Shown: positions 1 through 64,000 of the stretch, one piece after another
How positions within the stretch are numbered: position 1 is the first letter of the stretch
How the letters are laid out: each line of letters starts with the position of its first letter
Assembly: GCA_026692665.1 (NCBI GenBank)
Contig: JAPLOF010000009.1
Span: forward strand, 1 to 64,000
DNA: 64,000 nucleotides
From: Planctomycetota bacterium
GTDB taxonomy: Bacteria; Planctomycetota; UBA1135; GCA-002686595
Reading direction: 5' to 3'
Notes under the pieces: model-generated
Database searches by the model: none
What the model was told of the DNA's origin: nothing
What the model saw: only the letters and a program-made list of their open reading frames with translations
Translations under genes and position numbers: made by a program

Positions 1-1160
1 GCTTTCAGGACACGGTGCGGCGCATCACGGGCTTGAAGCACATCATCCCCACGCACCAGGGGCGGGCGGCCGAGCGCATCCTGTTCAGCATGGCCCTGGA
101 GAAGGGCCAGATAATCCCCAACAACACCCACTTCGACACCACGCGCGCCAACGTCGAGTTGAGCGGTGCGCGCGCCCTGGACCTGCCCTGCGCCGCGGCG
201 GCCGACCTGGCCTCGGACGCGCCGTTCAAGGGCGACATCGACCTCGGGGCGCTCGAGCGCCTGCTCGCCGCCGAGAGCGGGCGCGTGCCGCTCGCCATGG
301 TCACGATCACGAACAACGCCGGCGGCGGCCAGCCGGTGAGCTACGCCAACCTGCTGGCAGCCCGCGAACTGTGCCGCCGTTTCCGCGTCCCCCTCTTCCT
401 CGACGCCTGCCGCTTCGCCGAGAACGCCTGGATGGTGCGTCAGCGCGAACCGGGCATGAAGGACCGCTCGCCGCGCGAGATCGCGCGCATGTTCTTCGAT
501 CTGGCCGACGGCTGCACGATGAGCGCCAAGAAGGACGGCTTGGCGAACATCGGCGGATTCCTGGCGCTGCGCGACGCCAGCATGGCCGAGGAGCTGCGCG
601 CGCGGCTCGTCGTCACCGAGGGCTTCCCGACCTACGGCGGTCTCGCCGGGCGCGACCTGGAGGCGATCGCCATCGGCCTGCAGGAGGTGCTCGCGCCGGA
701 CTACCTCGAGTACCGGCACGCCAGCATCCGCTACGTCGTCGACCGGCTGCGCGTGCGCGGCGTCCCCGTCGTCCGGCCCGCGGGCGGTCACGCGATCTTC
801 CTCGACGCCAAGTCGTTCCTGCCACACGTCCCGATCCACGAGTACCCGGGTCAGGCGCTGGCGATCGAGCTCTACCTCGAGGGCGGCGTGCGCAGCTGCG
901 AGATCGGCAGCGTGATGCTCGGCCGCGTCGAGCCCGGGACGGGCGCGCTCGTCCCGGCACGGCACGAGCTCGTGCGTCTGGCCATCCCGCGCCGCACGTA
1001 CACGCAGAGCCACATGGACTACCTGGTCGAGGTCGTCGAGGCCGTGTGGCAGCGCCGCGAGACGATCGGCGGCGTGCGCATCTCGAAGAGCCCAGCGGTG
1101 CTACGCCACTTCCGCGCTGAATTCGAGCGTGTTCCGGTCCGCGAAGGAGCCGCGCGATGA
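1..1160 (+). CDS. tnaA: Tryptophanase / tyrosine phenol-lyase family beta-eliminating lyase, 5' end outside window
   Basis: PLP-dependent lyase that splits an aromatic amino acid (tryptophan to indole, or tyrosine to phenol) into pyruvate and ammonia. Visible family blocks are IPTHQGRAAE near the start, TITNNAGGGQPVS, DACRFAEN, the PLP-lysine motif SAKKDG (nt 522-539), EGFPTYGGL, GGHAIFLDA and IPRRTYTQSHMDY. The family is about 460 residues; some 380 are present. The reading frame is open to base 1 with homologous residues upstream of the first GTG (nt 15), so the true start lies outside the window. The stop overlaps the next start by 4 nt (ATGA). Sequence alone does not separate tryptophanase from tyrosine phenol-lyase, so the symbol is provisional. 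Confidence 0.88.
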   Translation, partial: FQDTVRRITGLKHIIPTHQGRAAERILFSMALEKGQIIPNNTHFDTTRANVELSGARALDLPCAAAADLASDAPFKGDIDLGALERLLAAESGRVPLAMVTITNNAGGGQPVSYANLLAARELCRRFRVPLFLDACRFAENAWMVRQREPGMKDRSPREIARMFFDLADGCTMSAKKDGLANIGGFLALRDASMAEELRARLVVTEGFPTYGGLAGRDLEAIAIGLQEVLAPDYLEYRHASIRYVVDRLRVRGVPVVRPAGGHAIFLDAKSFLPHVPIHEYPGQALAIELYLEGGVRSCEIGSVMLGRVEPGTGALVPARHELVRLAIPRRTYTQSHMDYLVEVVEAVWQRRETIGGVRISKSPAVLRHFRAEFERVPVREGAAR

Positions 1161-2212
1161 GCGCGAGCGGCGTTGGGTCCGCTCCTGCCGTTCTCGACGC
1201 GCGCGAGACGCAGCGCCGGTTCGCCGAGCAGCACGGCATGGTCGGCGACACGCCGCTGATCGGCCTGGACGTCCGGGTCGACGGGCGCGAGTTCCGCGTC
1301 TGGGCCAAGGACGAGAGCCGCAATCTGACCGGCAGCATCAAGGACCGGATGGCGCTCTTCATCCTCGAGGAGGCCTGGCGCGAAGGCGCGTGGCGTCCCG
1401 GCGACGAGATCGTCGAGGCGACCAGCGGCAACACCGGGATCGCCTTCGCGGCGCTGGGCCGACGCTTCGGCTCGCCCGTGCGCATCTTCATGCCCGACTG
1501 GATGAGCCGCGAGCGCACGCTCCTGCTCTCGAGCCTGGGCGCGACGCTGGTGCCGGTCTCGCGCGCGGAAGGCGGCTTCCTGGGCTCGATCGCGCGCGCC
1601 GACGAGTGGTCGCGATCGCACCCGCGCTCGTTCCGCCCGCAGCAGTTCAGGAACCGCGCCAACGTCGAGGCCCACCGACGCAGCACGGGGCCGGAGATCG
1701 CGGCGCAGCTCGCGCGCCGAGGCCTCGTCCCCACGGCCTTCGTGGCCGGCGTGGGAACCGGCGGGACCGTGATGGGCGTCGGTCAGGCGCTGCGCGAGCG
1801 TTTCGGTCGCGTGGCCGTGCACCCGCTCGAGCCGGCGAACTCCCCCACGCTGCGCACCGGGCACCGCGAGGGCGTGCACCGGATCCAGGGCATCAGCGAC
1901 GAGTTCATCCCGGAGATCCTGGACCTCCCCGCGCTCGACCGCGTGGTCGACGTGTGGGACGGCGACGCGATCCTGATGGCGCAGCGGCTCTCGCACGAGT
2001 TGGGGCTGACCTTCGGCATCAGCTCGGGAGCGAACCTGCTCGGCGCGATCGAGATCGCGCTCGAGCAGGGCGACGGGGCGGTCGTGGCGACGGTCTTCTG
2101 CGACTGCAACCGCAAGTACCTGACCGGCCCGCTAGGCGACGTCGAGCCGATCCAGCCGGGCTACGTGACGCCAGGTGTCGAGCTCCGCGGCTTCGAGCGC
2201 ATCCTGTTCTGA
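1157..2212 (+). CDS. Cysteine synthase / cystathionine beta-synthase family PLP enzyme
   Basis: Fold-type II PLP enzyme, 351 aa, most like O-acetylserine sulfhydrylases. Motifs in order: PLP lysine in TGSIKDR (about residue 58), phosphate-adjacent TSGNTGIAF, the GVGTGGTVMG glycine loop, HRIQGISDEF, GISSG and a CysM-like tail FCDCNRKYLTG. It begins inside the stop of the upstream lyase (4-nt overlap), so the two are almost certainly translationally coupled. Serine-type donor and nucleophile cannot be read from sequence. The pairing with an aromatic beta-lyase suggests the two share pyruvate/aminoacrylate chemistry or exchange a beta-substituent, but that is inference. Alternatives are cystathionine beta-synthase or a diaminopropionate-synthase-like enzyme. 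Confidence 0.85.
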   Translation: MSASGVGSAPAVLDARETQRRFAEQHGMVGDTPLIGLDVRVDGREFRVWAKDESRNLTGSIKDRMALFILEEAWREGAWRPGDEIVEATSGNTGIAFAALGRRFGSPVRIFMPDWMSRERTLLLSSLGATLVPVSRAEGGFLGSIARADEWSRSHPRSFRPQQFRNRANVEAHRRSTGPEIAAQLARRGLVPTAFVAGVGTGGTVMGVGQALRERFGRVAVHPLEPANSPTLRTGHREGVHRIQGISDEFIPEILDLPALDRVVDVWDGDAILMAQRLSHELGLTFGISSGANLLGAIEIALEQGDGAVVATVFCDCNRKYLTGPLGDVEPIQPGYVTPGVELRGFERILF

Positions 2213-2353
2213 AGGGACGTTTCCCGTCGCTCCACGTCGTCGGGCTGGGCTCCTCCATGGTCCTTCCGCGCGAAGCCGATTCGGGGCGCGGAACGGCGCG
2301 CCTCAGGTCCGCGCTCTCTCCACGTGCGTGCGCCAGCAGCCGGCGAAAACGAG

Positions 2354-2388
2354 AACGCCGCGGCGGGCCTGAGGCCCGCCGCGGCGTG
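2354..2388 (-). terminator. Terminator of the S10-spc-alpha operon
   Basis: Perfect 14-bp stem (2356-2369 with 2373-2386) closed by a 3-nt loop, lying 34 nt past the rplQ stop. On the minus strand the stem is followed by a T-rich stretch (TTCTCGTTTT). On the plus strand the following bases are less T-rich, so it should act mainly on the ribosomal operon, though the very stable stem may also slow plus-strand transcripts from the upstream PLP genes. Confidence 0.85.
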
Positions 2389-2419
2389 ATTTCCGAGCGC
2401 CGTCGCACGGCGCGCGTGC

Positions 2420-2806
2420 TCAGGCCTCGGCCTTGGCTTCCTTCGGGCTGCGCTCCACGAACTCCACGATCGAGCGCTGGCCGTTGTCGCCCAGACGCGG
2501 CTTCGAGAGGTGCAGGATCCGGCAGTAGCCGCCCGGTCGGGCCTTGAAGCGCGGCCCGATCGTCGAGAACAGCTTGTCCACCGTCACCTTGTCGCGCAGA
2601 GCCGCGAACGCCATGCGCCGGTGATGGAGCGTGTCGTCCTTGGCGAGCGTGACCAGCTTCTCGACGAACGGCTTGATGGCCTTCGCCTTGGGCGTCGTCG
2701 TGATGATGCGCTCGTGGAGGATGAGCGAGTTCGCCATGTTCTTCGTCATGGCGATCCGGTGTTCCGTCGTCCGGCCGAGCCGGTTTCCTGCGCAACGGTG
2801 TCTCAT
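2420..2806 (-). CDS. rplQ: 50S ribosomal protein L17
   Basis: 128 aa. L17 sits near the exit-tunnel side of the large subunit. The canonical start MRHRxAGxxLGR, the block HERIITT with following Lys-rich helix, and the C-terminal GQRSIVEFVE strand match bacterial L17 over full length. It is the last gene of the superoperon, following rpoA by 36 nt, and is followed by the strong terminator. Ends with an acidic/Lys tail KEAKAEA. No anomaly seen. Confidence 0.97.
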   Translation of the reverse strand: MRHRCAGNRLGRTTEHRIAMTKNMANSLILHERIITTTPKAKAIKPFVEKLVTLAKDDTLHHRRMAFAALRDKVTVDKLFSTIGPRFKARPGGYCRILHLSKPRLGDNGQRSIVEFVERSPKEAKAEA

Positions 2807-2842
2807 GGCTTCTTCCTGTCGATCTTTCGGGGACCGCTGGTC

Positions 2843-3832
2843 CTAGACGTTCATCCCGAGCGAGAGCCCGCGCTCGGCCAGCTTGTTCTTGATCTCGGTC
2901 AGGCTCGTCTTCCCGAGGTTCTTCAGGTTCATGACTTCCGTCTCGCTCATGCGGACGAGGTCGGCAAGCGTCTGGATGTTGGCGCCATCCAGGCAGTTGC
3001 GGGCACGCACCGAAAGCTCGAGGTCGGCGATCGGTTCCGCGAGGACGACCGACAGCTCCGTCGTCTCGCGATTGCGCTGGTTGTACTCGGAGGTGTCCGG
3101 GCTGTCCGGAACGAGCTCGCGATCCTTGCTCGTGCCGTACAGCACGAACGGGTTCAGGTGCTTGCGGTAGATCTTGGCCGACTCGATCAACGCCAACTCG
3201 GGCGTGATCGTGCCATCGGTCCAGATCTCCAGCACGAGGCGGTCGTAGTTCGTGAGCTTGCCGACGCGCGTGGCCTCGATCGAGTAGCGCACGCGGTGGA
3301 CCGGCGAGAAGATCGCGTCGACGGGGATCGTGCCGAGCTGCTGGAGCTCGGAACCGCTCTCCTCCGCCGCCACGTAGCCGCGTCCGCGCTTGACGCGCAG
3401 CTCGATGCGGAACGGACGATCCTTCGTCAGCGTCGCGATGTGCAGTTCGGGGTTCGCGACTTGCGCGTCGCCCGGGCAGATCACGTCGGCGCCGGTGATG
3501 ACGCCCTTCGTGGACTTCTCGATGCGGCAGGTCACCTCGTCGCCGCCCTCGAAGGCGACGCGCAGGCGCTTCAGGTTCAGGATGACGTCCGTGACGTCCT
3601 CGAGAACGCCTTCCAGCGAGTCGAACTCGTGCTGCGCGCCCTCCAGGCGCACGGAGACGACGGCCGTGCCCTCGATCGACGAGAGCAGGACGCGGCGGAG
3701 GCCGTTGCCGATCGTGTGACCGAACCCGCGTTCGAACGGTTCGATGACGAACCGGCCGAAGGTCTTCGAGAGGGAATCGGAATCGGGCTGGACCTTGCTG
3801 GGCAGCTCGAAGTTACGCCAACGAATACGCAT
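2843..3832 (-). CDS. rpoA: RNA polymerase alpha subunit
   Basis: 329 aa, normal length. The N-terminal domain (about 1-230) dimerises and nucleates core assembly; family blocks include FVIEPFERGFGHTIGNGLRR and the RVEGA-like loop. The C-terminal domain (about 255-325) carries the two helix-hairpin-helix elements that bind UP elements and activators (LNLKNLGKTSLTEIKNKL). Stop codon is TAG. It follows rpsD by 174 nt, a wider gap than most in this operon, which could hold an internal signal, though none is recognisable. Confidence 0.98.
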   Translation of the reverse strand: MRIRWRNFELPSKVQPDSDSLSKTFGRFVIEPFERGFGHTIGNGLRRVLLSSIEGTAVVSVRLEGAQHEFDSLEGVLEDVTDVILNLKRLRVAFEGGDEVTCRIEKSTKGVITGADVICPGDAQVANPELHIATLTKDRPFRIELRVKRGRGYVAAEESGSELQQLGTIPVDAIFSPVHRVRYSIEATRVGKLTNYDRLVLEIWTDGTITPELALIESAKIYRKHLNPFVLYGTSKDRELVPDSPDTSEYNQRNRETTELSVVLAEPIADLELSVRARNCLDGANIQTLADLVRMSETEVMNLKNLGKTSLTEIKNKLAERGLSLGMNV

Positions 3833-4006
3833 GACAGTTGATTCTCCGGGTGAGGCCTGGGACCGGGTGGGATCCGGCGCGCACCGCGTTCCGCCCCTTG
3901 CGAGTTCCGTCGACGTACCGCGGCCTCGGCGGACGCAGACGGGACTCCTCTGGTGGGCGGACGCGCCCGGGACCTCGCAGGTCCCGAGCCGCGCACCGGC
4001 GTTCGG

Positions 4007-4633
4007 TTACTTCGAGCAGAGCTCGATGATGAGCTGCTCCTGAATCGGGTGCGGCACGTCTTCGCGGCGCGGCACGCCGACGATCTTCGAGGTCAGCGCA
4101 TCGCCCTGGACTTCGATCCAGGCCGGGATGGACTGCGACTTGTTCACCTCGATGGCCTCGCCGACCATCTTGCGGGTGTTCTCCTTCGTACCGGGCGTCA
4201 CCACGTCGCCGGGGCGGACCTGGTACGAGCAGATGTCGACCTTCTTGCCGTTCACGCGGAAGTGGCCGTGATTGATGAGCTGACGAGCGTGGTTGCGCGA
4301 GAGCGCGAAACCGCTCGCGAGCACCACGTTGTCGAGACGGCGCTCCAGCAGGATCATCAGGTTCTCGCCGGTGTTCCCGCGCAGGCGCTCGGCCTCGAGG
4401 AAGTACAGCTTGAACTGACGCTCGCCGACGCCGTAGATGCGCTTGAGCTTCTGCTTCTCGCGCAGGCGGACGCCGTACTCGGTGACCTTGGCGCGCTTCT
4501 GCGCGTGGACACCCGGCGGGTAGTCGCGGCGGGAGACGGCGCACTTCTCCGTGAAGCAACGCTGGCCCTTGAGGAAGAGCTTCATGCCTTCCCGACGGCA
4601 CAGTCGGCACTTGGGATCGATGATGCGGGACAT
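4007..4633 (-). CDS. rpsD: 30S ribosomal protein S4
   Basis: 208 aa. Primary 16S rRNA-binding assembly protein. I chose the ATG at 4633, which gives the conserved N-terminus and normal length; the open frame continues upstream without homology. The N-terminus has a zinc-ribbon of the C-plus type (CRLC then a later Cys pair around RCFTEKC). The S4 RNA-binding domain follows (LDNVVLASGFALSRNHARQ). In E. coli S4 represses the alpha operon; no obvious leader structure is visible here. Confidence 0.97.
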   Translation of the reverse strand: MSRIIDPKCRLCRREGMKLFLKGQRCFTEKCAVSRRDYPPGVHAQKRAKVTEYGVRLREKQKLKRIYGVGERQFKLYFLEAERLRGNTGENLMILLERRLDNVVLASGFALSRNHARQLINHGHFRVNGKKVDICSYQVRPGDVVTPGTKENTRKMVGEAIEVNKSQSIPAWIEVQGDALTSKIVGVPRREDVPHPIQEQLIIELCSK

Positions 4634-4682
4634 TCTGCGTTCTCTGTTTCTCTTGTGGGTGCGCGCGTCTTGAGGGGATCGA

Positions 4683-5063
4683 TCAGACGCGGCGCTTCTT
4701 GCGCGCGCGGCAACCGTTGTGCGGGAGCGGCGTGATGTCCTCGATCGTGAGGACCTTGAGCCCCGTGTTCGACAGGGCGCGGATCGCCGACTCGCGGCCG
4801 GAACCGGCACCGCGCACGCGGACCTCGACTTCCTTGACGCCCAGACGCATCGCGCCGGCGGCGGCGCGCTCGCCCGCGCGCTGAGCGGCGAACGGCGTGC
4901 TCTTGCGCGTGCCCTTGAAGCCAACGCAACCGGTGGAACCCGTCGCGACCACCTCGCCGTTGGACGTGGTGATCGTGACGTGGGTGTTGTTGAACGTCGC
5001 CTTCACGTGCGCGACACCGCGCGACGTGATCCGACGGATCTTCTTCTTGGCGACCTTGGCCAT
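4683..5063 (-). CDS. rpsK: 30S ribosomal protein S11
   Basis: 126 aa. Platform protein contacting 16S rRNA near the mRNA exit. Recognisable blocks are [32 protein letters not shown], and the C-terminal [17 protein letters not shown]. It lies 3 nt downstream of rpsM and upstream of rpsD, the standard alpha-cluster order. No anomalies. Confidence 0.98.
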
Positions 5064-5066
5064 GGA

Positions 5067-5450
5067 TTACTTCATTCCCTTCACGGACTTCTTGCCGGCC
5101 ACCGTCTTGCGCGGCCCCTTGCGCGTGCGTGCGTTCGTGCGTGTGCGCTGGCCGCGGACCGGAAGCCCACGGCGGTGACGCAGCCCGCGGTAGCAGCCGA
5201 TCTCGCGCAGGCGCGTGATCGACGCCGCGATCTGCCGGCGCAGGGTGCCCTCGACCGGGTACTCCTTCTGCAGGTAGTTCGCGAGCGTGGCGATCTGCTC
5301 CTCGGTGAGGTCGCGCGCCTTCATGCCGCGATTCAGCTTGAGGTGGTCGCAGACCTTGTGCGACGTCGTTTCGCCGACGCCGTACAGGTACTGCAGCGCG
5401 ATTTCGAGGCGCTTGTTCGGGGGGATGTCGACACCGATGACACGCGGCAT
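5067..5450 (-). CDS. rpsM: 30S ribosomal protein S13
   Basis: 127 aa. Head protein that contacts P-site tRNA and bridges to the 50S subunit. Starts with MPRVIGVDIP, contains the helix-two-turn-helix region YGVGETTSHKVC and the basic C-terminal tail RGLRHRRGLPVRGQRTRTNARTR. Ends in Lys-rich SVKGMK. Follows rpmJ by 78 nt and precedes rpsK by 3 nt. Confidence 0.98.
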   Translation of the reverse strand: MPRVIGVDIPPNKRLEIALQYLYGVGETTSHKVCDHLKLNRGMKARDLTEEQIATLANYLQKEYPVEGTLRRQIAASITRLREIGCYRGLRHRRGLPVRGQRTRTNARTRKGPRKTVAGKKSVKGMK

Positions 5451-5528
5451 CTTGTTTGGGGCTCCGTCTTCCGTTCCGTGGTGTTCGTGGGTTCTGTGGG
5501 TCCGTGAGTTCGCGCTGGTTCTAGGCGC

Positions 5529-5645
5529 TCACTTGCCCTGCCGCTGCTTGTGGCGCGGGTCCGTGCAGATGACACGGACGACGCCGCGGCGGCGGATGAT
5601 CTTGCAGTTGACGCACATGCGCCGGACGCTGCTTCGCACCTTCAT
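5529..5645 (-). CDS. rpmJ: 50S ribosomal protein L36
   Basis: 38 aa, starting [11 protein letters not shown]. Zinc-binding (C-plus) form: Cys pair CVNC followed by a third Cys and a His in ICTDPRH. Its ATG overlaps the infA stop by 4 nt (ATGA), the usual infA-rpmJ coupling. Small and easily missed. No anomaly. Confidence 0.97.
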
Positions 5646-5881
5646 GAGTCGTTCCTCTTCCTTCGCTCGCCGCGGCAGATGATGCGGCCCTTCGTCAAGT
5701 CGTACGGCGACATCTCGACCGTGATCTTGTCGCCGGCCAGGATGCGGATGTAGTGCATGCGCATCTTGCCGCTCACGTGCGCCAGGATCTCGTGACCGGA
5801 GTCCAGGCGCGCACGGAAGCGCGCGTTCGGCAGGGCTTCGGTGACGATGGCTTCCACGGTGATCGGTTCTTCCTTGGCCAT
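5642..5881 (-). CDS. infA: Translation initiation factor IF-1
   Basis: 79 aa from the ATG at 5881. A GTG immediately upstream would add one residue, but the ATG gives the canonical MAKEE start. Single OB-fold S1-type domain with [32 protein letters not shown] and the closing [13 protein letters not shown]. Its ATG shares one base with the adk stop (TGATG), so it is coupled to adk; its own stop overlaps rpmJ. Confidence 0.97.
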
Positions 5882-6540
5882 CACGCAGCCTCCATGCCGG
5901 CCGCAGCCTGGCGCAGGGAGCGGAAGACCTCGTCGGGATTCCGATCGCCGTCCACCTCCTGGAGCAGACCCTTCTTCTGGTAGTAGCCCTGGAGCGGCTG
6001 CGTCTGGTCGCGGTACACGGCCAGGCGTTTTTCGACGGTCGCGGCTTCGTCGTCCGTGCGCGTGTAGAGCTCACCCCCGCAACGATCGCAGCGACCGGCC
6101 GCCTTCGGCGGCGAGGTGCGCACGTGGTGGATGTGGCTGCATTGGCGGCACGTACGGCGGCCGGTGAGGCGATCGACGAGCGCCTTGTCGGCGACGCGCA
6201 GGTCGAGGACTCGAACGGCGGTTCCCCCGCCCAGCCGCTTCTCCAGCGCTTCGGCCTGGGGCAGCGTGCGCGGGAAGCCGTCGAGCAGGAATCCGCGCGC
6301 GCAGTCGGGCTTCGCGACGCGATCGAAGAGCATGTCGAGCACGAGGTCGTCGGGCACGAGCCGACCGCTGTCCATGTACTCCTGCGCCCGCCGTCCGAGC
6401 TCGGTGCCCTTCGCGCGGTGCTCGCGGAAGAGGTCGCCGGTCGAAACGTGCGGCAGGCCGAGCTCGGCGCACAGCCGGCTGGCCTGGGTGCCCTTCCCCG
6501 CTCCCGGGGGGCCCAGCAGGATGAGGACGCGTCGGCTCAC
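5881..6540 (-). CDS. adk: Adenylate kinase, zinc-lid form
   Basis: 219 aa. Converts AMP + ATP to 2 ADP. P-loop [10 protein letters not shown] at about residue 10, NMP-binding region, FLLDGFPRT, and a long LID with four Cys in two CxxC pairs (CRQC and CDRC), the zinc-stabilised type. Starts with GTG overlapping the secY stop by 4 nt (GTGA). The secY-adk-infA order is the usual spc/alpha junction. Confidence 0.97.
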
Positions 6541-7865
6541 TTCTTCGCGTCCTTCGGGTCCGCGTTGCGCGTCCAGCCCGGGCCCGAACCCTTCATGAAG
6601 CCCTCGTAGTTGCGCATGACGAGAGCGGCGTTCAGGCGATCGACCAGGTCCAACGCCACGCCCACGGTGATGAGCACGGAGGTGCCCCCGAGGAAGTAGC
6701 GCATGTCCATCGGGATGCTCGTGTTGCTGGTCACGAACGCCGGCAGGATCGCGATGAGGGCCAGGAAGGCCGCGCCCGCAAGCGTGATGCGGGTGAGCAC
6801 GTTGTCCAGGTACTCGGCGGTCTTGGCGCCCGGTCGGATGCCGGGGATGAAGGATCCGTGCTCGCGCAGGTTGTCGGCGATCTCCGTCGGCTGGAACATC
6901 AGGCGGTTCCAGAAGAAGCAGAAGAAGAACACCAGGGCGACGTAGCTCGCGACGTGGACGAACCCGGTCGGGGAGCTGAAGACGTCCTTCAGGCGCGTGA
7001 GCCCGATCCAGTCGAAGATCAGCGCCGGGATGATGAACACGACCGAGGCGAACACGATCGGCATGACGCCGGCCATGTTGACCTTCAGCGGCAGGTAGTG
7101 GCGCTGCCCGCCGTAGGCCACGTTGCCGCGCGACAGGCGCGCGTACTGGATGGGCACCCGCCGAGCGCCCTTGTGGATGAACACGACCACCACGATCGTG
7201 ACGGCCCAGATGAGGGCCAGAGTCAGCAGGGTCTGCCAGAACTCGGCTTCGTCGATCGTGCGCAGGCGCAGCAGCGCGGTCGGGATCGTCGCCACGATGC
7301 CGGCCATGATGATCAGCGAGGCACCGTTCCCGACGCCGAACTCGGTGATCAGTTCACCGATCCACATCACGAGCAGCGCGCCCGCGAGCAGCGAGAGGAC
7401 GACCACGAGGCCCAGCGTGAACGTGCTGCCGCGCATGTTGTCGGCGACGAGGTCCGGCTTCTGGAGGAAGACGCCGGTGTAGATGAACAGGGCCTGGATC
7501 AGCGCGATCGGCACGACCGCGAGGCGGGTCCACTGGTTGATCTTCTTCTGCCCGGCAGCGCCTTCCTTCTGGATGGCTTCGATGCGCGGCGAGACCTTCC
7601 CGAGCATGGAGAAGATGATCGATGCCGAGATGTACGGCATGATCCCCAGCGCGAAGAGGTTGGTGTTGCCGATGTCGCCGCCTGAGAAGGCGCTCATCAG
7701 CCCGAACAGCGAACCCTGGTCCTGATTCCGCCTCAGGAACTCCGGGTTCATTCCCGGGATGGGGATGTGGAACCCCACCCGGTACGCAACCAGGAGGGCC
7801 AGGGTGACCCAGATCCTGGTGCGCGTCTCGGGCACCTTGAAGAGTTGGAGGAAGGAGTTCTGCAC
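6537..7865 (-). CDS. secY: Protein translocase subunit SecY
   Basis: 442 aa. Channel subunit of SecYEG in the inner membrane with ten predicted transmembrane segments. Blocks include GFHIPIPGMN after TM1, the plug region, WIGELITEFGVGNGASLII, and FIPGIRPGAKTAEYLDNVLTRIT. I chose the GTG at 7865 (13 nt past rplO), giving VQNSFLQLFKVPE and the family length; the frame stays open upstream into rplO sequence. Partner SecE is in this window at 32942-33379. Confidence 0.96.
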   Translation of the reverse strand: MQNSFLQLFKVPETRTRIWVTLALLVAYRVGFHIPIPGMNPEFLRRNQDQGSLFGLMSAFSGGDIGNTNLFALGIMPYISASIIFSMLGKVSPRIEAIQKEGAAGQKKINQWTRLAVVPIALIQALFIYTGVFLQKPDLVADNMRGSTFTLGLVVVLSLLAGALLVMWIGELITEFGVGNGASLIIMAGIVATIPTALLRLRTIDEAEFWQTLLTLALIWAVTIVVVVFIHKGARRVPIQYARLSRGNVAYGGQRHYLPLKVNMAGVMPIVFASVVFIIPALIFDWIGLTRLKDVFSSPTGFVHVASYVALVFFFCFFWNRLMFQPTEIADNLREHGSFIPGIRPGAKTAEYLDNVLTRITLAGAAFLALIAILPAFVTSNTSIPMDMRYFLGGTSVLITVGVALDLVDRLNAALVMRNYEGFMKGSGPGWTRNADPKDAKK

Positions 7866-7878
7866 GAAGGGCTCCGGA

Positions 7879-8370
7879 TCAGGCCTTGTCCGGCTGGGTT
7901 TCGCCGGTCTGCTCGCGACCCTGCTCGTCCAGCACGACCACGCTGCCACCCAAGGCCTGGATCTTCTCGATCGCGGACTTGGTGAACTTCTGCGCGCGCA
8001 CCGTGAGTTTGCGCTCGAGCTTGCCGTTGCCGAGGATCTTGAAAAGTCCCGATTCGCGGCTCGTCAGGCCCTGCGTGAGAACGGCCTCGAGATCGATCGT
8101 CGTGCCGTCGGCGAACCCGTTCAGGTCGTCGACGTTGATCACGGTGTAGCTCGTGCGGAACCGGGCGTTCGTGAAGCCGCGCTTCGGCACGCGCCGGTAG
8201 ATCGGCATCTGGCCGCCCTCGTAGCCGGGGCGGCGGCTCGTGCCCGAGCGCTGGCCCCAACCCTTGTGGCCGCGACCCGAGGTCTTGCCGAGGCCGCTAC
8301 CGGGCCCGCGGCCGATGCGGCGGCGGTCCTCGTAGCGGACTCCCTTGCCGGTGACTGTCTTGAGGTCCAT
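7879..8370 (-). CDS. rplO: 50S ribosomal protein L15
   Basis: 163 aa. Late-assembly large-subunit protein. The Gly/Arg-rich N-terminus RRRIGRGPGSGLGKTSGRGHKG and GYEGGQMPIYRR-type block (read in parts) are diagnostic, followed by the alpha/beta C-terminal half (FKILGNGKL, KSAIEKIQALGG). It directly follows rpsE with 64 nt between; no L30 gene lies in that gap. Confidence 0.97.
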   Translation of the reverse strand: MDLKTVTGKGVRYEDRRRIGRGPGSGLGKTSGRGHKGWGQRSGTSRRPGYEGGQMPIYRRVPKRGFTNARFRTSYTVINVDDLNGFADGTTIDLEAVLTQGLTSRESGLFKILGNGKLERKLTVRAQKFTKSAIEKIQALGGSVVVLDEQGREQTGETQPDKA

Positions 8371-8434
8371 GGCGTGTTCGTGTGCGTCGAGTGCGGGTCT
8401 GCGTGGCTGGAATGGGGCGGGTCGGAGGGTCGTC

Positions 8435-8950
8435 TCAGACCATCGAGATGCCGCGCAGCGCGGCCACTTGCTCCGGCGTGCGGAGCTGCGAAAGCGCGTG
8501 GAGCGTCGCCTTCACCAGGTTGACCGGGTTCGTGGAACCGTAGGACTTGCTGAGGATGTCCTTGATGCCGGACATCTCGCACACGGCGCGGACCGACGGG
8601 CAGGCGATGATGCCCGTGCCCGGCGAAGCCGGCAGGATGCGGACCAGCGCGCTGCAGTACTCGCCCTGGACCTCGTGCGGGATCGTGCCACTCTTCGTGA
8701 GCGGCACGCGCATCAGGTGCTTGCGTCCGTCGCGCGCCGACTTCTCGATCGCGTTCGGGACCTGGCGGGCCTTGCCGAAACCGTAGCCCACGACGCCGGA
8801 CTTGTTGCCGACGATCTGCAGGGCAGCGAAGGAGAACCGGCGGCCCCCCTTCACCACGCAGGCGGAACGGTTGACCTTCACGAGGGCCTCGGAGAGGCCT
8901 TGGACCTCGCCGACTTCCATGCCGTCGAGGTATCGAATCTTGGGCTTCAT
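8435..8950 (-). CDS. rpsE: 30S ribosomal protein S5
   Basis: 171 aa. Fidelity protein at the mRNA entry side. dsRBD-like N-terminal domain with KGGRRFSFAAL and GYGFGKARQVPNAI, then the C-terminal domain (PASPGTGIIACPSVRAV, STNPVNLVKATL). Normal length. In most bacteria rpmD follows; here rplO follows directly. Confidence 0.97.
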   Translation of the reverse strand: MKPKIRYLDGMEVGEVQGLSEALVKVNRSACVVKGGRRFSFAALQIVGNKSGVVGYGFGKARQVPNAIEKSARDGRKHLMRVPLTKSGTIPHEVQGEYCSALVRILPASPGTGIIACPSVRAVCEMSGIKDILSKSYGSTNPVNLVKATLHALSQLRTPEQVAALRGISMV

Positions 8951-8975
8951 CGTCTGTGTACTGGGGTTCGGCTGC

Positions 8976-9344
8976 TCAGAACTTCAGGCCGCCTTCGCGC
9001 GCGGCATCGGCCAGCGCCTTGACGCGGCCGTGAAAGCGGGCGAACCCGCGGTCGAACACGACTTCCTCGACACCGGCAGCGCGCGCTTTGCGAGCGATTT
9101 CGGTGCCGAGGTGCTTGGCGCGCTCGGTCTTGGTCTTGCCCTTGAGGGCGTCGGACAACTCCTTCGCGGTGGACGTGACATGCGCCAGCGTTCGGCCGGT
9201 CGTGTCGTCGATCACCTGGGCGGAGATGTGCTTGAGCGAGCGACTCACCGTCAAACGCGGCAAGGTCGTCGTACGACGGATCCGGTTGCGCACGTGGTGA
9301 GCACGGCGCGCGCGGCGGGTCTTCTTCAGCGTAATGGCGTCCAT
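8976..9344 (-). CDS. rplR: 50S ribosomal protein L18
   Basis: 122 aa from the ATG at 9344; the frame is open upstream inside rplF but without homology. 5S rRNA-binding protein. Blocks: [32 protein letters not shown], and the C-terminal [28 protein letters not shown] (read in parts). Five bases separate it from the rplF stop. Confidence 0.96.
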
Positions 9345-9349
9345 CGAGG

Positions 9350-9898
9350 TCAGCTCCCGAAGCTCTTGCCGGCCTTGCGGCGGACGACCTCGTCCTTGTA
9401 GCGCACGCCCTTGCCCTTGTAGGGCTCGGGCGGACGGCGCTTGCGGATCGAGGCGGCGAGGTGGCCGACGGCCTGCTTGTCCGCGCCGGTGATGATGATG
9501 TTCGTCGGATCCGGCGTCAGGACGGTGATGCCCTTCGGGATCTCGATCGTGACCGGCTTGTTGTAGCCGATGTTCAGCACGATCTTCTGGCCCTGGGCGG
9601 CCGCGTTCCAACCGACGCCTTGGATCTCGAGCTTCTTCTCGAAGCCCTTCGTCACGCCGAGGACCATGTTGCTCAACATGGCGCGCGTCATGCCGTGGAA
9701 GGCGCGCGTGGTGCGAACCCCCTCGGATGCCTCGAGGACGCCGACCGCCACGCTCCCCTTGTCGATGGTGACATCGACCTCGGGACGCAGGTTCAGCGAC
9801 AGCTCGCCCTTGGGCCCCTTCACGGAGACCATCCGATCACTCTTGGTGACCGTGACTCCGGTGGGCAGCGAAATCGTCTTCCGGCCGATGCGGGACAT
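9350..9898 (-). CDS. rplF: 50S ribosomal protein L6
   Basis: 182 aa. Two tandem L6 domains near the sarcin-ricin region. Starts [12 protein letters not shown], has [19 protein letters not shown] and the C-terminal [19 protein letters not shown]. Standard position between rpsH and rplR. No anomaly. Confidence 0.98.
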
Positions 9899-9945
9899 GA
9901 CTCAGGGTCCTTGTGGTGAAGAGCTCGTTGGTGAAGAGCTCGTGC

Positions 9946-10344
9946 TCAGTAGACCTTACAGAGCACTTCGCCGCCGATGCGGTCGCGGCGTGCAGTGCGG
10001 TCGGACACGATGCCCTTGGGCGTCGAGAGGATTTGGATGCCGAGCCCGCGCACGATCGGGCGCAGGTCTTCGGCCGGGCAGTACACGCGGCAACCGGGCT
10101 TGCTGACCCGCTGGATGGAGCGGATCACGAACTCGCCGGTCTCGCCGTACTTGAGGTTCAGGATGAGCTGCGCGGACGGAGTCCCCGGCTCGACCTGGAA
10201 GTCGCTGATGAAGCCCTCCTCCTTGAGGACCTGGGCGATGCCCTGCTTCACCTTGGAGGCGGGCATGGCGACCGTCTTCTTGTGGACCCGCGTGGCGTTG
10301 CGGATCCGCGTGAGCATGTCGGAGATCGGATCGGTCATGGACAT
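9946..10344 (-). CDS. rpsH: 30S ribosomal protein S8
   Basis: 132 aa from the first ATG; a second ATG two codons in is equally possible (MTDPISDMLTRIRN). Binds the 16S central domain and in E. coli represses the spc operon. C-terminal block GGEVLCKVY and STPKGIVSDRTAR are diagnostic. Normal length. Confidence 0.97.
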   Translation of the reverse strand: MSMTDPISDMLTRIRNATRVHKKTVAMPASKVKQGIAQVLKEEGFISDFQVEPGTPSAQLILNLKYGETGEFVIRSIQRVSKPGCRVYCPAEDLRPIVRGLGIQILSTPKGIVSDRTARRDRIGGEVLCKVY

Positions 10345-10360
10345 GATGCTGGCTCCGAGC

Positions 10361-10546
10361 TCACCAAGAGGCCTTGCGCATGCCGGGGATCTCGCCCTTG
10401 TGGGCCAGCTCGCGCAGACAGATGCGGCAGATCTTGAACTTCTGATACACAGCGCGACGACGGCCGCACATCGAGCAGCGGGTGTAGTTCCGCGTGCTGA
10501 ATTTCGCCGGTCGCGAACACTTGACGATCCAGGTGGTCTTGGCCAT
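10361..10546 (-). CDS. rpsN: 30S ribosomal protein S14, zinc type
   Basis: 61 aa, the short type Z form. Two CxxC pairs (CSMC and CRIC) bind zinc; ends [16 protein letters not shown]. The longer zinc-free paralogue is not in the window. Lies 3 nt past rplE and 16 nt before rpsH. Confidence 0.97.
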
Positions 10547-10549
10547 CGA

Positions 10550-11134
10550 TCAGTCCTTCTTATTGCCCTTGGTTTCGCGAACCTGGAAGGGCATCCCGAG
10601 CTCCTTCAGCAGCGCATAGCCGTGCTCGTCGGTCCCGGCGGACGTGACGAACGTGATGTGCATCCCCTGCTGGAACTCGACCTTGTCGAAGTCGACTTCT
10701 GGGAAGACCGTCTGCTCGGACAGGCCGAGCGTGAAGTTGCCCCGCCCGTCGAGCTTGTCTTTCACGCCGCGGAAGTCGCGGATACGCGGGAGGACGACGG
10801 AGAAGAGGCGGTCGGCGAACTCCCACATCCGCTGGCGACGCAGGGTCACCATGCAGGCGATGGGCATGTTCTCGCGCAGCTTGAAGCCCGAGATCGCCTT
10901 CTTCGACTTCTTCACGACGGCGCGTTGGCCGCTGATCGTCGCCAGGTCGCGCGCGGCCTGGTCGACGCGCGTCTTGTTCTCGACGGCGCCCTTCACGCCC
11001 ATGTCGATGACGATCTTCTCGAGGCGCGGAACCGCGTTCGGGTTCTCGATCTTGAAGCGCTCCTTGAGACGCTCCTTGACCTCGGAGTCGTACTTCGCCT
11101 TGAGGCGCGGAACGATGGTCTGGACCTTGGCCAT
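10550..11134 (-). CDS. rplE: 50S ribosomal protein L5
   Basis: 194 aa, slightly longer than the usual 180 because of a charged C-terminal tail (ETKGNKKD) and extended N-terminus. 5S rRNA-binding protein of the central protuberance. Blocks: NPNAVPRLEKIVIDMGV, GFKLRENMPIACMVTLR, DFRGVKDKLDGRGNF and FPEVDFDKV. Starts 5 nt past rplX. Confidence 0.97.
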   Translation of the reverse strand: MAKVQTIVPRLKAKYDSEVKERLKERFKIENPNAVPRLEKIVIDMGVKGAVENKTRVDQAARDLATISGQRAVVKKSKKAISGFKLRENMPIACMVTLRRQRMWEFADRLFSVVLPRIRDFRGVKDKLDGRGNFTLGLSEQTVFPEVDFDKVEFQQGMHITFVTSAGTDEHGYALLKELGMPFQVRETKGNKKD

Positions 11135-11139
11135 GGCTC

Positions 11140-11454
11140 TCAGCGACCCTTCTTGCCCTTCGGCGCGGCCTTCGTGGTGGCCTTCTGCTGGTTCTTCTCG
11201 GTTCTGGCCGGCGCCTTGCGCGTCGGCTCACCCTTCGCGTCCATGTGCATCACGTTGCTGGCATGGATCGGGATCTCGATCTGGATGCGCTCGCCCTTGG
11301 GGTTCTTCTGGCTGGGCTTCTTGTGCTTCCAGCGCAGGTTGATCCCCTCGATGACGACGCGACCGGCCTCGCGCTGGACTTCCTTGACGGTCCCGCTGCG
11401 GCCCTTGTCGTTGCCTGCGATCACCATGACGGTGTCGCCCGTTCGGACCTTCAT
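11140..11454 (-). CDS. rplX: 50S ribosomal protein L24
   Basis: 104 aa from the ATG at 11454. KOW domain [21 protein letters not shown] at the N-terminus, then [19 protein letters not shown]. The C-terminus is an unusually Lys/Ala-rich tail (about 25 residues, ending KGKKGR). Its ATG shares one base with the rplN stop (TGATG), indicating coupling. Confidence 0.95.
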
Positions 11455-11822
11455 CAGACGACCTCCTGCGCGAGCGAGATGATCTTCATGAAGTCCTTGT
11501 CGCGCAGCTCGCGCGCCACCGCGCCGAAGATGCGCGTGCCCTTGGGGTTGTTGTCGGCGTCGACGAACACGAGCGCGTTCTGGTCGAAGCGCACGTACGA
11601 GCCATCGGCCCGACGCGTGTTCTTCTTGCAGCGCACGATCACGCCCTTCGCCACGGACCCGGCCTTCAGCTCGGACCCGGGCAGCGACTTCTTCACGCTG
11701 ACGACGATGACGTCGCCCAAGCCGGCGTAACGGCGGTGCGTTCCGCCCAGCACCTTGATGCACTGGACGAGCTTGGCGCCGGTGTTGTCCGCCACGTCGA
11801 GGAAGGTCTGCATCTGGATCAT
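11454..11822 (-). CDS. rplN: 50S ribosomal protein L14
   Basis: 122 aa, the standard length. Intersubunit bridge protein. Starts [17 protein letters not shown] and contains GDVIVVSVK and [19 protein letters not shown] at 11822 overlaps the rpsQ stop by 4 nt. Strongly conserved. Confidence 0.98.
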
Positions 11823-12121
11823 GCGACACCTCCCGCCGGGTTGAACTCGACCTGCGCGGCGACGTTCGCCTTCTCGATGATGCGGACGAGGCGCCAGCGC
11901 TTCAGGCGGCTGGTCGGACGGCACTCGACGATCTCGACCTGGTCACCGATCTTGGCCAGGCTCTCCTCGTCGTGCGCGTGATACTTGACCTGCTTGCGCA
12001 GGAACTTGCCGTACTTCGGGTGGCGGTAGGTCCGGCTCACGAGGACGGTGATGGTCTTGGCCATCTTGTCGCTCGTGACCAGGCCTTCCACGGTCCTGCG
12101 GCGGTTGCGGGTGGTCGTCAT
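11819..12121 (-). CDS. rpsQ: 30S ribosomal protein S17
   Basis: 100 aa. OB-fold primary binding protein for the 16S 5' domain. Blocks: [39 protein letters not shown], and [20 protein letters not shown]-terminal extension of roughly 15 residues (FNPAGGVA) is longer than in E. coli. Overlaps rplN by 4 nt. Confidence 0.97.
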
Positions 12122-12138
12122 GACTGGGGTCTCGGTAC

Positions 12139-12351
12139 TCAGCGCGGCTTCTGGCCGCGGATGCCGGCCTGGCGTTCGTTCTGGATGGTCAGGAGGCGCG
12201 CGATCGTGCGCTTGATCACCTGGATCCGCGACGGGCTCTGGAGGCTTTGCGTCGCGGACTTGAAGCGCAGGTCGAACAGCTCCTTGCGGAGGGTGGCGAG
12301 CTCGTAGTCGATCTCGTCGCCGGTCTTGCCGCGGATCTCGTCGATCTTCAT
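12139..12351 (-). CDS. rpmC: 50S ribosomal protein L29
   Basis: 70 aa. Two-helix protein at the tunnel exit, near the trigger-factor/SRP dock. Blocks: TLRKELFDLRFKSATQSLQSPSRI and KRTIARLLTIQNER. Standard rplP-rpmC-rpsQ order with short spacers. No anomaly. Confidence 0.96.
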   Translation of the reverse strand: MKIDEIRGKTGDEIDYELATLRKELFDLRFKSATQSLQSPSRIQVIKRTIARLLTIQNERQAGIRGQKPR

Positions 12352-12376
12352 GGTCGGTACGTGGAGGTTCGCGGGA

Positions 12377-12796
12377 TCAGGTGGTGGGGAGTCGGCGGAT
12401 CATCTTGACCTTGACCGGCATCTTGTGCGCGACGCGCTTGAAGACCTGGCGCGCCTTGTCCTCGGTCACGCCGCCGATCTCGTAGATGACGGTGCCGGGC
12501 TTCAGTTCGCAGGCCCAGAACTCGACTTCGCCCTTGCCCGAGCCCATCCGGACTTCGGCGGGCTTCGAGGTGACGGGCTTGTGCGGGAAGACGCGGATCC
12601 ACACGCGCGCCGCGCCGCCGGAGGCCCGGCTGGCGGCCACGCGGCCGGCCTCGAGCGTCTTCGCGGGCAGCCAGGCGTAGTCCATGCACTGCAGGCCGAA
12701 GTCGCCGAACGCCACGCGATTTCCGCGCGTCGCCTCGCCCTTCATGCGGCCACGGTGGACCTTGCGGAACTTGGTCCGCTTAGGCATCAGCGACAT
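12377..12796 (-). CDS. rplP: 50S ribosomal protein L16
   Basis: 139 aa. Binds near the A-site tRNA elbow and is needed for peptidyl transfer. Starts MSLMPKRTKFRKVHRGRMKG; the ATG at 12796 is preceded by a good GGAGGG Shine-Dalgarno at 5 nt, which decides against the internal ATG at 12787. Blocks: WIRVFPHKPVTSKP, RMGSGKGEVEFW. Its first 17 nt overlap the end of rpsC. Confidence 0.97.
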   Translation of the reverse strand: MSLMPKRTKFRKVHRGRMKGEATRGNRVAFGDFGLQCMDYAWLPAKTLEAGRVAASRASGGAARVWIRVFPHKPVTSKPAEVRMGSGKGEVEFWACELKPGTVIYEIGGVTEDKARQVFKRVAHKMPVKVKMIRRLPTT

Positions 12797-13523
12797 TGCG
12801 ACCCTCCTTCGGAGCTTGCGGACGAGCGGGCGCGCGGCGCGCGCGCTCGGCGCGCGACGACGAACCGGTGGTCGAGCGGAAGTCGATCATCTTGCCGCGC
12901 TCGATGTCGCCCTTGTAGATCCAGACCTTCACGCCGATCACGCCGTACGTGGTCTTCGCGATGGCGGTGCCGTAGTCGAGGTGCGCCTGCAGCGTCGACA
13001 GCGGCACGCGACCTTCGCGCTCCTTCGACTGGCGCGACATCTCGCCGCCGCCGAGGCGCCCGTTCAGCTCGATCTTCATGCCGCGCGCGCCGGCCTGCAT
13101 CGTCGTCTGCATCGCGCGCTTGGTGGCACGGCGGAACGCCATGCGCTTCTCGAGTGCTTCGGCGACGCCTTCCGCGACCAGCTTCGACTCGAGCTCGGGG
13201 CGCTTGACCTCGTGCAGGGTCAGGTGGACCGTGGTCTTGGTGATCTTCTGGAGCTCCTTCTTGAGCTCCTCGACGCGGATGCCCTTGCGACCGACGAGGA
13301 CGCCCGGACGTGCCGTGTAGATGATCACGTGCGCGGCATCCGACGTGCGCTCGATCTCGATGCGCGGGATGCCCGAGGAGCCGAACTCCTTCGCGACGTG
13401 TTGACGGATCTTGTGGTCCTCCAGGAGGAGGCGCCCGAAGTCCTTCTTCTTGGCGTACCAGCGGGAACGCCAGGGCTCGACCGTGCCGAGTCGGAAGCCG
13501 AGCGGGTGGATCTTTTGTCCCAT
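12780..13523 (-). CDS. rpsC: 30S ribosomal protein S3
   Basis: 247 aa. KH-domain protein at the mRNA entry channel with helicase role. N-terminal MGQKIHPLGFRLG, KH domain GVLVGRKGIRVEELK, and C-terminal GARGMKIELNGRLGGGEMSR. A basic, Ala/Pro-rich C-terminal tail of about 25 residues ends in NVADA and encodes the rplP Shine-Dalgarno on the same DNA. Confidence 0.98.
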   Translation of the reverse strand: MGQKIHPLGFRLGTVEPWRSRWYAKKKDFGRLLLEDHKIRQHVAKEFGSSGIPRIEIERTSDAAHVIIYTARPGVLVGRKGIRVEELKKELQKITKTTVHLTLHEVKRPELESKLVAEGVAEALEKRMAFRRATKRAMQTTMQAGARGMKIELNGRLGGGEMSRQSKEREGRVPLSTLQAHLDYGTAIAKTTYGVIGVKVWIYKGDIERGKMIDFRSTTGSSSRAERARRAPARPQAPKEGRNVADA

Positions 13524-13536
13524 GTTCGTTCAGGCC

Positions 13537-13989
13537 TCAGGCCTTCGCGGCCTTCGGATTGGTGGCCTTTTGCTTCGGAGCCTTCGTGGCCCCCTTCTGC
13601 TTCCGGGGAGCCTTCGGAGCCGGTTCCGGCTCCTCCTCGACCTCGCGCACCTTGATCGTCAGGTGGCTGAGGCGCTTCGCGAACGGCATCGCACGGCCTT
13701 GCGGGCCGGGGCGGAAGCGCATGCGGTTGTTGAGCAACGGGCCCACGTCGGCGCGCGCGTCGGAGATGTAGAGGCGGTTCACGTTGACCTCCTCGACGAG
13801 GCTCGCGTTCGCGACCGCCGACTTGACCACCTTCATGTAGAAGGTGGCGCCGCGGTTCGGGGTGAACGCCAAGAGCTCGAGCGCCTCGTTGACGCTGCGG
13901 CCACGGATCATGGTCGCGATGCGCCCGGCCTTGCGGGCCGTGATGCGCGCGAAGCGGTGCTTCGCGCTGAACTCGCGTCCTTCGCTCAC
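13537..13989 (-). CDS. rplV: 50S ribosomal protein L22
   Basis: 150 aa. Its beta-hairpin lines the peptide exit tunnel (macrolide constriction). Core blocks: [56 protein letters not shown] and [11 protein letters not shown] Lys/Ala/Pro-rich C-terminal extension of about 35 residues is longer than in most bacteria. GTG start overlaps the rpsS stop by 4 nt. Confidence 0.97.
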
Positions 13990-14282
13990 GGCGTACCTCC
14001 CGTGCCCGGCTTGGCTTCTTCCTTCTTGTTCGTGTGGCCGCGGAACACACGCGTCGGCGAGAACTCGCCCAGCTTGTGCCCGACCATGTCCTCGGTCACG
14101 ACCACACGGATGTGCGTGCGGCCGTTGTGGACCATGAACGTGTGCCCGATGAAATCAGGCGGAATCGTGCTGCGACGCGACCAGGTCGTGATCGCTTCGC
14201 GCTTGCCACTCTTCTTCTGCACGGCCACCTTCTTCGCCAGGTGGTCGTCGATGAAGGGGCCCTTCTTGAGGCTGCGTCCCAT
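13986..14282 (-). CDS. rpsS: 30S ribosomal protein S19
   Basis: 98 aa. Head protein contacting A-site t[67 protein letters not shown] (read in parts) and FRGHTNK are canonical. Ends in a short Lys/Gly tail. Sits between rplB and rplV. Confidence 0.98.
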
Positions 14283-14308
14283 GGTTCAGGAGGGTTCCGT
14301 CGCGCGGA

Positions 14309-15151
14309 TCAGGAGTGGTGCGGGCCCGGCTTGCGGCGTCGCAGGATGAACTTGTCCGTCGGGTGGTTCGGACGGCGCGTCTTGCCGCCCTTGGCGAGCA
14401 CGCCCGAGGGCGAGCACGGGTGACGACCACCGGCGGTGCGGCCTTCGCCGCCGCCCATCGGGTGGTCGACCGGGTTCTGGGCGGTGCCGCGGACCTGGGG
14501 ACGATGCCCCATGTGACGCTTGCGACCGGCCTTGCCCAGGCTGACGTTCTGGTGGTCCGTGTTGCCGATGCGACCGATCGTCGCCCGGCACTCGACGTGC
14601 ACCTTGCGGAGCTCTCCCGAGCTCAGCGTGACGATGGCGTACTGGCCTTCGCGCGCCGTGAGCTGCGCGACGGAGCCCGCCGAGCGGCAGATCTGCGCGC
14701 CCTTCCCAGCGTGGAGCTCCACATTGTGGATCTCCATGCCGACCGGGATGTGCGAGAGCTTCATCGAGTTGCCGACCGTGGGGTCGGCCGACTCACCCGA
14801 CAGCAGGGTCGAGCCGACCTGCAGGCCGAGCGGCGCGATGATGTAGCGCTTCTCGCCGTCCGCGTAGTGCAGGAGCGCGAGGTTCGCCGAGCGGTTCGGG
14901 TCGTACTCGACGGAGTGGACCTTGGCCGGGATCCCGTCCTTGTCGCGACGGAAGTCGACGACGCGGTACATCCGCTTGTTGCCGCCACCGCGGTGGCGGC
15001 GCGTCATGTGTCCGTGGTTGTTCCGGCCGCCGGTCTTGCGCAGCGGGCGGAGGAGGCTCTCCTCCGGCTCGACGCGCGTCAGCTCGGCGAAATCGAGGAC
15101 CGTGCCGAAGCGACGGCCCGCGGAAGTCGGTCGATAGGTCTTGATGCCCAT
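14309..15151 (-). CDS. rplB: 50S ribosomal protein L2
   Basis: 280 aa, normal length. Needed for subunit association and peptidyl transferase assembly. Starts [14 protein letters not shown]; contains [19 protein letters not shown], the catalytic-centre histidine block [16 protein letters not shown] (as [13 protein letters not shown]), and ends with the C-terminal [10 protein letters not shown]. 29 nt precede rpsS-side spacing. No anomaly. Confidence 0.98.
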
Positions 15152-15180
15152 GGGTCTCTTTGTCCTTGGTCGCTAGGGCG

Positions 15181-15471
15181 TCAGAGGATCTCGATGGTGT
15201 CGCCATCGCGGAGGGCGACCATCGCCTTCTTCCAGTCCGGCGTCTGGCCCGCGACCCAGCCGCGGCGTCGCGCCTTGGGCGTGATGCGCAGCGTGTTCAC
15301 GGAGACGACCTTGACCTTGAAGAGCTTCTGGATCGCTTCGCGGATCTCGACCTTGTTGGCCGTGACCGGAACGCGGAACGTGTACGCATTCCGCTTGAGC
15401 TGGTCGTCGGTGGCCTTCTCGGTCACGACCGGAGCCTTGACGATCTGGTAGAGCAACTCGACTTGGGTCAC
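15181..15471 (-). CDS. rplW: 50S ribosomal protein L23
   Basis: 96 aa. Docking site for trigger factor and SRP at the tunnel exit. I chose the GTG at 15471, which overlaps the rplD stop (GTGA) and gives VTQVELLYQIVKAPVVTEKA. Blocks: YTFRVPVTANKVEIREAIQ, LFKVKVVSVNT, and RRRGWVAGQTPDWKKA. The open frame upstream has no homology. Confidence 0.95.
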   Translation of the reverse strand: MTQVELLYQIVKAPVVTEKATDDQLKRNAYTFRVPVTANKVEIREAIQKLFKVKVVSVNTLRITPKARRRGWVAGQTPDWKKAMVALRDGDTIEIL

Positions 15472-16106
15472 GCGACACCTCCGGTCTTGTCCTTGCCGAC
15501 GCGGTTGATCAGCGCGGTGAGGGCGGAACGCTCGGCGATCACCGTGCCCCCGTTGATGACGTCGCGGGCGTTCAGGTCCGCCGCGACCTTCACGGTCACC
15601 CCCGGGAAGTTGCGGAAGGACTTCCACACGTTCATGTTCGCCTCGCCCAGGAGGACGAGCGCACGGCGCGGCGCGCCCAGGTCCGCGAGGACCTTGCGGG
15701 CCGTCTTGGCCGAGGGCGCATCCATGCGGGGCAGAGTCGCCAGCACGACCTCGCCGTCGGCGAGCTTGCCGTAGATCGCCGAGCGCAGGGCGACGCGCTT
15801 CGCGGTGCGCGGCATGTGGTACGAGAAATCGCGCGGGTGGGGCCCGAAGATCGTGCCGCCCTTGCGCCACAGCGGCGACTTCTTGTCGCCCGCGCGCGCG
15901 CGGCCGGTGTGCTTCTGCTTCCACGGCTTCTTGTGGCTGCCGTGGACCTCGGCGCGCGTCTTGACCTTCGCGGTCCCCTGGCGCTGGTTCGCGTGGTACA
16001 TGACCACGGCGTCCTTCAGCGTCCGGTACAGGACCTGCGTGCCGAATTGCGTCGTGTCGAATTCGGCGCTGCCGACCTTGCCGGCCTCGTAGCTCTGGAC
16101 CTTCAT
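15468..16106 (-). CDS. rplD: 50S ribosomal protein L4
   Basis: 212 aa. Extends a loop into the exit tunnel; in E. coli free L4 also attenuates the S10 operon. Blocks: MYHANQRQGTAKVKTRAEV, KKPWKQKHTGRARAGDKKSPLWRKGG (read in parts), GPHPRDFSYHMPRTAKRVAL. Three nt follow the rplC stop. The structured spacer upstream of rplC makes L4 autoregulation worth considering. Confidence 0.97.
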   Translation of the reverse strand: MKVQSYEAGKVGSAEFDTTQFGTQVLYRTLKDAVVMYHANQRQGTAKVKTRAEVHGSHKKPWKQKHTGRARAGDKKSPLWRKGGTIFGPHPRDFSYHMPRTAKRVALRSAIYGKLADGEVVLATLPRMDAPSAKTARKVLADLGAPRRALVLLGEANMNVWKSFRNFPGVTVKVAADLNARDVINGGTVIAERSALTALINRVGKDKTGGVA

Positions 16107-16109
16107 GGG

Positions 16110-16757
16110 TCAGCCCCCTGCCTTCTTCGTGCGGTAGCCGGTGCGCGCCGTCTGGACCTCGACGAACCCGTTCGCCGGGCCGGCGACCGAGCCGCGCAGG
16201 TAGAGCAGGTTGCGCGCCGGGTCGACCTTGACCACGGCCAGGTTCTTGGAGGTGTGGCGTTCGTCGCCGAAGTGGCCACCGAGGCGCTTGCCCTTGATGA
16301 CCTTGCCGATGCGCTTGCTGGCCATGGAGCCCGGCTGGCGCACGTTCATGCAGCCGTGGGTCTCGGGACCGCGCTGGAAGCCGTGGCGCTTGATCGTGCC
16401 GGCGAAGCCGCGGCCCTTCGAGGTGCCGACCACGTCGACGATGTCGCCGACGCTGAAGACGTCGCATTGCAGCGTCTCGCCGACCTTCTTGTCGGCGGGC
16501 GCCGTCAGACGGGCTTCGCGCAGGAACCGCTTCGTGGCGACCCCGGCCTTCTTGAACTGTCCGACTTGCGGCTTGGCCACGCGCTTGTCGGTCACGTCCT
16601 CCCAGCCGAGCTGGATGGCGTCGTAACCTTCGCGGGCTTGGGTCTTGACCTGCGTGACCACGCACGGACCGACCTCGACCACGGTCACTCCCGTGACCGT
16701 GCCGTCCTCAGCGAACAGCTGAGTCATTCCGCGCTTTCGTCCTAGGATCAGCGTCAT
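16110..16757 (-). CDS. rplC: 50S ribosomal protein L3
   Basis: 215 aa from the ATG at 16757, which has AAGGA five nt upstream. Early assembly protein near the peptidyl transferase centre. Blocks: LILGRKRGMTQLFAEDG, DVVGTSKGRGFAGTIKRHGF, THGCMNVRQPGSMASKRIGKV and GHFGDERHT. Unlike in most genomes it does not follow rpsJ directly; 356 nt intervene. Confidence 0.96.
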   Translation of the reverse strand: MTLILGRKRGMTQLFAEDGTVTGVTVVEVGPCVVTQVKTQAREGYDAIQLGWEDVTDKRVAKPQVGQFKKAGVATKRFLREARLTAPADKKVGETLQCDVFSVGDIVDVVGTSKGRGFAGTIKRHGFQRGPETHGCMNVRQPGSMASKRIGKVIKGKRLGGHFGDERHTSKNLAVVKVDPARNLLYLRGSVAGPANGFVEVQTARTGYRTKKAGG

Positions 16758-17113
16758 GAGTCCTTGAACTCCCTGTCGCCCGGGGTACCCCTGGGCAGGG
16801 GATTCGTAGCTACCGGTTCGACCAGGTGGTCCCCCACATCGGGAGACCGGGACGCCTGGCCACTCGGCGGCGCGCAACACGAGGGCGAGAACGACGGCGA
16901 AAGCCGCAGCCCCCGCGGAACTCGTGTTCCGCGCCTCGGGAGCGCGCTGCGTCGGAGGTCCGACGCGCGGTGCCGCGCTCCCGTCACTTCAGAGGTGGAA
17001 AAGATTCGATTCTGCGGTCGTGGCCGGACGGGGTCGTCCGGTTCCCACGCGGCGTGCCCTCCCGAAGGAGGCCGTCCCCCGCTCGCGGGAGACGCGCGCC
17101 GCGCTCGAGGCGG
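16758..17113 (-). promoter_or_regulatory. Hairpin-rich rpsJ-rplC spacer, candidate structured leader
   Basis: 356 bp without a credible gene. Perfect inverted repeats, transcribed on the minus strand: CCCGC/GCGGG (17078-17089), CCTCC-CGAA-GGAGG (17058-17071), 7-bp stem 17024-17030/17035-17041 with 4-nt loop, a nested element with 9-bp outer stem 16938-16946/16974-16982 enclosing an 8-bp stem 16949-16956/16959-16966, and an 8-bp stem 16914-16921/16926-16933 with 4-nt loop. A 10-bp palindrome GGGGTACCCC lies at about 16785-16795. None is followed by a convincing T-run. Either an attenuator/autogenous leader or a processing region; no clear promoter seen. Confidence 0.5.
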
Positions 17114-17419
<306 letters not shown>

Positions 17420-17563
17420 GGTCGTGCGGGCAGCAGCGGGGATCGGGCGCGCGCGTTGGAGGCGTGCGCCGGTTCGTGCAAGCGGGTCGGTCGAGGATCT
17501 CCGTGCGCCTCAGGCGGTCCGGGCGGGTGGCTCGGAGCGCGTCTGCGACGCAAAGGGCCGAGG

Positions 17564-17592
17564 ATGCTAACCACGACCCCCCCCTCCGTCAA
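17564..17592 (-). promoter_or_regulatory. Promoter of the S10 operon
   Basis: Minus strand: -35 TTGACG (17592-17587), 17-bp spacer, -10 TAGCAT (17569-17564). It lies between the EF-G terminator and rpsJ, giving a leader of about 135 nt. The spacer contains a run of eight G (C at 17577-17584 on the plus strand), unusual for a promoter spacer. Confidence 0.7.
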
Positions 17593-17624
17593 CGTTCCGC
17601 GTGGAGTTCCACCCCGGAACCGGG

Positions 17625-17645
17625 AAAAGCGCGGTGGAACCGCGC
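17625..17645 (-). terminator. Terminator of the str operon
   Basis: On the minus strand, 3 nt after the EF-G stop: 6-bp stem GCGCGG/CCGCGC with loop TTCCA, followed by TTTT. A wider 8-bp inverted repeat GTTCCACC/GGTGGAAC overlaps it. Separates the str operon from the S10 operon. Confidence 0.7.
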
Positions 17646-17648
17646 GGA

Positions 17649-19724
17649 TCAGGTCCAGACCAGCCCGCGCGCGGCGAGCTCGTCCTCGGGGATGTGCCGC
17701 AGGCCGGCGGGCGTCATCGAGAAGCTGGCCCGGCCCTGGGACAAGGACCGCACGGCCGTCGAGTACCCGAACATCCGCGACAGGGGCACGGTCCCGACGA
17801 TCGTGCGGTACGGCCCGTCGCTGCGGACGTCCTCGACGGAGGCCTTGCGGGAGTTCAGGTCGGCGATGATGCCGCTCGAGAAGTCGGCCGGACTCTGGAT
17901 CTCGAACGCCATCAGAGGCTCGAAGAGGCCCACCTGGGCCTCCTGGAGTGCCTGGCGCAGGGCCTGCGACGCCGCCTGGACGAAGCCCATCTCCGCGTCC
18001 CGGCGCGGGTCCGTCCCCCCGCCCACGATCCGGATCGCCACGTGGACCAGCGGATGGCCGAAGCGCGGCCCGGTCTGGGCCTCCAGGGTCAGGGACTCGG
18101 CGATGGCGCGGCGGAAGGCCTCGGGCACGAGGCACCCGGGAGCCCAGTCGATGCGCGGCCGATCCAGGTCCGGCGCCACGACGAGCTCGAGATCCACGGC
18201 GCCGAAAACGTCCTTGCCCGCGATCTGGCGCTCCAGCCGCGCCGAGCCGCGGGCGCCGACCAGGAGAGCCTCGCGGTAGGCGACCCGCGGGGCGCCCGTC
18301 TTGGCCTGGATCTGGAACTCGGTGACCAGCCGGTGGCGGGCGACCTCCAAGTGCAGCTCCCCCATCCCGGAAACGAGCCATTGGCCGGTCTCGGGGTCCT
18401 CGCGCAGGCGGAAGGTCGGGTCCTCGTGCTCGAGCCGCTGGAGGGCCGCGCGCAGCTTGTCGCGGTCGGCCGACGACGCGGGCTCGATCACGAGGGAGAG
18501 CACCGGCTCGGGCACCTCCAGCCGCTCGAGCACGACCGGCGCGTCCTTCGCGCACAAGGTGTCGCCCGTCGCGGTCGCCTTCAGCCCTGTGAGCGCCACG
18601 ATGTCCCCGGCCGAGGCGCGCGCGACCGCCTCCCCCGCCTGCGCGTGCATGCGCAGGATGCGCGCGACGCGTTCGAACTTGCGGGTGCGCGGGTTCCAGA
18701 GCGAAGCCCCGGGCTCGACCGAACCGGAGTAGATGCGCACGAACGTGAGGTCGCCGTGCGGCAGCGCCTGCAGCTTGAACGCCAGCGCCGCGAACGGCGC
18801 GTCCGCGGCGCAGGGACGCAGGACCTCGTCGCCGATCTCGGGGTCGCGCCCCTTCACAGGCGGCAGGTCGAGCGGCGAGGGCAGGAGGTCCACCACGGCG
18901 TCGAGGAGCGGATGGATGCCGAAGTTCTTCTGCGCGGCGCCGCACAGGACGGGCACGAGCGTGCCGGCGATCGTGCGCCGGCGCAGGGCCGCGACGAGTG
19001 TCCCGAGCGGCGGTTCGCGCCCCTCGGTGACGTAGCCGAGGAGCTCCTCGTCGTCCTCCGCCAGCTTCTCGAGGAGTTCCGCGCGCAGGACGAGCACGTC
19101 GTCGCGCGCGTCGGCCGGCAGCTCCAGCCGCTGCGCGCGCGCCTCGCGGTGCTCGGTCTCGAAGGTCCACGTCGCGAGCGACAGCAGGTCCACGAGACCG
19201 CGCAGGGTCCGACCGCCGCTGGCTTCCGCCGGCGAATACAGCGGATATTGCACGGGAATCGCCGGCTCGCCGAGCCGCTTCTGCAGGTCGGTCGCGACGC
19301 GCAAGTAGTCCGCGCCGAGCTTGTCCAGCTTGTTCACGAACGCGACGTAGGGCACGTGGTGACGCTTCATCTGGCGCCAGACCGCCTCCGACTGCGCCTG
19401 CACGCCCATCACCGAGTCGAGGACGAGCACGGCGCCGTCGAGCACGCGCATCGAGCGCTCGACCTCGATGCCGAAGTCGACGTGACCGGGCGTGTCGATC
19501 AGCTGGATGCGGTGATCGCGCCACGGGACGCTCGTCGCCGCGGCCGTGATCGTGATGCCGCGCTCGCGCTCCTCCTGCATCCAGTCGAGGACCGTCGTGC
19601 CCTCGTCCACGTTCCCGAAGCGGTGCTCGACGCCCGTGTCGAACAGGATGCGCTCGGACACGGTCGTCTTGCCGGCGTCGATGTGCGCCGCGATGCCGAT
19701 GTTGCGGATCCGTGCGGGATCCAT
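17649..19724 (-). CDS. fusA: Divergent elongation factor G (spdEF-G-like)
   Basis: 691 aa from the ATG at 19724. Five-domain translational GTPase. G1 AHIDAGKTT, G2 within GITITAAAT, G3 DTPGH, G4 NKLD (canonical NKMD), domain II, domain III, domain IV and V ending FGYSTAVRSLSQGRASFSM. It occupies the fusA slot of the str operon. The domain IV tip loop reads GGGTDPRRDAE where E. coli has GSYHDVDSSE, so the tip histidine needed for efficient translocation is absent. That, with the C-terminus, recalls spdEFG subfamilies known from spirochaetes, planctomycetes and mitochondria (EFG1 translocation, EFG2 recycling). Which subtype it is I cannot tell. Confidence 0.9.
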   Translation of the reverse strand: MDPARIRNIGIAAHIDAGKTTVSERILFDTGVEHRFGNVDEGTTVLDWMQEERERGITITAAATSVPWRDHRIQLIDTPGHVDFGIEVERSMRVLDGAVLVLDSVMGVQAQSEAVWRQMKRHHVPYVAFVNKLDKLGADYLRVATDLQKRLGEPAIPVQYPLYSPAEASGGRTLRGLVDLLSLATWTFETEHREARAQRLELPADARDDVLVLRAELLEKLAEDDEELLGYVTEGREPPLGTLVAALRRRTIAGTLVPVLCGAAQKNFGIHPLLDAVVDLLPSPLDLPPVKGRDPEIGDEVLRPCAADAPFAALAFKLQALPHGDLTFVRIYSGSVEPGASLWNPRTRKFERVARILRMHAQAGEAVARASAGDIVALTGLKATATGDTLCAKDAPVVLERLEVPEPVLSLVIEPASSADRDKLRAALQRLEHEDPTFRLREDPETGQWLVSGMGELHLEVARHRLVTEFQIQAKTGAPRVAYREALLVGARGSARLERQIAGKDVFGAVDLELVVAPDLDRPRIDWAPGCLVPEAFRRAIAESLTLEAQTGPRFGHPLVHVAIRIVGGGTDPRRDAEMGFVQAASQALRQALQEAQVGLFEPLMAFEIQSPADFSSGIIADLNSRKASVEDVRSDGPYRTIVGTVPLSRMFGYSTAVRSLSQGRASFSMTPAGLRHIPEDELAARGLVWT

Positions 19725-19806
19725 GGTCCGCGCAAGATACTCGCTCGGGCGCGGAACTCCCGGTGCCGAGCGGTGCCCGCACACGGTACGGGACCGCAGC
19801 GCGACC

Positions 19807-20319
19807 TCAGGGCACGCGCGGCAGGCCGGGATTCGCCGCCAGGAAGGCGTCGGCGAACCGGTAGCCCACGAGCAGGTCGGGCGTCGGCCGACCGAGCAGC
19901 GCGAGAGCCGCATACAGCGCCTCGACCGAGGCCAGGCCCTGCTCGGGATCGACGAAGGTGTGGCTCTTGCGCGGATAGGCGGTCACGAGCTTCGGCAGGC
20001 GGCGCAGGCTCAACTCGCCGTCGCAGGTCGCGAGCAGGGTCGGCACCCGCCGCCAGGCGCAGTCGATCAGGAGCAGCGGCCGTCCGGCGTCGGCGGCCGT
20101 GATCTCCTCCCCGTCGGCGTGGAGCAGCACGCGCGTGCCGACCTCGAAGCGCCGGTCGTGCTTCCAGGTGAAGAAGCACACGCCCGGGAACCCGCGCAAC
20201 GGCGTCAGGGAGCACTTCGCGGTGGACTCCCGCGGATCGCGCAGGATCAGCACGTCGAGCTCCGACCCGGAAGTCGGGAGGTCTCGATCGCGGCTCGCGG
20301 TGTTGGGGTCGGTGGCCAT
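19807..20319 (-). CDS. Tsr3/DTW (TDD) superfamily protein, putative RNA aminocarboxypropyltransferase
   Basis: 170 aa. Not an annotated bacterial ribosomal-operon gene that I know. The sequence tracks eukaryotic/archaeal Tsr3: an N-terminal block with Cys (DPRESTAKCSLTPLRG), then LLLIDCAW (Tsr3 DCSW), then LRRLPKLVTAYPRKSH, ASVEALYAALALLG (Tsr3 LSCVEALAAAL) and FADAFLAANP (Tsr3 FxWGxxFLxLN). Tsr3 transfers the aminocarboxypropyl group of S-adenosylmethionine to an 18S/16S rRNA base; the related DTW proteins modify tRNA. It lies between rpsG and EF-G, with an AGAGGT ribosome site, so an rRNA target is a reasonable inference. Homology is by eye. Confidence 0.65.
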   Translation of the reverse strand: MATDPNTASRDRDLPTSGSELDVLILRDPRESTAKCSLTPLRGFPGVCFFTWKHDRRFEVGTRVLLHADGEEITAADAGRPLLLIDCAWRRVPTLLATCDGELSLRRLPKLVTAYPRKSHTFVDPEQGLASVEALYAALALLGRPTPDLLVGYRFADAFLAANPGLPRVP

Positions 20320-20401
20320 CAGGGACCTCTTGGAAACGCGGGAGCCCGCTCGGCTTTCGGCCGGACGGGCTCCTCGCGGGTACCGAGCGAGCGACGCGCG
20401 C

Positions 20402-20881
20402 TCAGTTGTTGGCGTAGTGCGCGTAGGCCTTGTTCGCGTCGGCCATCTTGTGGACCTGTTCCTTCCACTGCACCGACGCGCCCGTGCCGTTGTAGGCGTC
20501 GACCAGCTCTTCCGAGAGCTTCTTCGACATCGCCTTGCCCTTCTTCTTGCGGGAGTTGTCGATGAGCCAGCGGATCGCGAGCGACTGCTGGCGCGCGCGC
20601 TTGACCTCGCGCGGGACCTGGTAGTTCGCGCCGCCGACGCGCTTGCTGCGCACTTCGACCATCGGGCGCACGTTGTCGATCGCCTTGTTGAAGATCTCGG
20701 CCGGATCCTGGACGTCGGGGAGCTTCTTCTGCGCGAGTTCGATCGCGTCGTAGAAGATGCCCTGGGCTGTGCTGCGCTTCCCGCCCCACATCAGCTTGTT
20801 GATGATCTTGGTGGCGAGCATCGACCCGAACTTGGGGTCGGGACGCAGGAGTCGGGCGGTCGAGGTGTAGTTGCGGGGCAT
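20402..20881 (-). CDS. rpsG: 30S ribosomal protein S7
   Basis: 159 aa. Head assembly protein; in E. coli autoregulates the str operon. Blocks: DPKFGSMLATKIINKLMWGGKRSTAQ (read in parts), PMVEVRSKRVGGANYQVP, RWLIDNSRKKKGKAMSKKLSEEL. Normal length, 50 nt after rpsL. No anomaly. Confidence 0.98.
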   Translation of the reverse strand: MPRNYTSTARLLRPDPKFGSMLATKIINKLMWGGKRSTAQGIFYDAIELAQKKLPDVQDPAEIFNKAIDNVRPMVEVRSKRVGGANYQVPREVKRARQQSLAIRWLIDNSRKKKGKAMSKKLSEELVDAYNGTGASVQWKEQVHKMADANKAYAHYANN

Positions 20882-20931
20882 GGGCTTTGGGTTCGGTGGC
20901 GCGGCTGGTTCGTCGAGGTTCGCCGGAGCGC

Positions 20932-21306
20932 TTACTTCTTCGGACGCTTCGCGCCGTACTTGGAACGGCCCTGCTGGCGACCGTCGACACCCGAGGCGTC
21001 GAGCGTGCCGCGCAGGATGTGGTAGCGCACACCCGGGAGGTCGCGCACGCGACCGCCACGGACGAGCACGACCGAGTGCTCTTGCAGGTTGTGCCCTTCA
21101 CCCGGGATGTAGCAGGTGATCTCCTTCTGGTTGGAGAGGCGGACCCGCGCGACCTTGCGCAACGCCGAGTTCGGCTTCTTCGGGGTCTGCGTCTTCACGA
21201 TCAGGCAGACACCGCGGCGCTGCGGGCACTTGTCCAGCACCGGGGACTTCGAGCGGTTCTGGACCGGCTTGCGGCCCTTGCGCACGAGTTGGTTGACGGT
21301 CGGCAT
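20932..21306 (-). CDS. rpsL: 30S ribosomal protein S12 with Arg88
   Basis: 124 aa from the ATG at 21306. Decoding-centre protein: [31 protein letters not shown] with Lys43 kept, [17 protein letters not shown], and [11 protein letters not shown]. Position 88 is Arg (codon at 21043-21045) where most bacteria have Lys; Lys88 to Arg is an established streptomycin-resistance change. The promoter lies about 80 nt upstream. Confidence 0.97.
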
Positions 21307-21390
21307 GCGGATCTCGGTCGGGCGCCGCGGAGAGTGCGGCACGGGTCGGGGCGCGGTCCGGATCACACCGGGTCCGCGCGGGGGGCAAGG

Positions 21391-21418
21391 AGTCTAGCGG
21401 GGTTCGGGAATCGGTCAA
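21391..21418 (-). promoter_or_regulatory. Promoter of the str operon
   Basis: Minus strand: -35 TTGACC (21418-21413), 16-bp spacer, -10 TAGACT (21396-21391). Leader to the rpsL ATG is about 78 nt. It lies downstream of rpoC and its hairpin, so rpsL need not depend on rpoBC transcription. Confidence 0.72.
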
Positions 21419-21498
21419 GGACCACGGCGGCGTCAGGCCCGCCGGGGCCGCTCGAAAGTCGGGGTCGAAGGTCGTCCGCGCCGCGCCCCGGGGCCCGG

Positions 21499-21519
21499 GC
21501 CGGGCCTTTCGGGCCCGGC
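21499..21519 (-). terminator. Terminator-like hairpin after rpoC
   Basis: Minus strand GCCGGGCC-CGAAA-GGCCCGGC, an 8-bp GC stem with 5-nt loop, 36 nt past the rpoC stop. No T-run follows, so intrinsic termination is uncertain; a pause, Rho-assisted end or 3'-end stabiliser is possible. Confidence 0.5.
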
Positions 21520-21554
21520 GCGGATTCCGCGGCGCTCGGAACTTCCGTCGGCGA

Positions 21555-25889
<4,335 letters not shown>

Positions 25890-25917
25890 GCTGGTTCTCC
25901 CTTAGAGCGTCCGCCGC

Positions 25918-29643
<3,726 letters not shown>

Positions 29644-30104
29644 GGGCGATGGCGGTGAGAGGCCCTGGATCTCGCAGCGTGGAACCAACCACGGCGCGGA
29701 TCCCAAACGGCGGCTCTCGACCTGGTGGGCTCGACCTCGGGGGCTCGACCTGAGTCTGGAATTCGGGCCGCGCTGGGACGCGGTTCGAACTCGAACTCCG
29801 CCCATCGGCGATGGGCGGCTGGACGGATGCTCCGATCGCGCGGGTGAAACCCGAGCGTACGGATCGGAACGTGGCTCGATGCGGAAGGCGCCTTCGGGCC
29901 TCGATCCACGGGAGGAACGGCGGGGAGACACCTCTCCCCTGGGTTCCTCTGCGGTTCGACCCGGCGCGCACGGGGACTTGCAGGACGCCCACCTTGAACG
30001 ATGGGAACGAAGATTGCAAGCCCCGGCGAGCCGGGACGGACTCCAGCCCCGATCGGCGCCGTTCCCGGGCGGGGACGGACGGCGAGCCGGGGCCGGACGG
30101 CGAA
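29644..30104 (-). promoter_or_regulatory. rplL-rpoB spacer with hairpins and a tandem repeat
   Basis: 461 bp, no gene seen. On the minus strand from rplL: a two-tier hairpin with 7-bp outer (29912-29918/29943-29949) and 7-bp inner stem (29922-29928/29933-29939); a 12-bp palindrome GAAGGCGCCTTC (29884-29895); a 9-bp stem with 3-nt loop (29798-29806/29810-29818); and three copies of CTCGACCT at exact 14-bp spacing (29716, 29730, 29744). In E. coli this spacer holds an attenuator and an RNase III site lowering rpoBC relative to L7/L12. A similar role is inferred. No promoter recognised. Confidence 0.5.
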
Positions 30105-30512
30105 TCAGGCCAGCTTGACCTTGGCGCCGGCGTCTTCGAGCTGCTTCTTGAGGGCTTCGGCCTCGTCCTTCGTCAGGCCCGCCTTGACCTGCTTGGGGGC
30201 GCCGTCGACCAGGTCCTTGGCCTCCTTGAGGCCCAGGCCGGTGATCGCGCGGACCACCTTGATGACTTCGATCTTCTTGTCACCGGCGGCCTCGAGGTGC
30301 AGGTCGAAGGAGGTCTTCTCCTCCTTCGCTGCCGGAGCGGCCGCGCCGCCCCCACCCGCGGCGGCGACCGCGACGGGCGCCGCGGCGCTGACGCCCCAGT
30401 GGCCTTCCAGGTACTTCACCAGCTTGGATGCCTGGAGCAGGGTGAGGCCATCCATCTTGGTGGCAATCGCCTGCAGTTCCGGCTCGAGTTCGATCGTGTT
30501 GCTGTCGGACAT
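30105..30512 (-). CDS. rplL: 50S ribosomal protein L7/L12
   Basis: 135 aa. Stalk protein recruiting translational GTPases. N-terminal dimerisation helix region, Ala/Gly-rich hinge (about residues 40-62), and C-terminal factor-binding domain with [27 protein letters not shown] (read in parts) and [15 protein letters not shown]. Lies 94 nt after rplJ. Normal. Confidence 0.98.
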
Positions 30513-30606
30513 GGCACTAACCTTCTTCGAAAGGATTCGCGGGATCTTGGAGGGTCGAGCCGCGGCGCCGCTCCCGGGGGGCAGCCTCGGCTTGAGGGGG
30601 TTGGTT

Positions 30607-31164
30607 TCAGGCCGCGGGAGCGGCTTCCGCGGCCGGAGCGGCCTTGGCGAGTTGGTCCGCGCGGGCCTGGAGCACGCGCACGAGGGCCGAGGGCACGGCG
30701 TTCATGGAGGTGACGATGCCGCGCGGCGGTCCGCTCATGCAGCCCAGGATCTTGGCCTGCAGGGTGGGACGGTCGGGCACATCGCCCAGCTGCACGACGT
30801 CGGCCGGCGAGAGAAGGCGTCCTTCGAGGACGCCCGCACGCACAGCGACCTTCTTCAGCTTCTTGGTGTCCGCCGAATTCAGGGTCTTCGCCGCGTGGAT
30901 CACCGCTTCCGCGGAACCGAACGCGACCGCCGTGTTGCCCACGAGCGCGTCGCTCGCGAGCTCGTACCCGCGCTGCTTCAGGACGAGGTGGGCCAGCGCG
31001 TTGCGTACGAGACGCAGTTCGCAGCCCTTCTCGGCCAGCTTGTCGCGCAGGGTCTCGTTCTCGACGGCGGTCAGGCCGTTGTAGGTCACGAGGATCAGGC
31101 CCTCGGCTCCTTCGAACGCGGACGTGAGGTCGCGGACGATGAGCCGGTTGATCAGACTAGGCAT
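30607..31164 (-). CDS. rplJ: 50S ribosomal protein L10
   Basis: 185 aa. Stalk base. Blocks: [53 protein letters not shown]-terminal Ala-rich helix binds L7/L12 dimers. Its ATG lies inside the last 8 nt of rplA, so it is coupled to it; the E. coli-type rplJ leader is therefore absent here. Confidence 0.95.
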
Positions 31165-31852
31165 GGGTTACCTCCCAGGAGATCGCGAGGCCGGGCCCCA
31201 TCGTCGTGGAGATGGAGATCTTGCGCAGGAACTCGCCCTTCACGGCGGGCGGGCGCATCCCGGAGATGTGTTCGAGGAAAGCCGTCAGGTTCGCCTGCAG
31301 GTCCTCGACGGCGAAGCTGCGCTTGCCGAGCGGGGCGTGCACGTTGCCGCCGGCATCCGTGCGGAACTCGACCTTGCCGGCCTTGAACTCCTTGACCGCC
31401 GCCGCGACGTCCGCGGTGACGGTGCCGGACTTCGGGCTCGGCATCTTGCCCTGGGGTCCGAGGACCTTACCGAGCTTGCCGACGTGCTTCATCATGTCCG
31501 GGCTGGCGATGACGATGTCGAAGTCCATCCAGCCGCCCAGGATCTTGTCCGCCAGGTCGCCCGAGCCGACGAGGTCGGCTCCGGCGCCGCGCGCGGCTTC
31601 GGCCTTGTCGCCCTCGGCGAAGACCACGACCTTGACGGTCTTGCCCAGGCCCTTGGGCAGCGACACCGCGCCGCGCACGAGCTGGTCGGTCTTCTTCGGG
31701 TCGATCCCGAGGCGCACGGCGATCTCGACGGTCTCGTCGAACTTCGCGGGCGGCAGGTTCTTGATGACCTGGAGAGCCTCGGTGGGCCCGTAGGTCTTGG
31801 TGCGGTCGACCTTCGCGGCCGCCTGTTCGTATCTCTTGCTGCGCTTCACCAT
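31157..31852 (-). CDS. rplA: 50S ribosomal protein L1
   Basis: 231 aa. L1-stalk protein that helps release E-site tRNA; autoregulates L11-L1 in E. coli. Blocks: SKRYEQAAAKVDRTKTY, VEIAVRLGIDPKKTDQLVRGAVSLPKG (in parts), GKLGRVLGP-type LGKVLGPQGKMPSPKSGTV. Lies 7 nt past rplK and overlaps rplJ by 8 nt. Confidence 0.97.
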   Translation of the reverse strand: MVKRSKRYEQAAAKVDRTKTYGPTEALQVIKNLPPAKFDETVEIAVRLGIDPKKTDQLVRGAVSLPKGLGKTVKVVVFAEGDKAEAARGAGADLVGSGDLADKILGGWMDFDIVIASPDMMKHVGKLGKVLGPQGKMPSPKSGTVTADVAAAVKEFKAGKVEFRTDAGGNVHAPLGKRSFAVEDLQANLTAFLEHISGMRPPAVKGEFLRKISISTTMGPGLAISWEVTHA

Positions 31853-31859
31853 GGTGGAA

Positions 31860-32285
31860 TCAGCCTTCGACCTGGATGCCGGACGAGCGCGCGGTGCCTT
31901 CGACGATCTTCATCGCCGCCGCCATGTCGCGGCAGTTCAGGTCGGGCATCTTGATCTTGGCGATCTCCTCGACCTGCTTGCGCGTGACCTTGCCGACGAT
32001 CTGCGTGCCGACCGTGGCAGCGCCGCTGGCCACGCCGGCGGCCTTCTTGAGCAGCACGGAAGCCGGCGGGGACTTGAGGATGAAGTCGAACGTGCGGTCC
32101 TTGTAGACCGTGATTTCGACCGGGATGATCAGCCCCTGCTGCGCACGCGTCGCGTCGTTGAATTGCTTCACGAACGCCGCGATGTTCACGCCGTAGGAGC
32201 CGAGCGCCGGGCCGACCGGCGGCGCAGGCGTAGCCTGCCCGGCGGGGCACTGCAGCTTGATCTTGCCTGTGATTTCCTTGGCCAT
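31860..32285 (-). CDS. rplK: 50S ribosomal protein L11
   Basis: 141 aa. GTPase-associated centre; stringent-response sensor site. Blocks: [23 protein letters not shown] (in parts), [51 protein letters not shown]. Proline-rich switch (thiostrepton region) is conserved. 65 nt after nusG. Confidence 0.98.
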
Positions 32286-32350
32286 CTCTGCTTTCGCTCT
32301 GTTTCCGGCGCGGGCGGCACTGAGGTCTCAGGCCGCGTCGCGCACGCCGA

Positions 32351-32938
32351 TCACATCGGCTCGACTTCCCAGTACTCGAGTTCCACGGGGGTGGGCCGTC
32401 CGAAGATGGTCACGATGACCTTCACGGTGCCCTTCTCGGGGTTGACGTCGTCGACGGAACCGTCGAAGCCGTCGAACGCACCGGACTTGATCTTCACCAT
32501 GTCGCCCTTGTGCAGGCCGATCGTGACCTGCGGCCGCGACTCGGAGTCCGACATGCGGGCCAGCGTCTTCTGGACGTCGGCGTCGTTGATCGGCGTGGGC
32601 TCTCCGCGCGTGCCGAGGAAGTCTCCCAGACCGTCCACTTCGCGCAGGGTGTTGCGCGCCTTGATGACGCGCACGTCCTCGGGATCCTCGAGGTCCGCCT
32701 GGACCATCAGGTAGCCCGGGTAGAGCTTCTTGTTCTTGACGCGCTTCTTCCCGTTCTTCAGGTCGGTCACGCGCTCGAAGGGCACGAGGACCTGCGGAAC
32801 CACGTCCGAGACGCCCGCGATCTTGAGCCGCAGGAGCGCGTTCTTCGCGATGCTGTCCTCGCGTCCGGACTGGCAGCGCACGAAGTACCACCGCATGCCC
32901 ATCGCACTCATTGCACTGTTCTCCAGCGAATTGGCCAC
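32351..32938 (-). CDS. nusG: Transcription elongation/antitermination factor NusG
   Basis: 195 aa. NGN domain RWYFVRCQSGREDSIAKN to PGYLMVQADL, then KOW domain HKGDMVKIKSGAFDGFDGSV. The GTG at 32938 follows the secE stop by 3 nt and has GGGAGG seven nt upstream, so I prefer it over internal ATGs at 32911 and 32896, which would match other family starts. Couples RNA polymerase to S10 or Rho. Confidence 0.96.
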   Translation of the reverse strand: MANSLENSAMSAMGMRWYFVRCQSGREDSIAKNALLRLKIAGVSDVVPQVLVPFERVTDLKNGKKRVKNKKLYPGYLMVQADLEDPEDVRVIKARNTLREVDGLGDFLGTRGEPTPINDADVQKTLARMSDSESRPQVTIGLHKGDMVKIKSGAFDGFDGSVDDVNPEKGTVKVIVTIFGRPTPVELEYWEVEPM

Positions 32939-32941
32939 GCG

Positions 32942-33379
32942 TCAGCCTCCCAGAAGAAGGCGTTCGGCCCAGCGGCCGAGCACCCAGTCGGCGCCGGCCA
33001 GGAAGGCCATGAGGAACAGGACACACGCGATGACGACGACCGAGGACCGCATGGCTTCCGGCATCGTCGGCCAGGTCACCTTGCGCAGCTCGCTCTCGGT
33101 GTCGATCAGCACGTCCGCGGTCTTGGGGCGCTCCAACACCCGGTACAGGCCCCAGATCCCGAGGACCAGGGCGAGCGCCGAGATCAGCATGCCGAGGTTC
33201 AGCGGCAGGCCGAGCACCGGGATCTTCACCATGGACGCCACGAACGGGCGCGCCATCTGGTTCGGGAAGTACCCGAGCAACGTCGTGTAGAGCGACGTGC
33301 AGCCGTAGAAGATCAGGATGGCGAGCGACCAGAACGCTGCCAGCCGCGCGTAGCGACCTTGATCTTGCTTGTAGGCCAT
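32942..33379 (-). CDS. secE: Preprotein translocase subunit SecE, three-helix form
   Basis: 145 aa. The essential C-terminal part (about residues 90-140) has ESELRKVTWPTMPEAMRSS followed by one transmembrane helix, the SecE signature. Two additional hydrophobic segments precede it (about 14-36 and 55-82), as in E. coli SecE but unlike the short one-helix forms. Clamps SecY. In order rpmG-secE-nusG. Confidence 0.93.
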   Translation of the reverse strand: MAYKQDQGRYARLAAFWSLAILIFYGCTSLYTTLLGYFPNQMARPFVASMVKIPVLGLPLNLGMLISALALVLGIWGLYRVLERPKTADVLIDTESELRKVTWPTMPEAMRSSVVVIACVLFLMAFLAGADWVLGRWAERLLLGG

Positions 33380-33505
33380 GTGGGTTCGTGAAGTTCTCGG
33401 GCTTCGAGGAGGCGAGTTGGGGAAAGCGTCGGGTCCAGCCTGCGAGGTCGGAGCGTCAGGGGCGGACTTCTCGTCCTCCCCGCTCCGGCCTTCCGGCCGG
33501 CTCGC

Positions 33506-33664
33506 TCAGAGCTTCTTTTCCTTGTGCGGCAGGTGCTTCCGGCAGAAGCGGCAGTACTTCGCCTTCTCGAGCTTGTACGTGGCCTTCAGCCGCTTGTGCG
33601 TCGTGTAGTTGCGGTTCCCGCACGTCGTGCACTCGAGGTAGACGAAACGTTCTTTGATCTTCAT
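33506..33664 (-). CDS. rpmG: 50S ribosomal protein L33, zinc form
   Basis: 52 aa: starts MKIKERFVYLECTTC, contains NYTTHKRLKATYKLE and the second Cys pair CRFC, ends HKEKKL. Both CxxC pairs are present (C-plus form). Located between tuf and secE, the usual place. Just past the stop is a 6-bp stem CCGGCC/GGCCGG (33485-33500) without a T-run. Confidence 0.96.
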   Translation of the reverse strand: MKIKERFVYLECTTCGNRNYTTHKRLKATYKLEKAKYCRFCRKHLPHKEKKL

Positions 33665-33780
33665 TGCCGGAGCGAAGCGGAGGCCACTTGAACTTCTGGT
33701 TTCTGGTTCTGAGTACTCGGTGAGGCGACGGCTCGCCGGACACGCTGCTCGCGCATCCGGCGTGCCTCGCGCTCAGGCCG

Positions 33781-34983
<1,203 letters not shown>

Positions 34984-35137
34984 GGTTCTCCTGTGGTCTC
35001 CTGTGCGGGCCTCGCGAGCCCGGAGATCGTCGTCTGGTTCTTGGGTGTCTAGGGTCTGGGCTGGCTGGAGGCTCTGGGTGAGCCCCTTCGGTCGCGCGCG
35101 CCCCAGCACAGACCTTGCGGTACCGATGCTGGGACGT

Positions 35138-35193
35138 TGTTCGTGTTGGGAGTGCGGATGTTCGTGTCGGGAGAGCGGCCTCGGCCGAGGCCG
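35138..35193. repeat. 21-bp tandem duplication and 18-bp palindrome between tRNA-Thr and tuf
   Basis: Two adjacent 21-bp units (35138-35158 and 35159-35179) match at 18 of 21 positions (TGTTCGTGT-GGGAG core). A perfect 18-bp palindrome (35176-35193, core GGCCTCGGCCGAGGCC) lies 15 nt from the tRNA 3' end. Probably a processing or pausing hairpin in the tRNA-tuf transcript; function inferred. Confidence 0.5.
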
Positions 35194-35207
35194 ATCTCGA
35201 GGGTGAC

Positions 35208-35283
<76 letters not shown>

Positions 35284-35491
35284 GACGGAGCCGCGGCAGC
35301 TGGGCACGGGAGCGCGGGCGCGCGTCACCGCGCACCGACGCACCCCGCTTGGCTGCCAGGCTCTGTGCAGGTCTCACGGGCACCGACCTCCGCGCGCAGC
35401 GCCGGTCGTGGAACGACCTGCGCGCAGCGGGAGAGGGCACCGACGTCCACGGCTCGATGGGTAGCCACCCGATGGGTGAGCGACTCGAGGT

Positions 35492-35566
<75 letters not shown>

Positions 35567-35802
35567 GGCTCGGGCGGGCATCCGACCCGCAGCGCGGCCG
35601 GACGGACGACGCGCCGCGAACGAAACTCGCGAGGGTCGTGCGCCGCGGAGGGCGGCACGCGGGAGGAGCGTGGACGGGACGAAACAGGGGGAAGTCCGCC
35701 GGCGAGCGCGCCCGCGGCGGGGAGCGCAAGGCCTGCCCAACGCACGGTTCCCACAGGGAACACGCGCGTCGCGCGGGAGGTGGCGGACGGGGACGGGCGG
35801 AG

Positions 35803-35887
35803 TGGTGGGGAGAGGCGGATTCGAACCGCCGAAGGCTGAGCCACCAGATTTACAGTCTGGCCCGTTTGGCCGCTCCGGAATCTCCCC
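35803..35887 (-). tRNA. tRNA-Tyr (GTA)
   Basis: 85 nt, 5' end at 35887. Type II tRNA with long variable arm (TGGCTCAGCCTTCGG). Acceptor GGGGAGA/TCTCCCC, anticodon loop CTGTAAA gives GTA, discriminator A, CCA encoded. Equivalent to E. coli tyrU. Confidence 0.97.
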
Positions 35888-36253
35888 GGACGGTCGCTGG
35901 ACCGCCGCGGGGCCGGACGCGCCGGGTGCGACGGAAACGCTCGATTGCTCCGGTCCGAACGCGGGCTGGACGGATCGCGCCCGCCGCGCGCCCCACGTCG
36001 CCGGAAACGCGCCGCCGAGCGACGCGAGACCTGGCCACGGGGTCGACCGGACGGCGCGGTGCCGAGCACCGCTCCCTGAGTCATCCTCGAGAGGTTTCGT
36101 TGAGAGGGAACCGATCCGTGCGCCCAGCGTCCTCGCCGGAGCGAGTGCGCGCGAGCACGCGTCACACCGCGTTCGGGAGCATCTGGGCCGGCTCGCGCCT
36201 CGCGTCGGCTCCGACCGCAACCCGCGAGGTGGTCCTCGTGAGGTCGCGGCCGC
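35888..36253. other. tRNA-Tyr to tRNA-Thr spacer, no gene recognised
   Basis: 366 bp with no credible CDS or tRNA on either strand. One perfect 7-bp hairpin GCGGTGC-CGA-GCACCGC (36056-36072). Probably transcribed as part of the tRNA-tuf precursor. The equivalent spacer in E. coli is far shorter. Confidence 0.6.
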
Positions 36254-36329
36254 TGGAGCCAGCGGCGGGACTCGAACCCGCAACCACCTGATTACAAATC
36301 AGGGGCTCTGCCAATTGAGCTACGCTGGC
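36254..36329 (-). tRNA. tRNA-Thr (TGT)
   Basis: 76 nt, 5' end at 36329. Acceptor GCCAGCG/CGCTGGC; D-arm TAGCTCAATTGGCAGAGC; anticodon stem CCTGA/TCAGG with loop TTTGTAA gives TGT; T-arm GGGTTCGAGTCCC; CCA encoded. First gene of the tRNA-tuf unit, like E. coli thrU. Confidence 0.97.
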
Positions 36330-36425
36330 TGGACCGGAAGGCCTTGCCCGAGTGGCTCACCGGCAGCCCGACGCACGAGCCCACGGGTTGCGTGTGCCCT
36401 TGCCGGACGGCGAAGTGAGCGCAGG

Positions 36426-36453
36426 AGGATACGGATCCTCTCCCGGGAGTCAA
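36426..36453 (-). promoter_or_regulatory. Promoter of the tRNA-tuf operon
   Basis: Minus strand: -35 TTGACT (36453-36448), 16-bp spacer, -10 TATCCT (36431-36426). Predicted start about 90 nt before tRNA-Thr(TGT). Best match to sigma-70 consensus in the window; spacer is GC-rich, as expected for a stable-RNA promoter. Confidence 0.75.
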
Positions 36454-36508
36454 GCACCCGTCCAGAAGGATCGGCCGAGCCCGGCGCGGGCCGCGAGCCG
36501 GACGCCGG

Positions 36509-37675
36509 TCAGATCTCCCGGACCGCCCGCAGGTAGGCGGCGTGGGCGCGCTCGACCTCGGCCAGGGAATCGCCGCCGAACTTGCCCAGGAAGGCCCGCG
36601 CCAGCTCCAGCGCGACCAAGGCCTCCCCCACCACGCTGGCCGCCGGGACCGAGGTCACATCGGAGCGCTGCCAGGTGGCCGGGACACTTTGCAGGGTCTC
36701 GAAATCGACCGTGGGCAGGCCCTTGCGCAGGGTGGGAATGGGTTTCATCGCCACGCGGACCACGAGTGGCTCGCCGGTCGTGAGCCCGCCTTCGAGCCCC
36801 CCGGACCGGTTCGTGGCCCGCCGGTAGCGCGACCCGGCCGGCCCCGAGCCCTCCGGGGCACCCAGGATGGCGTCGTGGGCCTCGCTCCCCCGCCGCCGGG
36901 CGGTCTCGAACCCCAGGCCGAACTCGACGCCCTTCATGGCCGGGATCGAGAACAGCGCTCCGCCCAGGCGCGACGTGAGCCGCTCGGGGCCGCTCTGGTA
37001 GCTGCCCAGACCGGGCGGCAGACCGAGGGCGCGCACCTCGTACACGCCGCCGAGCGTGTCGCCGGCCTCCTTGGCCGCGTCGACCAGCGCCTTGGCGCGC
37101 GCGTCGAAGGCCGGGTCGAGCGCGAAGAACTCGCTGGCGGCCCGGCGGCTCGCGCGCTCACTCGCGGGAGCACCGAAGGCCGCGTCGGCCGCGCCGCGAT
37201 CCGCCTCCACATCGCCCAGGGACAGCACGTGGCCGCAGATCTCCACGCCGAAGCGCTAGAGCACCTGGCGCGCCACGCCGCCCAGCGCGACGCGGATCGC
37301 GGTCTCGCGCGCGCTCGCGCGTTCGAGCACGGCGCGCGGATCGCGCTCACCGAGCTTCAGGCACCCCGCGAGGTCCGCGTGACCGGGCCGCGGATTCGTC
37401 GGCACGGGCAGGCGCTCGATCGTGGCGTCCTTGTTCACGAGGCTGAGCGCGATCGGCGATCCGAGCGTCGCGCCGGCGCGGACACCGGAGAGGACCTCTG
37501 CGCGATCGGTCTCGATGCGCATGCGACCGCCGCGGCCGTAGCCGCCTTGACGGCGCGCGAGCTCGGCGTCCACGCGCTCGATCGACAGCGGAAAACCAGC
37601 GGGAAATCCTTCGAGAATCCCGACCAGAGCCGGCCCGTGCGACTCCCCCGCGGTCGTCCAGCGCAGGTCGCTCAC
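36509..37675 (-). pseudogene. aroC: Chorismate synthase interrupted by one in-frame TAG
   Basis: Would encode 388 codons, the normal AroC length. Catalyses EPSP to chorismate with reduced FMN. The N-terminal piece (37256-37675, 139 aa, GTG start) has the AroC blocks [36 protein letters not shown] and ERASARETA, then ends VARQVL-TAG. The C-terminal piece continues in the same frame as RFGVEICGH and can restart at a GTG 9 nt past the stop (37246, 245 aa); it keeps GSYQSGPERLTSRLGG, FSIPAMKGVEFG, TNRSGGLEGGLTTGEP and TSVPAASVVGEAL. No other lesion. Could be a recent nonsense mutation, a sequencing error, readthrough, or a two-piece enzyme. Overlaps the receiver gene by 4 nt. Confidence 0.85.
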
Positions 37676-38115
37676 GCGCTCTCCGGGCTCGGTGCGAGCT
37701 CGAGCCAGCCGTCGTCGCCCGCACTCGCCACCGCCGTGGGTGCACGCTCGCGCGCGCGCGCGAGCGCTTCCGCCACGCGCGCCAGCAGCACGTCCAGATC
37801 GAACGGTTTCGCCAGGACGCCGACGACCTGCGGCAGCCGCTCGAGCTCGATCTGAGCGGCGCGATCGAGGAATCCCGACACGACCAGCGTGGGCGGGAGC
37901 AGCCCGTCGGCCGCGAGCCGCGGCAGCTCGACGAGACCGCGCTCCTCGCCCAGGTCGAGGTCGGACAGCATCAAGTCCGGCCGCGCGTGCGCGATCGCGG
38001 CCCGCGCGCCCCCGAAGTCCGCCGACGTTCGCACGGCGTGCCCCGAGCGCCGCAGGAAGAAGGCGACGAGATCGGCGATGCGCGCGTCGTTGTCGACGAG
38101 GAGGAGGTCGGCCAA
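37672..38115 (-). CDS. Stand-alone response regulator receiver protein
   Basis: 147 aa if started at the TTG at 38115; no ATG or GTG lies between the upstream stop and LLLVDND, so the start is uncertain. Single receiver domain: acidic pair in [10 protein letters not shown], phospho-acceptor Asp in LMLSDLDLG (about residue 50), Ser in VVSGF, and Lys in GVLAKPFD. The C-terminal about 30 residues are low-complexity with no output domain. Lies between an ECF sigma gene and aroC and overlaps aroC (GTGA). Partner kinase not in window. Confidence 0.8.
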
Positions 38116-38198
38116 GGCCCGTGGGTTCTCGCTCCCCGGAGCCCGCGTGGCAAGACGGCAGGTGCAGCGACGCTCGGAACGACGCTCGGCCGGGGCCT

Positions 38199-38807
38199 CT
38201 ATGGCGTCTCGTCGTAGCCCGCGATCAGGTCGCGCAGTCGACCGAGGACACGGTGCTTCGCCACGTAGACCGCATTGCGCGAGAGCCCCAGCTCCTTCAC
38301 GGCGTCCTCCACCGTGCGCTGCTCCAGCACCAGCATCTCGAACACGCGGAAGGTCGAGGGCTGGACCTCGCGGCGCACCTCGCGCAGGCAGCGCTCCAGA
38401 CGCGCGCGCTCCCAGGCCTCGTCCCAGTCCTGCGTGACGGCCGCGTCGCCCTCCACCCCGGCCCAGAACGCGGTCGGGTGCTCGCCCACCGGCTGCTCGG
38501 CCACGGCCCGCTCGCCCTTGCGCCGGACTTGCTCGACCCGGCGCCAGGCGATCCCGAAGAGCCAGCTCGAGAGGCGTCCCTTCCCGCGGTCGTACCCGGC
38601 ATCGCGGTAGGCGCGGGCGAAGTCCATCAGGGTTTCCTGCGCCACGTCCTCGGCGTCCGACTCGCAGAGGCCGCGGCCCTGCGCGAAGCGCTGGATCGGC
38701 GCGCGGAATCGGTCCGCGAACGCGTTCCAGGTCGCGGTGTCGTCGAAGTCGGCGAGCCGCCGCAGGACGGCGGAAGTCGTCACCCATTCGGCCGGGTCGT
38801 GGTCCAT
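38199..38807 (-). CDS. ECF-family RNA polymerase sigma factor
   Basis: 202 aa. Sigma-2 region about residues 20-95 ([51 protein letters not shown]) and sigma-4 about 135-195 ([37 protein letters not shown] in parts). The style ([17 protein letters not shown] then WLFGIA) is typical of the large planctomycete ECF groups. No anti-sigma gene is adjacent; a receiver gene is 83 nt downstream. A TAGGAT box about 14 nt upstream may be its own -10. Divergent from the ABC operon. Confidence 0.9.
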
Positions 38808-38986
38808 GAGGGAGCTCCCGATCCTATCCGAGGGGTGCGGAGTCCACCGGATCGGAGCGGCCGCGAGCGGTTCCGTTCGATCCGGGAAAGAAGGGACGCG
38901 CAGGGGAACCGGGCGTGGAATCCTGTGCGGACGTCGTCGTACTGCGCGCCGTCCCGCCCCCCCTACCGCTCCTCGGAGGTCCCCCC

Positions 38987-39882
<896 letters not shown>

Positions 39883-39886
<4 letters not shown>

Positions 39887-42800
39887 GCTGGCGCAGGTTC
39901 CTGGCCGTCGCGCGGCTCGAGTTCCGGACGACCGTCCGGCGGCCGCTCTATATCGTGCTGCTCGTCCTGCTGGCCCTGATCGCCTGGGGACTCTCGAGCG
40001 GCGCCGTCCAGGTCAGCTCGGGCGCCTCGGACGTCGGCGGACGCAAGGCCTTCATCACGTCCATGTCGGCCATCGCGCTGTCCCTCGCGGTGCTCGGTCT
40101 CCTACTGCACGGGTTCTTCGTGGCCGTCGGCGCGGGCATGAGCGTGATCCGCGACGAGGAGTTGCGCGTCGGCAACGTGCTGCACGCCACGCCCCTGACC
40201 CCGCGCGAGTACGTGTGGGGCAAGTTCACCGGGATCATGGCCGCCTTCGGGCTGGCCCTCCTCGCGGACCTCCTGTTCCGCGCGATCGCGAACCACCTCC
40301 TGACCGGGGCGGCCGAGGCGGAGATCGTGGGGCCGTTCGAGCTCCGGAACTACGCGCTGCCGCTCCTCGCCTTCGGGCTCCCGACGGTGCTCTTCGTCGG
40401 CGGCGCGAGCTTCGCGATCGGCAGCCTCACGCGGCGCCCGATCCTGGTCTTCTTCCTGCCGACGGCGCTGCTCCTCGTCTGCCTGTTCTTCGTCTGGGCA
40501 TTCTCGCCCGCGTGGCTCTCCGAGACCTGGAACTCCGTGCTCATGGCGCTCGATCCCGCGGGGTTCCGCTGGTTGAACGAGCGCTGGCTGGAGGTCGACC
40601 GCGGCGTCGACGCCTACAACACGCAGACCATCGCCTTCGACGGGCTCTTCCTGGCGAATCGCGTGGGTTTCGTCGCCATCGGCCTGGGTGCGGTGGCCTT
40701 CGCCGCGCGACGGTTCGAGCACGTGCTCCTGGCCCGGTCCGCGTCCGCGAACACCGCCGCGCCTCGCGCGGTCGCACCAGCCACCGGATCCGCGCGCGGC
40801 GCCGAGGACGCCGGATCGGGACTGGCGCAGTTCTCGACGCTCCGCCCGGCGCGTCTGGACGGCCTCGCGATGCGTGCCTTGCCGCCGAGCTTCCTGCAAG
40901 CGGCGGCGTCGACGGCCCGGGCGGAAGTGCGCGAGCTGCGCAACCAACCCGGTCTCTACCTGTTCGTCCCGCTGATCCTCCTGCAGATCATCGGCACCGG
41001 TCTCGTGCGCACGGGTGCATTCGACACGCCGCTGCTCGCGACGCCGGGCGTGCTGGCGGCGGGCTCGTGGAACACGATCGTCCTCTTGCTCGAACTGCTC
41101 CTGCTCTTCTACACCGTCGAGTCGCTCGAGCGGGAGCGCGCGCGCGGGCTCGATGCCATCCACGGATCGACACCCACGTCGACGGCCGCGATCCTCGCCG
41201 GCAAGTCGCTCGCGAACAGCGTGGTCGGCGTGGTCGTGCTGCTCGCGGCCTACCTGGCCAGCGCGGGGATCATCCTGTTCCAGGGGCGCATGGCCCCCGC
41301 TCCGGGCCCGTTCCTGCTCCTGTGGGGCGTCCTGCTCCTGCCGACGCTCCTCGTGTGGACCTCGTTCGTCTCGGCCGCCTGGTGCGTGACGCGCAGCCGC
41401 TACGGAGCCTATGCCGTCGGTCTCGCGCTTCTCGCGGGCGGCGGTTGGCTCGCGTTCGACGGCCAGACGAACTGGGTCACGAATTGGAACCTGTGGAGCG
41501 CCTTGCGCTGGAGCGACATGAGCGTGCTCGAGATCGACCGCGGCGCGCTGGTCCTGAACCGTGCGTTCGTGCTCGTGCTGGCCGTGTTCTTCACGCTGCT
41601 CGCCGTGCGATTCCATCCCCGTCGCAGCCTCGACGGCGTGCGCACCCTGCAGCGGCTCGCGCCCCGGCCGCTCTTCCGCGCGGTGCTGCCGCTCGCGCCC
41701 GTCGTCGTCGCGGCCGTGGTCCTCGGCACCGTCCTCTACAAGGACGTGCAGGGCGGATCCGGCGGCGCGGACCAGCGCAAGTACGCCAAGGACTACTGGC
41801 GTCGCAACATCGAGACGTGGCGCGACGCGCCCGTGCCGGCGATCCGTCACGTGGACATCACCGTCGATCTCGAGCCGGCGGCGAGCCACATGCGCGTGCA
41901 CGGCACGTACGAGCTCGAGAACGACGACCCGAAGGCCCTGGCGCTCCTGCCCATCACGCCGGGCCGCCACTACCGCGGCGTCGCGTACACGATCGACGGC
42001 GTGAAGGCGGAGCACGAAGACCGCTCGGGGCTGCACGTCCTGAAGCTCACGCCGCCGCTGGCTCCCGGATCCCGGCTGACGCTGGGCTTCGAGCACGAGG
42101 CGGACTACTCCGGCGGGACCACGAAGAACGGCGGCGGAGCCGGCGAGTTCGTGCTGCCCGGCGGCGTCGTCATGACCAGCTTCGGGCCGAGCTTCGCGCC
42201 CAGCCTGGGTTTCCTGGAGGAGATCGGCCTCGAGGCCAAGGACCGGCCCAACGCCAAGGAGTACACCGACGACTTCTACGTGGGACCGACGCCGTCGGTG
42301 CTCGGGACGGACACTCCGTACTCGACGCGGGTCCGGATCTCGGTGCCCGAGGGCTGGCGCGCGAACTCGGTGGGCACGCTCGTCGAGGAAACGGCATCGG
42401 AGGGCCGCCGCACGTTCACGTGGGAGAGCGATCACCCCGTGACGTTCTTCAACGTCGTCGCCGGACGCTGGAGCGAACGGCGCGGCGAGGGCGTCGTCGT
42501 GTACCACCATCCCGACCACGTCTGGAACATCGACGAGATCACGCGCACGCTCGAGGCTTCGCGGCGCCGCTACTCGGAGTGGTTCGCCCCGTTCCCGTGG
42601 CAGGAGTTGAAGCTCTCGGAGTTCCCCGCGCTGGCCGGCTACGCGCAGGGATTCCCGACGAACATCACGTTCTCGGAGAGCATCGGCTTCCTGACGCGCA
42701 GCGATCCGCGAGCCAACGCCGCGTTCATGGTCACGGCGCACGAGGCCGCGCACCAGTGGTGGGGAAACATGCTCAATCCCGGGAAGGGCCCGGGAGGCAA

Positions 42801-43572
42801 CGTCCTGTCGGAAGGCATGGCGCACTTCTCGACCATCCTCCTGCACGAATCCGAACTGGGCCTGCGCGAGCGCATCGAGTTCTGCAAGCACATCGAGGAC
42901 AGCTACGGATCCGACCGCCAGGTCGATTCCGAGCGCCCTCTCGTGAAGATGGACGGCTCGCGCGCGGGCGACACGACGGTCACGTACGACAAGGGCGGAT
43001 GGGTCGCGTGGATGCTCCTCCACCACATGGGCCGCGAGCAGAACCTGGCCGGCCTGCGCGAATTCCTGCGGGTTTGGGGTCCGAGCGCGGACCATCCGGT
43101 CCTCCAGGACTTCGTCGCGGCGCTGCGCCCCTTCGCGGCCGACACGGAGGCCTACGACGCGTTCACGCGGCAGTGGTACTTCGAGGTCGTCGTGCCCGAG
43201 TACCGGCTCGAGGACGTGAAGAAGGAGCGCGAGGGCGAGGGTTGGGTCGTGCGCGCGACGCTGCGCAACGCGGGGACCTCGACGATGCCGGTCGAGGTCT
43301 CCGCGGCGCGCGGGACGCGGTTCGAGGATCCCGACAAGGAGTCCGCACGACCGGCGGCGAACGCACCCGCGGCCGGGGCTCCCGCCTCCGCCACGGTCCA
43401 GGCCGCGGCCGGGAAGGAAGCCTGGCGCGAGGCGCGCACGACGGTGGTCGCGGGCCCGAAGTCCGTGACCGCCATCGAAATCCACTGCGACTTCGAACCC
43501 GTCGAGTTGGTCGTGGACCCGGACGCGCTCGTGCTGCAACTCGAACGCAAGAAGGCGCGCGCCAGCCTCTAG
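39883..43572 (+). CDS. ABC-2 permease fused to M1-family metallopeptidase
   Basis: 1229 aa from a TTG overlapping the upstream stop. Residues about 1-290 and 340-600 are two ABC-2-type membrane halves, each with about six hydrophobic helices, linked by an Ala-rich segment. From about 640 the protein is a gluzincin peptidase: HEAAH at 953-957 and the third ligand Glu977 in LSEGMAHFS (one residue farther than the usual HExxH-x18-E). A C-terminal beta region follows to VLQLERKKARASL. The fusion type is known in databases as ABC permease/M1 aminopeptidase, but its substrate is not. The peptidase would face the side opposite the ATPase (periplasm) if topology is standard; that is inference. Confidence 0.88.
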
Positions 43573-43788
43573 CCGGGGTGCGCGGCCCCGCCATCCGCGC
43601 CTCCGGCGGGCAAGAGCCGGGCGCGAAATCGGCCGCGGAGGCACGCGCGGCCCGGATGCGTGCAACGCGGCGCTCCGGATGCCACCTTGGGGAGGCGCGG
43701 GTGTGGCGTGGGGGCACGAGTCCTGCGCCGCGCGGAGCGCGCACGCCCCTTTCGGAGACACGGAGCGCAGTACGCTCGGGAGACCGCC

Positions 43789-44724
43789 ATGCCGACTCAG
43801 AGTGCCAACACCTCCGCGTTCCCGAGCCAGATCCTGTGCGCGCTCGACCTCGAGGGCCGTGCCGGCCACGCGGTGAACGCCGCCATCTGGCTCTCCGAGC
43901 GCCTGGAGGCTCCGGTCGAGATCATCCACGCGTTCCCTCCCCGGCCGGTCCTGTGGGGCCGGGAGGAGGACATGCCCGAGTGGGTGGCCGGCCGGGAGGC
44001 GACGGGCCGCGCGCTGCGCGACTCGCTGCGCGCGATCGTCGCGGACGCGCCGACCGAACTGGGTCTCCGCACGGATGCCGGCAAGCTGCGCTTCCACATC
44101 ACCGCGGGACATCCGGTCCAGGTGATCCTGGAGCACGCGCGTGCGTGCCGCGCGGACCTGATCGTCCTCGGCCCGCACAAGAAGCGCGGCTGGCTCGACG
44201 TGGGCAGCACGGCGCGCGGCGTCCTGGGCCACGCTCCGCGCGGCGTGTGGGTGCAACCCGAGGCGCCGCGCCCCGTGCGCCGGATCCTGGCCCCCGTCGA
44301 CCTCTCGCCCGACAGCCTGCACGCGCTCTCGGTCGCGCGCGATCTGGCGCGGGTGTTCGGCGCCCGCGTGACGGTCGTCCTGGCCTTCGCGCCGCCGGTC
44401 CTGGGCGCTCCGGTGCGCTCGTCGGTCCCCGGCGCTCCGGACTACGTGATCGACCGGATGCGGCACGAGGAGGCGGCGCACTTCGAGTCCGTCGTCGGCG
44501 CGTTCGACTGGCTCGGCGTGGCGCACGAGGCGCGGTTCGAGCAGGGCGACCCGGCCGAGTCGGTCCTCGCCCTGCAGGACGCGCACGACCTGATCGTCAT
44601 GGGCACGCACGGGAGGACGGGGCTCTCGGCCGCGATCCTCGGATCCGTCGCCCACGGCGTGGTGCGGTCGTCGCGCATCCCGGTGCTCGCCCTGCGCTAC
44701 CCGCGTTCGGCGTTCGTGCTCTAG
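43789..44724 (+). CDS. Tandem universal stress protein
   Basis: 311 aa from the ATG at 43789, with GGGAG upstream. Two UspA-like Rossmann domains (about 10-155 and 160-305). The second has the ATP-binding motif GTHGRTGLSAAILGSVAHGVV-type block; the first has the degenerate GPHKKRGWLDVGSTARGVL. Starts 216 nt after the M1 fusion; that gap holds no gene or clear terminator. Its stop faces mutS2 (convergent, 22 nt apart). Role in stress presumed only from family. Confidence 0.88.
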   Translation: MPTQSANTSAFPSQILCALDLEGRAGHAVNAAIWLSERLEAPVEIIHAFPPRPVLWGREEDMPEWVAGREATGRALRDSLRAIVADAPTELGLRTDAGKLRFHITAGHPVQVILEHARACRADLIVLGPHKKRGWLDVGSTARGVLGHAPRGVWVQPEAPRPVRRILAPVDLSPDSLHALSVARDLARVFGARVTVVLAFAPPVLGAPVRSSVPGAPDYVIDRMRHEEAAHFESVVGAFDWLGVAHEARFEQGDPAESVLALQDAHDLIVMGTHGRTGLSAAILGSVAHGVVRSSRIPVLALRYPRSAFVL

Positions 44725-44746
44725 CAGCCGCTGCAGGCGCGGACGG

Positions 44747-46903
44747 TCAGCGGGATTCGATCGACGTCACCTCGTCGAAGCTCACGGTCATGCCCATCCC
44801 GCCGAGCAGCACCTTCACCTCGCGCTTCTCGCGGTCCACCTTCTGCACCGGGACGCGCTGCTTGTAGCGCGGCAGGTAGACGAAGCTCCCCTTCGCGAGG
44901 GCGTCGAGGAACGCCTGGCGGCGATCCGAGATCGCCGCGCCCGACAGTTCGCGGTCGAGCTCGCCGAGCGCCGCATCCAGCGCCTTGCGCTGCGTCGCCG
45001 GAACCTGCTCGAGCAGGGCCTGGATGCGGCCGATGCGCGCGCGTGCCTCGCGGACGCGATCCTCGATCGAGCGCTGGGCCTCGGCCTCGAGCATCTCGCC
45101 CTTGCGCACGACCTGCGCCTTCACGACCTCGGTCTCGCGCGCGGCGCGTTCGGCGTCCTGGAGGCGCTTCTCGGTCTCGCCGCGCACCTTCTCGACCTCC
45201 GTACGCGCGGTGCGGACGTCGGACATGAGCTTCTGCACCTCGGCATCGCGGCGCTTCAGACGCTGTTCGGCGCGGTCGCACACGCGGTACGGCAGCCCGA
45301 GCCGCCGCGCGATGAGCAGCGCGCTCGACTCGCCCGGCACGCCGACCAGCACCTTGTAGCGCGGCGACATCGTCTTCGGGTCGAACTCGACGCAGGCGTT
45401 CTCCGCCCGCGAGTTGCGGAAGGCGAACTCCTTGAGCTTGCCGATGTGGGTCGACGCCAGGGTCGAGCACTTGCGCGCGAGCAACTCCTCGAGGATCGCC
45501 TCGGAGAGCGCCGCGCCCTCGTCCGGATCGGTGCCCGTGCCCAGCTCGTCGAGGAGGAACAGCGTGCGATCCGTGCAGCGCGCGAGCCCGTTCTTGATGC
45601 GCGCGAGGTGCGAGCTGAACGTCGAGAGGCTGGAGCGGATCTCCTGCTCGTCGCCGATGTCGGCCACGATCCCGTCGTAGAGCGGGATGCACGAGCCCTC
45701 GGCGCACGGGAACGGCAGGCCGCAACGCGCCATCACGGCCGCGAGACCCGCGGTCTTGAGCGCCAGCGTCTTCCCGCCCGTGTTCGGCCCCGTGAGGATC
45801 AGCAGGTCGAAATCGGCGCCGAGACGCAGGTCGATCGGCACCACGTCCGCGAGCTTCCCCACGCGCCGCTGCTCGACCAGGAGCGGGTGCCGCGCGGTCC
45901 GCAGCACGAGCCCGCGGTCCGTGGCCTGCTCGCCCGCGATCCGCAGCACGGCGGCGCCGGATTCCGCGGCATAGCGGGCCGCCAGGAGCGCCAGCTCGAG
46001 CTTCGCCAGCCGTTCGGCACCCTCGCGGATCGAATCCTCCTCGCCCAGCAGCGCGCGCGTGATCTCGAGCAGCACGCGTTCGAGCTCGCGGCGCTCGTCG
46101 GCCTCCAGCTCCGCGTGACGATTGCCGACGGCCACGATCTCGCGCGGCTCGATGAACACCGTCTGGTCGCTCTGCGAGCGGTCGTGGACGAGACCGGGGA
46201 CGCGCCCCTGGCTCTTCGACTTGACCGCCAGCACTGCGCGACCGCCGCGGCGGTGCGTCATCGGATCGCTGAGGACCGCTTTGACCTCGGGTTTCGCGAC
46301 GATCGCCTTGAGCGCGCCGTCGATCGTCCGCGCAGTGTCGGCTAGATCTCGGCGCAAGCGGGCGAGCAGCGGCGAGGCTTCGTCGCGCACACGCCCGCGC
46401 TCGTCGATGGTCAGCGCGATGCGCTCGAGGAGCTTCGCGAAGTCGGGCATGCCGCTCGCGAGCGCACCGAGCGCCGGCGCGGCGCCCGCGTCCTCGCGCA
46501 GCCAGGTCGCGAGGCGCCCGCAGGCCTCGAGGAACCCGCGCAACTGCACGAGAGCGACGTCCTCGAGCGCGCGGCCCGCGCGGCGCGCGGCCTCGAGCGG
46601 CGGCAGCGGATCCGTGACGCCGGCGAGGGATGGCGATCCCCCGTGACGCGCGAGCAGCACGGCCTCCGACGCGCGCTGCAATGCCGCGCGGGCTCCAGCA
46701 TCGTCCAGCGGGGCGAGCGCGCGCAGGGCGCGCAGGCCCAGCGACGTCGATGCGTGCCGCTCGAGCATCGCCAGCACGTCCTCGAAGTCGAGCGCGCGCG
46801 CCGCGAACGCCTCGAGGCGCGTGAGGCGCGCCGGGTCCTCGCGATCGAGCGGATCGGGCGCATTTCCCGCGGTCTGCGCGCCCTTCACGGAACCCTGCGA
46901 CAT
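44747..46903 (-). CDS. mutS2: MutS2 / RqcU lacking the Smr domain
   Basis: 718 aa. Clamp and lever (about 30-340), ATPase with Walker A TGPNTGGKTLALKT (about 385) and Walker B LLDELGTGTDP, then a coiled-coil arm (about 545-650) and a small beta/KOW-like domain at the end (GSFVYLPRYKQRVPV). The family normally continues into a C-terminal Smr nuclease-like domain (about 780 aa in B. subtilis); here the stop follows directly, and the convergent stress-protein gene begins 22 nt on, leaving no room. MutS2 splits collided ribosomes or blocks recombination. Its first 19 nt overlap the upstream gene. Confidence 0.92.
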   Translation of the reverse strand: MSQGSVKGAQTAGNAPDPLDREDPARLTRLEAFAARALDFEDVLAMLERHASTSLGLRALRALAPLDDAGARAALQRASEAVLLARHGGSPSLAGVTDPLPPLEAARRAGRALEDVALVQLRGFLEACGRLATWLREDAGAAPALGALASGMPDFAKLLERIALTIDERGRVRDEASPLLARLRRDLADTARTIDGALKAIVAKPEVKAVLSDPMTHRRGGRAVLAVKSKSQGRVPGLVHDRSQSDQTVFIEPREIVAVGNRHAELEADERRELERVLLEITRALLGEEDSIREGAERLAKLELALLAARYAAESGAAVLRIAGEQATDRGLVLRTARHPLLVEQRRVGKLADVVPIDLRLGADFDLLILTGPNTGGKTLALKTAGLAAVMARCGLPFPCAEGSCIPLYDGIVADIGDEQEIRSSLSTFSSHLARIKNGLARCTDRTLFLLDELGTGTDPDEGAALSEAILEELLARKCSTLASTHIGKLKEFAFRNSRAENACVEFDPKTMSPRYKVLVGVPGESSALLIARRLGLPYRVCDRAEQRLKRRDAEVQKLMSDVRTARTEVEKVRGETEKRLQDAERAARETEVVKAQVVRKGEMLEAEAQRSIEDRVREARARIGRIQALLEQVPATQRKALDAALGELDRELSGAAISDRRQAFLDALAKGSFVYLPRYKQRVPVQKVDREKREVKVLLGGMGMTVSFDEVTSIESR

Positions 46904-48621
46904 GCGTAGAGCCTAACCTCGAGCGGCGCGCGCAAAGGACGCGCGATCGCGACACGACCGAGCTCGCGCACGTCCGAGGCCTGGATCGCGAGGAGCCAGT
47001 CCCGATATCCAGCAACGAACGCGCGCTCGCGCCGCTCGCGCAGGTCGATCGGATCGGTCCACAAGATCACGTCGAAGCGACCCGCGTAGGCGCGCAGCTC
47101 CGATTCGTCGAGCGTGGGATCCACGCCGAAGTACGCGACGTCGAGCCGAGGCGGGTGCGCATCGAGGAACCAGGCCGGACCGCCGCCGCGCGCCAGGAGC
47201 CCAAGGTGCAGAGCCGCCGGCGAGATCTCGGAGGACATTCCGATCCACCCGACGCGCTCCCCCGCTCGGACCTCCCGCGCGACGAGGTCGAGGAGCGCGT
47301 CGTGCTCCACGCGCTCGAGCCCCCCGGTCGGCAGACGGCGGCCGGGACCCAGCCGCACGCGGTCCTCGAGCACGCCGAGGACGTAACCGCGCGCAGGATC
47401 CTCGGCAGGCAGCCGTTCGAGCGCGTCCGCGAGCCATCCGCCGTCGCGACCGGGCGCGAGGAGCGACGCCAGCGCCAGGATCCCGATGGTCGCCGTGCGC
47501 GCAGGACCTTCGCGCGGGAGCAGGAGCGCGAGACCCAGCCCGGCCAGCGCGAAGAGCGGCACGAGACCCGGGATCAGGAAGCGGTCGAGGAAGAACGGAT
47601 GCACGAGCGGCGCGCCGAGGAGCAGCCCCGCCGCGAGGACGAGCACGCGCACCGCCGGGACTCGCGCGGAGCGCAGCGCGGCGAATGCCAGCACGACCAC
47701 GAGGACAGTGAGCCGCACCGTGGCCCCGATCCCGGTCGCCGCGAAGAGGATGCGCTCCGCGGCCGTCGCCGGCGTCGCGCCCAGGTTCCCGGCCAGGAAC
47801 CCCGCGAACGCCGCGCGGTGCTCGCGCGCGAGGTCGAGTCCGCCCGGCAATGGAAGCACGAACCACCACAGACACGCCGCGAGCGGCGCCGCGACGAGCC
47901 AGCGCGCGCGCAAGAGGAACTCGCGCGAGCGGCCCGCCTTGCGCGCGGCGACGAGCTCGAACACCCAGTCGATGGCCAGCGCGGCTCCGAGCAGGAGTCC
48001 GTAGTTCCACTTCGTGAACAGGGCGACCGCGACGGCAATGCCAGCGACGAGTTCGCGCTGCGCGCGGGGTCCGTCCGCGCGCCGCATCCAGGCCCACAGC
48101 GCGAAGCCCGTGGCGAGCGCGCTCGGGACCTCGAGGAACAGCGTCCCCGAGAACGACGCCGCCAGCGGGCACAGCATCCCGAGCGCGAGCGCCGCCCAGG
48201 GCGCCGTGCGCGGATCGACGCGCCCGCTCGCCCGTGCCGCGCGGTGCGTCACGGCGAAGGCGAAGAAGAGCCCCACAGCCCAGGCTAGGCTCGTGAGTCC
48301 GCGCGCGAGGAGCTCGCTGACGCCGGCCGGGACCTGAGCCAACCCGAGCACCGCGGGCCACGCCGGCGGGTACTGCGCGCACCCGAGCAGCGAGTGGGCC
48401 GCGGTGCCGAGCTCGCCCGCACGCAGCGCCAGCGCGACGCGCGCCGCCGGCAGCTCGGCGTGCATGGACTCGTCCCAGCCCAGCGCGGGCGAGGACGGCA
48501 CGGTCGCCGCGAGCCAGACCCCGAACACGAGGCAGGCGAGGGCCGAGAGGAGGGTGTCGCGACGGCTCAACGCGCAGAGCCTACCGGGCGATGCGGGGGT
48601 CTGGCTCCACTCGGCCGTCAT
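46885..48621 (-). CDS. GT-C-like multipass membrane protein (possible glycosyltransferase)
   Basis: About 578 aa from the ATG at 48621; a TTG at 48570 or an ATG at 48669 are alternatives, as no start has a clear ribosome site. About ten to twelve hydrophobic segments in the first 400 residues and a soluble C-terminal domain of about 160. After TM1 comes WDESMHAELPAARVAL, which resembles the catalytic acidic motif of GT39/ArnT-type GT-C enzymes that use polyprenyl-phosphate sugars. Family membership is a guess from topology and that motif. Its end overlaps mutS2 by 19 nt. Confidence 0.6.
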   Translation of the reverse strand: MTAEWSQTPASPGRLCALSRRDTLLSALACLVFGVWLAATVPSSPALGWDESMHAELPAARVALALRAGELGTAAHSLLGCAQYPPAWPAVLGLAQVPAGVSELLARGLTSLAWAVGLFFAFAVTHRAARASGRVDPRTAPWAALALGMLCPLAASFSGTLFLEVPSALATGFALWAWMRRADGPRAQRELVAGIAVAVALFTKWNYGLLLGAALAIDWVFELVAARKAGRSREFLLRARWLVAAPLAACLWWFVLPLPGGLDLAREHRAAFAGFLAGNLGATPATAAERILFAATGIGATVRLTVLVVVLAFAALRSARVPAVRVLVLAAGLLLGAPLVHPFFLDRFLIPGLVPLFALAGLGLALLLPREGPARTATIGILALASLLAPGRDGGWLADALERLPAEDPARGYVLGVLEDRVRLGPGRRLPTGGLERVEHDALLDLVAREVRAGERVGWIGMSSEISPAALHLGLLARGGGPAWFLDAHPPRLDVAYFGVDPTLDESELRAYAGRFDVILWTDPIDLRERRERAFVAGYRDWLLAIQASDVRELGRVAIARPLRAPLEVRLYACRRVP

Positions 48622-48727
48622 CGCGAGCGGAGTCCAGCACCCTTCCGCCTCCTCCTCGCCCTCATCCACGGCCCGCCGTTCGAACTCGAGGAGGCCGCCG
48701 CGCCGAGCCCGGCTCCGTGCCTCCCGC

Positions 48728-49117
48728 CTACCGGGCCGACCAGGTCGACGTCATCCACCAGCAGCCTCCGGTCCACAGCGTCGACAGCACCAGGAACCAC
48801 GACCAGGGCATCGTGCCCACGTCGTGGCGCGCGATCACGAAGTACGGCACGAGGAGCACGCCGAAAGCGACGAACGGGACCGTCCAGTCGGGGAGCCATG
48901 CCAGCACACAGAAGCACAGGGAGAACGGACCTGTGAGGGTGAGGAGCGCCCCCATGAAGACCTCGAAACGGTCCTGGTTCTCCCACCCGAGCGCGCGGAC
49001 CATCGACATCACCACGTAGACGAGTACCGGCACGTACGCGGCGATGCAGGACGCTCGGTGTCGGGGAGAAAGGGGCAGGAGCGCGGCCGCCCCCTTCCAT
49101 CTTCCCTCCGAGTTCAC
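48728..49117 (-). CDS. Small four-helix membrane protein, function unknown
   Basis: 129 aa from the GTG at 49117; the frame is open upstream but Arg-rich and unlikely coding. Four hydrophobic segments (about 22-40, 52-75, 83-100, 108-124), Trp-rich, with charged loops ALGWENQDRFE and IARHDVGTMPW. I do not recognise the family. Short GAGCC-GGCTC palindrome lies just past the stop (48705-48715). Not obviously linked to its neighbours. Confidence 0.55.
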   Translation of the reverse strand: MNSEGRWKGAAALLPLSPRHRASCIAAYVPVLVYVVMSMVRALGWENQDRFEVFMGALLTLTGPFSLCFCVLAWLPDWTVPFVAFGVLLVPYFVIARHDVGTMPWSWFLVLSTLWTGGCWWMTSTWSAR

Positions 49118-49249
49118 GGACGCTCTTCTACCACCGCGTGCACAGGCGCCGCAGCGGCCTCTCGGCGCCGGCTTCCGGCAGCGCGGTCCCGGGCTCCACC
49201 CGGTCGTCCAGACCTGCGGAGCTGAACGCGACTCCACACGGAAGCGTGC

Positions 49250-50359
49250 CTAGCGAGCCCCCGGCTCGACCTTGCCGCCCGAGAGCCGCAGCAAGAGCCT
49301 TCGACTCTCGATGTCGTAGACCTCGATCCCCGCGCAGGTCGGCACGAAGCCCGAGCGCCCGTCGGGAAGGAGTTCGAGCGTCCCTGTCCCGAGCGTCGGG
49401 ACATCGAGGAACCTCGCCAGCGGCTTTCCGCTCCGCGACTCGAACACTCGGCCATGGAGATTCGTCAGCACGCGCGCTCCATCGGAGGAGTAGCGAGCCT
49501 GGAGCGGATGCCCATTCCCGCCGCCGTTATCGAAGCGCCACAGTTCCTTCCCGGTAGCGACCTCCCACTCGCGGACCTGCCACCAGTCGTTCCCCGTGTC
49601 GACCAGGCGGGTCCCGTCCGGGCTGAAGTCGATCGTGGTGATCTCCAGGAAGCCGGCGATGGTGAGGTCGGCGTGCGACAACCGCTGCTCCACCGAACCG
49701 TCCGAGAGTCTCAGGAGGAAGGTCTGCGCCGCGCTCGTGCCCGCGGCGAGGCGCTTCGTGCTCGGGTCGAACGCCAGTGCGGTCAGGTAGCACGGCGCGG
49801 ATCGGTCGGCGGCAGTCCAGGGGATCTGGAGCCGCTGCAGGACGTGCAAGCCGCGGTCGAAGATCTGGATGAGTCCGTTCGAGCCGCCCAGGGCGAAGCG
49901 CGCCCCGTCCGACGACCACGCTCCACACACGACCATCGTCTCGTCCCCGACCGTCAAGGAAGCGGGGGCGTCCCAGCCCGCGCTCGCGAACAGCCAAGCC
50001 GTCCGGGCGAAGCCGGTGACGAGAAGCTCGGCCCCATCCGGCGACCAGGCGAACTCGTGACCGAAGCTCCGGTCGTCGGGCCAGCAGTCGCGCAAGCCGG
50101 CGGTGTGCTCGCCGGTGACGGCCATCCTCGAGAGCAGGCCACTGCGGGTGATCATGGCGACGCTCTGACCACCGGGTTGAACCGCGAGTTCGTCCAACTC
50201 CTCGCGCGTCGAGGAGGAAGCCACCACGGTCCCGCGCTCGTAGTCGAGCACGTGCATCTCGCCAGGCGGACGTGGGACTGCGATCAGGGAACTCCAAGGA
50301 CGCGTCCGGGGCATGTGCCAATCGCGCTCATCTCCGCGAGGCACGGGGTGCGCGAGCAA
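49250..50359 (-). CDS. WD40/beta-propeller-like protein
   Basis: About 369 aa with repeated beta-propeller blades: FAWSPDGAELLVTG, GAWSSDGARFALGGSNGLIQIFD, ALAFDPSTKRLAAG, TIDFSPDGTRLVDTG, ARYSSDGARVLTN. Likely protein-protein or extracytoplasmic binding; partner unknown. Start uncertain: the frame continues upstream into a signal-peptide-like stretch (DLILALASPLLLAHP), but no ATG, GTG or TTG precedes it before a stop, so either the TTG at 50359 or the ATG at 50314 is used, or the true start is lost. A CGAGCC/GGCTCG stem overlaps the stop. Confidence 0.7.
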   Translation of the reverse strand: MLAHPVPRGDERDWHMPRTRPWSSLIAVPRPPGEMHVLDYERGTVVASSSTREELDELAVQPGGQSVAMITRSGLLSRMAVTGEHTAGLRDCWPDDRSFGHEFAWSPDGAELLVTGFARTAWLFASAGWDAPASLTVGDETMVVCGAWSSDGARFALGGSNGLIQIFDRGLHVLQRLQIPWTAADRSAPCYLTALAFDPSTKRLAAGTSAAQTFLLRLSDGSVEQRLSHADLTIAGFLEITTIDFSPDGTRLVDTGNDWWQVREWEVATGKELWRFDNGGGNGHPLQARYSSDGARVLTNLHGRVFESRSGKPLARFLDVPTLGTGTLELLPDGRSGFVPTCAGIEVYDIESRRLLLRLSGGKVEPGAR

Positions 50360-50539
50360 GAGCGGGGAGGCGAGAGCGAGAATGAGATCGACTCGTGCAG
50401 AGGATGAGACGCCAGAGCCCGCTCCTTGGCCGACGCGGGGTCACCAGGATCACCGCCGGGCGTCGCGGGAACTGCGCAGGATTCCCAAAGAACCGCAGAC
50501 AGATACGGGGGTACCGAGCCAGGCTCCGCGCCGCCGTTC

Positions 50540-50758
50540 TCAGGCCCGCTCCCACTCCTTGCGCGAGATCCCGGCCTGGCGCAGCAGGACCCCGAGGAGC
50601 TTGGGCCCGATGTCCTTGCCGTGCGGATTCGGGATCGTGAGGACCAGCCCACCGCGCTGCATGTACTCGTGTCTGCCTCCGGAGTACGGCCCAGAGAAGC
50701 CGAGGCGGCGCAACGCGCTGATGAGGTCGCGTCGGCGGATCGGGCCGAACGGCGGCAT
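50540..50758 (-). CDS. hicA: HicA-family toxin (mRNA interferase)
   Basis: 72 aa from the ATG at 50758. dsRBD-like HicA fold: RRRDLISALRRLGF, GGRHEYMQRGGLVLTIPNPHGKDI with the catalytic His in the GGxH segment, and LLGVLLRQAGIS. Cleaves mRNA when free. Its ATG shares one base with the hicB stop (TGATG), placing antitoxin first. Short GAGCC-A-GGCTC palindrome lies just past the stop (50516-50526). Confidence 0.9.
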   Translation of the reverse strand: MPPFGPIRRRDLISALRRLGFSGPYSGGRHEYMQRGGLVLTIPNPHGKDIGPKLLGVLLRQAGISRKEWERA

Positions 50759-50997
50759 CAGCCCGCCCGCCGCACCTTGATCGCCACGCCCCCGAGTTTC
50801 GGGACGACGAGCCCGCGCGCGACGCGGACGAGGATCCACTCCTCGACGACCTCAGCAAGTTCGCGGCGGCACTCCTCGACACCGCGGCCGATCGCGACGA
50901 CACCCCGCAGGCCGGGGACCGTCGCGCAGTACGAGCCGTCCTCGAGCACCTCGTAATGGGCGCGAGCGAGCGCCATGTCGATGTAGGCCGTGATCAT
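50758..50997 (-). CDS. hicB: HicB-family antitoxin
   Basis: 79 aa from the ATG at 50997 with AAGG about nine nt upstream. The partially degraded RNase H-like HicB fold: VLEDGSYCATVPGLRGVVAIGRG and ECRRELAEVVEEWILVRVARG. No C-terminal DNA-binding helix is visible, so autoregulation may need a separate element. TAGGAT about 16 nt upstream could be a -10. Pairs with hicA. Confidence 0.9.
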   Translation of the reverse strand: MITAYIDMALARAHYEVLEDGSYCATVPGLRGVVAIGRGVEECRRELAEVVEEWILVRVARGLVVPKLGGVAIKVRRAG

Positions 50998-51290
50998 GCT
51001 GGCGCCTTGGATCCTAGCACGGGCCACTTCCCACCACAGGTTGACGGGGCCAGGCGGGCCCACACCCTGCGCGTCGGGATCTTCGGGCAAACCCACGCCC
51101 GACTCGCGGGCCCTAGCGACGTGCGCCAGGGGATGCACCGGGGGTGCAGTTCCCCTCTCGAGCCATCCCCGCTCGCCGGAAGGGACGGGCGAGCAGCCCC
51201 TCCCGCGAGGTCGGGTCGGGCGACCGAGGTGCCCCGCGAGAGCCGCCTCGCGCCTTCCGGCTCCCACGCCGCGCAGCGTACGCTACGGGC

Positions 51291-52493
51291 ATGGCCGACA
51301 TCGACCCGCGCAAGACCCGCTTCGAGACCCGTGCCATCCACGCCGGGCAGGAACCCGACCCCCGGAACGGCGCCGTCATGACGCCGGTCTACCTGACGAG
51401 CACGTACAAGCAGGACGCGCCGGCGGTGCCGCGCGAAGGGTACGAGTACTCGCGCACGAGCAATCCGACGCGCACGGCGCTCCAGGAGAACCTCGCGAGC
51501 CTCGAGAACGGCGCGTGGGCGCTCGGCTTCGCTTCCGGCCTCGCGGCGACGAACGCACTGATGGATCGACTCGTGCCGGGCGACCACGTCGTCGCGGGCA
51601 ACGACCTGTACGGCGGCACGTACCGCATCTTCTCCAAGGTGTTCGAGCGCTACGGGATCAAGTTCAGCTACGTCGACACGAGCGTTCCGTCGGCGGTCGA
51701 GCGCGCGATCCTGCCCGAGACGAAGTACGTCTACCTCGAGACGCCGACGAATCCGCTGCTGCGCATCACGGACATCGCGGCCGTGACGAAGATCGCGCAC
51801 GCGAAGCAGAAGCTCGTGATCGTGGACAACACGTTCGCGACGCCGTACCTGCAGCGGCCGCTCGAGCTGGGCGCGGACGTCGTGCTGCACTCGCTGACGA
51901 AGTACCTCGGCGGGCACAGCGACGTCGTCGCGGGCGCGCTGATCGGCAAGGACGAGACGCTGCGCAAGGAGCTGGCCTTCTTCCAGAACGCGGTCGGTGG
52001 CACGCCCGGTCCGTTCGACATGTTCCTCGTCATGCGCGGCACGAAGACGCTCGCCGTGCGCATGGACCGTCACTGCGAGAACGCCATGAAGCTCGCGCTG
52101 TGGCTCGAGAAGCAGCCGGGCGTCGCGCGCGTCGTCTATCCGGGACTCGCGTCGCATCCGCAGCACGAGCTCGCCAAGCGCCAGATGAAGGGTTTCGGCG
52201 GGATGCTGTGCTTCGAGCTCGCCGGCGACGTCGCCGCCGCGAACGCGTTCGCGTCCTCGACGAAGATCTTCACGCTGGCCGAATCGCTGGGCGGCGTCGA
52301 GTCGCTGGTCGAGGTGCCCGCATCGATGACGCACGCCTCGATCCCGGCCGAGGTGCGCCGCGCGCAGGGTCTCGCGGACGGGCTCGTGCGCCTGTCGGTC
52401 GGGATCGAGCACGTCGACGACCTGATCGCCGACTGCGCGCAGGCGCTCGAGATCGCGCTGAAGCCGGCCCGCAAGCCGGCGGCGGCGCGCTGA
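51291..52493 (+). CDS. Cystathionine gamma-synthase/lyase family PLP enzyme
   Basis: 400 aa from the ATG at 51291. Cys/Met metabolism fold-type I enzyme: TRAIHAGQEPDP, YEYSRTSNPTRTALQ, FASGLAAT, YGGTYRIF, LETPTNPLL, VDNTFATPYLQRPLELGAD, the PLP lysine in HSLTKYLGGHSD, and SLGGVESLVEVPASMTHASI with RLSVGIEH. Could be cystathionine gamma-synthase, gamma-lyase or beta-lyase; the sequence does not decide. Single gene, divergent from hicBA across a 293-bp gap without a convincing promoter. Confidence 0.9.
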   Translation: MADIDPRKTRFETRAIHAGQEPDPRNGAVMTPVYLTSTYKQDAPAVPREGYEYSRTSNPTRTALQENLASLENGAWALGFASGLAATNALMDRLVPGDHVVAGNDLYGGTYRIFSKVFERYGIKFSYVDTSVPSAVERAILPETKYVYLETPTNPLLRITDIAAVTKIAHAKQKLVIVDNTFATPYLQRPLELGADVVLHSLTKYLGGHSDVVAGALIGKDETLRKELAFFQNAVGGTPGPFDMFLVMRGTKTLAVRMDRHCENAMKLALWLEKQPGVARVVYPGLASHPQHELAKRQMKGFGGMLCFELAGDVAAANAFASSTKIFTLAESLGGVESLVEVPASMTHASIPAEVRRAQGLADGLVRLSVGIEHVDDLIADCAQALEIALKPARKPAAAR

Positions 52494-52585
52494 ATCCCGC
52501 TCCAGGCGCAGCGGATGATCTGCTCGAATCGGGAAGATCATCGACCTCGGCGGCTCCGTCCGTGACGCGGATGGAGCCTCCCGGG

Positions 52586-53008
52586 TCAGAACGGCGAGTT
52601 GCTCGGCGGCGGCTTGCGCGGCGGAGGCGGGGGCGGCGGGGTCACGACGCGGGCGGCCGGCTTCACCGGCTCCGGGATCTTCGACTTCGCCTGCGGGCGC
52701 TGCTTGGGCTCGTCCTCGCAGACCTTCTCGCGCATCGTGCGGCCGACCTTGAACTTGACCACCCGCTTGCTGGGCACGGTCACCTTCTCCAGCGTGCGCG
52801 GGTTCTGGGCCACGCGCGCCGCGCGCTCACGCACCTCGAACACGCCGAACTCGCGGAACTCCAGGCGGTTGCCGTGGGCGAGTTCGTCGATGATCTCGTC
52901 CAGGAACTTCTGGAGGATGTCCTTCACCACCACCTTCGTCTGACCGGTCTGGTCCGAGATGCGGTTGACGAGTTCCTTCTTGGTGATGGTCTGCGGCTCG
53001 GACGTCAT
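52586..53008 (-). CDS. HU/IHF-family DNA-binding protein with Pro-rich tail
   Basis: 140 aa from the ATG at 53008. HU domain about 8-100: TKKELVNRISDQTGQTK, EFREFGVFEVRERAARVAQNPRT (with the DNA-intercalating Pro of the NPRT arm) and VVKFKVGRTMREKV. About 40 extra C-terminal residues are Lys/Pro-rich (PPPPPPPRKPPP), absent from standard HU. Follows dtd by 73 nt. Confidence 0.92.
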   Translation of the reverse strand: MTSEPQTITKKELVNRISDQTGQTKVVVKDILQKFLDEIIDELAHGNRLEFREFGVFEVRERAARVAQNPRTLEKVTVPSKRVVKFKVGRTMREKVCEDEPKQRPQAKSKIPEPVKPAARVVTPPPPPPPRKPPPSNSPF

Positions 53009-53081
53009 GGCCTCTCGGGCTCCGCCGCCGGGGTCGGGCTGCGCGGCGGGCGCGGGATTGTCGGACTGAGGCAACCTACCG

Positions 53082-53567
53082 TCAAGCAACCACTTGGGAC
53101 GCCCCCCCGCCGGCGCCGGGGGCCTCTGGGAGGTCCTCCAGGGCGAAGGTGGCCGGGCCGTCGTTCACCAACTCGACCCGCATGGAGGCTCCGAATCGGC
53201 CGCTCTGGGTGCGCACGCCGAGGCGCTCGAGGGCCTGCCGGAAGGCCTCCACCAGGGTCTCCCCGACGTCCGCAGGAGCCGCGAGGTCGAAGGAAGGGCG
53301 CCGTCCTTTCCGTCCGTCGGCGGCCAGCGTGAACTGGCTGACCACGAGAATCGGCAGTCCGAGATCCAGGGCGGACACGTTCATGCGTCCGGCCTCGTCC
53401 TGGAAAACGCGGTAGCGCGCCACGCGCTCCGCCAGCCGCTCCGCTTCGCGCGGACCGTCCCCGCGCAGCGCGCAGACGAAGGCCAGGAGCCCGGGACCGA
53501 TCTCCCCCACGACCGATCCCTCGACGAGGACGCGCGCGCTCGCCACGCGCTGCACGAGCACTCTCAT
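53082..53567 (-). CDS. dtd: D-aminoacyl-tRNA deacylase
   Basis: 161 aa. Removes D-amino acids (and glycine) from tRNA. Diagnostic motifs SQFTLAAD (with Ser-Gln and Thr) and the C-terminal [19 protein letters not shown], where E. coli has NDGPVTF. Starts at 53567, overlapping the upstream lipoprotein stop by 4 nt (ATGA). With trpS farther upstream, this operon concentrates tRNA charging and proofreading. Confidence 0.95.
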
Positions 53568-54628
53568 CGCGGACTCTGTGCCGGCGCCTCCGCGGCGGCG
53601 TCGATGCGCTCGATGCGCACGCGCGCGCGCAGGGTCTCGAACGCGCTCGAGAACTCGTCGCTCTGCGCGGCCAGTTCGCGGACGACCGACCACGCGGCCC
53701 GCGCGCGGAACGGATCGCGCTCGTGGTCGTCGAAGAGCAGGGCCTCCTGGACCGCGGGCAGGACCTGTCGCGGCGCGAGTGCCCGCGCGTCCTCGACGTG
53801 GCGGCGCGCCGCCTGGAGGTCTCCGCGCTCCTGGGCCACGCAGGCGCGCGCGGCGGAATAGCGCCAGGCCTCGACGTACTGCGGATCGAGCGCGTCGAGC
53901 TGGTCCTCGGCGTCCCCCGGGTCCTCGGCCCCGAGCGAGAGCAGCGCGAGGTCGAGCCGCGCCTCGGCCAGGTCCGTCGGCAGGACGCGCGGATCCTCCG
54001 CCGCCCGGGCGACCCAACCGGCGAGCCGCATGCGCGCGGCCTCGCTCAATCCGTCGCGCGCGAGCATCCGCACCTCGAGGCGCCGCGAGGGCAGGTGACC
54101 GGGATCGGCGGCCAGCGCGCGCTCGAGCGCGAGGCGGGCTTCGTCCAGGCGTCCGTCGCGCGCCGCCAGGAACGCGCGTGCATGGTGGACCCAGACGCAG
54201 TCGGGGTCGCGGACCTCCGCGCGCGCGATCCAGATCTCGGCCGCGATCGGATCCGCCTGGGCGCGCGCAGCCAGGATGTCGCCCGCGACTCCGGGGTGGA
54301 GAGCGGTGTGCTCCTCGCTGCGCCGGCGGAGCGTGTCCGGATCCGAGAGCTCGGCCTCGCATTCCTGCCACCAGATCCCGAACGGGACGGTGCCGGGTGC
54401 CGCCTCCATCAGGCGTTCGAAGCCCGCTCGCGCCTGGGCGGTGTCCCCGGCGAGGAATCGCACGCGCGCGGCGCGGAATTCGGCCGCCAGACCCGCGGGG
54501 ATCTGGTCGTAGGTGCTCGTGCCCTCGGGCACCGGGATCACCGTCGTGATCGTGCATCCGGCGCCCAGCGCGCACACCGCGGCGAGCACCGCGCGCCGGG
54601 CCGTGATCGAGCGCGATCCGCGGCGCAT
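53564..54628 (-). CDS. TPR-like lipoprotein
   Basis: 354 aa. N-terminal lipoprotein signal: basic [12 protein letters not shown], hydrophobic core, lipobox LGAGC (Cys25). The mature part is Ala-rich helical repeats of tetratricopeptide character ([56 protein letters not shown]). Probably envelope-anchored scaffold. Function unknown; coupled to dtd and preceded by another envelope protein 2 nt away. Confidence 0.75.
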
Positions 54629-54630
54629 GT

Positions 54631-55185
54631 TCACCGCGGGATCGGTCCTTCGATGCGCAGGCTCTGCGCGCGCGTCGTCTGGCCGTCGGTGCCGTCCTTC
54701 CAGAACACGTCGCCGGCGGCGATGACGAGCACGTCGACCGGCCCCGGCCGCTCCAGGATCACGAGACGCTTCAACGCCGAGATCGCGACCTGGTCGATCT
54801 GCGCGCGGATCTCGGCGCCGGCGGTGCGCACGGTGATCGTCTGCTGGAAGCCCGCGGGGATCGTCTGGACCTTCACTTCGTGGTTGCCCGCCTCGGGGCG
54901 CGTGACGATGTGCTCGAGCAGCGGAGCGGGTCCCTCGATGCGAATCTCGTCGGCGACCAGCACTCCCGCCGCGAGGAAACGCTTCGTCCAGGGCAGCGGC
55001 GCCGCTGCGGCGGGGTCCTTCGGCGGAGGCGCGGCGGGATCCGGCGGCGGAGCGAAGGCCGTGCTGGCCTTGGACTTCGCGCCGCTCGATCCGCAGCTGC
55101 TCGCGAGGACGACACCGGCCAGGGCGAGCACGACCGGGATCCCCACCGCACCCCACACGGGACCACTCCACCGCTTGCACGTCAT
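54631..55185 (-). CDS. Predicted exported/lipoprotein of unknown function
   Basis: 184 aa from the ATG at 55185, with GAGGAGG six nt upstream. An N-terminal hydrophobic segment ends in LASSC, a weak lipobox; a Pro-rich linker follows ([18 protein letters not shown]), then a beta-rich domain with two RIEGP-containing ends ([13 protein letters not shown] and [13 protein letters not shown]). I do not recognise it. In one operon with trpS, the TPR lipoprotein and dtd. Confidence 0.65.
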
Positions 55186-55255
55186 CGAACGCCTCCTCGA
55201 ACCCGCCCGGACCGGACTTGCCGCGGGACGTTGTGCCACTCCGCGGGCTCGCGCG

Positions 55256-56239
55256 CTAGCGCAGCCCGCAGGCCCGGCGGGCGCGATCGAGGACCGCGAC
55301 GGCCCGGACCCGCGCGCGCTCGGCCCCGTGCGCCAGGATGCGATCGACCTCGGCCGGATCCGCGAGGAGCTCCTCGCGCCGGAGCCGCGCCGGTCCGAAG
55401 CGCGTCTCGATGGCCTCGGCCATGCGCTGCTTCAGGTGGCCGTACCCGGGAGCCCCCGGACCGCCGCGGCGCACGCGTTCCTTCCACTCGGCGAGCTCCG
55501 CCGGCTCCAGGAACAGCTCGAGGAAGCGGAACAGGAGCATTTTCTCGGGGTCCTTCGGCGTCTCGGGCGGCTCGCTGTCCGTCACGATGCGGTTCACGGC
55601 CTGGCGCAGCTTCTTGCCCGACTCGAAGACCCACAGGTCGTTCCCGTAGCTCTTGCTCATCTTCTCGCCGTCGAGCCCGGGCACCTTGGCCTGGAGCTCC
55701 TCGCGCGGCATGAGCGGCTCGGGGCGGCGGAAGACGGGCCCGAACGCGGCGTTGAAGGAAGCCGCCATGTCCTGGGCCATCTCGACGTGCTGGATCTGGT
55801 CCTTGCCGACCGGCACGAGGTCCGAGTCGTAGGCCAGGATGTCCGCCGCCATGAGCACGGGATAGGTGAACAGGCCGACGTTGGGCACCAGCCCCTTGGC
55901 GACCTTGTCCTTGTAGGAGTGCGCGCGCTCCAGGAGCCCCATGCCGGTGACGCAGGCGAGGAGCCAGGCGATCTCGAGCACCTCGGGCACGTCGCTCTGG
56001 CGGAAGAGCATCGCTCGATCGGCGTCGAGGCCCAGCGCCAGGTACGTCAGGGCGACGTCGCGCGACGCTTCCCGCAGCGCGGCCGGATCGCGCGAGGTGG
56101 TGAGCGCGTGGTAATCGGCGATGAAGTAGAGGCACGTGTCGGCACCCGCGGCCATCGCGACGTGCGGGCGGATCGCGCCGAAGTAGTTGCCGAGGTGCGG
56201 GCGGCCGCTGGGCTGGATGCCGGAGAGGACGGTCTTCAT
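55256..56239 (-). CDS. trpS: Tryptophanyl-tRNA synthetase
   Basis: 327 aa from the ATG at 56239. Class I synthetase with HIGH-like PSGRPHLGNYFGA near the N-terminus, FIADYHALT, and GEKMSKSYGN (KMSKS) at about residue 195. Normal length. Stop is TAG. It heads a minus-strand operon with two envelope proteins, dtd and HU; divergent from the Trp-rich lipoprotein across 240 bp. Confidence 0.97.
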   Translation of the reverse strand: MKTVLSGIQPSGRPHLGNYFGAIRPHVAMAAGADTCLYFIADYHALTTSRDPAALREASRDVALTYLALGLDADRAMLFRQSDVPEVLEIAWLLACVTGMGLLERAHSYKDKVAKGLVPNVGLFTYPVLMAADILAYDSDLVPVGKDQIQHVEMAQDMAASFNAAFGPVFRRPEPLMPREELQAKVPGLDGEKMSKSYGNDLWVFESGKKLRQAVNRIVTDSEPPETPKDPEKMLLFRFLELFLEPAELAEWKERVRRGGPGAPGYGHLKQRMAEAIETRFGPARLRREELLADPAEVDRILAHGAERARVRAVAVLDRARRACGLR

Positions 56240-56479
56240 GGCGCGGTTCCGAGCGCGCGAAACTACAAGCGCCGAACGCCGAAAGCGAGGTCGGCGCGCT
56301 TGCGGGGCGGGGCCCCGTTCGAGGATCCTCCCGGGGTGCAGTGCATGCGACTCCGGGCCGACGAGGATGCGGATCCGCCGGCGGATCGCACGGCGCGAAC
56401 GCGCCGGACCGGAACGCGGGGCCGCAGGCCGACGCGCATCGACCCGAGCGAACGGAAGCACGGCGACTTTGCCGGATGG

Positions 56480-57985
56480 GTGCGGAGCCTGGCGTTGCCC
56501 GCGCTCCTCGCGCTCGCGGGCTGCGCGGTGGACGGCACGGAACGGAACCTGGCTCCCCTGTGGTCCGAGCACTCGATGGCCGGCGGCGGGGTCGAGGTCG
56601 AGGCGCTGGGCGGCGCGATTCGCACGCGCACCCCGCGGCGCGGCGCGGCCTTCTCGCAGGTCGCGGCCCGTCCGCTCATGATCCGCGATCGCTCCAGGGA
56701 GGAGGTGGTCGACCACTTCCTGACGCCCTTCGGTTACGCGACCTACCGCCAGGAGGAGACCGTCTGGCAACTCCTGCCGATCACGCGCTACGACCGGCGG
56801 ACGGCGGAGGACGGCACGATCGAGTGGACGCTGCTCACGCTGCCCGGGATCTACTGGTCGAAACGCGCCGACGGCCGCACGCTGCGCGGCTGGTTCCCCT
56901 TCGCCGGCGTCATGGAGCAGTTCCTGTCCTACGACCGGCTCGAGTGGGTGCTCTTCCCGCTGTGGATGCGCACGGATCGAGCGGGGCGGATCACGAACCA
57001 CTTCCTGTGGCCGATCTTCTCGTGGACGAACGGCACCGGGGGGCCGAGCTGGCGCGTCTGGCCGCTCGTGGGCAACTCGATCTACGAGGGCAAGTACGAG
57101 CGCTGGTTCCTCCTGTGGCCGTTCTTCCTGTGGCAACGCAACAACCTGCAGCTGCCTCCCGCGGCGCACGAGACCATGTGGATGGTGTTCCCGTTCTACG
57201 GGCGCGCCACGGCGGGCGACTACAGCTCGAACACGGTCCTGTGGCCTTTCTTCGGTTGGGCCAGCAATGAATCGAACGGCTACTACGCCGTCGACGCGCC
57301 CTGGCCGCTCGTCCGGATCCTGCGCGACCCGGAGCAGGCTCAGGAGCGCACACGCGCCTGGCCGGTCTACTCCGAGTACAGCGGCGACGGGCTCGAGTCG
57401 ACCTGGTGGGGCTGGCCCTTCCTCAACGATCGCCGCGAGGTCTACGAGGACGCCGAGAAGAACGCGACGAACATCGTGCCGTTCATCCAGAACTGGGAGC
57501 GCCGCGACGCCCAGGGAAACGTCGAGGCCTACAGCAAGGTCTGGCCGTTCTTCCAGTTGGAGCGCCGCAACGACGACGAGTTGCACACGGCCTTCCCGGC
57601 GCTGAACCCGCTCTGGCGCACCCCCGACATCGACGCGATGTACGCCTGGATCTGGGAGCTCTACACCCGGGATCGCAAGGCCGGCACCGTGCGCGAGCGC
57701 ACGTGGCTCGGGCTCTACCGGCGCGAGAAGGACGAACTCGAGGATCGGCGGTCCCTGAGCGCCCTGTGGAGCACGCGCGCCTACACCCTCCCGGAGGGCG
57801 ACTGCCGGGAAACATCCATCCTCTTCGGGCTCCTGCGCTGGCGCAGCGGGCCCGGATCGGACTTCGGGCTCATGCTCCCGGCCTTCCCCGGACCGGGCTG
57901 GCCCATGGAGCGCGGGGCGGCGGAACCGGCCGCGGCGGTGGATCCGGGCGCGCGGCCCGCTACGGTACAGGTGGACATGCCATGA
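56480..57985 (+). CDS. Trp-rich repeat lipoprotein coupled to the MCE transporter
   Basis: 501 aa from the GTG at 56480, which gives an ideal lipoprotein signal (MRSLALPALLALAGC). An ATG at 56345 would add 45 charged residues and is less likely. The mature protein repeats short aromatic strands of the kind WPLV, LWPFF, WPFF and WxxWPF about ten times (LEWVLFPLW, FLWPIFSW, RVWPLVGN, FLLWPFFLW, VLWPFFGW, KVWPFFQLERR). This suggests a repetitive beta structure at the outer membrane. The stop overlaps mlaE by 4 nt (ATGA), so it is very likely made with the transporter. No known family recognised. Confidence 0.75.
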   Translation: MRSLALPALLALAGCAVDGTERNLAPLWSEHSMAGGGVEVEALGGAIRTRTPRRGAAFSQVAARPLMIRDRSREEVVDHFLTPFGYATYRQEETVWQLLPITRYDRRTAEDGTIEWTLLTLPGIYWSKRADGRTLRGWFPFAGVMEQFLSYDRLEWVLFPLWMRTDRAGRITNHFLWPIFSWTNGTGGPSWRVWPLVGNSIYEGKYERWFLLWPFFLWQRNNLQLPPAAHETMWMVFPFYGRATAGDYSSNTVLWPFFGWASNESNGYYAVDAPWPLVRILRDPEQAQERTRAWPVYSEYSGDGLESTWWGWPFLNDRREVYEDAEKNATNIVPFIQNWERRDAQGNVEAYSKVWPFFQLERRNDDELHTAFPALNPLWRTPDIDAMYAWIWELYTRDRKAGTVRERTWLGLYRREKDELEDRRSLSALWSTRAYTLPEGDCRETSILFGLLRWRSGPGSDFGLMLPAFPGPGWPMERGAAEPAAAVDPGARPATVQVDMP

Positions 57986-58767
57986 GCCTCTTGAGTCCCG
58001 TCACGTCGATCGCGGAGGGCATCGGGTACCAGCTCGAGCTCCTGGGCTCCGTCGCGGCCCGGCTCCATCACGTGCCAGGGCGCGCGCGCCTCGTCGCCGA
58101 TCAGGTCTACCAGAGCGCGCTCCAGACGGTGCACGTCGTGCTCGTCGTCGGGCTCTTCATCGGGATGATCGTCGCGTTGCAGACGGGCATCGAGCTCGCG
58201 CGCATCGGCCAGCAGGACCAGATCGGCACGATCGTCTCCTTGTCGATGGCGCGCGAGATGGGGCCGTTCATCACGGCCACCATCCTGGCGGCGACCGCGG
58301 GCAGCTCCATGGCGGCCGAGATCGGCACGATGTCGGTCAGCGACGAGCTCGCGGCGCTGGAGGTCCTGTCCGTGGATCGCGTGAAGCTGCTCGTCCTGCC
58401 GCGCGTCGTGGCGCTGGCGATCGCGGCGCCGCTGCTCACGATCCTGTGCGACACGATCGGCATCCTGGGCGGCGGCTTCGTGGCGCAGTCCCAGCTCAAC
58501 GTGAGCTACCAGCTGTACCTCGACTCGGCGGTCGAGGCGCTGCGCGATCCGGCCCGCATCCTGCCCTTGCCGAAGGACGTCTACGGCGGACTCTTCAAGG
58601 CGTTCGTGTTCGGCGTGATCGTCGCCCTGATCGGTTGCGCGGCCGGACTGCGCGCGCAAGGCGGGGCCCTGGGTGTCGGCAACGCGACCCGCTCCGCGGT
58701 GCGCGACGCGATCATCGCGATCATCATCACGAACTACTTCATCACGTGGGCCCTGTACCAGTCGTGA
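57982..58767 (+). CDS. mlaE: MlaE-type ABC transporter permease
   Basis: 261 aa. Inner-membrane permease of an MCE phospholipid transporter: GYQLELLGSV start, about five helices, with IVSLSMAREMGPFITATILAATAGSSMAAEIGTM (in parts) carrying the conserved RE-GP and EIGTM motifs, then LSVDRVKLLVLPRVVAL. Ends ITNYFITWALYQS. Its stop overlaps mlaF (GTGA). Confidence 0.95.
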   Translation: MSLLSPVTSIAEGIGYQLELLGSVAARLHHVPGRARLVADQVYQSALQTVHVVLVVGLFIGMIVALQTGIELARIGQQDQIGTIVSLSMAREMGPFITATILAATAGSSMAAEIGTMSVSDELAALEVLSVDRVKLLVLPRVVALAIAAPLLTILCDTIGILGGGFVAQSQLNVSYQLYLDSAVEALRDPARILPLPKDVYGGLFKAFVFGVIVALIGCAAGLRAQGGALGVGNATRSAVRDAIIAIIITNYFITWALYQS

Positions 58768-59513
58768 GCCAGAGCCCCGATCCGGTCATCGAGCTCCGCG
58801 ACGTGGTGAAGAGCTTCGGGCCCCAGCGCGTGCTCGACGGGCTCTCCCTCGCGGTCCCGCGCGGCAAGTGCCTGGCGATCATGGGGCCGTCGGGCACGGG
58901 CAAGTCCGTCATCCTCCGACACGTGATCGGACTCATCCGCGCGGACTCGGGCCTCGTGGCGGTCGAGGGGCGCGACGTGGCGAAACTCTCGCGCAAGGAT
59001 CTGTCGGCGCTCCGCAAGCGCATGGGGTTCCTCTTCCAGGAGGGCGCCCTGATCAACTGGCTCTCCGTCGGGGAGAACGTCGCCCTCCCGCTGCGCGAGA
59101 ACACCGACCTCGGGGACGCGGAGATCCGCGAGCGCGTGCAGGCGAAGCTCGAGCTCGTGCACATCCCGGACGCCTGGGAGAAGATGCCCTCGCAGATCTC
59201 GGGCGGAATGAAGAAGCGCGTCGGGCTCGCGCGCGCCCTGATCACGGACCCCGAGATCGTGCTCTACGACGAGCCGAACGCGGGGCTCGACCCCGAGATC
59301 TCGCAGTCGATCAACGACCTCCTGCGCGAGCTGCACGAGCGGCTGCGCGTGACGGCCCTGCTCGTCGAGCACCGCGTGCGCTGCATCCGCACGGTCGCCG
59401 ACGAAGTCGTGTTCATCGAGAAGGGCCGCGTGCAGATACAACTGCCGCCGCACGAGTTCTTCCACTCCGACAATCCGCGCCTCGTCCAGTTCCTGGGGAC
59501 CGACCCCGACTAG
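58764..59513 (+). CDS. mlaF: MlaF-type ABC transporter ATPase
   Basis: 249 aa, GTG start. Walker A GPSGTGKSV, EGALINWLSVGENVALPL, signature ISGGMKKRVGLARALI, Walker B LYDEPNAGLDPE; the H-loop histidine sits in LLVEHRVR, an atypical Glu-His in place of Thr/Ser-His. The second residue pair after Walker B is standard. Partner of MlaE and MlaD. Stop TAG; mlaD follows after 12 nt. Confidence 0.95.
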   Translation: MSQSPDPVIELRDVVKSFGPQRVLDGLSLAVPRGKCLAIMGPSGTGKSVILRHVIGLIRADSGLVAVEGRDVAKLSRKDLSALRKRMGFLFQEGALINWLSVGENVALPLRENTDLGDAEIRERVQAKLELVHIPDAWEKMPSQISGGMKKRVGLARALITDPEIVLYDEPNAGLDPEISQSINDLLRELHERLRVTALLVEHRVRCIRTVADEVVFIEKGRVQIQLPPHEFFHSDNPRLVQFLGTDPD

Positions 59514-59525
59514 GGAGAACCCAAG

Positions 59526-60710
59526 ATGTCCAGCCAGCGAACCATCCTCCTCGGTCTCTTCTTCCTCGCCACCCTCGGCGTGCTGGGCTACTACACGCTC
59601 TTCCTCACCGAGTTCACGCCGTTCCGGGACCGTCCGGAGCTGCGCGCCTACTTCTCCGAGACGAACGGCCTGCGCGAGGGCGACCCCGTCCTCGTCGCGG
59701 GCATGCGCTGGGGACGCGTCAAGAAGATGACGTTCGACCCCGCGGCTCCCGAGAAGAAGCGGATCGTGCTCACGGCCTCCCTGAACGAGCCGCTCGCCTT
59801 GCGCGAAGGCGCGACCATCGAGATCCGCGATGCCACGCTGCTCGGCGGCAAGAACGTGTGGATCGATCCGGGCCCGGCGGGCGCCAAGCCGATCCCGAAG
59901 AACCAGGAGCTCTTCGGCATCGTGTCGGGCGGCCTGCTCGATCGCGTGACCGGGCTCGTGTCGGACAGCGAAGCGGGCATCAGCCGCATCCTCGGCAACC
60001 TCGAGCAGGTCACGATCGACCTGAAGGAGGGCAAGGGCGTGCTGGGTCGCCTGGTCAGCGACCAGGCGCTCGCGGACCAGGTCGAACTCGCGGTGCGGAC
60101 CGCGACGAAGACGCTCGAGGACGTGCAGTCCATCACCGCCGATGCGCGCGCCGGGAAGGGCACCGTCGGCAGACTGCTGTCCGACGACGCCCTGTTCACG
60201 GACCTCTCGGCCTCCGCGCGCAAGCTGTCCACCCTGCTCGACGAGGCGACGCAGCTCGCCGCGGAGGCGCGCGCGGGCGACGGCGCCCTGGGACGGCTCG
60301 TCTCGGATCCGGCGCTGGCGGCCGACATCGCGGCGGCGGCGGGCAGCCTCAGCTCGATCGCGAGGAAGATCGACGAGGGCCGCGGACTCGCCGGCACGCT
60401 GGTGAACGACGAGGGCCTGGCGCAGGACCTGCGCGACACGATGGGCACGATCGCGCGCGGCGAGGGCACGATCGGCGCGCTCATCGTGCGCCCCGAGGTC
60501 TACGAGAGTCTGCGCGCCGTGACGGAGGACCTCTCGGTCGTGATGAGCACGGTGCGCAGCGGCCAGGGCAGCATCGGCCGGCTCGTCATGGAGGACGAGA
60601 TCTACCAGAGCGTGAAGACGGCGCTCCAGATCGTCTCGCGCAGCCTCGAGGAGTACCGCGAGGCGGCGCCGATCACGACGTTCACGAGCGTGTTCTTCAG
60701 CGCCTTCTGA
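59526..60710 (+). CDS. mlaD: MlaD-type MCE domain protein with C-terminal repeats
   Basis: 394 aa. One N-terminal transmembrane helix (about 7-26), one MCE domain (about 38-118, with SETNGLREGDPVLVAGMRWGRV), then about five repeats of a GxGTLGRLVSDxxL unit spaced 30 to 47 residues (for example GKGVLGRLVSDQAL, GKGTVGRLLSDDAL, GDGALGRLVSDPAL, GEGTIGALIVRPEV, GQGSIGRLVMEDEI). E. coli MlaD (about 180 aa) lacks these repeats; they likely form a long helical needle or oligomer. AGGGAGA ribosome site. Convergent with ribE. Confidence 0.94.
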   Translation: MSSQRTILLGLFFLATLGVLGYYTLFLTEFTPFRDRPELRAYFSETNGLREGDPVLVAGMRWGRVKKMTFDPAAPEKKRIVLTASLNEPLALREGATIEIRDATLLGGKNVWIDPGPAGAKPIPKNQELFGIVSGGLLDRVTGLVSDSEAGISRILGNLEQVTIDLKEGKGVLGRLVSDQALADQVELAVRTATKTLEDVQSITADARAGKGTVGRLLSDDALFTDLSASARKLSTLLDEATQLAAEARAGDGALGRLVSDPALAADIAAAAGSLSSIARKIDEGRGLAGTLVNDEGLAQDLRDTMGTIARGEGTIGALIVRPEVYESLRAVTEDLSVVMSTVRSGQGSIGRLVMEDEIYQSVKTALQIVSRSLEEYREAAPITTFTSVFFSAF

Positions 60711-60833
60711 CGGAAACGGCCCCAGTTCGCTGGCCTTGCGTGGGGTCCGCGAGGAGCACCCCCTACCGCTCGTAGGCAGTCACCTCGAGAAATCGCGGTG
60801 GCGAGCCGCGGGCGCGACATCCACGCAGCTGGG

Positions 60834-61553
60834 TCAGTCTCCGGTCGCTGAGTGCGTGCGGAATCCAGCCGCCGGCCCCTTCTCCGGTTCGGCCGAGCCG
60901 CCCGTGGGGCGGCCGGTTCCGTAGCCCGCTTCGAGGCCGCGCAGGACCCACTTGCCCACGAGGTCGCCCTCGACGTGGACTTCGTCGCCGACGCGCGCCT
61001 CGCCCAGGCTCGTCCAGGCGAGCGTCTGCGGGATCACGGCCACGTCGAACCGCGGGCCGACCGGATCGACGACCGTCAGGCTGATCCCGTCGAGGGTGAC
61101 GCTGCCCTTGTCGACCAGGTAGACGGAGAGGCGCGGATCGACCTCGAAGCGGATCCGCCGGCCGCCGTCCTGGGTGTCCACGATCGCGAGGATCCGGCCC
61201 AGGCCGTCCACATGGCCGGCGACGAGGTGCCCGTCGAGGCGGTCGGACAGGAGGAGAGCGCGCTCCAGGTTCAGGAGTCGACCAGGCCGGGCGCGCGCGA
61301 ACCACGTCCGGGCCAGGGTTTCCGAGGAGAGGTCGAAGAGCAGATCGGCCCCCGGGCGCGCTTCGGGGAGCGGCGCCCCCGTCGCCGGGTCGGCGGTCCC
61401 CACCATGGTCAGGCAGGCGCCTGAGACCGCCACGCTGGCCCCCAGGCGCGGGAGCCAGTCCCCGGTCGGCGCCGCCAGGGCGAGCCGCATCCCCTGGCCC
61501 CGCGGTTCGGCCCGACGCAGGGGCACGCGGGCTTCGATCAGGCCTGTGAACAA
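60834..61553 (-). CDS. ribE: Riboflavin synthase alpha chain
   Basis: 239 aa, TTG start with GGAGGG eight nt upstream. Duplicated beta-barrel: MFTGLIEARV, VSGACLTMVG, LDGHLVAGHVDGLG, then second half DKGSVTLDGISLTVV and VIPQTLAWTSL. Condenses two lumazines to riboflavin. A Gly-rich tail of about 30 residues after GYGTGR is extra. Divergent from trmD; no FMN riboswitch recognised in the short intergenic region. Confidence 0.93.
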   Translation of the reverse strand: MFTGLIEARVPLRRAEPRGQGMRLALAAPTGDWLPRLGASVAVSGACLTMVGTADPATGAPLPEARPGADLLFDLSSETLARTWFARARPGRLLNLERALLLSDRLDGHLVAGHVDGLGRILAIVDTQDGGRRIRFEVDPRLSVYLVDKGSVTLDGISLTVVDPVGPRFDVAVIPQTLAWTSLGEARVGDEVHVEGDLVGKWVLRGLEAGYGTGRPTGGSAEPEKGPAAGFRTHSATGD

Positions 61554-61610
61554 GTCCCGGCCCTCCCCAGGCGCCGCGGGCCGTCGAGCCCCGCGATCCG
61601 AGCCGCACAG

Positions 61611-61639
61611 TTGACGCTAACCCAGGCCCTTCCTACGCT
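61611..61639 (+). promoter_or_regulatory. Promoter of the trmD-rplS-secD unit
   Basis: -35 TTGACG (61611-61616), 17-bp spacer, -10 TACGCT (61634-61639). Leaves a leader of about 35 nt before the trmD GTG. This also argues that the in-frame TTG at 61611 is part of the promoter and not a start. Confidence 0.65.
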
Positions 61640-61682
61640 TCTGGGCCTTTTCGCACGGGCGCCCAAGCGCCCATTCGCGATC

Positions 61683-62429
61683 GTGACGCTCTTTGCCATC
61701 CTGACCTTGTTCCCCGAACCTCTGGAGGCCTACGCCTCGGAGGGCATCCTGCGTGTCGCGCAGGAGAAGGGCAAGGTCCGGATCCAATGCATCGACTTCC
61801 GCGACTTCACGCGCGACCGCCATCGCAGCGTCGACGACCGGCCGTTCGGTGGCGGGCCCGGCATGCTGCTCCGGCCCGAACCGATCGCCGAGGCCGTCGA
61901 GTGGCTCGAGGCGCGTCACGGGCGTTTCCGGCGGATCGCGCTGTGCCCTGGTGGCCGGCCGTTCCACCAGCGCATGTCCGAGGAGCTGGTCCACGAGGAG
62001 CGCATCCTGCTCCTGTGCGGCCGCTACGAGGGCTTCGACGCACGCCTGCTCGAGGAGCTCGCCTTCGAGGAGCTGTCGGTCGGGGACTACGTCCTGGCCG
62101 GCGGTGAGATCGCCGCCCTGGCGGTGACCGAAGCCGTGGCGCGGCTCCTCCCCGGCGTGCTGGGCGACGAGCGCTCGGCCGCGGAGGACTCCTTCGGCGC
62201 CTCGGGCGACCTCGACTGTCCTCACTACACCCGCCCACGGGTGTGGCGCGGCCGCGAAGTCCCCTCCGTGCTGCTCTCCGGCGATCACGCCGCGATCGAG
62301 CGCTGGCGGCGCCAGACGGCGCGTGCGCGCACCGCGCGCACCCGTCCGGACCTCCCCCACACCGAGGTGGCCGCTCCCGGAGCGCCCCCGAAACCGCACA
62401 CCAGCGGGCCAGAACGGCCGGCCGGTTGA
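61683..62429 (+). CDS. trmD: tRNA (guanine37-N1)-methyltransferase
   Basis: 248 aa from the GTG at 61683 (VTLFAILTLFPEPLEAY), which restores the family start; no good ribosome site. SPOUT trefoil-knot enzyme: DDRPFGGGPGMLL, CGRYEGFDARLLEE, SVGDYVLAGGEIAALAVTEAV, DCPHYTRPRVWRG and VLLSGDHAAIERWRR. The last 30 residues are Pro/Ala-rich. Modifies G37 to prevent frameshifting. Confidence 0.96.
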   Translation: MTLFAILTLFPEPLEAYASEGILRVAQEKGKVRIQCIDFRDFTRDRHRSVDDRPFGGGPGMLLRPEPIAEAVEWLEARHGRFRRIALCPGGRPFHQRMSEELVHEERILLLCGRYEGFDARLLEELAFEELSVGDYVLAGGEIAALAVTEAVARLLPGVLGDERSAAEDSFGASGDLDCPHYTRPRVWRGREVPSVLLSGDHAAIERWRRQTARARTARTRPDLPHTEVAAPGAPPKPHTSGPERPAG

Positions 62430-62452
62430 CTTCACGAACGACGGTCCTGCTT

Positions 62453-62557
62453 CCGTCCGCGCCCACGCGCGGACGGCGGAGGGACCGGATGGAACGCCCA
62501 AGCCTCCGCTCTGGAGGCCATCTGCAACGACCGAGGCCGGACCCCGAGCGGGTCCGG
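62453..62557 (+). promoter_or_regulatory. Two-hairpin leader of rplS
   Basis: Hairpin 1: perfect 10-bp stem 62453-62462/62467-62476 with CCAC loop. Hairpin 2: 8-bp stem 62537-62544/62550-62557 with 5-nt loop, ending 9 nt before the rplS ATG and pairing part of the GGAAG ribosome site. No T-run. Could be an L19 autoregulatory leader; inference. Confidence 0.55.
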
Positions 62558-62566
62558 AAGACACAC

Positions 62567-63028
62567 ATGGACCTGATCGGAAAGCTGGATCAAGAGAACG
62601 GGAAGCGCACGCTTCCCTCGGTGCACATCGGCGACACCGTCGAGGTGCACTACCTGATCCGCGAAGGCGAAAAGGAGCGCGTGCAGCTCTTCATCGGCAC
62701 GATCATCGCCGAGCAAGGCCGCGGCATCCGCAAGAACATCATCGTCCGGCGCATCGTGCAGGGCGAAGGCGTGGAGCGGACGTTCCCGATGCACAGCCCG
62801 CGGGTGAAGGACGTCGTCGTCACCCGCCGCGGCGAAGTCCGCCGCGCGAAGCTCTACTTCCTGCGCGACCGCGTCGGCAAGCAGACGCGCTTGAAGGAGC
62901 TCCTCGGCGACAAGGTGCGCAAGGAGCGCGAGTTCGAGAAGGCCATGCGCGCCGCGACCTCGGAAGCCGCGGCGGCAGAGGCCTCGGCCGCGCCGGCGAC
63001 CGAGAAGAAGGTCCCCGCCAAGGTCTGA
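62567..63028 (+). CDS. rplS: 50S ribosomal protein L19
   Basis: 153 aa from the ATG at 62567. Core KOW-like domain: PSVHIGDTVEVHYLIREGEK, QLFIGTIIAEQGRG, RRIVQGEGVERTFPMHSPRV, RRGEVRRAKLYFLRDRVGK. The tail of about 35 residues (to KKVPAKV) is Ala/Glu/Lys-rich and longer than usual. 211 nt to secD, without a recognised signal. Confidence 0.96.
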   Translation: MDLIGKLDQENGKRTLPSVHIGDTVEVHYLIREGEKERVQLFIGTIIAEQGRGIRKNIIVRRIVQGEGVERTFPMHSPRVKDVVVTRRGEVRRAKLYFLRDRVGKQTRLKELLGDKVRKEREFEKAMRAATSEAAAAEASAAPATEKKVPAKV

Positions 63029-63239
63029 TCCTGGGCGCGATCCGCGGGCCCCACCGGGGCCCGGGGACGCGCCTTCGCCGCGTGGGCCGCCGGAGGCTCG
63101 CGCGGAACTCCTGGGGACGCCCAGACCGCGTTTCCAGGACCTCGTTCCTGCTCTGCGCTTCACCGCGCGTATCCTCTGCGCGATCCATCCTCCGGGACGT
63201 CCGGTCCCCGCCCGCCCGAACCGCCGCCAACTCGCCCCC

Positions 63240-64000
63240 ATGACGGAAAATCTCGGTCGCAAGACCACCCTGACCGTCGCCCTGCTGCTCGTCGCGCTGG
63301 CGCTGATCTTCGGACCGCTGCTGCTCAACAAGAAGCCGTTCCGGCTCGGTCTCGACCTGCAGGGCGGGACGCGGCTCGTGTACCGCTTCGACTTCCAGGA
63401 CGCGCTCTCGAAGGGGCTGATCACGCCGCAGGAGGCCGCCGATCCGGAGGGCCTGCTGCAGCAGATGAAGACGATCATCCACGAGCGCCTGGACCCACAG
63501 GGCGTTCGGGAACTCTCCCTGCGCAGCCAGGGCAAGGACTCGATCGTGATCGAAGTGCCGGGCGCGGCCGAATTCAGCGCCGCGGTGCCCGGAACGAAGC
63601 TCTCCGCGGCGATCGCGCCGGACGCCCTGTCGCTCGTCCTGGACGGCTCGCAGCCGCAGGTCGTGAAGGCCTATTCGCAGAACGGCGGCACGATCCAGAT
63701 CGGATCGGAGAAGATCCTGTACGCGGCGCGCAACGGCACCACGCTCTCGGGTCTCAAGCGCGGACACGAGGGCACGCAGGCCGCGAATCATGACGCGGGC
63801 GCCCTGGTCGACCTCCTGACCTCGGACGAGCTGCAGCGCGCCATCGAGAACGTCGGCGACATGCAGTTCCTGCTGGGCGCCAGCGCGGACAAGGTTCGCG
63901 CGCTGGGCGGCGACCTCGCCACCGAGCAGAAGAAGCTCGAGGAATGGCGCGCCAAGCATCCCGACGACCCGATCGACGACTTCAATCGCCTGTCGCCCGA
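63240..64000 (+). CDS. secD: Protein translocase subunit SecD, 3' end outside window
   Basis: First 253 codons; the frame is open to the window end. One N-terminal transmembrane helix (about 9-28), then FRLGLDLQGGTRLVYRFDF, the SecD P1-type GLDLQGG signature. A large periplasmic region follows with IHERLDPQGVRELSLRSQG, VIEVPG and VQFLLG-type blocks. SecDF pulls exported proteins using proton motive force. Start ATG at 63240; the ribosome site is weak. The rplS-secD junction suggests co-transcription with trmD. Confidence 0.9.
   Translation, partial: MTENLGRKTTLTVALLLVALALIFGPLLLNKKPFRLGLDLQGGTRLVYRFDFQDALSKGLITPQEAADPEGLLQQMKTIIHERLDPQGVRELSLRSQGKDSIVIEVPGAAEFSAAVPGTKLSAAIAPDALSLVLDGSQPQVVKAYSQNGGTIQIGSEKILYAARNGTTLSGLKRGHEGTQAANHDAGALVDLLTSDELQRAIENVGDMQFLLGASADKVRALGGDLATEQKKLEEWRAKHPDDPIDDFNRLSP

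Follow-up and report, generated by a model that had tools for sequence, protein, structure and literature searches.

A gene for a protein resembling Tsr3, the aminocarboxypropyl (acp) transferase of archaeal and eukaryotic small-subunit rRNA, lies inside the str operon of a planctomycete, flanked by those of ribosomal protein S7 and elongation factor G, and the base modified by Tsr3 in the other two domains is absent from every readable 16S rRNA of the bacteria carrying this gene. The locus was analysed in a stretch of 64,000 nucleotides of contig JAPLOF010000009.1 (hereafter, the window). An ATG open reading frame of 170 codons fills the interval on the minus strand, which bears out the earlier note's report of a 170-aa protein between rpsG and EF-G; the plus-strand reading of the same interval is another, unrelated frame. 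The features of the cluster are as follows.

17649..19727, minus strand: fusA (elongation factor G), downstream neighbour; TIGR00484, about 707-712 bits
19807..20319, minus strand: Tsr3-like gene (pc1599 family of the TDD superfamily, as far as tested); ATG open reading frame, 170 aa
20402..20881, minus strand: rpsG (ribosomal protein S7), upstream neighbour; TIGR01029, 184.8 bits
20932..21306, minus strand: rpsL (ribosomal protein S12), first gene of the str cluster; TIGR00981, 217.3 bits
21418-21391, minus strand: promoter-like site upstream of rpsL; consensus match only

All four genes are co-directional, with 82 nt between the rpsG stop and the Tsr3-like gene and 79 nt between the latter and the fusA start. 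Judging from the names read off the translations, rpoC and rpoB lie upstream of the str cluster and rpsJ and rplC downstream. A scan for consensus matches found no promoter- or terminator-like site on the gene strand between rpsL and fusA. Judging from the co-directional order and the short gaps, the Tsr3-like gene may be co-regulated with ribosome supply. The cluster has two further peculiarities. In the E. coli str operon the EF-Tu gene lies between fusA and rpsJ; in the window rpsJ (17114-17419) directly follows fusA and no EF-Tu gene lies between them. The EF-G of the operon is also not the best match of this genome to TIGR00484, as another one (C23:111514-113571) reaches 947 bits and a third (C36:46148-48130) 374 bits; the operon copy may be of the spdEFG2 (recycling) type described for planctomycetes (PMC3150367).

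Conservation of the Tsr3-like protein is far above chance. Against a database of 5.8 billion proteins, 1057 of 1427 candidates from a single-sequence search were homologues at E<=1e-3, and a profile of 43 sequences identified 5710 homologues among 7999 scored candidates. The profile-model comparison called for by the earlier note gave a divided answer: the Tsr3 model PF04034 matches the window protein with an E value of 3e-6 but at 27.4 bits, below the curated cut-off of 29.9, so that the protein is related to the Tsr3 family without being filed in it by this model, and no match to PF03942 (DTW) is listed up to E 10. PF04068, present in most archaeal Tsr3 sequences compared, has no match in the window protein. 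Structure prediction, the other computational check proposed there, gave a confident model with the SPOUT-like fold of the TDD superfamily and Tsr3 as its best match. In both sequence and fold the protein is nearer to Tsr3 than to TapT (YfiP), the DTW-domain enzyme that makes acp3U47 in tRNA, with which it shares membership of the TDD superfamily, the D-x-x-W motif, an S/T-x-E-A segment and a tyrosine and an arginine in the loop discussed below.

In the phylogenetic tree the bacterial family forms its own clade, separate from archaeal and eukaryotic Tsr3 (PDB 5apg, 5ap8) and from DTW proteins, with support of 100/95; for the tree, 12 archaeal sequences were taken from 92 hits and 15 DTW sequences from 20 loci fetched, and the remaining five DTW loci, which were off the motif pattern and included the DTW protein of the window's own genome, were excluded. 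The pc1599 family of the TDD superfamily, found mainly in the planctomycetes-verrucomicrobia-chlamydiae group, was described by Burroughs and Aravind in 2014 (PMC4275035), who recovered it in Planctomyces brasiliensis, now Rubinisphaera brasiliensis. A protein of R. brasiliensis (P0219) is among our best profile matches (E 3e-55). This match and the separate clade indicate that the window protein belongs, as far as tested through the R. brasiliensis protein, to the pc1599 family. The family was predicted to be an RNase, and the sections of that paper devoted to it name neither a substrate nor a position in the str operon; the operon position is added here.

Three segments, located by alignment with known relatives, carry the putative active site.

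20209..20217, minus strand: K35-C36-S37, counterpart of the K/R-C-T segment of archaeal Tsr3
20053..20064, minus strand: D86-C-A-W89, the D-x-S/T-W motif, with a predicted base (D) and a predicted SAM-orienting residue (W)
19936..19983, minus strand: T113-A-Y-P-R...D-P-x-x-G128, loop predicted to read the substrate

Conservation was assessed in an alignment of 43 of the 52 carrier proteins found in the phylum, nine near-duplicates having been left out. D86 and W89 are invariant (43/43), as are C36, S/T at position 37 and the loop residues P116, R117, P125 and G128, while K35 and R106 are each present in 42 of 43. The position of S37 aligns with T19 of Vulcanisaeta distributa Tsr3, which binds SAM, and in Tsr3 and YfiP the aspartate is the proposed base and the tryptophan sets the unusual SAM binding (PMC7026641). 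The third position of the motif is S/T in 37 sequences, N in four and A in two, one of which is the window protein; it thus keeps the D and W of the superfamily signature D/E-x-S/T-W and has A in place of S/T. Three sequence blocks quoted by the earlier note, DCAW, LPKLVTAYP and SVEALYAAL, are present as given, and the fourth, given as F-x-FLAAN, actually reads F-x-x-x-FLAAN. Taken with the predicted structure, the alignment and this residue conservation support a Tsr3-type fold with the core residues of an acp transferase.

The family departs from archaeal Tsr3 in the loop, where T-A-Y-P-R-x-S...D-P-x-x-G replaces the G-N-P-x-[NH]-Y segment found in 12 of 12 archaeal sequences printed. Tyrosine and arginine occupy the same place in 15 DTW proteins (chosen by a Y-x-[LIV]-R pattern) and in the DTW protein of the window's genome, which makes the YPR loop slightly nearer to the DTW form Y-x-I/L-R than to archaeal Tsr3. 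The N-terminal Cys4 motif of TapT and DTW proteins (CxxCx6CxC), an RNA-binding domain proposed for tRNA recognition (PMC7026641), is absent from the window protein. The DTW protein of the same genome (C41:8500-10100; 130 bits) possesses it and has D at the third motif position (D-A-D-W).

The phylum sample of 246 genomes contains 52 carriers of the gene, namely all 16 genomes of the window's order and 36 of 230 elsewhere; strains Pla86, Pla163 and Poly30 are among the carriers that have names. The earlier note had asked whether the gene order is conserved in other planctomycetes, and in this sample it is seen within the order only: rpsG-tsr3-fusA is found in 13 of its 16 genomes, the window included and one with about 3 kb in between, and no str-operon gene occurs near the gene within the fetched 4-18 kb in 39 of the 52 carriers (three in the order, 36 outside). 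The ribosomal link is therefore shown for the window's lineage only. Synteny was counted from tblastn, since simple gene calling detected the Tsr3-like gene in only 36 of 51 loci; at one locus (L042) this calling places a 772-aa open reading frame between rpsG and the Tsr3-like gene. From 355 relatives in named genomes the best 80 were compared, a selection biased toward kin of the window and partly shared with the sample of 246: both neighbours are present for 64, at least one for 73 and neither for seven. Off-operon neighbours are variable, and the ten recurrent ones scanned are mostly metabolic or transport/protease genes, one having no Pfam match. Relatives also occur on contigs labelled Myxococcales, Deltaproteobacteria and Opitutales (L207, L209, L225, L226) and Bacteroidia (P0299), by either transfer or mis-binning, and five loci on viral contigs have 26-residue matches.

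Position 966 of small-subunit rRNA carries m2G in Bacteria, acp3U in Archaea and m1acp3-pseudouridine in eukaryotes (PMC6259748). If the planctomycete protein carried out the archaeal reaction, U966 and loss of RsmD would be expected in carriers, and both predictions failed. Helix 31 gave 57 matches in 56 of the 246 genomes (13 carriers and 43 non-carriers), all with G966, the other 190 having no match because the 16S gene is missing or its flanks are unlike the pattern. Three further carriers (G084, G198, G220) also have G966, which brings the count to 16 of 16 readable carriers, the window's genome included, 36 of the 52 having no readable helix 31; in 14 of the 16 the stretch from 963 to 971 contains no U at all. 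In the readable carriers the U-type base that is the target of Tsr3 in Archaea and eukaryotes is thus replaced by G, and the known reaction at the known place is impossible.

RsmD is the enzyme that makes m2G966. Its model TIGR00095 has a match in all 52 carriers at E<=1e-3 and in 48 at E<=1e-20, strong but not perfect evidence of RsmD, as the curated cut-off is reached in 111 of the 246 genomes and three archaeal genomes used as controls also give matches. Among the four carriers with weak matches is the window's genome (25 bits, C3:256-486); its nearest relative (G240) reaches 128 bits, so that a gap in the assembly, which is 90% complete, is likely. At 966, then, the readable carriers lack the base that Tsr3 modifies, and most carriers keep RsmD. 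The earlier reading of a Tsr3-type acp transferase is supported in the fold and the core residues, and not as the known reaction at its classical site.

A search for a uridine that tracks the gene found none convincing, either in 16S rRNA (U frequencies differ by at most 0.23 between 17 carriers and 32 non-carriers) or in 23S rRNA (10 carriers, five non-carriers and E. coli). Columns of 23S near 1165 and 740/757 were dropped, as they lie in variable helices and the comparison set is tiny. No paper on what the bacterial family modifies turned up in the literature searched. Displacement of TapT/DTW by the Tsr3-like gene was rejected: a DTW gene above cut-off is found in 14 of 52 carriers versus 40 of 194 non-carriers (Fisher p 0.35), and the two genes show no visible mutual replacement.

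We consider there to be about an even chance that the protein transfers acp from SAM to some uridine elsewhere than at 966, with small-subunit rRNA as the likeliest substrate. This reading is favoured because the Tsr3 core is kept without the tRNA-binding domain of TapT and because one bacterial order keeps the gene between those of S7 and EF-G, a position that suggests a ribosomal target; with the Tsr3 base missing from the readable 16S of carriers, a different site is likely to be marked. In such a reaction D86 would act as the base on the uridine, and W89 and the K-C-S segment would hold SAM in the manner of V. distributa Tsr3, with the acp carbon rather than the methyl group toward the substrate. 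Recognition of another RNA site could fall to the YPR loop peculiar to the family, and co-expression with S12, S7 and EF-G would point to ribosomal RNA, perhaps to the head of the 30S subunit, where S7 binds. To our knowledge, bacterial rRNA is not known to bear acp.

A serious, if less probable, alternative is that the protein makes acp3U in tRNA, as TapT, DTWD1 and DTWD2 do, in either the D-loop or the variable loop; its place in the str operon of a single lineage would then reflect no more than a shared role in translation. E. coli TapT/YfiP, a bacterial TDD enzyme with a demonstrated target, acts on tRNA (PMC6895100, PMC7026641), and three-quarters of the carriers (39/52) have the Tsr3-like gene elsewhere than in the str operon. 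The loop tyrosine and arginine common to TapT point the same way, as do weak matches to the DTW domain in 18 of the 43 aligned relatives at E<=0.01 and the 38 of 52 carriers without a DTW gene above cut-off. The missing Cys4 domain and the closer likeness to Tsr3 in sequence and fold argue against a tRNA target, and a DTW gene coexists with the Tsr3-like one in the window's genome and 14 of the carriers with no sign of exclusion.

Acp might instead be added at the same place as by archaeal Tsr3, on G966 itself (for instance at N1), beside or in place of the methyl group. That helix 31 is modified in all three domains (PMC6259748) and that G966 is kept in all readable carriers would fit. RsmD is matched at E<=1e-20 in nearly all carriers, however, and non-carriers have G966 as well (43 genomes; 32/32 in the 16S comparison). 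We know of acp transfer in this superfamily only to uridine or pseudouridine derivatives, and regard this alternative as very improbable. That the protein is no acp transferase at all, and is a SPOUT-type methyltransferase, a nuclease or an assembly factor with lost catalysis, seems improbable to a lesser degree: the two residues linked with acp transfer in Tsr3 and YfiP, D86 and W89, never vary in the alignment, and acp transfer by these two enzymes was shown (PMC7026641) later than the RNase prediction for pc1599.

While the family itself has been known since 2014, the variant described here differs in its operon position, its loop and the missing classical target. A Tsr3-like enzyme encoded in a core ribosomal operon, in bacteria whose 16S rRNA has no target base for it, implies an acp site for which seemingly nobody has looked. 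Returning to the preferred reading of a small-subunit target, we tentatively propose, at somewhat less than an even chance, that a retargeted Tsr3, produced from the str operon along with S12, S7 and EF-G, acts while the 30S subunit is being assembled and adds acp to a uridine of planctomycete ribosomes at a new position in the small subunit. If true, one RNA-modifying fold would have been retargeted between domains.
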